This document shows positions 1-31,106 of a stretch of 31,106 bases of DNA, one piece after another. Both the position numbers and the translations under genes were made by a program. The notes beneath the pieces are model-generated. The model ran no database searches. It saw only the letters and a list, made by a program, of their open reading frames with translations, and was not told where the DNA came from. Within the stretch, counting starts at the first letter, position 1. Each line of letters starts with the position of its first letter. The stretch is from positions 1 to 31,106 of the IMG/VR virus record IMGVR_UViG_3300033993_002103; one strand, 5' to 3'. This stretch comes from a virus.

Positions 1-1840
1 TCCCGATCTGCGTGTCAACGTCCACACCCTCAAGCTGCCACTCATACCCGATGGTGTTGCTCGACATCTCGATCACCAGCGCCCGCGAGCGGATCTGGTG
101 GACGATTGGAGCGGCGTAGGGGTTGATCGTCCGCGAGAACAACTGCTCTCGCCGGCTCAGGTCGTACGCGCCCTCGACCGTCGCTCCACCGAACACCCTC
201 AGCAGCACCGGATCGGACAGGTCCGACAACTCGGCGCGGATGTAGGTCAGGATCGTGTCGCCGATGACGCTCTCGTCGTTGACCACCGCAAGGGGCATCC
301 GCGTCGAGATGGCCACGCCGTCGTCGCTTCCGACTTCTGTGAACTTCCACAGATACCCCGTCTTGCCGCCCATGACGACGTATCCGCGCCAGTTGGCGGC
401 GCACGTCGGCCCAACGGCATCGGGGTAGGTCTCGGGGAAGAATCCGCCCGCGCCCGGCTCCCAACCGCCGATCCGCTCGTCGTACCAGAAGTGAACCGAG
501 CCAGAGGACTCGCGCAGGGTCAGGAAGACGTGCGTCCCCTGCCGCTGCGGGTCGCGCACCACCGTAACGGCGTAGTTGGTCCGGTCGCCGCGGTCGAACT
601 GGATCAGATCGGTCAAAACCGGCCCAGAGATGGGCGTCGGGGCGCGGCCGTCGCTGGCAACTAGGAGCAGCCCGGAATCGGGCGAGTGGACGACGTTGAC
701 GCCGCCGATGCTGGTCGAGGTGGCGTTGAGGCCCGAGACGCCAGTGGACTGCGAGGCCGTGACGCGCTCGGGGAAGCCGTCGATGGGGTCGCCGATAAGG
801 AGCTCGATGGACCGCGTGCAGCCAATCAGGAGCACGTTGTCCGTCACGGTCTGAAGGCTCAGGATCTCGTAGGACGTGCCGGGCTTGCGGTCGATGCCGA
901 TGGCGAACGCGCGGCCCTCTGCTGGCTCTGCGATCCAGAACTGCTGCGGGTCGCCGATGGCGCTGGCGTAGATGGCGTATGGCGCGTCGTCCATGCCGCC
1001 CATGTAGATGCGGCCCTTGTGTGCGGCGACGGTCTTGGCCTTGGTCGTGCCGGGCTTGCGGGCATTTCCGCCGGCATCCTCGGCGCCGGGAAGTGCCCCG
1101 TGCGTCAAGATGTCCCAGTTGGTGCCAACGTCGTCCGGCCCCCAGGCCGTGACTTTGTTGGCGACCACGTTGATCTTGCGGGCGTTGGTCCCGTCCACTC
1201 CCCAGACGGTCCCGTTGAGAACCGCGAGCGAGACATCGGACGACGGGGAGAAGGCACCCACGCCACCATCCTCGATGAGCGAGATGGTGTTTTCGTCGAT
1301 GGCCCGGTAGACGTTGCCGTTGCAGACTGCGATGAGGACTTCGGAGACTTCGGAGATGACCGCCCGGAGCTCGATGACGCCAGCGGAAAGGACCGTGGCA
1401 CCGCCGATAGAAGAAACCACCCCCCAGTTGGCAAACTGGGAGTAGGTAGGCTCAGTGGTGTTCGTGATCGCCGCGCTGGTCGTTGCGTACCCGGTGGCGA
1501 TGACGTAGGCCGTGATCGTGGTGGAGATGATGTCGATCTGAAGCCTGAACGGGATGCCCGCGGGAACTCCGTGCGTGGTCGATACGAGCGGAGAAGCCTC
1601 GACCCCGAGCGTGACGCGGCGGATGGTGATCTTGGTCGAGTCGGCGGGGTCAATGCCGACGCGAAAGCCAGTCCGCCCGTCCTGAGTTGTCGGGACCATG
1701 ATGCCGATGCAATGCGCAACGGTTGCGCCGTCGTAGAAGAGGCGCGCAGTCGCCGGGACGCCGGAAGATGCCTTCCAGAAATCCCGGTCTGTGCCGGCGT
1801 GGGTGAGCACGCCCGAAGTTGTGTCCCGCGTCCAAGCCAA
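1..1840 (-). CDS. Tail nozzle / tail tubular protein B-like protein (3' end outside the window)
   Basis: This frame is open from the left edge to 1840, giving about 613 residues with no stop reached. The protein is beta-rich, with propeller-like repeats such as VCNGNVYRAIDENTISL, AVLNGTVWGVDG and VAAHKGRIYMGG. The segment IYMGGMDDAPYAIYASAIGD resembles the 'GRLYIAG-tvyYSa-GDP' pattern of podovirus nozzle proteins (T7 gp12 / P22 gp10 type), which extend the tail tube below the adaptor. That assignment is by pattern only. No ATG fits the N-terminus. The chosen start is TTG at 1840, preceded by GAAGGG 8-13 nt upstream. It lies 15 nt after the TAA of the lipoprotein gene and in the same frame. 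It is the last virion-type gene visible on the minus strand. Alternatives are another propeller-type virion protein, or an internal GTG start. Confidence 0.6.
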   Translation of the reverse strand, partial: MAWTRDTTSGVLTHAGTDRDFWKASSGVPATARLFYDGATVAHCIGIMVPTTQDGRTGFRVGIDPADSTKITIRRVTLGVEASPLVSTTHGVPAGIPFRLQIDIISTTITAYVIATGYATTSAAITNTTEPTYSQFANWGVVSSIGGATVLSAGVIELRAVISEVSEVLIAVCNGNVYRAIDENTISLIEDGGVGAFSPSSDVSLAVLNGTVWGVDGTNARKINVVANKVTAWGPDDVGTNWDILTHGALPGAEDAGGNARKPGTTKAKTVAAHKGRIYMGGMDDAPYAIYASAIGDPQQFWIAEPAEGRAFAIGIDRKPGTSYEILSLQTVTDNVLLIGCTRSIELLIGDPIDGFPERVTASQSTGVSGLNATSTSIGGVNVVHSPDSGLLLVASDGRAPTPISGPVLTDLIQFDRGDRTNYAVTVVRDPQRQGTHVFLTLRESSGSVHFWYDERIGGWEPGAGGFFPETYPDAVGPTCAANWRGYVVMGGKTGYLWKFTEVGSDDGVAISTRMPLAVVNDESVIGDTILTYIRAELSDLSDPVLLRVFGGATVEGAYDLSRREQLFSRTINPYAAPIVHQIRSRALVIEMSSNTIGYEWQLEGVDVDTQIG

Positions 1841-1855
1841 GTATCGGCCCTTCGG

Positions 1856-2554
1856 TTAGGTGATGCTGTTGGCGTTGATGACCTGACGAGCCTTGGGAGT
1901 CAGAGCCTCCTCGATCTTGGGCCATGCCGTGTTCAAAGTGCCGTTGACGATGCTGTCCTGCGTGCTCACGCGATCAAGAGCGACCGCCACCGAGCGGAGA
2001 TCCTTGTTCCGCTGGCCGCGCTCGTAGACACCCCACGCGATGCCGATGAGTGTGCCTCCGAGCATCCCCCAAGGGCCGAGCGTCGCACCGATGCCAGCCG
2101 CGGCAGCGCCCACGTCCACCGACCCATCGGGCCGCATGGAAGTCTCAAGCACCGCCTTCGCCGACGCGAGCGCGTCCTGCAACTGCTTCACGGATTCCTG
2201 CACCTGGTTGCTCTTGCCCGCCAAAGCCGCCGCCGCACGCTCGGCATCCGCCGCGGCAGCCGCCGCACGCTGGGCCGCAAGGGTCTCTTCTGCCGTCTGC
2301 GCACGGGCCAGAGCGTCGGCAGCACGGGCCGCATCCGCCTTCGCATCCGCGAGAGCACGATCCGCTGCCGCGCGGGAGTCGGCCAACTGCTGCTCAAGAG
2401 CGACAAGCCGGACTTCCGCGTCCGAGATGCCGCGATTGAGATCCGCGGCGCCAGTACCCCCAAAGGTATCGCAGCCGGTCAAGGTCAAGCAGATGGCCAC
2501 AAAGAGCATGGCCGTGGTGAGAAGAAAGAGGCTTCGGGTCGTGTTCGAGAACAT
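1856..2554 (-). CDS. Phage lipoprotein with signal peptide, coiled coil and glycine-rich C-terminus (spanin- or lysis-associated candidate)
   Basis: The 232-aa product begins MFSNTTRS, then a hydrophobic segment (LFLLTTAMLFVAICLTL) ending in the lipobox LTGC, so a signal-peptidase-II lipoprotein is expected. A long Ala-rich heptad region follows (VRLVALEQQLADSRAAADRAL and on, about residues 45-130), probably coiled coil. Then comes a Gly-rich hydrophobic stretch (AAAAGIGATLGPWGMLGGTL) that could insert in or contact a membrane. The start at 2554 has AGGAG six nt upstream. A second in-frame ATG at 2635, which has AGGGG upstream and overlaps the stop of the membrane-protein gene, would add 27 hydrophilic residues before the signal peptide. 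Position next to a one-TM protein suggests an envelope or lysis role, but no endolysin is visible to confirm it. Confidence 0.7.
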   Translation of the reverse strand: MFSNTTRSLFLLTTAMLFVAICLTLTGCDTFGGTGAADLNRGISDAEVRLVALEQQLADSRAAADRALADAKADAARAADALARAQTAEETLAAQRAAAAAADAERAAAALAGKSNQVQESVKQLQDALASAKAVLETSMRPDGSVDVGAAAAGIGATLGPWGMLGGTLIGIAWGVYERGQRNKDLRSVAVALDRVSTQDSIVNGTLNTAWPKIEEALTPKARQVINANSIT

Positions 2555-2631
2555 TCGAGACTCCTGAGAGTGTGTGTGCCGGTCGTACTCGCGCTGTGCC
2601 GCGGACTGGAGCCGGGGGTCGTCTTCTTGGT

Positions 2632-2955
2632 TCATTCGCGGTCCCCTTTGATACTGGAAAGAAGCCGCTCAATACGCGCGTGCTGGTCGTCGGCCCGCTG
2701 GAGCGAGGTAGCAAGGTTGGCGCTCATCCGCTCTTGGCCCTCGGTCGTGGCCTTGATGTTGCCGGTGGCGTTGCTGAGGTTGTCGCTGATCTTGATGACC
2801 ATCGCGAGCGATGGCATCCCAACTTTGACCCACGCGACGATCAACAGCGTCACAATGACAATGACCGCCACCAGCCCAAAGGCGTAAGGGCCGTAATGAT
2901 TCGCAAGGCTTTCGGTCGCCTTTCCAGCCGTCTCGATTTGTGCAAGTGTGGTCAT
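2632..2955 (-). CDS. Small single-TM protein with C-terminal coiled coil (holin-like or spanin-like candidate)
   Basis: 107 aa, starting MTTLAQIE at the ATG at 2955. Residues about 23-46 (PYAFGLVAVIVIVTLLIVAW and on) form one clear transmembrane helix. The rest (KISDNLSNATGNIKATTEGQ to the end) is hydrophilic and helix-forming, with probable heptads. The gene sits directly after the tailspike gene and overlaps the upstream start of the lipoprotein frame (ATGA at 2632-2635), so the two are probably translated together. A one-TM protein beside a lipoprotein is a layout seen for lysis functions (class III holin or spanin pair) and for small virion-associated membrane proteins. Nothing decides between these. 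Upstream in-frame codons to 3006 lie inside the tailspike gene and were not used. Confidence 0.65.
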   Translation of the reverse strand: MTTLAQIETAGKATESLANHYGPYAFGLVAVIVIVTLLIVAWVKVGMPSLAMVIKISDNLSNATGNIKATTEGQERMSANLATSLQRADDQHARIERLLSSIKGDRE

Positions 2956-2959
2956 GGTT

Positions 2960-5332
2960 TTACTCGTAGGTGATCGTGATCTTGATGAGGCCAGCCGTAG
3001 CTCCACCGGGAGTTCCGCCGGTGGTGTTCAGGCGAACGACAAGTGCGGGCCAGCCAGCCGTCTCTGCAAAGAAGGCGTTGGCAGCTGATGGGGTCGCGTA
3101 GGTCCCGCCTAGGGCGAAGGCGTTGAGGGCCGACACAAATCGCGTCTCGGCCCCGGTGATGCCTACGTCCACGGTGGCGGCCGAGATGCTGCCGCCGGAG
3201 ATTGCTGTCACGATCTCGACGCGCGCACCCACGACGCTGGCTGCTCGTGGCAGGCGATAGCCCGCATATCGGGCCAGCGTTCCGGTTCCGAGCGTCAGCG
3301 TTTCGGTGGCCCCGCCTCCAACAAAGTCCGCCTCGCTCACGGTAAAGGTCAGCGTGTTGGCGGGCTGCATCGACGGGGCGGCGTTGGAGTCGCCGGCGGC
3401 ACCTCGGGCCAGCTCGCCCGATGCGGTGTCACGGATGAGGCTGTCGTAGGTCACGTCGGCCTGTCCGCGAACGGCCATCTCACCGATTGTGCCCAGCACT
3501 CGAATCTGGTTGACGTGGATGCGGGATCGAAGGTTCGCGGTGGTGATTGGGCCGGTGATCGCTGCGGCCCCGTTGACCATCTCCAGAGAGTCGATGAGAC
3601 CGCGACTGATCTGGGCTTCGTTGCCGTTGTTGAGGGAGACGCCGCGAAGCAGCGAGCCAGAAGCGATTGCCTCCATGCGGATATTGCCCGCGGTGAAGTC
3701 GTCGATCCGCGTGATGATGCTATCGGTGCCGCCGCCGATGTTGATAAGCGTGACGCTGCCGCCGGTTTGCGCCGAGACTACATCCCACGAACCTGCTCGC
3801 AACACGCGGGCGGAAGCGGTGAACGTGAAGAGGCTGTGATTGACGGTGCCGCTGGGCCGTGCCCGCCAGGTCGCACGCGAGGCGTCGAACAGGCTCATCA
3901 CGGTGCGGGGCGACGTGTTGTTGTAAAGCAGAGCAGAGACGTTTGAGCCCGGAGCCAGTTCCATCACGCCGTCGAGCGTGAGTTCGCGGAGGCCAATGGC
4001 GCGAGACTGGATGAGGGCGTAGCCGCTGGTAGGCACGACGATACTGGCGTTGCGGATTACGATGCGGCGGTGGACAGCCTGAGTCAGCTTGACGGTCGCG
4101 TCTCCAGTGTCGTCAAGGCCAATGCCCATTCCTGAGTTGTTGGGCTTGACGCTTCCGGTGACGCCATCAATCAGGATGTCCGAGACTTCCTCGCTGGTGT
4201 AGGCCCCGTTCAAAATGCTAATGGAGGCGTCGGTGGTGGCCTTGGCCATCACGCCCACCTCGACCGAGTTGGCGTCGATCTTGCGGATGATGGGGAGGGC
4301 GAGGGGCTGCGCCGCGGTGACGTCATCACCGGAGAATGCACCGCCAGTACCAGGCTGCTTGATCGTGCCCCCGACGACCTGAAGGAAGTCGCCGTCCTGC
4401 CAGGTGTAGAGGTCGAAAAGGTTGGTCTTTCTGATGATGCGGGTGGGGGCCGCCGCTGTGCCGACGTCCCATGTCACGCCTGTTACGGTAGCCAAGGGAG
4501 CCTCGGTCGAAGTGAGGTCGTTGACACGGACGGTGGGCATGAAGCGACCGGTGAGACGAATCAGCTCCGCTGAGTTGCTCATGTGAACGCGGGTGATGTG
4601 GAAGAAGCGAACCGAGCCGTTGGTGAAGCTGACGGTGGTGACGCCGTTGTTGTACGACTCGTAGGCACCGTAGTCGCGGTTCATCAGGGCGACCGGGTTG
4701 TCGTCACACGCCCCCCAGACGTTGTCGATGCGGACGCGCTCGCAGGCACCGGAGAAGTGGACGCCGTCGCTAGAAACCGCGCCGATGCCGTACTCCGTGA
4801 CGTTGCCTACGAAGCCGACGTTGCGGATGTCCACGTCGTACGCGCGGTTGAAGTAAACGCAGTACTTGCCGTCACGCTGGCTAAAGAGCGGCCCCGCGGT
4901 GTCGCGGAAGACGATGTCGTTGATTGTGAACCGCTGGACGTGCCAAAAGACGCAGGTATGGCCGTCGTCGTTGGTGGCAATGCCATCGGCTACGCGGCCG
5001 ATCGAGCCGCCGCCATCGATCAGAACGTCCGTAGTCTGGCTCGTGCCGATCGTCTGGAAGAGCTGGACACCGGGAGCTGCGCTGTGGCGCCAGAGGCGGA
5101 CGCCGGGCGGAACGTGGAGGTGCGTGCCGGTGCGGAGCGTGATGCGGCCCGAGAAGTAGTAGTCGCCGGGCTTGCTGAAGGTGACGGGGGCGCCGGTGTC
5201 GATGGCGGCCTGGAGCACGACGCTGGCCGCTTGTGCCGCGGCAAGAGATGGCTCGGCCGCCACAGGTGGGAGCCGTGCTGAAACGTCGATGGCCGCGAGC
5301 GCCGAACTGCCGAGCCGTGCTAGAGCTTCCAT
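2960..5332 (-). CDS. Tailspike / receptor-binding protein with right-handed beta-helix
   Basis: 790 aa. The N-terminal 60 residues are Ala-rich (MEALARLGSSALAAIDVSAR). They are followed by a pectate-lyase-like beta-helix region: VTFSKPGDYYFSGRITLRTG, HLHVPPGVRLWR, DVLIDGGGSIGRV, FTINDIVFRDTAG, DVDIRNVGFVGNV, RVRIDNVWGAC and SDILIDGVTGSVK. These short beta-strand rungs with [ILV]D/N-x-[ILV] turns are typical of phage tailspikes that bind and often depolymerise surface polysaccharide. The C-terminal 120 residues (TLTFTVSEADFVGGGATETL to LIKITITYE) look like a separate beta domain, perhaps for trimerisation. No catalytic residues can be assigned by eye. It lies between the 200-aa virion gene and the membrane protein. 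The ribosome-binding site is weak (GAGAAG). Confidence 0.8.
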   Translation of the reverse strand: MEALARLGSSALAAIDVSARLPPVAAEPSLAAAQAASVVLQAAIDTGAPVTFSKPGDYYFSGRITLRTGTHLHVPPGVRLWRHSAAPGVQLFQTIGTSQTTDVLIDGGGSIGRVADGIATNDDGHTCVFWHVQRFTINDIVFRDTAGPLFSQRDGKYCVYFNRAYDVDIRNVGFVGNVTEYGIGAVSSDGVHFSGACERVRIDNVWGACDDNPVALMNRDYGAYESYNNGVTTVSFTNGSVRFFHITRVHMSNSAELIRLTGRFMPTVRVNDLTSTEAPLATVTGVTWDVGTAAAPTRIIRKTNLFDLYTWQDGDFLQVVGGTIKQPGTGGAFSGDDVTAAQPLALPIIRKIDANSVEVGVMAKATTDASISILNGAYTSEEVSDILIDGVTGSVKPNNSGMGIGLDDTGDATVKLTQAVHRRIVIRNASIVVPTSGYALIQSRAIGLRELTLDGVMELAPGSNVSALLYNNTSPRTVMSLFDASRATWRARPSGTVNHSLFTFTASARVLRAGSWDVVSAQTGGSVTLINIGGGTDSIITRIDDFTAGNIRMEAIASGSLLRGVSLNNGNEAQISRGLIDSLEMVNGAAAITGPITTANLRSRIHVNQIRVLGTIGEMAVRGQADVTYDSLIRDTASGELARGAAGDSNAAPSMQPANTLTFTVSEADFVGGGATETLTLGTGTLARYAGYRLPRAASVVGARVEIVTAISGGSISAATVDVGITGAETRFVSALNAFALGGTYATPSAANAFFAETAGWPALVVRLNTTGGTPGGATAGLIKITITYE

Positions 5333-5365
5333 GTGTGCTTCTCGTTTTGGTGTGCCGTGCTGAGA

Positions 5366-5968
5366 TCAGAACGCGAACGAACCGACGCGGACGCCGACCA
5401 TCGTGCCGACATTCAGCGCAATCGCCATGTGGCGAGCGCCGCGGTGGTCAATCTCAAGGGTGCCCTTTACTCCGGCGACGTTGCCTTGCAGCCTGTACCG
5501 AAGGCTCTCGATCCATGCCGTAGTTACGGCAATGGAGTCGGCGTAGGCCGTCTGCGCCCCACCGTTGGGGCTGTCGGCCGCAGCAAGGATCGGCGGCGTG
5601 GCGCTGGTTCCGATGGTGATGTCGAGCGCGGGCTCGACCTCATACTCGAAGCGGTCGGGCGGATACTCGGGCGTCATTGCCTCGCGCACCAGCCAGATCC
5701 GCGCCGTCGCCGACTTGCTCGCAATGTCCGACCCGTGCCGGCACAGGAAACGAAGGGCCGTCACGTTGTATTCGCGCAGGTCCAGCCAGATCAGGGCGCC
5801 CGCCGTGTTGGTAACGTCGGTGGTCGGCTGCGTGAAGCGGGCCGACAAGCCCGATGCGGCGACCGCGGGAAGCGTCTGGGCACACACCGATTCCTTCTGC
5901 CACATCAAGACCGTTTGTGGCGTCCCAGAAGGACATGCGGCCGAGGTTTTGATTGCTCCAATAGGCAT
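5366..5968 (-). CDS. Virion-associated protein of unknown function (200 aa)
   Basis: 200 aa starting MPIGAIKTSAACPSG at the ATG at 5968, with AAGGAG at a good distance upstream. The frame stays open to 6568, but that part overlaps the preceding gene and is a shadow. The sequence is mixed beta (IWLDLREYNVTALRFLCRHG, TARIWLVREAMTPEYPP, YRLQGNVAGVKGTLEIDHRG), with no motif I recognise. Its place between the 541-aa propeller-like protein and the tailspike suggests a tail-tip or tailspike-connecting component. Spacing to both neighbours is short, consistent with one late operon. Confidence 0.65.
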   Translation of the reverse strand: MPIGAIKTSAACPSGTPQTVLMWQKESVCAQTLPAVAASGLSARFTQPTTDVTNTAGALIWLDLREYNVTALRFLCRHGSDIASKSATARIWLVREAMTPEYPPDRFEYEVEPALDITIGTSATPPILAAADSPNGGAQTAYADSIAVTTAWIESLRYRLQGNVAGVKGTLEIDHRGARHMAIALNVGTMVGVRVGSFAF

Positions 5969-5982
5969 GGCCGAATCTCCTT

Positions 5983-7608
5983 CTAGCTGACGTATCCAGT
6001 GACGAAGGCCGTGTCGCCGCTGGAGTTGCACGCCACCCCAAAGCAGTCCACCGCTTCGCCAAGGTCGAAACCTTCCTCGATGAGTCCTGTTGCCGGGTCG
6101 ATGAACCAGATTAGGGCGTTGTTTCCGCTCGCCCCGAGCCAAGTGCTGTTCCGCTTCCCGCCGACGACGAGAAGGCCCGTGCCCGCGTTGTAAGCGATGG
6201 CGTGCTGGTTGAGCACCGGGCCCACGTTGGTCTGCCAGATCGGAGCGCCGTCGCTCCCTCGCAGCTTGTGGATGGCGTAGTCCGACTGGTTCTTCCTGCC
6301 GCCCACGTAGATGTCCCCGCTCGGATCGACCGCAATCGCGTCCGCCGTCGGATGCGGGTCGGTCGGGCTGTTGTCCGCGTTGGCCGGCGTCGGGATGTCG
6401 TTGTAGTACGTGCCCCACGAGCCGCTGTACGAGTCGGTCCTGCTGGTGAAGTCCGTCTCCCACGCGAGGGCTGCGGTCGTCGTGCCGGCGCTGATCTTTG
6501 CCACCGCACGGGCCGCCACGCTCGAATCGGGTGCAAACGTGCTGTTCGGCCCCCACCCCTTGTTGCAAGTCGCAAGGAAGAGGCTGGAGTCCGAGCCCGC
6601 GGCGATGCTGTTGACGTACTTGCCCCGCGGCTGGCTGGCAATGTGCTCAGAGAGCCGGAAGTAGGTGTGATCCTCGTAGTAGGTGTAGGCGTTGGTCTTC
6701 TTCGCCCCATACTGGAGGAGGGCGAGCATGGTGTCGTTGACCGCCGTGAGCGTTGAATCCACGTCAAAGAGCATGACGCCAGCGCGGAAGTGGCTTCCCT
6801 CGCCGTTGCCGTTGCCCGTGTCCGCGATCATCGTCGTGACCGGCCCCGTGACCACGTTGGAGCCACGGAAGGCCACCGCGAGGCGTCCATCGGGCCTGAC
6901 AATCGCCCGCATAACCTCTTCCGCCCACCCCGAGAGGTTGAACCGCTTGAGATACACCCCGTCGGAAGTGCGGAGCACGAAGACCCACGGGCCCGCGGCG
7001 ACGAACGTGAACACGTCCCCCACCGCGACCGAGTTGGCGTAGATGTCAAACGAGCCCAGTGCGCCGCCCGGATCTTGGTCAACCAGGTCGGTTGTCCAAA
7101 GGGCGGTCTGGAACGTCGCCGAGGTCGGATCGAAGTCGATCATCCGCACGCGGCTTCCAATCCTGCCCGAAATGGGGACAATGGAGACGAACGCGCACCG
7201 CTTCAGGGTCGGGTGCCAGTCCAGCGAGAAGCCGCCGTAGAGCGTCCCCGCACCAAAGTTGCCCCGGATGCCGCGCTGAGAGTCGAGCACCCAAAGGCTG
7301 CCCGTGATGGGGCCAGCCTCGACACTCACGCCAGCGCCAAGGGCGTTGGACGTGCCCGCCTCATACCCAGAAACGCCGCTCGCGCGACCGACCACGGCAA
7401 GGGCTTGGACCTTTGCACCTTGGCCAAGCTGTGTCTGGAACGCCTTGGAGAGCGACGGGCGCGGACCGAACCGAGGCCGGTTCACTGGGTCCGAGCCGAA
7501 AACGCGGACATTCCGAAGGTTCTCCTGTGGGGAGAACATCTCCGGCGTGTCCAGCGTCGTCGTGTTGTTGGCCGCACCCCGGAGGGGCGGTGCCAATCTC
7601 CGAGGCAT
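5983..7608 (-). CDS. Propeller-like structural protein of the tail region (541 aa)
   Basis: 541 aa, ATG at 7608 with AAGGA upstream. It contains repeated short beta units typical of WD/PQQ-like propellers: DAIAVDPSGDIYVGG, HAIAYNAGTGLLVVGGKRN, GVACNSSGDTAFVTGYV, SIAAGSDSSLFLATCNKG and SVAVGDVFTFVAAG. Such propellers occur in phage tail and host-recognition proteins as binding scaffolds; catalytic function is not implied. The N-terminus (MPRRLAPPLRGAANNTTTL, then PEMFSPQENLRNVRVFG) is extended and lacks a signal peptide. It follows the 223-aa virion protein by 18 nt and precedes the 200-aa protein by 14 nt. Function is inferred from fold and position only. Confidence 0.65.
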   Translation of the reverse strand: MPRRLAPPLRGAANNTTTLDTPEMFSPQENLRNVRVFGSDPVNRPRFGPRPSLSKAFQTQLGQGAKVQALAVVGRASGVSGYEAGTSNALGAGVSVEAGPITGSLWVLDSQRGIRGNFGAGTLYGGFSLDWHPTLKRCAFVSIVPISGRIGSRVRMIDFDPTSATFQTALWTTDLVDQDPGGALGSFDIYANSVAVGDVFTFVAAGPWVFVLRTSDGVYLKRFNLSGWAEEVMRAIVRPDGRLAVAFRGSNVVTGPVTTMIADTGNGNGEGSHFRAGVMLFDVDSTLTAVNDTMLALLQYGAKKTNAYTYYEDHTYFRLSEHIASQPRGKYVNSIAAGSDSSLFLATCNKGWGPNSTFAPDSSVAARAVAKISAGTTTAALAWETDFTSRTDSYSGSWGTYYNDIPTPANADNSPTDPHPTADAIAVDPSGDIYVGGRKNQSDYAIHKLRGSDGAPIWQTNVGPVLNQHAIAYNAGTGLLVVGGKRNSTWLGASGNNALIWFIDPATGLIEEGFDLGEAVDCFGVACNSSGDTAFVTGYVS

Positions 7609-7626
7609 GGCGATTTCCTTCCGGGT

Positions 7627-8298
7627 TTACGCGCGCATCGCGGGCGTGCGGAGCGTGGCGTGACGGAGGTACTTGATCTTCGTGGCGATCATCTGGATCT
7701 CAAGAGCGGTGCCGACCGCCTCGTTGGGGTAAAGCTGGATGGCGACGCTCTCAGAGCCGTCGAGGGCCGCAAGCTGGGCGGCGGTCATGGCGCCAGTGAT
7801 GTCGAAGTCGCGCCAGACAAACCCCTCCTCGTCAGCCTCGGCAAAGTCGGCCGCGCCAATCACGACCGAGACGGGCGTGCCAAGGGTCGCAAGGGCCGTT
7901 GCCCCGTCCTTGTGCCAGAATGCCTGACAGGTCAGGGCAAGGTCGGCGTTGGGAGATGCCGATCCGGAGGTATCGCGGAGACGGCACTTGACGCGGAGGA
8001 TCAGCTTAGGGTTGGCGTTGCGACCATTGCCGCCGTTGCGCTGGATGGCAAACTGGTTCGGGAGGCAGGTGTCGAGGCGGATGATGTCGGTGGCATCGGC
8101 GGTTGCGTTCCACGCGAGCGACATGAGGCTTGTGGCCGCAGCAGCAACGCCAACGATGCCGGCGCCGGTCGCAACCGGGATCAGGCCCGTGTTGAGACGC
8201 CACGCGCTGAGCGGAATGGGAAGCTCCTCGAAGTACGCGCCGTCGTCGGAAACGCTCTGGTCGATGACCGTGTTGATCGTGAGTGGGGATGCGCCCAT
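7627..8298 (-). CDS. Beta-rich virion protein of unknown function (223 aa)
   Basis: 223 aa from the ATG at 8298, with AGGAG upstream. The sequence (ELPIPLSAWRLNTGLIPVAT, FAIQRNGGNGRNANPKLILR, SESVAIQLYPNEAVGTALEI, QMIATKIKYLRHATLR) predicts a compact beta sandwich. An internal segment, GFVWRDFDITGAMTAAQLAA, reads like a jelly-roll strand pair. No named family recognised. The neighbours are the tail adaptor gene upstream and the propeller-like gene downstream, so a tail or fibre-attachment role is the simplest reading. Confidence 0.6.
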   Translation of the reverse strand: MGASPLTINTVIDQSVSDDGAYFEELPIPLSAWRLNTGLIPVATGAGIVGVAAAATSLMSLAWNATADATDIIRLDTCLPNQFAIQRNGGNGRNANPKLILRVKCRLRDTSGSASPNADLALTCQAFWHKDGATALATLGTPVSVVIGAADFAEADEEGFVWRDFDITGAMTAAQLAALDGSESVAIQLYPNEAVGTALEIQMIATKIKYLRHATLRTPAMRA

Positions 8299-8312
8299 GA
8301 CAATGCTCCTGT

Positions 8313-9128
8313 TCAGACGACGGTGCCGTCGGTGGTGATGAAACTTGGGGTCAGACTTGAGGTGCGAGCGTCCGAGCTATCCCCCAGCGAACCCGCATGG
8401 CGGGGCTTGGAGTCCTCGTCAAACGCGATAGATGCAATCAGGCTCTCGGTGGCCCTGGCCCTGTTGATGTCGCTGGGCGCGTGGGCCGCGACCGCCATAT
8501 CGACGATGGTGAGGTCGTGCGAGGCTGGCCAGTTGCCACGGTCGGCGTCGTTGACCATCTTCGTCGGCTCGATCTTGAGCCGCGTGGTCAGCGTGATGGC
8601 CCGGCTTGGCGTTGGGAACACCCGCATCTCCATCGGTGGACGCTGGTTGGGGCTGTTGCCGGGATCGGTGGATTGGAAGACCGCGCAGTAGAGGGGAGGC
8701 CCAACCTCGCTGGGCCGCTCGGCCTGCTTGCGGATGACCAGATCCACGCTGGTATCGACGACGTGGCCGCCGGTCGAGCCGTCGGACCAAGAGACCCGGC
8801 CTTTTGGGGCCGAGCAAACGCCTTCGGGGAGGCGATACCGGGTGGCGTCGCCGGCGATGTTGGCCGAGCCCGTACCGTCGGTGGTCAGCGAGACCGAAAC
8901 GATGGGAGCCGTCCAAGACCACTGGACCGCCCGGCCTGTGCCTGGGTAGACCGCGCGGACAAACTGGCGAACGGCGTCTTGAAGGAGCCGCTTCACAAGG
9001 TCCGCGTCGTTGGTGTCGGATGGCGGCGCCGCCACCGTGCCGGAGTAATCGGCAATGCCAAGCCGCTCCGCGACTCTCGTCTGGAGCTCTCGAAAGGTCA
9101 GGGAGTGTTCTGCTGAGACGCTTGGCAT
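8313..9128 (-). CDS. Tail adaptor / tail tubular protein A-like protein
   Basis: 271 aa, ATG at 9128 with AAGGA nine nt upstream. The N-terminal helical region, LTFRELQTRVAERLGI then DADLVKRLLQDAVRQFVRAV, matches the pattern of podovirus gp11-type adaptors, which form a ring between portal and nozzle. The following YRLPEGV, MEMRVFPTPSRAITLTTRLK and IEPTKMVNDADRGNWPASHD segments resemble the beta part and the 'kPtkl' loop of those proteins, followed by a C-terminal helix (LTIVDMAVAAHAPSD). The assignment rests on this pattern and on the position after the capsid genes. The upstream gap of 146 nt is the largest inside the late operon. Confidence 0.6.
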   Translation of the reverse strand: MPSVSAEHSLTFRELQTRVAERLGIADYSGTVAAPPSDTNDADLVKRLLQDAVRQFVRAVYPGTGRAVQWSWTAPIVSVSLTTDGTGSANIAGDATRYRLPEGVCSAPKGRVSWSDGSTGGHVVDTSVDLVIRKQAERPSEVGPPLYCAVFQSTDPGNSPNQRPPMEMRVFPTPSRAITLTTRLKIEPTKMVNDADRGNWPASHDLTIVDMAVAAHAPSDINRARATESLIASIAFDEDSKPRHAGSLGDSSDARTSSLTPSFITTDGTVV

Positions 9129-9274
9129 GTAATCCTTGCCGCGGCCGCCCCTTGGACGATCCCCCGTCTCGCGCGGACCCCGCTATAGGGACTCGCAAAC
9201 TGGGTGTGGGGCGTGTTTTTCAGCCGTGGCAAGGTGAGTGAAGGGTCGAAGAGGACTGGTCGGAACCCGCCGGA

Positions 9275-9796
9275 TTAGCCAATCTGGTTGCCGAAGAAGA
9301 CGCGCTTGAGGGCCGCCGAATCGGTCGTGTAGGCTTCAAGTGCGTAGCCGCAGAAGCCGGTTGAGAGGGCCGCGGCAGCGTCGAGGGTGAGGTTGAACGA
9401 GCCGTTGGTGACTTCGAGCGCGCCGCCAAGGGTCACGTCGGTCGTGCCGTCAACGAACGCCGTGATGTCGTCGGCGCGATCAACCACCCAGACGATGCCG
9501 CCGCGACGCTGGTTGCCGCTGATGATGTCGTTGACGCCCGCAGGGACATCAACCACCAGCAGCTTCTTGAACATGAGGATGGCCGTTGCGGGGCGGGTCG
9601 CGTTGACCGGCTTCGCGCCGGCGGTGCTGTCAGCGCCGTCGTGCGAGTACGGGTCCACGCACAGAACGTGGCCGACCTGGAGGTTGGCGTTGATGGCGGA
9701 GCGGGATGCGGCCGTAGCGTTGACATCCTTCGCCGTGTAAAACACGGGGAACGGGACGCCGCCCGTGTCGAACTGGCTTGATCGTGACTGTCCCAT
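9275..9796 (-). CDS. Putative head decoration or minor capsid protein (173 aa)
   Basis: 173 aa from the ATG at 9796, with AAGGA upstream. The sequence is Ala/Gly/Thr-rich and beta-forming (GHVLCVDPYSHDG, AILMFKKLLVVDVPAGVNDI, RRGGIVWVVDRADDITAFVD, NGSFNLTLDAAAALSTGF). It lies directly after the major capsid gene, separated by a strong hairpin, and before the tail adaptor. That is where decoration or head-completion proteins often sit. No diagnostic motif was seen, so the role is inferred from position. Confidence 0.55.
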   Translation of the reverse strand: MGQSRSSQFDTGGVPFPVFYTAKDVNATAASRSAINANLQVGHVLCVDPYSHDGADSTAGAKPVNATRPATAILMFKKLLVVDVPAGVNDIISGNQRRGGIVWVVDRADDITAFVDGTTDVTLGGALEVTNGSFNLTLDAAAALSTGFCGYALEAYTTDSAALKRVFFGNQIG

Positions 9797-9855
9797 GTGA
9801 TGCGTCCTTGCAAGTGGGCTCGCGCCCGTGGTGCTGTCGTGTGTGTTTCAGAGAA

Positions 9856-9884
9856 CCCCAGCGCCGCGTCCTGCGGCGCCGGGG
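9856..9884 (-). terminator. Strong hairpin after the major capsid gene (attenuator/terminator candidate)
   Basis: An inverted repeat with CCCC, one mismatch, GCGCCGC, a five-nt loop, then GCGGCGC, one mismatch, GGGG. On the minus strand it is followed by TTCTCTG, so the U-tract is weak. It lies 17 nt beyond the capsid stop codon. It could reduce read-through to later genes or protect the 3' end of the capsid message. Confidence 0.5.
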
Positions 9885-9901
9885 GTGTGCTGCTGTCAGG
9901 C

Positions 9902-11008
9902 TTAGAACGCGCCGTGGCCGACCCAGACCGCCTCGCGGGGGCTCTCACAGATGAGCTCGCCGCAAACGTCGATCGGGGCGTACAGGGAGTTGTGGGCGTC
10001 GGGCTTCTCGCGGAAGCCGCTCTCGCGGAACCAGAAGCCGGGCATCCGGGCGATGTAGCACTTGTCGTGGCGGACGCCGAAGATCGGGGCCGTCGCGTCA
10101 AGGTCAAGCTGCGGGGCGCGGATGATGTTCACGCCGCCGACCGTGCTCTCCTGGAAGGGGAAGATGTCGGCCTTGTTGCCGCTGATGCGGCGATCATCGG
10201 GACCGGCGTTGATGAGGTCGAGATACGCCTCGTGGAACGCCTGGTTGAGGAAGATCGAGACCGAGCCCATGACCGTCTCGCCGATCTTCTTGGGGAACGC
10301 CTTGAAGTTGGTGTAGTTGTTGGCGCGGCGGATGGCGCGGCAGACATCGAGGGTCAGCGTGCCGCCGTGCGTGAAGTTCCAGTTGCGCCAACGCTCGTTG
10401 TTGAGGTCCGCGGCGTCAATGCCCGCGAGGGTGCTCTGAGCGGTCGCACCGTTGGCGTAGCGGACGTACTGGCCGTTGAAGCCGCCCGTGGTGTCCGCGA
10501 CGAACGTGCCGGAGCTGTTCATCGAGGGGCGCGCCCACTGGTAGAGGCTGGTGAGGCGCTTGCCGTCGTTGGGAGCTTGGGGGATGCCGAAGATGTCGCG
10601 CTCGAGGGTCGCGTAAACCTCCTCGAAGAAGGCATCCTTCTTCGTGTTGAGCATGTTCACGATCTGGCCGGGGCCGCCGTTCATTGCACGCTCGCGCGCG
10701 TCCACGACGATGCCCTTGCCCTCGTACTTCACGACCTTGACGGACGCGCGGACGGGGGCCGGACCCTCGACTGCGGACCAAGCCTCGTGGAAGTCCACGC
10801 CGCGGAAGGAACCGGAGTTCTTTCGGAGCTGGACCACCCACTCGAAGGTGTGGCCGTCGAGCGAGTTGCCCGACTTGCCGGAGAGGATGAACTTCTCAAC
10901 GCCAGCGTACTGCTGGAGCTGCTGAGTCCCGACGTGCTTCCCCTTCATGAAGTTGGAGATGGTCGTGTTGAGGAGCGTAATCATCTGCGTCTGCGTGATA
11001 CCGGGCAT
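9902..11008 (-). CDS. Major capsid protein
   Basis: 368 aa, ATG at 11008 with AAAGGAA upstream. Features fitting a phage coat protein include an N-terminal helix (MITLLNTTISNFMKG), an extended-loop-like region (EWVVQLRKNSGSFRGVDF), a long spine-like helix (VNMLNTKKDAFFEEVYATLE), and beta segments ending in GVRHDKCYIARMPGFWF. The segment DIFPFQESTVGGVNIIRAPQ reads like the A-domain strands of HK97-fold coats that are paired with a separate scaffold. The acidic scaffold-like gene lies immediately upstream and a hairpin follows, as expected for the most strongly expressed virion gene. The fold assignment is inference from pattern and order. Confidence 0.75.
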   Translation of the reverse strand: MPGITQTQMITLLNTTISNFMKGKHVGTQQLQQYAGVEKFILSGKSGNSLDGHTFEWVVQLRKNSGSFRGVDFHEAWSAVEGPAPVRASVKVVKYEGKGIVVDARERAMNGGPGQIVNMLNTKKDAFFEEVYATLERDIFGIPQAPNDGKRLTSLYQWARPSMNSSGTFVADTTGGFNGQYVRYANGATAQSTLAGIDAADLNNERWRNWNFTHGGTLTLDVCRAIRRANNYTNFKAFPKKIGETVMGSVSIFLNQAFHEAYLDLINAGPDDRRISGNKADIFPFQESTVGGVNIIRAPQLDLDATAPIFGVRHDKCYIARMPGFWFRESGFREKPDAHNSLYAPIDVCGELICESPREAVWVGHGAF

Positions 11009-11092
11009 GGCTTGGTTCCTTTCCTAAGTGACCCGGTGCGATCTCGGTGAGTGTTCAACGTGCGGGCGTCTGTGTGCCCGTTTGGTCTGTGT

Positions 11093-12151
11093 TTAGCCGT
11101 CGAGTCCCATCTTCTTCCACGCTGCTGTAGCGGCTTTCAGCGCGTCCTTGGCCTCGGGGGGAAGGCCGTAGGTGTCGTCGTCGGAGATGGCGGCTGCCTC
11201 CTGCGAGCGAACCGAGCCGCGTGGCCGGAGCGTCTTGGCCTTGTTGCGGGCCTCGACCTTGGCGTCGATGCGGCTGGGTGCGGAGGGCTTGCCGGCGGGG
11301 ATCTGAACGTCAAAGAGGAAGCGGGCAGCCTTCGCAATCGCCTCGTCGTCGGTGAGCGTCCGTCCGCGGGCCTGCTCCTTCTGGGCGTAGAGGCGGGCGG
11401 TCTCAACGAGCTCGATGCGGTTGTCAATCTGGGCCTTGGTGAGCGTTCCCTTGGCGCCGTTGCCGATCTTGTCCGCGAGCCCGGCGTCTGCCTTGGTGTC
11501 GAGGAACTTGTGGATCTGGACGACCCGCTGGGCCTGGGTCGCCTGCTGCTTCTCGCCGGTCAGAGCCGCGAGCTGCTTCTGCATCTCGGCGACCTGCTTG
11601 AACACGGGAGCGATGGCGTTCGCGGCCTCGTCGCCAAACTCGTCCTTGAAGGTCTGGACCAGCGCGTCGGGGTCGATGTTGGTGGAAGTTCCCGAGTCGG
11701 CCTGAGCATTTGGGCCTGCGGAGGCGGTCGGCTTTGCAGCGTCGGCCTTACCCGCACTCGGGGTGATCGGTTCGGCGGCTGGCTTCTCGCCGCGGAGCAT
11801 GGCGCGGAAGTCGGCAAGGTCGGCGGCGCGGTCAAAGCCGTCGGGCTGGGCGTCCGTGCCCTTGCCCGCTTCGGCACCCTCTTCGTCGCCGTCCGTGGCG
11901 TCGTCGGCTGCGTCCTCTTCGGTTACCTCTTCCTCGGGCTGCTCGTCGTCGGCAAGGCTCTCGTAGGTCTCGGGCGGAGTCTCGGTGTCCTCGGGTGCCT
12001 CGTCCTTCGCGGGCTCAACGGTCGCGCGGATCGCTGCGACGGCCTCGGCGGAAAGCGAGTCGGGCATCTCATCCTGTTTGATGGAAGGCACAAACACCGG
12101 ATCGTTTGCCGGTGTGGAAGGGACGCTGTTTGCAGAACCCTGGGCGGACAT
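11093..12151 (-). CDS. Capsid scaffold-like protein, acidic and coiled coil
   Basis: 352 aa. The chosen start is the ATG at 12151 (MSAQGSANSVPST), which has GGAGA upstream; the frame continues to 12352, but that part runs over the divergent gene. Residues about 45-110 are very acidic (PEEEVTEEDAADDATDGDEE). A helical region follows (VFKQVAEMQKQLAALTGEKQ), then a basic, Ala-rich C-terminus (IDAKVEARNKAKTLRPRGSV). Acidic N-terminus, central helix and basic C-terminal capsid-binding end is the usual plan of phage scaffolds. Position between portal-side genes and the capsid gene agrees. No protease domain is evident. Confidence 0.7.
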   Translation of the reverse strand: MSAQGSANSVPSTPANDPVFVPSIKQDEMPDSLSAEAVAAIRATVEPAKDEAPEDTETPPETYESLADDEQPEEEVTEEDAADDATDGDEEGAEAGKGTDAQPDGFDRAADLADFRAMLRGEKPAAEPITPSAGKADAAKPTASAGPNAQADSGTSTNIDPDALVQTFKDEFGDEAANAIAPVFKQVAEMQKQLAALTGEKQQATQAQRVVQIHKFLDTKADAGLADKIGNGAKGTLTKAQIDNRIELVETARLYAQKEQARGRTLTDDEAIAKAARFLFDVQIPAGKPSAPSRIDAKVEARNKAKTLRPRGSVRSQEAAAISDDDTYGLPPEAKDALKAATAAWKKMGLDG

Positions 12152-12255
12152 GGGTAGTCTCCGCCCTTCACTCGCAGGAACGATACAAGGGGGAGAATGC
12201 AAGTCCAGATAGCATCGGTGATAGACTTGCGCACCGAAGGCGGTACGCTTTTGGC

Positions 12256-12471
12256 ATGACCACCAGACTGATCCGGTTCGGAAGCGTGACGGTAAACCCG
12301 GCGTTTGTGCAGGCCGTTCTGCGTGGGACGCACGGGCAGGGGCCGGGCGCAACGATCTACATGGCCAGCGAGCACGAGAAACTCACGTCGCTTTGGATTC
12401 CAGACGACTACGCCGATGTCGTCGATGCCCTGAACGGCAAGCCGCAAGCCCCGCACAAGGAGCCCGCATGA
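12256..12471 (+). CDS. Small plus-strand protein inside the late operon, copy 1 of a related pair
   Basis: 71 aa from the ATG at 12256 (MTTRLIRFGSVTVNPAFVQA). It is transcribed against all surrounding virion genes. Its start of the form L-I-x-F-x-x-[VL]-x-V-N-x-x-x-V resembles the next gene (FLILPDLIVNVNDIVAAYTF), so the two look like diverged duplicates. The stop overlaps the next start (ATGA). No domain is recognised; the mixed alpha/beta composition suggests a small folded domain. The orientation suggests a moron-type accessory unit with its own promoter in the 104-nt gap to the scaffold gene. Confidence 0.65.
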   Translation: MTTRLIRFGSVTVNPAFVQAVLRGTHGQGPGATIYMASEHEKLTSLWIPDDYADVVDALNGKPQAPHKEPA

Positions 12472-12755
12472 CCACCCCCCGCTTCCTGATCCTGCCTGAC
12501 CTGATCGTGAACGTGAACGACATTGTGGCCGCCTACACGTTCTCCGATAACGCCGACCAAGCGACCGCGATTGACCTACGCGACGACCGCGGCACGGTCT
12601 ACACGGGCGCGAAAGTGTCCGAAGTGACCGCCGCACTCCGCAAGGCGATGAAGGGGCCGACGGCTCCAGACATGGCCGGGCCGCCGTGGTTCCCACACGT
12701 CCCCATCGACATCGAGAAGCAGGCCCGCGAGACGAAGGCGGCTGGAAAGCCTTAG
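12468..12755 (+). CDS. Small plus-strand protein inside the late operon, copy 2 of a related pair
   Basis: 95 aa from the ATG at 12468, overlapping the previous stop by ATGA. N-terminal pattern PRFLILPDLIVNVNDIVAAY parallels the preceding protein. The middle (DQATAIDLRDDRGTVYTGAK) reads like a small beta-sheet domain, followed by helix VSEVTAALRKAMKG and a charged tail. It ends three nt after the start of the convergent zinc-ribbon gene's stop codon (12752-12754), so the two coding regions overlap tail to tail. Function unknown. Confidence 0.65.
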   Translation: MTTPRFLILPDLIVNVNDIVAAYTFSDNADQATAIDLRDDRGTVYTGAKVSEVTAALRKAMKGPTAPDMAGPPWFPHVPIDIEKQARETKAAGKP

Positions 12756-13123
12756 CTCGCCGCCACCTTCTGCCAAATCTTCGCCTTCGCCTTCATGTAG
12801 TCCTGCTGCTGCGCCCGGTCCTTGAACCGAACCGTGCCGTCCTTCTTGTCAATGCAGTTTGCCGACTCCGCGTCCCCGTTCGCCGCCATCTCGCGCTGCA
12901 CTTTCACCACTTCATCCTTGTGCCAACCCTCGGTGATCGACTCCTGGCCGTCGCCGTGGAAGCGTCGATTCCCGTTCTGGACGCACTTCTTGGCGTAGAC
13001 CTGCTCGGCTCTGGCGCCGCACTCGGGGCACGGGACGTGTCCGTTGTTGTCAAGTTCGGCAACTTTGCAGAACACGTCGCCGATAAAGTGGCAGTTCTGG
13101 CACTCAACGGGGTATTCGGGCAT
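12752..13123 (-). CDS. Zinc-ribbon protein (FmdB-like N-terminus)
   Basis: 123 aa, ATG at 13123 with AGGAG upstream. Residues 1-35 hold two CxxC pairs, CQNC at 9-12 and CPEC at about 33-36, the pattern of a zinc ribbon as in FmdB-type regulators. The remainder is charged and helical, with DKKDGTVRFKDRAQQQDYMK near the C-terminus. Similar small phage proteins occur next to terminase or portal genes, with unknown role. It lies between the methyltransferase and scaffold genes. Nucleic-acid binding is inferred from the ribbon only. Confidence 0.7.
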   Translation of the reverse strand: MPEYPVECQNCHFIGDVFCKVAELDNNGHVPCPECGARAEQVYAKKCVQNGNRRFHGDGQESITEGWHKDEVVKVQREMAANGDAESANCIDKKDGTVRFKDRAQQQDYMKAKAKIWQKVAAS

Positions 13124-13191
13124 GGGTCAAACTCCTGTGAAAACCCGCGCCTCGGCTTTCACCGTGGCGCAGGCTGCGGGGTCGCTACCAG

Positions 13192-14313
13192 TCAGGCGGC
13201 ACCCGGCAATGCCGGGGCCTTTTCGTTTGTGGTTTGGGGCATGAGCACGTTCGCAGCCTCCGCGATGCGGCGGCGTGCGATCTCGACGTACTCGGCCTCG
13301 CGTTCAAAGCCGATGAAGTTGAACCCCTCCAGCATCGCGGCCTTGCCGGTGCTGCCGCTGCCGGTGAACGGGTCTAGGACGGTCCCGCCCGGCGGCGTGA
13401 CTAGTCGGCAGAGGTATTGCATGAGGGCCGTGGGCTTGACGGTGGGGTGGTGATTCTCGCGGGCCGTTGACTTGCTTCCAGCGATGTCCCACGCGCGACC
13501 GTCGCCGCTTGGTGGGTGTGGCATCTTTTGAGGCATCCCATCTAGCCCTTCCGACCGATCCGCCTTGCTCGCCTTGGGCACGTAAAAGAAGCGAGAGGCT
13601 GGCGCGTGCCAGTACCCATCTTCGCCATTCTCGCCCGGAATCCATCGCGTCTCCGGAAACCCCGCCAGCACCTCATCGCTGCCGTCGTGGATCAGGTTTG
13701 CGGGCCAGCGACCGAGTTCTTCCGCCTTCGCCACGGCCGCCTCGCCCCGTGCCTTGCACTGCGCAATGGCCGCCGAATCGTGCTTCCACGGTCGATCCCA
13801 TCCGTCGGTCTTTGTGCTGACGCGCCCGCCGTTGAGTTTGTTGCCGTTGGCATTCACCCGGCACCCATCCACATTCACCGCGCCCGTCCCGTGCTGCAGC
13901 ACGTTCGCCGCCACGGTGCCGGGGAAGGGCTTGCGGGCCATCGTGATCGGTTCAAGGGCGGGCTTTAGAGCCGTGCCCCAGCCGTTCCAATCACCATCAA
14001 GGTTGTGCGACTTCGGGAACCCCGAGCCGTACACCCAAGCGATCATGTCCCGAATCTCAAAACCAGCATCCTCGATCCGCACCGCCATGCGGTGCTGCGT
14101 GCGCGTCCCGGCGAACGCGAGCAAGTGCCCGCCCGGTTTCAGCACGCGAAGGCACTCGGCCCAGACCTCGACGGCTGGTACGTCGTAGTCCCACTTCTTG
14201 CCCATGAAGGACAGGCCGTAGGGCGGGTCAGTCACCACCGCATCCACGCTCGCATCCGGCATCGCCCGCAGCAGGTCCAGACAGTCGCCATGATCGACGC
14301 GCCAAGTTGTCAC
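13192..14313 (-). CDS. DNA methyltransferase, beta class (N6-adenine or N4-cytosine)
   Basis: 373 aa. Motif IV TDPPYG is near the N-terminus (DPPY at residues 29-32) and the SAM-binding motif DPFTGSGSTGKAA is near residue 320, with a target-recognition region between them. This motif order defines the beta class. DPPY favours N6-adenine, but N4-cytosine cannot be excluded. Additional conserved segments are ECLRVLKPGGHLLAFAGTRT and HHPTVKPTALMQYLCRLVTP (the motif X region). The GTG start at 14313 overlaps the portal stop (GTGA), so it is translationally coupled within the late operon. The likely role is modification of phage DNA against host restriction. No partner endonuclease is visible. Confidence 0.9.
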   Translation of the reverse strand: MTTWRVDHGDCLDLLRAMPDASVDAVVTDPPYGLSFMGKKWDYDVPAVEVWAECLRVLKPGGHLLAFAGTRTQHRMAVRIEDAGFEIRDMIAWVYGSGFPKSHNLDGDWNGWGTALKPALEPITMARKPFPGTVAANVLQHGTGAVNVDGCRVNANGNKLNGGRVSTKTDGWDRPWKHDSAAIAQCKARGEAAVAKAEELGRWPANLIHDGSDEVLAGFPETRWIPGENGEDGYWHAPASRFFYVPKASKADRSEGLDGMPQKMPHPPSGDGRAWDIAGSKSTARENHHPTVKPTALMQYLCRLVTPPGGTVLDPFTGSGSTGKAAMLEGFNFIGFEREAEYVEIARRRIAEAANVLMPQTTNEKAPALPGAA

Positions 14314-16079
14314 GCGATACCTCCCGGCACCGACGGGGCCATGTCGCTACGTGTCTGATCCATCACGCCGCCCTGAGTCTCGGGCCGCGGGTTGCCTTGC
14401 TTGATCCCCGTCGGCTGGGGCGGCTCGGCCTGTGCCATGACCGTCTGCTCGGCCGCCATCGTGTCCTGAGAGGGGAAGATTTCATCAAGCTCGGGGACGT
14501 TCATCTTCTCCGCCGTGATTCGCATGAGCGCCTGAACGTCGCCGCCAAGCGTCGCCACGGTCTGAACCGCGCTCGGAATGACCTGGAGCATCTGGACGAA
14601 GCGGGCGAGCTCCAAGTTTCGGTCGCCGCGGGGCTCGTCGTAGGGAATGACATCCCACGAAAACTCCGTCATGTCGCCTTCGAGCTGGGAGCCGTCGTAC
14701 ATCAGCTCGACCTCGCCGACGCCGCCGATCCGCTCCGAAAAGATCCGCTGGGCGAATACGTCGGTGTCCTGGTCCTTGGCCATGTGCATAGCGATGGTGG
14801 AAAGGGCATCGCGGGCACGGGCACGCATCCCCGAAAGAATGCGATTCATGTTCGCCTGGAGCGTTCCGACTTCGGTTGCGGTCTTGGCGTTGCCAGCCGA
14901 GACGCCGCGGGACTGATCCACGCCGGCGGATGCGATGTTGGCCTGCTGCCTGAGCCACTGGATCGCGTCGGTGGTGTTCTTGGCGAGGCCGCCGACCTCA
15001 ACCGCGTTCACCTTGTCGGGCTGGGTCGTCTTGTAGAACTCGTCGTCGGGCACCTCGTTGAGCCGGGCAACAAGATCCTCTTCCGTGGGGTGGTAGAAGA
15101 TCGCGCGGCCGCTGCGAAGCGCCTGCCGAACCGCCTTCACACCCATGCGGGCAAGGGCGATGTGCAGATCGAGGAGGCTCGCCGCGGGCGCCAAGCCCAT
15201 CGTGTTGCTTGGCACGTCCTCGAATGAGAGGCGCACGTAGGGGCCGCCCTCATACCCAAGGTACTCCTCGGGCTCGATGAGCCATTGGGCGTTCCCGTGC
15301 AGGCCGGGAAGGATGCCGCGAAGCACCTTCTTGCCGTGCGTGATCGTGACATCCCACAGCTCGACCTCATCGTAGATTTGCTCGTCGCCGGTCTCGGATG
15401 GGCCGCTGATCTCGTGCGTGTGGCCCTGGTCCTCGGGCGAGCCTGACCGCAGCGAGGGAAGATTGGCCACTACGTCCGGGTCGAACTTGCCCGATTCGAT
15501 GAGCGCCTGCTTGGAGATCCTGAACCGATCCGCACGCCAGCAGTCCTCCCGCGGGTCGCGCGAGTAGGGATCACAGGCGTAGTCGTCCAGATCCACCCGC
15601 CCGCAGTAGAACTTGCCGGGGTCGTATGCCGTGCCCTTGAACCGCACCGAGTCGCCAGACTCACCCACGCCGACCTTGTAGATGCCAAGGCCGCCGAGAA
15701 GGGCGTCCAGAACTGCCAGCCGATGCGTGTGCAGCAGGCCAATCTCGGTCGCGCGGTGATTCAGCATCATCTCGCGCACCTTGCCCTCGGCACGCAACTG
15801 CGAGCGCCGGGGCTTGACCTGGAAACGAAGCTCCTCGCCGACGATGGCGGAGAGCCATGCCTGAACGGACTCGTGGATGAGGTTGATGGGCCGCTTGTCG
15901 CCGTCGGAGCGGGCCACAAGGTCGGGCATCTGGCCGTACCACGCGCCGGCGTACTCGCGCATGACGTAGGTCCGCACGTCGCGGAAGGGCTTGAGGCGTT
16001 GGTGTCCCCACTGGATCGCACGCTGAACGCGGGCCGGATCGAGCGAGGCGATGCTGCTGGATGTCGAGAAGGTGGACAT
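14310..16079 (-). CDS. Portal protein
   Basis: 589 aa from the ATG at 16079 (MSTFSTSSSIASLD), preceded by GAGG eight nt upstream. A GTG at 16100 would add seven residues. The N-terminal region (YVMREYAGAWYG, RPINLIHESVQAWLSAIVGE, FQVKPRRS) and the central wing (YKVGVGESGDSVRFKG, DPYSRDPREDCWRADRF), with a long C-terminal stem/crown part (ASAGVDQSRGVSAGNAKTAT), match the general pattern of podovirus-type portal proteins. These form the dodecameric DNA channel. It follows the terminase genes, separated by three tiny genes, as expected. Its stop overlaps the methyltransferase start. Confidence 0.8.
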   Translation of the reverse strand: MSTFSTSSSIASLDPARVQRAIQWGHQRLKPFRDVRTYVMREYAGAWYGQMPDLVARSDGDKRPINLIHESVQAWLSAIVGEELRFQVKPRRSQLRAEGKVREMMLNHRATEIGLLHTHRLAVLDALLGGLGIYKVGVGESGDSVRFKGTAYDPGKFYCGRVDLDDYACDPYSRDPREDCWRADRFRISKQALIESGKFDPDVVANLPSLRSGSPEDQGHTHEISGPSETGDEQIYDEVELWDVTITHGKKVLRGILPGLHGNAQWLIEPEEYLGYEGGPYVRLSFEDVPSNTMGLAPAASLLDLHIALARMGVKAVRQALRSGRAIFYHPTEEDLVARLNEVPDDEFYKTTQPDKVNAVEVGGLAKNTTDAIQWLRQQANIASAGVDQSRGVSAGNAKTATEVGTLQANMNRILSGMRARARDALSTIAMHMAKDQDTDVFAQRIFSERIGGVGEVELMYDGSQLEGDMTEFSWDVIPYDEPRGDRNLELARFVQMLQVIPSAVQTVATLGGDVQALMRITAEKMNVPELDEIFPSQDTMAAEQTVMAQAEPPQPTGIKQGNPRPETQGGVMDQTRSDMAPSVPGGIA

Positions 16080-16133
16080 GGCGCGACCTCGGCGGGTCAC
16101 GCGAGCTGGGAACGTCCGGGGAGAGTGTAGCCG

Positions 16134-16337
16134 CTAGGCGGCGGTCGTGTGCATGATGACCGCCACAACCATCACGAACCCAGCCACGGCGCACGTGATC
16201 CCGTTGACGACCGCAGCGATATGAACCGCCGTGAACTGTGGCTGGTGAGGCCGATAGAAGCGAGAGAGACACACCAGCACAAGGTTCATGCAAACCGTGG
16301 CAAGGAAAACGAGGGCAAAACCTTGGGCAATGCTCAC
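16134..16337 (-). CDS. Tiny two-TM membrane protein
   Basis: 67 aa with two hydrophobic segments, IAQGFALVFLATVCMNLVLV and VVNGITCAVAGFVMVVAVIM, joined by a short polar loop (SRFYRPHQPQF). The GTG start shares its first base with the stop of the preceding gene (TAGTG), so coupling is likely. A holin is possible from size and topology. The position between terminase and portal and the absence of an adjacent endolysin leave the role open. Confidence 0.55.
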   Translation of the reverse strand: MSIAQGFALVFLATVCMNLVLVCLSRFYRPHQPQFTAVHIAAVVNGITCAVAGFVMVVAVIMHTTAA

Positions 16338-16600
16338 TATGCAGCCTCCGTCGGTGCGGTGCGGATCACGATGCGGCAGTCACCTCGCATCATCTTCGGG
16401 TCGCGGATGAGCCGAAACCCACGCACGAACACGTCGGTCGGTGGTGGTTCTGGGATCGCCTTGGATCGGCTGATGGTGTCCTGATTCACCCAAACCACAT
16501 CGTACAGATGCTCCGACACGAGCACTTCTTTGATCGCGTCGGGGCCGTGCTTCTTGCCCTCTTCACTGAGCAGTTCGCAGAAGTTCCAGAGATCATTCAC
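16337..16600 (-). CDS. Small hypothetical protein (87 aa) in the terminase-portal interval
   Basis: 87 aa starting at a GTG at 16600 that overlaps the previous stop (GTGA pattern). Sequence MNDLWNFCELLSEEGKKHGP begins with a helix, followed by beta segments (VLVSEHLYDVVWVNQDTI, VFVRGFRLIRDP, GDCRIVIRTAP). No family recognised. It forms a tight chain of overlapping tiny genes with both neighbours. Confidence 0.6.
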   Translation of the reverse strand: MNDLWNFCELLSEEGKKHGPDAIKEVLVSEHLYDVVWVNQDTISRSKAIPEPPPTDVFVRGFRLIRDPKMMRGDCRIVIRTAPTEAA

Positions 16601-16869
16601 TTCATGGCCTCCCGCATGGCCTCGATGCGTCTCGCGGCGTTGCGTTCCAGGTGTTGGAGCTCGCTTGCGGTGACGCTGCGGCCGGCGTTGGTCCGCTCAA
16701 TCGCCTCGCTGATCGCGTCGGGCTTGGGGAGTTGGCCGACGATGCGAGCAACGGTGAAGGACCGATCTATGCTGGCCACATCAACATCGGCGCGATGCCG
16801 TCCGTCCGCGGACCAGCCAAGCCACTCGGGTTTGATGGTCAACTCGCCGTCGGGCTGGTCGGTCCTCAT
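16597..16869 (-). CDS. Small hypothetical protein (90 aa) after the large terminase gene
   Basis: 90 aa, ATG at 16869, nine nt below the large-terminase stop. The N-terminal half is polar with KPEWLGWSADGRHRADVDVA; the C-terminal half is strongly helical (ASELQHLERNAARRIEAMRE). No known domain. Overlap with the next gene by four nt supports real coding. Confidence 0.6.
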   Translation of the reverse strand: MRTDQPDGELTIKPEWLGWSADGRHRADVDVASIDRSFTVARIVGQLPKPDAISEAIERTNAGRSVTASELQHLERNAARRIEAMREAMK

Positions 16870-16878
16870 GCCCCAAGT

Positions 16879-18450
16879 CTAGTACGTCAGCCGATTCTCC
16901 GCCTCCCTCGCCCGCTGTGCCTGGACCATCCTCCATCCCAGCGTGTCCTTCGGCGGGTCGGGCTGCTTGGCGTTCACTGGCGGGACCATGCTCATCGCGT
17001 TGTGCAGCAGGGCGTCGGCGATCACCCTGTCGCCGTGGGGTACTCGTGCATCGTCCATTGAGTCTTCCGCCGCCCCAACGCTCACCAGTCGCCCGGATCG
17101 GTCGTAGGAGTACGTGAGGCACTCCGAAAGGGCGTCGATGCTCGGGTTTGTGAACTTCCCCGCGTGCAGCGCCCCGCGGTACTCGCTGAGCAGCGTTTCC
17201 TTCGTCTGGGCGCTGGATCTCCAACCGAAGTCGCTCGGGCTCGCGTCCTGAATGTCGCCGGGCTCGGTCATGTGGTTGGCGATGCGAGGGTATTTGAGCC
17301 GGATCAACCTTCTCGCAAAGACTTCACCCGGCCCGTTGATCTCGAACTGGATCATGGCGGACTTGTGACGCCCACCGAACCAGATGCCCGCAGCCGCGGC
17401 ATCTACCGCCGCTTGCTCTGGCACCACGCCAGGGGCCGAGTATTCCGCCCACTTGACCCCCGTAGAGGCGTCGCCGACGCTGATAACGGTGTTGGCCGCA
17501 CCGACGCCGGCGCCGATGTCGATGCCCATGCACCACGAAATGTCCTGCCGCGGCCGCTCGTCGCGCGGGTCGAACCACATCCGCCACGGGCCGCGTGGAT
17601 CGGGCCGGAAGCGAATCGACTGGGCTTTGCGGGTTTCGAGGATGATGTCCGTGCTGGTCGCGTCGCCGAAGCCTGGGTGAATCCAGCCGCGGACCTCGGG
17701 CGCCACTCCGTAGGCCGCTTGGTGCTGCTTGATGAGCGACCGCGGGAAGAAGCCGGATGCCGAATCGGGCGGGATCGCCATGTATTCGCGGAGCCACAAC
17801 CATTCCGGCATCTCGCCGCGGCGTCGCAGGATGCGCTCCAACTCGACGCGCGGGAGGGTTGGATTGTCGAACGTGCTCGCGGTAAAGGACTTCCAATCCA
17901 GATCCATGCCGCTCGCCGCACGGTCGAAGAACTCATCGAAATCCGGGCCGATGCTGTGCGGGGTGCCGAGCATGAGAGCACGGCCCGCGAAGTCGATGAG
18001 CGTCGGCTCTAGGCACGCATCCCACCAGCGCCGCAAGCCGGGAATGAGGCTCGCTTCGTCGATTACGGCAAGGTGGTACCGCCTGGATCGCCCCGCCTCG
18101 GGGTTGTTTTCGAGCGTCCACCCCTCGATGACGGTGCCGTTGAGCAGCTCGATGCGCTTATCGGCGTCGTTGGCCCGGACGATGATCGGCGAAAGCCGCG
18201 TTCGGAGCTGCATCCAGATCTCATCAAGCAACTTGTACCGCGGCGTGAACAGGCCGATGTAGCGCCGATCGTCCTTCCCCGCCTCCCGGCACATGAGGAT
18301 TTCGCCGAGCGTGGACTTCCCGAACCGACGGCCGCAGCGGACGACGCGATGCCGCGCCGTGGAGTCGATGATGAGCTCCTGGCCAGCATGGGGGCCGCGG
18401 ATGCGGACCTGCCGCTCGCCGGCGATGGTTGGGGCTCGCTTGCTCGTCAT
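16879..18450 (-). CDS. terL: Terminase large subunit
   Basis: 523 aa. The ATPase domain has Walker A GRRFGKST at residues 40-47 and Walker B LAVIDEAS with the acidic pair D131-E132. The C-terminal RNase-H-like nuclease shows a first acidic strand MGIDIGAGVGAANTVISVGD, a FEINGPGEVFARRLI strand, and a late Asp in HGDRVIADALLHN. Length matches the family. It cuts concatemeric DNA and pumps it through the portal. The start overlaps the small-subunit stop as ATGA (18447-18450), supporting translational coupling and the assignment of that neighbour. Confidence 0.93.
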   Translation of the reverse strand: MTSKRAPTIAGERQVRIRGPHAGQELIIDSTARHRVVRCGRRFGKSTLGEILMCREAGKDDRRYIGLFTPRYKLLDEIWMQLRTRLSPIIVRANDADKRIELLNGTVIEGWTLENNPEAGRSRRYHLAVIDEASLIPGLRRWWDACLEPTLIDFAGRALMLGTPHSIGPDFDEFFDRAASGMDLDWKSFTASTFDNPTLPRVELERILRRRGEMPEWLWLREYMAIPPDSASGFFPRSLIKQHQAAYGVAPEVRGWIHPGFGDATSTDIILETRKAQSIRFRPDPRGPWRMWFDPRDERPRQDISWCMGIDIGAGVGAANTVISVGDASTGVKWAEYSAPGVVPEQAAVDAAAAGIWFGGRHKSAMIQFEINGPGEVFARRLIRLKYPRIANHMTEPGDIQDASPSDFGWRSSAQTKETLLSEYRGALHAGKFTNPSIDALSECLTYSYDRSGRLVSVGAAEDSMDDARVPHGDRVIADALLHNAMSMVPPVNAKQPDPPKDTLGWRMVQAQRAREAENRLTY

Positions 18451-18785
18451 TGGACCGCCGCAATCACCCGTTCATGGATAAACCTCACCACGACCTCGCC
18501 AGAATCCTGGGACTCGATCGGGTCGGTGCGTTCGAGGATGACATCGGCCGCTTTGACCGCGACGGGCGCCACGTTCCCTTCGTCGTCGCGGGCCTGGAGA
18601 GCCTCCAGCAGCGTCGCAATGGCCAAGGCCCGGCCGTTGGCATCGAGGAGCATCTTGCGGGCGTTGACGACCTCCACGAGCTTGGGCGGAGGAGGCTTCT
18701 CGGGCAGCGATCCATCCCGCTGCGATGGCTTGCGTTCGCTTCGTTTCGGCTTATGTACGGCGATTTCGGATGTTCTCGGGAACAT
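18447..18785 (-). CDS. terS: Putative terminase small subunit
   Basis: 112 aa from the ATG at 18785 (MFPRTSEIAVHKPKRS), with AAAGG upstream. The frame stays open to 19103, but that stretch includes the control region and was not used. The basic Pro-rich N-terminus (SERKPSQRDGSLPEKPPPPK) is followed by helices (VVNARKMLLDANGRALAIAT, VAVKAADVILERTDPIES) resembling the oligomerisation part of small terminases. Immediate overlap with the large subunit is the main argument. A classic HTH is not clear, so the call is positional. Confidence 0.6.
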   Translation of the reverse strand: MFPRTSEIAVHKPKRSERKPSQRDGSLPEKPPPPKLVEVVNARKMLLDANGRALAIATLLEALQARDDEGNVAPVAVKAADVILERTDPIESQDSGEVVVRFIHERVIAAVQ

Positions 18786-18950
18786 AAAGCGCGCCTTTGG
18801 GGTAGGGCACGCGAGCCGAAAGATCGTCCGAAACGAGTGTAGCCGCTTGCCAGGGCCGACGTTGCGCGAGATTGAACCGAACCAACCCCGAAAGAAAGTA
18901 GTGGGGGGAATCCCCCGAAGTGCAAAGTATTTCGAGAATCTGCTGGACAA

Positions 18951-18979
18951 AGTATAAAAACCCCTTGCGTTGAGCCGAC
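18951..18979 (-). promoter_or_regulatory. Possible promoter for the leftward late operon
   Basis: A TATACT hexamer (18951-18956 read on the minus strand), following a T-run, lies 166 nt before the small-terminase start. The -35 region 17 nt further up (GTCGGC) is poor. The rest of the 165-nt leader, including GGGGG-TTCCCCC-like inverted repeats near 18901-18917, holds no gene I can support. Confidence 0.25.
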
Positions 18980-18993
18980 TGATAGTGTAAACA
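18965..18993 (+). promoter_or_regulatory. Probable rightward promoter of the early region
   Basis: TTGCGT at 18965-18970 and TAAACA at 18988-18993 are spaced 17 nt apart, the usual sigma-70 spacing. They lie 49 nt before the first rightward gene. The -10 box lies inside a perfect palindrome, so repression by a dimeric regulator is likely. Confidence 0.5.
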
Positions 18994-18998
18994 CTATC
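18981..18998. promoter_or_regulatory. 18-bp perfect palindromic operator candidate
   Basis: GATAGTGT-AA... reads as GATAGTG-TAAA-CACTATC, perfectly symmetric and AT-rich in a GC-rich genome. It covers the predicted -10 box of the rightward promoter. The XRE-type or LuxR-type regulators encoded at 22.3-23.1 kb are candidate ligands, by inference. Confidence 0.6.
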
Positions 18999-19041
18999 AC
19001 AGTTCCGAGTTTTCACCAACCAAGCACAGGAGCACCAGACG

Positions 19042-19338
19042 ATGCACACCGTATTTGTCCGCCTGACCGCCACCAAGACCCGCCGCGTTGCTCGCGTACG
19101 CACCGCATGGCAGCGTGACTACTACGTCGATGGTGTCATGGGTGGCGGTTGGGCGTTCGGTAGCTTTGACCGCACCCGCACGGGCGTCGAGACCGTGACC
19201 TACGCCGACGGCAGCACCGAGCGCCGCGAAGTGACCAGCGAGGACGATGACGAGGGGCGTCTGTGCGTTGGCCAGTACGTGAGCCGCACGCGGGTTCTGG
19301 TTGATCCACTGCTTGCCTCCGACGGAATCCCGTTCTGA
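19042..19338 (+). CDS. First rightward gene, small protein of unknown function (98 aa)
   Basis: 98 aa, ATG at 19042 with AGGAG upstream. Basic N-terminus (MHTVFVRLTATKTRRVARVR), central beta segments (DYYVDGVMGGGWAFGSFD, TVTYADGSTERREVTSEDDD), acidic middle and a hydrophobic end. No family recognised. As the first gene after the control region it is likely expressed early. Confidence 0.65.
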   Translation: MHTVFVRLTATKTRRVARVRTAWQRDYYVDGVMGGGWAFGSFDRTRTGVETVTYADGSTERREVTSEDDDEGRLCVGQYVSRTRVLVDPLLASDGIPF

Positions 19339-19345
19339 CCACCCC

Positions 19346-19380
19346 GCCCGCCCCGTAACCGGGCCGGGCCGGGTTTGTCC
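19346..19380 (+). terminator. Intergenic hairpin with single mismatch and GGTTTGTCC tail (type A)
   Basis: Stem GCCCG-c-CCCG, loop TAAC, CGGG-c-CGGGC (19346-19369): ten pairs with one C/C mismatch, followed by CGGGTTTGTCC. It lies eight nt after the stop of the 98-aa gene and is the first of a recurrent hairpin family. The T-run is too short for a classical intrinsic terminator, so it may be a weak terminator or an RNA-stability element. Confidence 0.5.
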
Positions 19381-19405
19381 CCTAACCCCCAAGGAGTACC
19401 GCCCG

Positions 19406-19636
19406 ATGAAGACCGTTGCCGAAGTCAAGAACGAGCTCCCCGATGTCAAGATTCTGTGGGAGGGCCGCACGTACTGGGCCCGCGTCACCGGCCGCCTGAA
19501 CCGCTTTGCCGGCGTGAGCCCCTACCAGCCCGTCGACGGCCGCAAGCGCGTGCGGATCATCATGGGCCCCGTGTTTGAGTTCGCGTGGGAGACTGTCACC
19601 AACGCCGTCAACAAGGGAACCACCCTCCAGGCCTGA
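19406..19636 (+). CDS. Small protein of unknown function (76 aa)
   Basis: 76 aa, ATG at 19406 with AAGGAG upstream. MKTVAEVKNELPDVKILWEG followed by beta-rich GRTYWARVTGRLNRFAGVSP and VRIIMGPVFEFAWETVTNAV suggests a small beta-barrel-like domain. Not recognised. Third-position GC is high, like its neighbours. Confidence 0.7.
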   Translation: MKTVAEVKNELPDVKILWEGRTYWARVTGRLNRFAGVSPYQPVDGRKRVRIIMGPVFEFAWETVTNAVNKGTTLQA

Positions 19637-19645
19637 CCACCCACC

Positions 19646-19681
19646 CACCCATCGGCGAAGGTCGCTGGGTGCGGCTTGCCC
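19646..19681 (+). terminator. Intergenic type A hairpin with GAAG loop and GGCTTGCCC tail
   Basis: Stem CACCCA-t-CGGC, loop GAAG, GTCG-c-TGGGTG (19646-19671), with one T/C mismatch, then CGGCTTGCCC. The architecture matches the element at 19346: outer stem, single mismatch, four-bp inner stem, four-nt loop, GGNTTGNCC tail. Confidence 0.5.
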
Positions 19682-19690
19682 GAACACTCG

Positions 19691-19708
19691 GCCGCGGAGA
19701 GCAGCGGC
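19691..19708 (+). promoter_or_regulatory. Leader hairpin (type B) upstream of the 81-aa gene
   Basis: GCCGC, eight-nt purine-rich loop GGAGAGCA, GCGGC. It ends seven nt before the AGGAG of the next gene, a position where it could tune ribosome access. Confidence 0.45.
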
Positions 19709-19728
19709 ACAAGCAGGAGCACTAGGAC

Positions 19729-19974
19729 ATGAACAAGGCACAACGCGAGCTTTACGGAGTCACGGATCAGGATTGGAGCGATGCCCGCCACCGGGTGCGC
19801 TCTGCGATGGTGGGCGGCCGCGCTCGGTACTTCTCCCGCAGCCGTGACTTCAACAACCACAACGGTAAGCAGGGCACCATCACCAAGGTCATCAAGTCGA
19901 GCCGGGAGATCGAGCTCGCCTTTGACTCGGGCGAGAAGTTCCGGGCATTCGCGCACAACGTCGCCTTTTGCTGA
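19729..19974 (+). CDS. Small basic protein of unknown function (81 aa)
   Basis: 81 aa; ATG at 19729. MNKAQRELYGVTDQDWSDAR is helical; KQGTITKVIKSSREIELAFD followed by SGEKFRAFAHNVAF looks like a KOW/SH3-like beta-barrel, a fold often used for nucleic-acid or protein contact. That reading is tentative. The AGGAG is unusually far (about 12 nt) from the ATG. Confidence 0.65.
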   Translation: MNKAQRELYGVTDQDWSDARHRVRSAMVGGRARYFSRSRDFNNHNGKQGTITKVIKSSREIELAFDSGEKFRAFAHNVAFC

Positions 19975-20012
19975 TCCCTTCCCCCCCCACCCCCCACCAA
20001 AGGAGCCTCCCA

Positions 20013-20363
20013 GTGAAGATTGCAGATTTCCAGTCCCGCAGTCCCTCCGGCGCCCGCTACCTCGGTCTCCCTTGCTCAAGCGCCGTCGCCGGCAATGGGT
20101 ACATGGCCGGGATCTTCGACGACGGCGCCATGCTCTACGTCGGTTCTCATCCTGTTTACACCACGCCGCGGACTGACCGTGACGTGCTCGACGAGCTGGC
20201 CAGGGTCGGGAACGTGCTGGCGAACGTGCCCAAGAAGGTGCGCGAGAGCCAGATCGAGGAGCTTGCTCAGCGTTTCCCGGCGCAGATCCGCATCCGCGAG
20301 GGTGAAGTTGTGGTCGGCGGATCGGTCTGGACGCCAGACGGCGACTTCCTTCGGCTTGCCTGA
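20013..20363 (+). CDS. Hypothetical protein (116 aa)
   Basis: 116 aa with a GTG start at 20013, placed by AAAGGAG eight nt upstream. There is no ATG at the N-terminus of this frame. Sequence KIADFQSRSPSGARYLGLPC, then YMAGIFDDGAMLYVGSHPVY, helix VLDELARVGNVLANVPKKVR, and C-terminal beta IREGEVVVGGSVWTPDGDF. No family recognised. Confidence 0.65.
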   Translation: MKIADFQSRSPSGARYLGLPCSSAVAGNGYMAGIFDDGAMLYVGSHPVYTTPRTDRDVLDELARVGNVLANVPKKVRESQIEELAQRFPAQIRIREGEVVVGGSVWTPDGDFLRLA

Positions 20364-20401
20364 TTCCCTCGTGTCACCACCATCCACCAAGGAGTTTCAC
20401 C

Positions 20402-20611
20402 ATGTTCAGGGTTTCCACCGATACGCAGGACTTGACCCGCTACGTGATTCAGGACAAAAAGACGGGCCGCTACCTCGCCATGCCCGGCTGTTCGTCATCG
20501 TTCACCAGTCGCATTCAGGACGCCCGCATCTTGATCGGCCGCGAGACGGCGCGGGCGGAGATGTGCGAGGACTCCGAGCGCCTTGTGAAGTGGGCCGATG
20601 CCGTTGCCTAG
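20402..20611 (+). CDS. Small protein of unknown function (69 aa)
   Basis: 69 aa, ATG at 20402, with AAGGAG upstream. The pattern YVIQDKKTGRYLAMPG then FTSRIQDARILIGRETARAE, ending in a helix, resembles small phage proteins of a 'displayed beta hairpin plus helix' type whose role is unknown. Confidence 0.7.
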   Translation: MFRVSTDTQDLTRYVIQDKKTGRYLAMPGCSSSFTSRIQDARILIGRETARAEMCEDSERLVKWADAVA

Positions 20612-20615
20612 CCCA

Positions 20616-20653
20616 CCCGCCCCCGCCTTGATCGGCCGGGGCTGGCTTGTCCG
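20616..20653 (+). terminator. Intergenic type A hairpin with GGCTTGTCC tail
   Basis: GCCCC-c-GCC, six-nt loop TTGATC, GGC-c-GGGGC (20619-20642): one central C/C mismatch as in the other copies. CC/GG pairs flank it beyond a C/T mismatch, and the tail is GGCTTGTCC. It follows the 69-aa gene by five nt. Confidence 0.5.
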
Positions 20654-20664
20654 ACACGCCCGAA

Positions 20665-20683
20665 GCGCGAGATGGGCACGCGC
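20665..20683 (+). promoter_or_regulatory. Leader hairpin (type B) upstream of the 162-aa gene
   Basis: GCGCG, loop AGATGGGCA, CGCGC, then GGGA. The 13-mer GGCACGCGCGGGA here (20675-20687) recurs exactly at 21272-21284 before the next gene. Confidence 0.45.
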
Positions 20684-20713
20684 GGGAGCGGCGGGAGCCG
20701 CAGGAGTACGACG

Positions 20714-21202
20714 ATGGAAAGCAACAGGCAGAAGGCCGATCGGATGTCCAAGGCGCTGGTGTCACACGTCAACGCCGTGCTTTTGGCTGAGGCTCACGCG
20801 AAGCTCAAGCGCGAGCAGATGGACGAGATCGACCGCGAGTGCATCGCCGTGCTCGCCCCCCGCGACCGCTACGACGGTTCGTTGATCACCGAGCCGCGCT
20901 TGCTCTGGCACATGACCGACGAGGCCGCCCAGGTCTACTACGCCCACAAGCACGAGATCCTCAAGGCCCGCGGCTACCCCGTGTCCGAAGTTGGCGACTG
21001 TCCGGCGTTGGTCGCCGAGAACCTTCTCGCGTTCGCACAGAGCAACCTTGTCGAGGGCGCGGCCGAGTTTTTCCCCGGCATCACGCCCGGCCGCCTGATG
21101 AGCGCCGGGATGACCAAGTATCGTGAGTTTGTGCGTCTGCTGATCGGGCTCGTGACCAACCACCCGAGCTATCGCCCGCCGGCGATCCTTGTTGTTGCCT
21201 GA
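20714..21202 (+). CDS. Hypothetical protein (162 aa), mainly helical
   Basis: 162 aa; ATG at 20714 set by AGGAG seven nt upstream. The N-terminal helix (MSKALVSHVNAVLLAEAHAK, LKREQMDEIDREC), central AAQVYYAHKHEILKARGYPV and C-terminal MTKYREFVRLLIGLVTN give an almost all-alpha prediction. No catalytic motif. Not recognised. Confidence 0.75.
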   Translation: MESNRQKADRMSKALVSHVNAVLLAEAHAKLKREQMDEIDRECIAVLAPRDRYDGSLITEPRLLWHMTDEAAQVYYAHKHEILKARGYPVSEVGDCPALVAENLLAFAQSNLVEGAAEFFPGITPGRLMSAGMTKYREFVRLLIGLVTNHPSYRPPAILVVA

Positions 21203-21215
21203 CCCGACCGCCCAC

Positions 21216-21255
21216 CCGCGGCATCCCTGACAGGGGACGCCTGCGGATTGCCTTG
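21216..21255 (+). terminator. Intergenic type A hairpin with GGATTGCC tail
   Basis: CCGCGGC-a-TCCCT, loop GACA, GGGGA-c-GCC-t-GCGG (21216-21246): one A/C mismatch and one T bulge, followed by ATTGCCTTG. It follows the 162-aa gene. Confidence 0.5.
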
Positions 21256-21262
21256 AACAACG

Positions 21263-21280
21263 GCGCGAGTAGGCACGCGC
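21263..21280 (+). promoter_or_regulatory. Leader hairpin (type B) upstream of the 168-aa gene
   Basis: GCGCG, eight-nt loop AGTAGGCA, CGCGC, followed by GGGA. Nearly identical to the element at 20665. The Shine-Dalgarno GAGGAG of the next gene follows after 15 nt. Confidence 0.45.
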
Positions 21281-21308
21281 GGGAAGCCGAAAGGCGAGGA
21301 GTTCACCG

Positions 21309-21815
21309 ATGATTGGATCTTCTGGACCGTCTCTGACCGATGCCCCGGACGACTACGCCGACCCGTCCGCCCGCGGGCCCAAGACCTTCACGGTCTACCC
21401 CGAGGAGAACACGGCCGCGGCACGGGCCGCGCGAGACAAGCACTACGGCGACTTCGATTCTGCCATTGTCGCGGCTCAGCGGATCGCGGCGGAGATGGGC
21501 CGCCCTGTGGACATTGCAGGATTCGACGACGACGGGAACCACGTCGGAACTTGGGAGATCCGGCCGGACTTCGCGCTCCCGATCTACCACGTCTGCCCGG
21601 AGGAGCACAGTCCCCTTCTCGACGCCGCGGCGGACCTGCTGGAGGCTTGTGAGGGTCTGTTGAAGCACATGGACATGCGCAAGGTCACAGTGCGCAACGG
21701 CTTCGAGTTGCTGCTATACCGCGCCGCGGCACGAAAGGCCGTGGACAAGGCCCGCGGCATCCGGCACGTCGCCGAGCTGCTGCCCGCGGCCGAGCCGACT
21801 GGGGGTGTCGCGTGA
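21309..21815 (+). CDS. Hypothetical protein (168 aa)
   Basis: 168 aa; ATG at 21309 with GAGGAG upstream. The region TFTVYPEENTAAARAARDKH, SAIVAAQRIAAEMGRPVDIA and GNHVGTWEIRPD is alpha/beta. The C-terminal part (LLDAAADLLEACEGLLKHMD, then ARKAVDKARG) is helical and resembles the common 'dLLaALe..l..a' phage helix, of unknown role. The stop overlaps the next GTG start. Confidence 0.7.
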   Translation: MIGSSGPSLTDAPDDYADPSARGPKTFTVYPEENTAAARAARDKHYGDFDSAIVAAQRIAAEMGRPVDIAGFDDDGNHVGTWEIRPDFALPIYHVCPEEHSPLLDAAADLLEACEGLLKHMDMRKVTVRNGFELLLYRAAARKAVDKARGIRHVAELLPAAEPTGGVA

Positions 21816-22201
21816 GCACGACCACACCCACCAAACTCACCAAGGACCAGAAGATCGACGCGCTGGCGACGATGTTCTTCGAGGCCAACGAAGCGGCGAA
21901 GGCCGCGGACCCCGGCGCCGAGGAGGACAATCGGGGCTCATCGAACCTCGACACGCCCGCCTTCCGCGTGGACGGCACCACAAAGGCGACCATCGAGGCC
22001 GCGGCCGCGCTCTCCGGCGTCGCCGTCACAGAGTTCAAGTGGCTCGGCGGCCGCAAATGGTTCTGGTTGAACGTCGAGATGCACGGCCAGGGGCACCGAC
22101 GGACGACCATGATGGAGGCGGCGCAGGCCGTCATCCAGCGTTGGAAGGACGAGGGCAAGATCCCCGGCCTTGTGTCGTGCGGATACCAGCAAGCGGATTG
22201 A
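21812..22201 (+). CDS. Hypothetical protein (129 aa)
   Basis: 129 aa, GTG start at 21812 overlapping the upstream TGA (GTGA), so coupled. A helical N-terminus (KIDALATMFFEANEAAKAAD) leads to a central stretch (ATIEAAAALSGVAVTEFKWL) and a terminal helix (MMEAAQAVIQRWKDEGKIPG). Not recognised. Confidence 0.7.
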   Translation: MSTTTPTKLTKDQKIDALATMFFEANEAAKAADPGAEEDNRGSSNLDTPAFRVDGTTKATIEAAAALSGVAVTEFKWLGGRKWFWLNVEMHGQGHRRTTMMEAAQAVIQRWKDEGKIPGLVSCGYQQAD

Positions 22202-22208
22202 TCCTCCT

Positions 22209-22237
22209 GCCCCGTCGTCGCCTTCGGGCGGCGGGGC
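22209..22237 (+). terminator. Intergenic hairpin with TTCG tetraloop
   Basis: Outer stem GCCCCG/CGGGGC and inner stem CGCC-TTCG-GGCG, with a small internal loop between. It follows the 129-aa gene by eight nt. It lacks the GGNTTGNCC tail of the type A set; a C/T-rich run follows instead. Confidence 0.5.
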
Positions 22238-22245
22238 TCCCTTCC

Positions 22246-22265
22246 CCGGCGTGGAGACGCGCCGG
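22246..22265 (+). promoter_or_regulatory. Leader hairpin (type B) directly before the regulator gene
   Basis: CCGGCG, loop TGGAGACG, CGCCGG, one nt before the GGAGG ribosome-binding site of the XRE gene. The hairpin and the site are nearly stacked, so it could mask or expose translation. Confidence 0.5.
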
Positions 22266-22276
22266 CGGAGGGTTTC

Positions 22277-22504
22277 ATGAACACTCGACCCACCACCACC
22301 GACGACTTTCGCGCGGCCGTCACGACCGCGATGCAGTCTCGCGGCCTGACGCAGCGCCAACTTGCGGCGCTTGTCGGCACCCACCAGCCGAACCTGTGCC
22401 GATGGCTCGACCATAAGGCAGACATCCGGCTCGCTACCATGCTGGCGGTGACGCGCGAGCTGGGTATCGCCGTCCGTCTGGAGATGGCGACCTTTGGCGA
22501 GTGA
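22277..22504 (+). CDS. XRE/Cro-CI-type HTH regulator
   Basis: 75 aa. The HTH spans about residues 13-60: AVTTAMQSRGLTQRQLAALV, GTHQPNLCRWLDHKADIRLA, then TMLAVTRELGIAVRL. The LTQRQLAALVG-x-x-QPNLCRWL core is the classic two-helix DNA-binding pattern, with Q/R contacts in the recognition helix. Size fits a Cro-like or antitoxin-like regulator with a DNA-binding domain only. Candidate target: the palindrome at 18981-18998 (inference). The ribosome-binding site GGAGG sits right after a hairpin. Confidence 0.85.
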   Translation: MNTRPTTTDDFRAAVTTAMQSRGLTQRQLAALVGTHQPNLCRWLDHKADIRLATMLAVTRELGIAVRLEMATFGE

Positions 22505-22937
22505 GCCCTTCCCAACCCCGTCCGCCGAGTTTTCCGTCTACGCGCTCGACGCGATCCGACGCCTCCGGGCGCTCGGGCCGATCGAGATTGCGATCCTCGT
22601 GCGCGAGCAAGCCGACGACCACCAGCTCCGCGGCATGGCGCTGCGCGGCGTGGTGAAGTCGCTCGGGGTGACGATGGCCCGTGTTCGGATGCTATCAGGG
22701 GATGACATGCCTTGGCCCGCGCTCGTAGTCAGTGCGACCGAGCGGGAGAGAACGGTCTTGGGCCTGGTGGTGCCACCGTTGATCGGCGTGCCTGCTGCAT
22801 CGCCGGCGGCGGTGGAGGCTGGATGGCGAGTCTTGAGGCGATGGAGTGACGTACCACCCGAGATGGTGATACAAGCTTCATCGCATACGCCAGCGCCGCA
22901 AGTTCAACCCGCGAGCGGAGTTGAGTCTCAGCCTTGA
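22494..22937 (+). CDS. Hypothetical protein downstream of the regulator (TTG start, overlaps a convergent gene)
   Basis: 147 aa from a TTG at 22494, overlapping the regulator's end by 11 nt. Coding bias is good to about 22730 (FSVYALDAIRRLRALGPIEI, AILVREQADDHQLRGMALRG, VVKSLGVTMARVRMLSG), then weakens over the part that lies opposite the convergent LuxR-type gene. The upstream part looks like a helical DNA-binding-type domain (SLGVTMARVRML could be an HTH). Either the two genes truly overlap tail to tail or the C-terminal third is decayed. Confidence 0.45.
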   Translation: MASEPFPTPSAEFSVYALDAIRRLRALGPIEIAILVREQADDHQLRGMALRGVVKSLGVTMARVRMLSGDDMPWPALVVSATERERTVLGLVVPPLIGVPAASPAAVEAGWRVLRRWSDVPPEMVIQASSHTPAPQVQPASGVESQP

Positions 22938-23109
22938 GGCGCTGAATCCATGCCCTGACGGTGTGGATCGTGACCCTGTACCGGCCCGCTATCTCGTCGT
23001 CGTGCTTCGCCTCGCCGATCAGGGCGAGGAGAGAGAGGCACCGGGCATCGAGATCGGCGCCGACGGTGATCAAAGGGCGGTTCTTGGTCGGTCTTGGCTT
23101 CCGCGGCAT
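22729..23109 (-). CDS. LuxR/GerE-type HTH protein
   Basis: 126 aa, ATG at 23109 on the minus strand. Residues about 20-75 follow the GerE pattern: RCLSLLALIGEAKHDDEIAG, RYRVTIHTVRAWIQRLKAET, then QLRSRVELAALAYAMKL. Compare L-x-L-[IV]-A-x-G-x-x-x-x-x-IA-x-x-x-x-[VI]-[ST]-x-x-TV-[KR] in the family. The N-terminus is short and basic, with no receiver domain. The C-terminal 40 residues are Pro-rich and low-complexity and lie opposite the plus-strand gene ending at 22937. It may be a phage regulator acting on the early region. It is oriented against the early genes, as a repressor gene would be. Confidence 0.65.
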   Translation of the reverse strand: MPRKPRPTKNRPLITVGADLDARCLSLLALIGEAKHDDEIAGRYRVTIHTVRAWIQRLKAETQLRSRVELAALAYAMKLVSPSRVVRHSIASRLAIQPPPPPAMQQARRSTVAPPGPRPFSPARSH

Positions 23110-23127
23110 CCTTGCCTCCGGGTCAAA

Positions 23128-23160
23128 GCGTGGTGCCGGATTCGAACCGGCGTTTCACCC
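23128..23160 (-). other. Orphan tRNA-like T-arm and acceptor end
   Basis: On the minus strand GCCGG-TTCGAAT-CCGGC is a perfect T-arm, followed by ACCACGC where an acceptor 3' strand would be. A matching 5' acceptor (GCGTGGT), D-arm and normal anticodon arm are not found at tRNA distance upstream. It could be a decayed tRNA or a tRNA-derived attachment core. The 23161-23349 interval to the complete tRNA contains nothing else I can name. Confidence 0.3.
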
Positions 23161-23349
23161 TCGCGCTCACTACCCACCACCACCGATTCTGTTCCCCGTC
23201 TAGATCGAGGAGCCCGGACGAGCCGGTTCGGTGCCGAAGGTCTCCGTTACGGGGCTTGGTGCCCCCCGCGTGTCCCATCCACGCCGTTCCACGCGAAATA
23301 CCGCCCGAGAGATGGCGTGCCTTGCGGCAGAGGCCCGGACGGTTTGCAA

Positions 23350-23423
23350 TAGCAGGGGGCGGATTTGAACCGACGACCTTTCGGTTATGAGCCGAACGAG
23401 CTACCAGACTGCTCTACCCTGCT
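23350..23423 (-). tRNA. tRNA-Met (anticodon CAT)
   Basis: A 74-nt cloverleaf on the minus strand: acceptor AGCAGGG/CCCTGCT, D-stem GAGC/GCTC with GG in the loop, anticodon stem TTCGG/CCGAA around CTCATAA (anticodon CAT, T33 and A37 present), five-nt variable loop, T-arm GTCGG-TTCAAAT-CCGCC with one mismatch, then A73. CCA is not encoded. The A1:T72 pair and the lack of three G:C pairs in the anticodon stem disfavour an initiator. Elongator Met or a lysidine-modified Ile tRNA both remain possible. Confidence 0.93.
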
Positions 23424-23548
23424 GGCGTCCACAGTAGCGAACGCGCCCGCCGTGGTCAACTTGCCCGGATTCGCGCTGGCGGTGCTTTTGCATCCGATTG
23501 GTTGGAAGGGACTTAGGGATTCGTATCAAGAATCTTTGAGCATTTCGC

Positions 23549-23576
23549 TTGCTTTGGTCGCGGGAAACCCGATACT
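23549..23576 (+). promoter_or_regulatory. Candidate promoter for the recombination operon
   Basis: TTGCTT at 23549-23554 and GATACT at 23571-23576 are spaced 16 nt apart within an AT-richer patch (23511-23560). The first gene downstream starts at 23718. The rest of 23424-23717 shows no coding signal; a CTTCGGAGC segment and a C-rich run near 23628 are the only other visible features. Confidence 0.35.
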
Positions 23577-23717
23577 GGGGGTGCGACTTCGGAGCTTCCC
23601 CCGTGCATCTCCCCATCGAAACTTTGACCCCCCACCCTTCCAGCGCACGGCGCCCGAAGTCGCGTTTTGGCGATCAGCCGGACGGGTGTGGGGTCGTATT
23701 TTCCAAGGAGCACGCGA

Positions 23718-24212
23718 ATGGTCAGCAGCAGCAAGCGTCAGCGTGAGAGTCTTTCGGGCCGCATCCAACTCCTGATCGAAGCAATGGATCGCCTGGGCGT
23801 CCGTCTGGAGCGTGCGAGCCGCGGCCCGTCGCTCAGCCTTGGCCCGACGAAGCAGATGCAGAACGCGAGCCACAACGAGGCCGCAACCGCCGTCATGGGT
23901 GCCGAGGACGTGATCGACCCGCACGCGGCCCCAATCTACCGCGGCCCCTCCACCGACGACGTTGAGAACCACCTTCTCTGCGTTGTGACCCCCGACCGTT
24001 CCAGCTACATCCGTCCCACTGGCAAGCCCGGCCGCCACGAGCAGGTCTGGTTTGACGGCAGCGTGACCGCCTCCCCGTTCAGCGACGGCGCTCTCAGGCA
24101 GTGCGCGGTGAGCAAGGATTGGGCGATGGTCTACGAGCCTGTCGCCCGCGAGATTGTCGGCCTCCCCGCACTGGCGGAGCTTGACCACTGCCGCGAGGGG
24201 GAACAGGCGTGA
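23718..24212 (+). CDS. Hypothetical protein, first gene of the recombination operon (164 aa)
   Basis: 164 aa; ATG at 23718 with AAGGAG upstream. Basic helical N-terminus (SSSKRQRESLSGRIQLLIEA), then a beta region (VENHLLCVVTPDRSSYIRPT, EQVWFDGSVTASPFSDGAL). Not recognised. The stop overlaps the next GTG start, so it is co-expressed with the 97-aa gene. Confidence 0.7.
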   Translation: MVSSSKRQRESLSGRIQLLIEAMDRLGVRLERASRGPSLSLGPTKQMQNASHNEAATAVMGAEDVIDPHAAPIYRGPSTDDVENHLLCVVTPDRSSYIRPTGKPGRHEQVWFDGSVTASPFSDGALRQCAVSKDWAMVYEPVAREIVGLPALAELDHCREGEQA

Positions 24213-24502
24213 ACAAGCACAACCCACCCGCGTTTCCAACTAACGGGCACCATGAAGAAGGCCCCTTCGTCATTGCTGGCATGACCCTCCGCGACTACTT
24301 CGCGGCCAAGGCGATGCAGGCGATGGTGCTCCCGTTCATGGAGTCCCACTGTGCGGGCGGCGACGAGGAGAAGTACCTCAGCAACGCCGCCAAGATTTTT
24401 AGGGCGTGCGCAGCCTCAACTGCCACTGACAGCGACGTTGAGCTCGCGGATCTGTCCTACTTCATTGCCGACGCCATGCTCGAAGCCCGCAAGTCTGACT
24501 GA
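24209..24502 (+). CDS. Conserved-type small phage protein (97 aa)
   Basis: 97 aa, GTG start at 24209 overlapping the previous stop. The pattern PAFP...GMTLRDYFAAKAMQAM and the C-terminal ADLSYFIADAMLEARKS is common among small phage proteins of unknown function found near recombination genes, where the 'GMTLRDYFA' segment is a hallmark. Predicted helical. No enzymatic motif. Confidence 0.75.
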   Translation: MNKHNPPAFPTNGHHEEGPFVIAGMTLRDYFAAKAMQAMVLPFMESHCAGGDEEKYLSNAAKIFRACAASTATDSDVELADLSYFIADAMLEARKSD

Positions 24503-24513
24503 CCCCGCGCGAG

Positions 24514-24533
24514 GGGGTGCGTGGTGGCACCCC
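24514..24533 (+). terminator. Perfect 7-bp hairpin between small genes and exonuclease
   Basis: GGGGTGC, six-nt loop, GCACCCC, 11 nt after the stop of the 97-aa gene and 32 nt before the exonuclease GTG. No T-run follows, so attenuation or mRNA processing is more likely than termination. Confidence 0.4.
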
Positions 24534-24565
24534 TGAGCGCAGCGTCATCCAACAAGGAGCCCCCC

Positions 24566-25477
24566 GTGATTACCGAACGTCAGAGACAAGTCAGGAACCA
24601 AGGCGTCGGCGCGTCCGAGTGCGCCGCCGTGCTTGGGCTTGACCCGTACCGATCCGCCTACGACCTCTACATCCTCAAGTCCGAGCTCCACGAGGAGAGC
24701 GGCGAGCGGGCCGAGAGCGAGGCCCAGGCCATCGGCAACCTCATCGAGCCGACGACCGCCGCCCTTGCCGAGCAGCGGCTTGGATGCCGTCTGGTCAAGC
24801 CCACGAGCACGTACAAGGCTCCCAACGGCGTCATGTTCGCCAATCTGGATCGGCAGGTCGAGAAGTCGATCCGCGGGGCCGACAACTGCGAGCTCAAGTC
24901 CACCGGCCTGACCGAAGGCTGGGGCGAGGAAGGCACCGACCAGATCCCCGAGCGGACGCTGATCCAGGTGACGGCACAGATGGTGTGCAGCGATGCCCGC
25001 GTGTCGCACGTCGCCCGCCTGCTTGGGCGCTGGGGCTTTTCGTTCTCAATGTACCGCGTCGAGTTCAACCCCCGGCTGGCGCAGGTGATCGAGGAGAACG
25101 TGCTGGAGTTTTGGCGTTGTGTCGAAGATGGACGCGCACCAGCCAACAGCGTCCCCAGTCTGGAAGTCATCTCGCACGTCCGCCGCGTGCCGGGCAAGGT
25201 GGTGGACATCTCGCCAGAAGTGGTGAGCAACTACCGCCGGGCCGTGGCCACGCGGAAGGACGCCGAGCAAGTCGAGGAAGAAGCCAAGGCCGTTCTGCTG
25301 GCGGCGCTTGGAGATGCAGAGGTCGGGAAGGCAGGCAACCTCACGGCGTCGTTCCGCACTATCGAAACAAACCGTTTCGACGCCGCGGCGTTCAAGACTG
25401 CCCACCCCGACCTTCACGCTCAGTTCACCAAATCCAGCGGGTATCGCAGGTTGGATGTGAAGGAGTCGAAGGTATGA
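24566..25477 (+). CDS. YqaJ-type viral exonuclease (lambda-exonuclease-like)
   Basis: 303 aa. GTG start at 24566 placed by AAGGAG; the in-frame GTG at 24521 lacks a site. The family motifs are visible: GVGASECAAVLGLDPYRS near the N-terminus, GNLIEP with E61, NLDRQV with D95, ELK (E109-K111), and QIPERTLIQVTAQM with Q134. These match the PD-(D/E)XK core that resects double-stranded ends to leave 3' single strands. The neighbour, overlapping by ATGA, is the presumed annealing partner, as in exo-bet type operons. The C-terminal helical part (RKDAEQVEEEAKAVLLAAL) is usual for phage versions. Confidence 0.88.
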   Translation: MITERQRQVRNQGVGASECAAVLGLDPYRSAYDLYILKSELHEESGERAESEAQAIGNLIEPTTAALAEQRLGCRLVKPTSTYKAPNGVMFANLDRQVEKSIRGADNCELKSTGLTEGWGEEGTDQIPERTLIQVTAQMVCSDARVSHVARLLGRWGFSFSMYRVEFNPRLAQVIEENVLEFWRCVEDGRAPANSVPSLEVISHVRRVPGKVVDISPEVVSNYRRAVATRKDAEQVEEEAKAVLLAALGDAEVGKAGNLTASFRTIETNRFDAAAFKTAHPDLHAQFTKSSGYRRLDVKESKV

Positions 25478-26472
25478 GCATTGTGACCCGCCCCCGTGCA
25501 GACATGATCGACGACGATCAGGAGCTGCCAACCATCAAGATCGACCAGCCCCAGGACCGGATGAGCCCGGCATCGAGGGCGGAGGTGGACATTCAGATTT
25601 CCACCGCAAGGGCCTACCCGCGCTCGATCAAGAACTTCAAGCAACTCGCGCTGGCAATGGCGACGCTGGACGAGGAGACCGCTTCGGGGTGCTTCTACGC
25701 ACTTCCAAGGAGCGGCAAGACCATCGAGGGGCCGTCGGTTCGCCTCTCGGAGATCGTGGTCTCGGCATGGGGCAACATCCGCGCCGATGCCCGCGTGATC
25801 CACGTTGGCGACAAGGAAATCGTCGCCGAGGGGATGTGCTGGGATCTGGAGCGGAATATCGCCATCCGCAAGCAGGTGACGCGCCGCATTACGGACAAGA
25901 ACAACCGCCGCTACTCCGAGGACATGATCGTCGTCACGGGCAACGCGGCCTGTTCTATCGCGTTCAGGAACGCCGTGTTCGCGGTGGTGCCTGGGGCATT
26001 CGTGAAGTCGATCTATGACGCGGCCCGGAGCGTGGCCATTGGCGACGCCAAGACGCTGGCCAACAAGCGGGCGGACATGGTGGCCTACTTCGCCAAGATG
26101 GGCGTCCAGCCCGACCGCCTGCTTGCGGCAATCAACAAGGCTGGCGTCGAGGACATCGGGCTCGACGAGCTTGGCCTGCTCAAGGGCATGGCAACAGCCA
26201 TCAAGGACGGGGACACGACCGTCGATCAGGCGTTTCCCGATCCCAAGGCGGCTTCACTCCCGGCGACCACTGGGTCCGCTGCGGACAGGCTCATCAGCAA
26301 GCTCGCACCGAAGGCGGAGCAGCCGCCCAGCGAGCCTCCCGCCCCCGCTGAGCCTCCGGCCCCATCCGAGCCCGCCGACGGCATGACGGACGACCAGCGG
26401 GCATTCACGGCCAGCCTGCTGCCAACCGGCGAGCCCGAGAAGGTCGCCAAGCGAGGCACCCCACGCAAGTAG
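25474..26472 (+). CDS. Putative single-strand annealing protein (phage recombinase)
   Basis: 332 aa, ATG at 25474 overlapping the exonuclease stop (ATGA). The central region (TIEGPSVRLSEIVVSAWGNI, RADARVIHVGDKEIVAEGMC, WDLERNIAIRKQVTRRI, DMIVVTGNAACSIAFRNAVF, AVVPGAFVKSIYDAAR) is a pattern I associate with phage proteins encoded next to YqaJ exonucleases. A RecT/Erf-like annealing role is inferred from that pairing. No Walker motif is present, so RecA/Sak4 types are excluded. After residue 280 there is a Pro-rich linker (PPSEPPAPAEPPAPSEP), then a short charged tail that could bind host SSB or partner proteins. A strong hairpin follows the stop. Confidence 0.7.
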   Translation: MSIVTRPRADMIDDDQELPTIKIDQPQDRMSPASRAEVDIQISTARAYPRSIKNFKQLALAMATLDEETASGCFYALPRSGKTIEGPSVRLSEIVVSAWGNIRADARVIHVGDKEIVAEGMCWDLERNIAIRKQVTRRITDKNNRRYSEDMIVVTGNAACSIAFRNAVFAVVPGAFVKSIYDAARSVAIGDAKTLANKRADMVAYFAKMGVQPDRLLAAINKAGVEDIGLDELGLLKGMATAIKDGDTTVDQAFPDPKAASLPATTGSAADRLISKLAPKAEQPPSEPPAPAEPPAPSEPADGMTDDQRAFTASLLPTGEPEKVAKRGTPRK

Positions 26473-26489
26473 GTCTCTCTCACTCCACT

Positions 26490-26523
26490 CCGCCGCGCTT
26501 GTAACCCGACGCGGCGGGGTTTG
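26490..26523 (+). terminator. Strong hairpin after the recombinase gene
   Basis: CCGCCGCG, 12-nt loop, CGCGGCGG, then GGTTTGACC. Perfect 8-bp GC stem 17 nt after the stop. The tail matches the GGNTTGNCC found after the small-gene hairpins. Only three Ts follow, so termination may be partial. Confidence 0.6.
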
Positions 26524-26586
26524 ACCAAGGCATCTTCAACCCAAGCCGCCCGTGGGGTCGTAACGGCGGCAACCTCTCTCCAGCCT

Positions 26587-26608
26587 TGACCCGGCAACCA
26601 CCGGGTCA
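26587..26608 (+). repeat. Perfect 8-bp hairpin leading into the array
   Basis: TGACCCGG, loop CAACCA, CCGGGTCA. It lies between the terminator-like hairpin and the first array unit. The rest of 26524-26630 shows no coding potential. Confidence 0.5.
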
Positions 26609-26630
26609 GGGCCTTCTAAGCCTAGCCGCA

Positions 26631-26866
26631 CCCTCGCGTGGCCTTGTCGGTCGCGCGAGGGATTGGACAGGGCAGCGCAGGCCATGTCGGGGCTGGGTGG
26701 GGCATGGTTCGGTGGAGCATGGCAAGGCGACATCTCGCTCGGTTGAAAGACCGGGCGGGGGATTCATGGTCTGGAGTGCCGAGGTCGGGCATGGTGATGC
26801 GCGGAGCGGACGGGTCTGGACTGGCGGGGCATGGATCTCGCCTCATCGGGAAACCGACGGGGCGGG
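26631..26866 (+). repeat. GGNNN-pentamer / GAAA-hairpin array, upstream block (3 units)
   Basis: Hairpins at 26631-26661 (13 pairs, loop TTGTC), 26733-26760 (GGTT-GAAA-GACC core) and 26837-26866 (TCGG-GAAA-CCGA core, one A/C mismatch) start 102-104 nt apart. Between them are pentamer runs in constant five-nt phase: 26671-26730 (12 pentamers, 8 starting GG) and 26768-26837 (14 pentamers, 12 starting GG). Tails after the stems are ATTGG, ATTC and TTTGC. The GNRA loop and G-rich runs are on the plus strand, the strand of the surrounding message. Translated ORFs across it are Gly/Arg-rich artefacts. The block ends 63 nt before the 205-aa gene. Confidence 0.85.
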
Positions 26867-26929
26867 TTTGCGAAGGGTGACGCACAACGGCCAACTTCGG
26901 CCAACACCAATCACCCAAAGGGAGTTCTC

Positions 26930-27547
26930 ATGGCTACGGCAGTTGCACTCGGCGGCGACGTTACGAACCTTGGTGCAGAGACCTACGCGGCGTCCATGCC
27001 GTACCGGGCTCGCGTGGAGATCACGGGATGCGCGGACATCCTTCTCCACCGCTGGTCGTGTGACGCGGTGGAAGCGAAGTCCAAGGCGGCGAAGGGGAGC
27101 AAGGCGAAGAAGTCCGACGACCTTGAGTCCTACGTCTACCGCAACGAGGATGGCGAGATTTGCTTGCCCGGCGAGTACCTTCGGCAGTCGATCATGGCCG
27201 CGGCGAAGTTCCGCCAAGATCCTCGCTCACCGCGCAAGTCCGCGCGTGACCTTGTGTCGGCGGCGCTGATCCCGCTCACCAACCTCGCGTCGCTCGGCAA
27301 GCTCACTTGGGACTACGAGGACCGCCGCCGCGTGCGCGTCCAGCAGAACGCGATCACTCGCGTCCGCCCGGCGATCCGCATGGGCTGGACTGTTGAGGTC
27401 GATTTCATGGTGACGCTGCCCGAGTACGTGTCGGTGGAGATGTTGCAGGGGATGGTGGTTGACGCTGGACGACTGATCGGCGTCGGCGACTTCCGCCCCA
27501 CGTTCGGGCGGTTCAACATGACCGGGTTTGAGATGATTGACTCCTGA
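26930..27547 (+). CDS. Conserved-type phage protein with RAMP-like glycine-rich C-terminus, flanked by repeat arrays
   Basis: 205 aa; ATG at 26930 set by AAAGGGAG upstream. Key segments are ITGCADILLHRW (31-42), a Lys/Ala-rich insert (46-61), LPGEYLRQSIMAAAK (79-93), DRRRVRVQ (121-128), VRPAIRMGW (145-153) and IGVGDFRPTFGRF (183-195). The order 'beta strand - LxHR / LPGEYLRxS / G-x-GDFRPxFGRF' recurs, to my knowledge, in a family of phage proteins of unknown function. The LPGxxLRxx helix start and the final G-rich loop are reminiscent of RAMP (Cas5/Cas7-like) RNA-binding folds. That resemblance is my inference and needs structure comparison. Arrays of GGNNN pentamers and hairpins begin five nt after its stop and end 63 nt before its start, which suggests a functional link. 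Confidence 0.75.
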   Translation: MATAVALGGDVTNLGAETYAASMPYRARVEITGCADILLHRWSCDAVEAKSKAAKGSKAKKSDDLESYVYRNEDGEICLPGEYLRQSIMAAAKFRQDPRSPRKSARDLVSAALIPLTNLASLGKLTWDYEDRRRVRVQQNAITRVRPAIRMGWTVEVDFMVTLPEYVSVEMLQGMVVDAGRLIGVGDFRPTFGRFNMTGFEMIDS

Positions 27548-27551
27548 TCTG

Positions 27552-28118
27552 GGTTGGGCTCGGAGTGGCTTGGTGGGGCGAGGCCGGGCACGGTGTGGCT
27601 GGGCCTGGTCTGGAGTGGCAAGGAACCCCACGTTCGGGAAACCGTGCGTGGGGGATTGCGGTCCGGCGCGGTTGGGAGTGCTGGGGTCAGGCCCGGCGCG
27701 GTCTGGGATGGTCAGGCGCGGAGCGGCAGGGCAAGGGCTACCGGGTGGCGGAAACGCTGCCCGGAGCATTCAGGGCGCGGTCAGGTGTGGCTCGGCATGG
27801 AAGGGCAAGGCGCGGTCGGGTGTGGCGCGTTGCGGCAAGGAATCACGGGCGACGGAAACGCCGCCTGTGATGTTTCGGATGTGGATTGGCGTGGTTTGGC
27901 GAGTCGGGCTGAGGCAAGCTGCGGCGCGGCGAGGTGCGGAATCCCGCTCGGTTTAACAGCCGGGCGGGGTGTTTAGGCATGGCGCGGTCGTGTCGGGTTT
28001 GGTGAGGCAGGGCATGTCCAGGCGAGGCGCGGTGCGGCATGGAACCGCCCCGTCGGGAAACCGATCGGGCGGGATTGAACTACGCCGCACTGTCCCGTGG
28101 CTGAGTAGGTCGCGGGAC
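27552..28118 (+). repeat. GGNNN-pentamer / GAAA-hairpin array, downstream block (6 hairpins)
   Basis: Hairpins: 27626-27653 (loop GAAA), 27741-27764 (GAAA), 27843-27870 (GAAA, one A/C mismatch), 27943-27968 (loop TTTAACA-like), 28045-28072 (GAAA, one C/C mismatch), 28092-28118 (five-nt loop, resembles the first upstream unit). Pentamer runs: 27552-27626 (15 of 15 start GG), 27660-27739 (15 of 16), 27774-27843 (13 of 14), 27883-27942 (9 of 12), 27976-28045 (12 of 14). Phase never slips within a run, and the last pentamer (GGAAC, GGAAT) merges into the stem. Unit period is 100-115 nt. The stems differ but pair, so structure is conserved over sequence. No gene can be supported here; high GC ORFs in this span are Gly/Arg-rich artefacts. 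Confidence 0.88.
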
Positions 28119-28144
28119 GGGTTGAACGAAAGGGAACACAAGCA

Positions 28145-29104
28145 ATGGCAGGCGACTGGCACCCAATCTTCAACAACCTCCGAGACTCGCCGCGCGTCGT
28201 GCGCATGGCCCGCGAGCTGCGCGTTAAACGAACCTTAATCGTTGGCGCGTGCTCAATCTGGTGGGCGATCCTCGACGAGCACGGCACCAACGGACTGGTC
28301 CCAGACTACGGGCTGGATGATCTAGACCAAGTGGTTCAGATCATCGGGTTCGGCGCTGCGATGGTTTCGGTTGGTTGGATCAAAGTCATTGACGGCGGCC
28401 TATTTGCGCCTGAATGGGAGAAGCACAACAGCCAAGGTGCGAAGGTCAGACTGACCGAGCGAGCCAAGAAGCGGCGGCAGCGTTCCGAGAAACTTTGTCC
28501 CGGTTCTGTCCCCGAAAGTGAGGGACAACTTCGGGACAAAGACGGGACAAACGAGGGACAAAACGGGGACACGACCGGGACCACCACTACCACGACCACT
28601 ACCACGACCCATAAAGACATTCTTCCCCCCGCTGCTGCGCAGCGTGCCCCCAAGGGGGCAGGCGAGGCTCCGCCGCTGATCCCAAAGCCGCCCCCGGTGA
28701 ACTGGGATCACCTGACCGGATGGCGAGGCATCGACGAACGACGACGAACAGCGTGGGCCGCGGCCTACCCCGCGTGCGACCTCGACCGGCAACTGGCGGC
28801 GATGCACGCATGGCTGACGGCCAACCCCGAGCGGGCGAGGAAGAGCAACTACGAGCGGTTCATCACGAACTGGCTGAAGCGCGAACAGGATCACGGCGGC
28901 GACATGAGGAGCAACGGCAATGGCAACGGACTTCGGACAAACGGTCGTGGGATTGGCGGCGGAACTCATGCGGCAGAGCGGCGAGCAGCCAAAGCCGCCC
29001 GCGAGTACCCCGAACCAGACCTCGAACTCCCCGTCCAATCATTCTCTGGAAGTGCAGGGGCGGATGATCCGGAGTGGCCTCCCGTTCCGGCACCGCGAGG
29101 CTAG
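28145..29104 (+). CDS. Replication initiator, lambda-O-like, containing the probable origin
   Basis: 319 aa; ATG at 28145 preceded by AAGGGAACACAAGC. Residues 1-100 (DWHPIFNNLRDSPRVVRMAR, IVGACSIWWAILDEHGTNG, VVQIIGFGAAMVSVGWI) look like the winged-helix N-terminal domain of phage initiators. Residues about 117-154 are low-complexity and encoded by a cluster of 11-nt iterons and a C/A-rich repeat. The C-terminal part (WRGIDERRRTAWAAAYPACD, LAAMHAWLTANPERARKSNY, ERFITNWLKREQ) matches the helical end seen in such initiators that contacts the helicase loader. The overlapping next gene encodes that loader. As in lambda, the origin is inferred to lie inside the gene. Confidence 0.7.
   Translation: MAGDWHPIFNNLRDSPRVVRMARELRVKRTLIVGACSIWWAILDEHGTNGLVPDYGLDDLDQVVQIIGFGAAMVSVGWIKVIDGGLFAPEWEKHNSQGAKVRLTERAKKRRQRSEKLCPGSVPESEGQLRDKDGTNEGQNGDTTGTTTTTTTTTTHKDILPPAAAQRAPKGAGEAPPLIPKPPPVNWDHLTGWRGIDERRRTAWAAAYPACDLDRQLAAMHAWLTANPERARKSNYERFITNWLKREQDHGGDMRSNGNGNGLRTNGRGIGGGTHAAERRAAKAAREYPEPDLELPVQSFSGSAGADDPEWPPVPAPRG
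28495..28583 (+). repeat. 11-nt-period iteron cluster (probable replication origin)
   Basis: GGGACAA-type direct repeats start at 28522, 28533, 28544, 28555, 28566 and 28577, exactly 11 nt apart; the last two are GGGACA and GGGACC. Two inverted copies, TTGTCCC at 28495 and CTGTCCC at 28506, are also 11 nt apart. One helical turn of spacing puts all copies on nearly the same face, as expected for initiator binding. Confidence 0.75.
28584..28607 (+). repeat. Tandem 12-mer, C/A-rich, next to the iterons
   Basis: CCACTACCACGA occurs twice in tandem, encoding part of a ten-Thr run. The strand asymmetry (almost no G) and position beside the iterons suggest a strand-opening or spacer element, or simple slippage expansion. 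Confidence 0.6.
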
Positions 29105-29642
29105 ACCGGCCGGGCTTGACCGCTCAAGCGGCTGGGGCGAGTCCTTCACCTCGGCGTGGCGTTTGTGTGGGCTTGGGGGTATGGTGTGTCTCCTGGGGCA
29201 ACGCGGCACGGGTAAGACGCAGATGGCGTGCGAGATCGCGCGAGCGTTCATTGCTAGGCGGGTCGAGGTCGGCAAGGAAGAGGACTTTTCGGTCCTGTAC
29301 GTGCGGGCAATGGAACTCTTCGGCGCCCTTCGCGGCGCGTTCCGCAAGGGGTCCGACCAGACCGAGATGGACGTGATGGCGCGGTTCCGCAAGGTGCCGC
29401 TCCTTATCATCGACGAGATCCAGGAGCGCGGCGAGACCGAGTTTGAGGACCGGATGCTCGTGCTCCTCCTCGACCAGCGGTACGGGGACATGAAGCCGAC
29501 GCTGATCCTGAGCAACCTCGCGCGGGCGGAGCTTGCGGCGAGCCTTGGAAAGTCCGTCGTGAGCCGGATTCAGGAAGTCGGGACCGTGATCGAGTGCAAC
29601 TGGAAGAGCTACCGAAACAAGGCCGCGGGAGGTTCACAGTGA
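28920..29642 (+). CDS. DnaC-like AAA+ helicase loader
   Basis: 240 aa. Walker A GQRGTGKT at 93-100, Walker B LLIIDE at 161-166, sensor-1-like TLILSN with N199, and a C-terminal region containing SRIQEVGTVIECNW, where DnaC/IstB-type ATPases carry the arginine SRI motif (S-R-[IL]). The N-terminal 60 residues are polar and Pro/Ser-rich. The ATG at 28920 has GAGGAG nine nt upstream and lies 185 nt inside the initiator gene in another frame. If correct, the two proteins share a long dual-coding stretch. Internal starts would begin after 29049. Its role is loading the host replicative helicase at the origin. Confidence 0.88.
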   Translation: MATDFGQTVVGLAAELMRQSGEQPKPPASTPNQTSNSPSNHSLEVQGRMIRSGLPFRHREARPAGLDRSSGWGESFTSAWRLCGLGGMVCLLGQRGTGKTQMACEIARAFIARRVEVGKEEDFSVLYVRAMELFGALRGAFRKGSDQTEMDVMARFRKVPLLIIDEIQERGETEFEDRMLVLLLDQRYGDMKPTLILSNLARAELAASLGKSVVSRIQEVGTVIECNWKSYRNKAAGGSQ

Positions 29643-30157
29643 TTCCACAGCGTCTATCGGCAGCGGACCATCTCGCGGGATGCGTTCTGCTCAACCCGGA
29701 ACTTCGTGGCTCGCTTCGCCCCGACGAGGCGGCGTTGCTGGCGGCACAGCAGCCGCTTGACCCGGACGAACTCAAGGCGAGGGTGATCCTCGAAACCGAC
29801 AACGACCCCGAGCGGCTTGTCTGCCACTTCCGCGAGTGCGTGCGGCGGATGCGGATGGACGCCGGGCTCGACAAGCCCGCCGAGTCGTCGGCCATGCAGC
29901 GGCTCATGGAGGCACGCAACCGCGAGACGGTCAGCATGGCGGACGTTGAAACCACCGAGCGCAACAGGGCGGCGGAATCTGCGTACCGACGCGGCTACGT
30001 GCAGGGGTACTGGGAGGGCTCCGAGAACGAGCGCAAGTACGGGGCCGAGAAGGTGGACGCGTTCTGGAACGACGTTCTGAGCCCGTGGCGATACCGCGAC
30101 TGCTCGCGGCTGGTGCTGCCCCCGGAGATTACTGACAAGGCCGGAGGTGCAGCGTGA
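29639..30157 (+). CDS. Hypothetical protein downstream of the helicase loader (172 aa)
   Basis: 172 aa, GTG start at 29639 overlapping the loader stop (GTGA). The N-terminal part (MIPQRLSAADHLAGCVLLNP, DELKARVILETDNDPERLVC) resembles the start of DnaB-type helicase N-domains or a helicase-interaction domain only loosely. The middle (RMRMDAGLDKPAESSAMQRL) and the Tyr-rich AESAYRRGYVQGYWEGSENE are helical. No Walker motif, so it is not a helicase. Replication-associated by operon position. Confidence 0.65.
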   Translation: MIPQRLSAADHLAGCVLLNPELRGSLRPDEAALLAAQQPLDPDELKARVILETDNDPERLVCHFRECVRRMRMDAGLDKPAESSAMQRLMEARNRETVSMADVETTERNRAAESAYRRGYVQGYWEGSENERKYGAEKVDAFWNDVLSPWRYRDCSRLVLPPEITDKAGGAA

Positions 30158-30411
30158 AGACCCCACCAGAGTTTGAGCGGCTGCGGGCACACGACGACCA
30201 AGCAGTTGGAGTCGCAACCGAAATGATGGCGATTCTCGCCCCGTTGGTTCCCGCCAGCGACATCTACAGGCAAATCCAAAGCAACATCCGCGCAGCGAAA
30301 GACAACGACGACCCGGTTGGTGCCGCAATCGGCGTGATGTCGTTGGTCGGCTTCTGGGCCGCAATCGAGTCGATGGAGCGCTCGATTCGGGAAAGCGAAG
30401 GTGTCGCATGA
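30154..30411 (+). CDS. Small hypothetical protein (85 aa)
   Basis: 85 aa, GTG start at 30154 overlapping the previous stop. All-helical: PEFERLRAHDDQAVGVATEM, MAILAPLVPASDIYRQIQSN, AAIGVMSLVGFWAAIESMER. Moderately hydrophobic near the C-terminus but not a clear membrane segment. Not recognised. Confidence 0.65.
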   Translation: MKTPPEFERLRAHDDQAVGVATEMMAILAPLVPASDIYRQIQSNIRAAKDNDDPVGAAIGVMSLVGFWAAIESMERSIRESEGVA

Positions 30412-30644
30412 CCACCACCACCACCACCCCCAAACTCACCGGCCTCCAGCGCCGGGTCTACGACGCGATTGACAACCACTGGGCCGAGCTCCACGTCGTC
30501 GGCCAGCGTTGCGGCTGGGGCGGCGAGGGTTGCCGGCGGACCCCGTGCGGATTGTGGCTTGTGGCCTGCTCGTTGCAGCGTCACGGGCTTGTGGAGACCA
30601 AGAGCAGGCCGGATCGCGTGAAGCGAGTGCGAGGTGCGAAGTGA
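30408..30644 (+). CDS. Small winged-helix-like protein (78 aa)
   Basis: 78 aa, ATG at 30408 overlapping the previous stop (ATGA). After a Thr-rich start, LTGLQRRVYDAIDNHWAELH then GLWLVACSLQRHGLVETKSR reads as a winged-helix core ('..l...L...GlVe.k...d'), with a Cys/Gly-rich loop (RCGWGGEGCRRTPCG) inserted. DNA binding is inferred. It overlaps the methyltransferase start. Confidence 0.6.
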   Translation: MTTTTTTPKLTGLQRRVYDAIDNHWAELHVVGQRCGWGGEGCRRTPCGLWLVACSLQRHGLVETKSRPDRVKRVRGAK

Positions 30645-31106
30645 GCGAACCCGTCCGCATCCTCATCGGCGACGTTCTGGACGGGCTTCGGTCCCTGCCG
30701 GACGGCTCGGCCCAGTGCTGCGTCACGTCGCCGCCATACTGGGGGCTGCGCGATTACGGCGTGGACGGCCAGATCGGTCTGGAGCCGACGCCCGAGGCTT
30801 TCGTCGCCAAGATGGTCGAGGTGTTCCGCGAGGTCCGGCGCGTGCTGCGTGAGGATGGGGTGTGCTTCCTCAACATCGGGGACAGCTACGCGACGGGGAC
30901 AACAGCAAACAGGCAGCAGTCGCCCAATCCCGGCGTCGGCGCGAACTGCCCAGAAGCACAGAACAGCGTGGCACGCATTGGCACGCCGGCGGGCCTGAAA
31001 ACCAAAGACCTGTGCGGCATCCCGTGGCGCGTTGTGTTGGCCCTTCAAGCCGATGGGTGGTACTGGCGATCCTGCATCGTGTGGGCGAAGAAGTCGCCGA
31101 TGCCCG
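30641..31106 (+). CDS. DNA methyltransferase, N4-cytosine type (5' part, cut by the window edge)
   Basis: GTG start at 30641, overlapping the previous stop (GTGA); 155 codons are visible. Motif IV TSPPYWGLRDYG has SPPYW at residues 30-34, the signature typical of N4-cytosine and some N6-adenine enzymes. Then come VEVFREVRRVLREDGVCFLN-type motif V and IGDSYATGT, and DLCGIPWRVVLALQADGWYW. The SAM-binding FxGxG would lie beyond the right edge. It is the second methyltransferase of the phage and differs from the DPPY enzyme in the late operon, so two sequence contexts may be modified. Confidence 0.9.
   Translation, partial: MSEPVRILIGDVLDGLRSLPDGSAQCCVTSPPYWGLRDYGVDGQIGLEPTPEAFVAKMVEVFREVRRVLREDGVCFLNIGDSYATGTTANRQQSPNPGVGANCPEAQNSVARIGTPAGLKTKDLCGIPWRVVLALQADGWYWRSCIVWAKKSPMP

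Follow-up and report, generated by a model that had tools for sequence, protein, structure and literature searches.

GGYNN repeats flanking a Vipr-family gene: evidence for a VIPR locus in a virus that probably infects Phycisphaerales

What is encoded by the runs of five-nucleotide repeats that alternate with hairpins at positions 26631–28118 of an uncultivated viral genome? The window analysed here is the entire IMG/VR virus record (31,106 bases, GC 65%). The initial annotation of this array proposed a structured transcript, or a loading platform for a protein that contacts five nucleotides per protomer, perhaps linked to recombination or replication, and knew of no system that would explain it. 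Our reading, to which we assign a probability of about 95%, is that the window belongs to a tailed phage, probably one infecting Phycisphaerales, and carries a VIPR locus whose guides would bind the DNA of rivals and block transcription there.

VIPR (Viral Interference Programmable Repeat) is defined by the protein Vipr together with GGY/NN guide RNAs, and was described in a 2026 preprint (April–June 2026; PMC13142463) with experiments in E. coli and Pseudomonas phage systems. Vipr is RAMP-like, an ancestral RAMP with an RRM core and a G-loop; the guides, called vrRNAs, consist of 9–16 YNNGG repeats, of which the NN positions are hypervariable, and a 3' tail (PMC13142463). VIPR is an RNA-guided form of DNA recognition acting on competing mobile elements: the NN pairs are read and one target base is skipped, transcription is repressed, and targets lie in satellites and prophages (PMC13142463). 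Seven types are distinguished, the loci typically carry an accessory vap gene, and viruses appear to use VIPR as a weapon that silences the genes of rival viruses (PMC13142463).

The array of the window contains seven GGYNN runs, all on the + strand and in intergenic DNA, and is split by a gene of 618 bp (26930–27547, + strand) which the initial annotation left unnamed and which is referred to below as vipr. Two runs are found upstream of it, U1 (26666–26730; 13 units, 8 with GG, degenerate) and U2 (26768–26837; 14 units, 12 with GG), and five downstream, namely D1 (27552–27626; GG in 15 of 15), D2 (27660–27739; 16 units, 15 with GG), D3 (27774–27843; 14 units, 13 with GG), D4 (27883–27942; 12 units, 9 with GG) and D5 (27976–28045; 14 units, 12 with GG). 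The GG phase is thus weaker in the first and the sixth run. A recount and block shuffles confirmed what had been noticed first, that is, seven runs of 12–16 pentamers with a five-nucleotide phase within each, including the perfect D1; in the best stretch GG occupies 12 of 12 pentamers at the five-nucleotide step, compared with a maximum of 8 of 12 in 100 block-shuffled copies of the window. The third pentamer position, overlooked earlier, is mostly a pyrimidine (GGYNN). The phase is exact inside each run and shifts by 2–4 nt across every hairpin, so each run is a separate unit. The regular spacing also stands: loop-to-loop distances between neighbours are about 100–105 nt, with one exception of 113 nt. 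Near-identical direct repeats with unique spacers, as in CRISPR arrays, are not present; a repeat search of the array found degenerate pentamer similarity only.

Nine hairpins accompany the runs, six of them with GAAA loops, as the initial annotation had counted. The opening hairpin (26631–26661, + strand; 13-bp arms, 85% complementary) has no preceding pentamer run. The tails with a GAAA loop are those of U1 (26733–26760; 12 of 13 positions paired), U2 (26838–26865), D1 (27626–27653), D2 (27739–27766), D3 (27843–27870) and D5 (28045–28072), all six covered by the GAAA-anchored pairing test, and the tail of D4 (27941–27970) is a predicted fold with another loop; all are on the + strand. The closing hairpin (28092–28118, + strand), read from the sequence and lacking a pentamer run, is possibly the transcript end. 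The pairing test used 13 tails of the window and of its relatives in Phycisphaerales, anchored on GAAA and selected by loop position and not by pairing. Over 13 positions the stems pair at 88% in register and at 34–43% when slid by one or two, several pair types occur at nearly every stem position, and 11 of 13 pairs are attained at none of the 636 GAAA sites elsewhere in these loci. The tail is a covarying 12-bp hairpin, followed by ATT/TTT, and corresponds to the structured 3' tail of VIPR guides; the earlier claim that selection acts on the pairing is supported by this covariation. Judged by eye, a hairpin also seems to precede each pentamer run in Silverhawkium (L009; 4280–4845 and 5870–6260), like the opening hairpin of the window.

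The gene inside the array encodes a protein of 205 amino acids (phrog_4652, where no function is named), and no Pfam model covers it. The product is a Vipr-family RAMP, a relative of the SUSP1 Vipr protein. When the PDB was searched with the family profile, which itself contains a SUSP1-like homologue, a single chain was found, 36pp_D, 'SUSP1 Vipr protein' (E 2.5e-66); the window protein alone also matches this chain (phmmer, E 9.3e-7), at an identity to the SUSP1-like protein of only 26%. Its AlphaFold model (pLDDT 89, pTM 0.81) has type VII Cas7 and Csm3 as top Foldseek matches (E 8.5e-8), and this resemblance identifies the window protein as a RAMP; 36pp is absent among the Foldseek matches listed (library to April 2026). 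The conserved motif of the clade is G-x-G-D-F-R-P-x-x-G-R-F. A RAMP encoded within the array is a candidate for the protein which had been proposed to contact five nucleotides per protomer. Since a Vipr-family protein and GGY/NN guides define VIPR, the locus is a member of it.

Relatives of vipr were drawn from IMG/VR, named phages and bacterial genomes. Phased arrays adjoin vipr in 75 of 79 related IMG/VR viral loci, nearly all on the strand of vipr, in the named phages DSL-LC04, Medea1 and Silverhawkium, and at 26 of the 31 loci in bacterial genomes; none was present in eight control viral contigs fetched by unrelated pattern matches. Across 112 non-redundant loci, 266 of 269 runs share the strand of vipr. 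The base frequencies over 5759 pentamers (G 0.96, G 0.89, C/T 0.92, the two N near-even) are not an unbiased estimate, because the segmentation that found the runs looks for GGY. The clade logo is G G Y N N, and intergenic same-strand vrRNAs flank vipr in the clade as in the window. The initial annotation had been staked on homologous arrays in related phages with a non-random GG phase: the arrays recur and the phase is kept. The membership of the window in VIPR rests on the protein family, the array, its strand and phase, the covariation of the tails and the clade-level skip code presented below. The window locus and about 100 relatives extend VIPR to phages of Planctomycetota and other phyla.

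Two loci with unusual arrays were also seen. One vipr-bearing contig (L058) has a single unbroken phased run of 176 pentamers (6928–7803, about 880 nt) with no hairpin, far above 9–16 units; arrays of staggered or overlapping form are described in PMC13142463, and this may be one of them. A cyanobacterial contig of Stenomitos rutilans (JAHHIE010000002.1; L113 and L114) carries two vipr copies with no detectable GG-phased arrays, and the repeats there may follow another consensus.

The closest described system is VIPR type II of Escherichia phage SUSP1 (PMC13142463; PDB 36pp). The two share a phage-borne Vipr-family RAMP, tandem GGY/NN repeats (9–16 units), vrRNAs on both sides of vipr, a structured 3' tail and the 1-nt-skip code, here tested on the relatives of the window. 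They differ in protein identity (about 26%, against the SUSP1-like homologue), in the tail (a 12-bp hairpin, mostly GAAA-capped, in the window and a pseudoknot in the SUSP1 clade), in the number of vrRNAs (seven in the window, four in SUSP1) and in the surroundings, as the window has no recognised vap and its neighbours are ordinary replication genes. With the Cas7 backbone of class 1 CRISPR-Cas (Csm3, type VII Cas7) the locus shares the RAMP fold and subunits placed along a guide RNA at a fixed step. However, CRISPR repeats are absent from the window, no other cas genes were recognised among the scanned proteins, and the step is a 5-nt repeat, whereas in class 1 CRISPR-Cas the spacer is free and the step 6 nt. 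TIGR-Tas (PMC12045711) likewise combines a tandem array of guides, carried by phages, with a protein of its own; the window protein is a RAMP matching Vipr and not Tas.

Whether the NN positions spell targets was assessed at the level of the clade, with 1080 windows of twelve NN against 2.5 million strand-bases of collected sequence, arrays masked, and a threshold of at least 20 of 24 matching bases. A skip of one base gave 242 matches against 8 with order-shuffled guides; the other skips were near background (real/shuffled: skip 0, 9/13; skip 2, 7/8; skip 3, 19/9). The 1-nt-skip rule thus holds for the clade, recovered from sequence alone and independently of the data of the preprint. Rival phages' vipr genes make up many of the targets detected in the clade: 96 of the 242 skip-1 matches fall in vipr genes of other loci, a share inflated by a searched set that consists mostly of vipr loci, which leaves the contrast between skip lengths unaffected. 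Because vipr was the starting point of the sampling, the counts demonstrate a working code and place rival VIPR phages among the targets, but they are no measure of how frequent each target is in nature. In 96 of 96 matches within vipr genes the skipped base is codon position 3; the 96 originate from six guides in five loci and, since hits on one conserved site across many homologues depend on each other, amount to six guides. None of these six attains the threshold against the vipr beside its own array. Being written in codon phase, the guides would not be evaded by synonymous changes. A helicase motif (VIPTGGGKTPVI) is also hit repeatedly, as is an AlpA-like helix-turn-helix (HTH) gene in one locus (L117), which is matched by guides from five other loci. 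Among single guides, those of L084 at 5876 and 6651–6666 match vipr in codon phase at 40 and 14 other loci, as though directed against the core that all rival vipr genes conserve, and a guide of L031 at 951 spells the C-terminal end of a rival vipr together with its stop codon (FQVTRFEVLDE*, 22/24).

Searches of the collections with the guides of the window itself covered U2, D1, D2, D3 and D5, U1 and D4 being left out because of their weak phase; exact or near-exact targets were not found with these five. Their exact 9-NN patterns gave no matches or chance-like ones only in IMG/VR, the 11-NN pattern of U2 had no match in genome contigs, and at 3 mismatches there was none for D1 in 248 genomes (class of a Phycisphaeraceae bacterium) or for D2 and D3 in 161 genomes (order of a Phycisphaeraceae bacterium). 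The guides of the window gave nothing above background on the window itself. A match of D5 to L129, extending to 10 NN, was rejected as it reads as a common coiled-coil. Decoded by the xNN rule, U2 gives LV[DE]R[IM][DE]AARLLG[IM]S, the shape of an excisionase/AlpA-type HTH, and it alone of the decoded peptides had a sub-threshold Pfam match (HTH_8, E 0.15). In 301 genomes (order of a Phycisphaeraceae bacterium) U2 has two sites at 25/28, both in HTH genes of this type ('LLVDRREAARLLGVS' and 'LLVDRREAARMLGVS'), and the reversed pattern, searched as a control, has 0 matches. These two best matches, with 3 mismatches of 28 within a common HTH motif in Phycisphaerales genomes, are a lead to the target family; from them we infer that U2 would aim at an excisionase/AlpA-type regulator gene.

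Expression, binding and repression at the window locus are taken by analogy from PMC13142463, as follows. Seven vrRNAs of about 100 nt would be produced, each with 12–16 GGYNN repeats and a 3' hairpin tail, and one pentamer, held at the GGY, is expected per Vipr subunit. The free NN pair would read DNA, one target base being skipped between pairs (xNN), and the loaded complex would bind the DNA of rival phages or mobile elements where it matches, and block transcription. More tentatively, and in our view less likely than not, the phages of Phycisphaerales may have a VIPR subtype of their own that works without vap. Its tails, and perhaps its processing signals, would be the covarying hairpins with GAAA caps, and its targets excisionase/AlpA-type regulators and the vipr genes of rival VIPR phages.

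That no exact targets were found for its own guides would also suit a once-active VIPR in decay, whose guides, U1 (8/13 GG) and D4 (9/12 GG) especially, have ceased to act as their GG phase erodes. We regard this as unlikely: vipr is intact with the conserved residues of the clade present, five of the seven runs are well phased, and a second assembled virus contig (L004) has an identical array. Less likely still is a binding platform of RNA or ssDNA for a RAMP filament, serving regulation of its own operon or the packaging and organisation of nucleic acid and targeting no DNA; the array does flank vipr and would be co-transcribed with it, and the window's guides have no targets found, but the NN positions of the clade yield matches to rival genes, in codon phase and well in excess of shuffles, which a pure platform would not need, and targeting has been demonstrated for SUSP1 VIPR (PMC13142463). 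Chance or low-complexity G-rich sequence, which the GC content of 65% might suggest, has a negligible probability, as shuffles never attain the observed phasing, phages with as little as 39% GC (Silverhawkium, L009) also have the arrays next to vipr, and the skip-1 matches far outnumber the shuffled ones.

The VIPR reading retains the essence of the initial interpretation (a structured transcript, here a vrRNA array with covarying tail hairpins, selection on pairing and a protein expected to contact five nucleotides per subunit) and departs from it in two respects: array and protein match a known system (PMC13142463), and the link to recombination or replication falls. The replication genes next to the array are of the kind usual among early genes of phages. 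A loading role in either process was dropped after the Vipr match. Downstream of the array the window encodes a replication initiation protein, a DnaC-like loader and a DNA methylase; in the relatives the downstream ORFs vary (RusA-type resolvase-, helicase- or RecT-type-like, from translations judged by eye). No conserved adjacent accessory gene was seen in the window or the clade, and hence no vap was identified. Ranked by E-value, the first ten relatives from bacterial genomes are without exception MAGs of Phycisphaerales or Phycisphaerae, which suggests the host; the tailed phage probably infects Phycisphaerales (Planctomycetota).

Rfam gave nothing above threshold in the array, the matches to whalefall-1 (E 0.11) and NEAT1 (E 7) being noise, and with no Rfam ribozyme in the window the hammerhead-interspersed VIPR array subtype was not found there. 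Ribozymes are present on two vipr-bearing contigs of the relatives: a Hammerhead_II (L058, 3582–3648; 51.9 bits, above the gathering score) about 3 kb from the array, and a Type-P5 twister (L041, 3413–3489, minus strand; 40 bits). The sole tRNA of the virus record is a tRNA-Met (anticodon cat) at 23350–23423 on the minus strand.

Follow-up and report, generated by a model that had tools for sequence, protein, structure and literature searches.

A probable phage VIPR system with seven hairpin-tailed guides and predicted targets in satellite-like elements of Planctomycetota

In CRISPR systems, Cas7 and Csm3 form the backbone of an RNA-guided filament. VIPR systems, put forward in 2026 as a possible CRISPR ancestor with a gapped guide code, consist of a minimal RAMP protein (Vipr) and vrRNA guides, and were described in a preprint of that year that is not peer reviewed (PMC13142463). 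Each vrRNA is built of 9-16 YNNGG repeats, in which GGY is constant and NN variable, followed by a structured 3' tail; the system reads double-stranded DNA via the NN letters with one skipped base and represses competing phages and satellites (PMC13142463). Binding of pentamer RNA by Vipr is experimental for SUSP1 and a P. fulva prophage, and the one-base-skip rule, repression and reprogrammable targeting were shown for SUSP1 (PMC13142463).

Here we describe a locus in a 31,106-nt viral DNA (IMG/VR record IMGVR_UViG_3300033993_002103; the whole stretch is called the window below). We hold it to be very probable that the locus is a phage VIPR system, three of whose guides (v2, v4 and v6) most likely silence satellite-like elements of Planctomycetota. 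Its features, all on the + strand, are as follows.

26630-26663, + strand: extra strong hairpin directly upstream of v1 (z -5.0)
26668-26727, + strand: v1 repeat tract, 12 units, degenerate, several units off consensus
26733-26760, + strand: v1 3' tail hairpin (z -3.4)
26765-26834, + strand: v2 repeat tract, 14 units; NN read as codon positions 1-2: MLVDRIEAARLLGI
26838-26867, + strand: v2 3' tail hairpin, GAAA loop (z -3.4)
26930-27547, + strand: vipr gene, 205-aa minimal RAMP (Cas7-like) protein, assigned by phrog_4652, the PDB 36pp match and fold
27549-27623, + strand: v3 repeat tract, 15 units, GG in all
27626-27653, + strand: v3 3' tail hairpin, GAAA loop (z -4.5)
27657-27736, + strand: v4 repeat tract, 16 units; predicted target reads LRAWITAGCPTDAG, opposite strand
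27741-27764, + strand: v4 3' tail hairpin, GAAA loop (z -4.1)
27771-27840, + strand: v5 repeat tract, 14 units
27842-27871, + strand: v5 3' tail hairpin, GAAA loop (z -3.3)
27880-27939, + strand: v6 repeat tract, 12 units; predicted target reads VFVVEGEKAADA
27941-27970, + strand: v6 3' tail hairpin (z -4.3)
27973-28042, + strand: v7 repeat tract, 14 units
28045-28072, + strand: v7 3' tail hairpin, GAAA loop (z -3.0)

The 205-aa protein matched phrog_4652, a PHROGs family of unknown function (E 1.6e-18); Pfam, NCBIfam and PADLOC gave no name for it, and the cas models of PADLOC and NCBIfam did not match it. A family profile made from 75 sequences, the window protein and homologues from viral contigs, matched PDB entry 36pp ('SUSP1 Vipr protein') with E 5e-41 as its only strong match to a solved structure, and the window protein alone reached the same entry with E 9e-7. 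The AlphaFold2 model was confident (mean pLDDT 93.6, pTM 0.86), with Cas7 of type VII and Csm3 of type III-A as the top Foldseek matches (E ~1e-7, probability 1.00) and a best Z of 12.6 over 163 residues in VIA-align against Cas7/Csm3 RAMP proteins; 36pp was not among the structural matches, the fold library comprising entries released up to April 2026. The predicted structure confirms the protein as a RAMP related in fold to Cas7 and Csm3. A preliminary description of this DNA had guessed at a Cas7-like RAMP resemblance by eye and had suggested structure prediction and Foldseek against Cas proteins; the model, with these two Cas proteins on top, and the 36pp profile match bear that guess out. 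Both segments that it had pointed to, LPGEYLRxS (here LPGEYLRQS) and the terminal GxGDFRPxFGRF (here GVGDFRPTFGRF), are present in the ORF at 26930-27547 (+), and the GxGDxRPxxGRF loop is conserved across the Vipr family. Judged by sequence and model, the protein thus combines the features of a Vipr: a minimal RAMP with an RRM-like core, the G-loop and homology to SUSP1 Vipr.

To either side of vipr, the + strand shows a GG at 5-nt intervals, a periodicity that no other part of the window matches in strength. The GG autocorrelation in the right part of the array is 57 at lag 5 versus 5-18 at lags 2-4 and 6-9, and at lag 5 within the vipr gene it is 2. The array consists of seven separate YNNGG tracts of 12-16 units, two before vipr (v1, v2) and five after it (v3-v7), with highly varied NN letters and constant GG. 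All seven tracts are followed by a tail hairpin of ~10-13 bp, usually with a GAAA loop (z -3.0 to -4.5), and tract and tail together span ~100 nt; similar tails with GNNA-type loops occur in several close Vipr relatives. The automatic parse of v1 covered 26688-26727, and its upstream extension to 26668 was made by hand; its NN letters are AG AG AG AT GG TG GG AT TC GG AT AA. The array had been said to stop 63 nt before the gene, which is correct (the last hairpin ends near 26867, ~63 nt from the start codon), and to resume five nt after the stop codon, which is not, since the first YNNGG unit by our parsing begins at 27549, after 1 nt. Of the 'same phase rules' claimed for the two halves, the YNNGG grammar holds on both sides; a single phase does not, each tract having its own 5-nt phase and closing hairpin, so that the array is not one continuous repeat. 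Rfam gave one sub-threshold whalefall-1 match on the locus, taken as chance, and no hammerhead ribozyme. The hairpin at 26630-26663 has no pentamer tract before it and is possibly the tail of a lost or decayed guide unit, or a leader.

Homologues were fetched by protein with arrays not considered, and the 80 closest were examined, a same-strand NNNGG tract within 1.5 kb of the vipr homologue being scored as positive. Such an array was found in 75 of the 80, and an opposite-strand tract in one. Control DNA lying beyond 2 kb, 240 kb in all, contained no pentamer tract, nor did any of 160 shuffled flanks of homologous loci, which places the array beyond chance. Conversely, a scan for twelve GGs at 5-nt spacing returned at least 120 viral stretches, with a Vipr homologue in most. 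The protein-plus-array system proposed in the preliminary description, together with its suggestion that homologues be checked for co-occurring arrays, is therefore sustained by the RAMP fold and by the array beside 75 of 80 homologues versus none in the control DNA.

To examine the reading rule, we took twelve-unit NN strings out of 509 tracts and searched for them in 2.0 Mb of fetched DNA with the arrays masked. Matches of at least 20/24 numbered 100, 314, 55 and 61 at skips 0, 1, 2 and 3, a three- to six-fold excess of skip 1 over the other skips for all arrays, and matches of at least 21/24 numbered 8, 117, 5 and 2. Many of the skip-1 matches sit in the DUF669 gene region upstream of vipr, or in vipr itself, in sibling phages, and are thus not independent events; an earlier target search of 1 Mb of array loci showed no skip-1 excess, which appeared only once sibling phages were included. 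The two strongest skip-3 matches (L179 to L177) were rejected as targets, being most likely the sibling's unmasked array, because skip 3 equals the array's own spacing. When the window's seven guides are scored against codon positions, their NN letters agree with positions 1-2 (+11 bits) and not with the other sense frames (-40 and -33), a pattern predicted by a skip that falls on the wobble base.

A ten-unit exact pattern of v2 had eleven matches in GTDB genomes, and only one of them lay in a fitting gene, the HTH_17 excisionase-like gene of a 3.9-kb Phycisphaerales MAG contig (L158), where the match is 25/28 and reads LLVDRIEAARLLSV. The best match of v6 in 2 Mb fell on the same contig, in the adjoining Toprim/DUF3987 primase gene (21/24, 0/4000 permutations); v6 had played no part in the retrieval of L158, so this match is independent. 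Primase homologues were then fetched from Planctomycetota genomes by protein. In the fetched primase loci, v6 reached 23/24 at the conserved Toprim motif, with none of 6000 order permutations as good; for v4 the score was 26/30, on the upstream HTH_17 gene at its 3' end, again with 0/6000 permutations. The predicted sites lie, for example, at L252:2119-2154 for v6 and at L251:3979-4023 for v4. For v2, 25/28 on the HTH_17-DUF3987 loci was reached by one of 6000 order permutations; as L158 was retrieved with its own pattern, v2 is discounted as the weakest of the three, and because a single guide's match led to the target loci, the statistics of v4 and v6 carry the weight. At skips 0, 2 and 3 all three guides were at background. 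With all guides, the same loci gave 185 matches of at least 20/24 at skip 1 versus 14, 11 and 14 at the other skips, a ~thirteen-fold excess. The predicted one-base-skip (NN-x-NN) matches of v2, v4 and v6, seen at skip 1 only, to two adjacent genes of integrase-bearing Planctomycetota elements are what is new here.

Guides v1, v3, v5 and v7 had no target above chance in the searched loci, and no database element was matched well by v2, v4 and v6 together, their best matches lying in three different genomes. Allowing up to 3 mismatches, the v2 pattern found L158 alone in 392 Planctomycetota genomes. Exact skip-1 patterns searched in IMG/VR gave 0 matches for v3 (10 units), 6 for v3 (8 units), 16 for v5 and 1 for v4, all taken as chance because none extends clearly beyond the searched core; the three IMG/VR matches of the v2 pattern were likewise set aside as chance. 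The vrRNAs of ten Planctomycetota-borne vipr loci showed no target in the fetched target loci.

The target elements carry a tyrosine integrase in the three genomes examined and an XRE-type regulator next to the primase in two; the 20-kb regions showed no evident phage structural genes. Their make-up is satellite-like or IME-like, and we infer that they are satellites. One Planctomycetota genome (L322:1781-10339) has an element of the targeted type next to a type I restriction system with an HsdR-like protein of 941 aa, a position that defence cargo might take.

Of 301 genomes from a single Planctomycetota order, 10 carry the closest vipr relatives found among cellular genomes (61-65% identity). 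As the same order holds the genome of L158 and many target elements, a planctomycete host is likely on these sequence grounds; a terminase search gave matches of 24-34% and no clear host signal. GenBank phages include no near nucleotide relative of the window. A twin contig, L003, is near-identical, and since its arrays are identical to those of the window it is uninformative on array evolution. Over 8.2 kb all ten differences between the two fall within 24904-25247 (344 bases) of the RecE-like gene, which suggests a recombination tract or a mixed assembly.

In the window, vipr lies between a RecE-like exonuclease and phrog_3657 gene on one side and replication-initiation genes on the other, its neighbours including a replication-initiation protein and a DnaC-like loader. 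The phrog_3657 protein (25474-26472, unknown function, E 3e-51) directly follows the exonuclease, a position that suggests an uncharacterised recombinase or annealing protein. No vap accessory gene was recognised next to vipr in a search made without vap reference sequences; the preprint counts six vap genes for seven VIPR types (PMC13142463), so a type without vap may exist.

In the close-relative clade, vipr often shares a recombination module with an AAA_24 ATPase, DUF669 and RusA. Such neighbours, and the place of the window's vipr between recombination and replication-initiation genes, would suit a protein belonging to the phage's recombination module, such as an accessory for single-strand annealing or junction processing, with the array as a recombination or packaging signal. 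We consider this very improbable, given that the fold is that of a RAMP, that the array stays with vipr in very different neighbourhoods (Felix O1-like phages, by DNA ligase; Medea1, among tail genes), and that a signal needs no same-strand orientation, yet 75 loci are same-strand versus one opposite. More remote still, to the point of being negligible, is that the array is an artefact of sequence composition or a simple repeat undergoing decay: the tract-free shuffles (0/160) and the skip-1 excess refute it. The DNA is G-rich, tandem slippage is possible and relatives hold very long uninterrupted tracts of up to 141 units, yet NN varies while GG is constant, every tract here is punctuated by a hairpin, the NN letters find predicted targets, and Tandem Repeats Finder reported no array.

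It is also improbable, if less so, that the RAMP-like protein binds the GGY pentamer RNA as a scaffold, a decoy or a regulator of its own operon, with NN devoid of target information. In favour of this reading, no target could be recognised for four of the seven guides, and the array's position around the gene resembles that of autoregulatory RNAs. Against this, skip 1 is in excess by three- to six-fold for all arrays and ~thirteen-fold on the HTH_17-DUF3987 loci, the NN letters fit codon positions, and reprogrammable targeting is published for the SUSP1 VIPR (PMC13142463). The NN letters thus go beyond the earlier reading of the array as an RNA to be bound, and would serve as guides to predicted DNA targets and not as a mere binding scaffold.

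The preferred reading, a VIPR system, draws on the RAMP fold, family membership, repeat grammar, tails, co-occurrence and skip-1 matches, all from sequence and model. The window holds the protein, YNNGG tracts of 12-16 units (v1 degenerate) and hairpin tails, and the locus is a real and probably functional one; we infer that this copy is expressed and active and that its guides target and repress. Vipr most likely polymerises along each of the seven ~100-nt vrRNAs, where it would contact the GGY of every YNNGG repeat and present the NN letters. The complex would then read double-stranded DNA as NN-x-NN-x..., so that in coding sequence the skipped base would be the codon wobble position, and its binding would block transcription. 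By this route v2, v4 and v6 most likely shut down two neighbouring genes of small integrative satellite-like Planctomycetota elements, the excisionase-like regulator and the primase, and would so shield the phage against competitors or parasites that share its host.

With the type II VIPR of SUSP1 (PDB 36pp) the locus shares a homologous minimal RAMP, ~100-nt YNNGG vrRNAs with a structured 3' tail lying up- and downstream of vipr, skip-1 targets, and predicted targets in a satellite-like element. The window Vipr is ~27-28% identical to its Felix O1-type relatives, SUSP1 included. The tails are predicted as simple 10-13 bp hairpins, usually with GAAA, whereas those of the SUSP1 clade contain a pseudoknot (PMC13142463); there are seven guides instead of four, no partner gene was recognised after the window's vipr, and the surroundings of that gene are a recombination/replication module, in what is probably a planctomycete phage. 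The RAMP fold and the C-terminal glycine-rich loop are common to class 1 CRISPR-Cas proteins (Cas7 of type VII, Csm3 of III-A), from which the locus differs in its single small protein at ~10-14% identity, with no other cas genes recognised, and in guides made of YNNGG pentamers and not of repeat-spacer units. A search for near-identical repeats with unique spacers, as in a CRISPR array, returned just 60-70% similar pentamer-phase repeats and tail hairpins. A 52-57% identical protein with an adjacent same-strand pentamer array is found in phage DSL-LC04 (OR003939.1) and IMG/VR contigs 3300021082_000050 and 3300018083_000081, which differ from the window in their other neighbours and in having the array on one side only; the DSL-LC04 vipr is annotated as a helix-turn-helix regulator.

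At least three further viral arrays (L181, L190, L022) contain guides that match the same primase family, and the arrays of the window and these three match the regulator or the primase of one element family, made up of an HTH_17 excisionase-like regulator, a Toprim/DUF3987 primase, an XRE-type regulator and a tyrosine integrase. We lean towards the view that VIPRs of planctomycete phages converge on this one family of small integrative elements, and that phage-satellite conflict is a main driver of guide evolution beyond SUSP1. Recovery of the skip-1 rule in uncultured viruses and bacterial genomes outside the preprint's main text amounts to an independent test of the gapped code, and VIPR is extended to a probable planctomycete phage with seven hairpin-tailed guides. 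The naming of concrete natural candidate targets, an excisionase-like regulator and a primase, makes the phage-versus-satellite hypothesis directly testable.

Several related loci deserve mention in their own right. In the Felix O1-like Citrobacter phage Moogle, unannotated GGTNN arrays with hairpins (L127:2548-2740 and 3935-4290) flank the vipr homologue CPT_Moogle43 and its partner gene CPT_Moogle44 on both sides. Beside a vipr 62% identical to that of the window, L021:6308-7012 holds one 141-unit pentamer tract without hairpin breaks, possibly made of overlapping (staggered) guides. The guides L211:3244-3318 and L212:3226-3300 match the DUF669 region upstream of vipr in many siblings with up to 24/24 at skip 1, and the 16-unit guide L122:7796-7880 matches the vipr region of contig L026 near 3905 (-) with 26/32 at skip 1. 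The guide L192:948-1032 matches the 3' end of vipr in the siblings L181, L211, L212 and L183 (21-22/24, skip 1), which on sequence would represent VIPR directed against VIPR.
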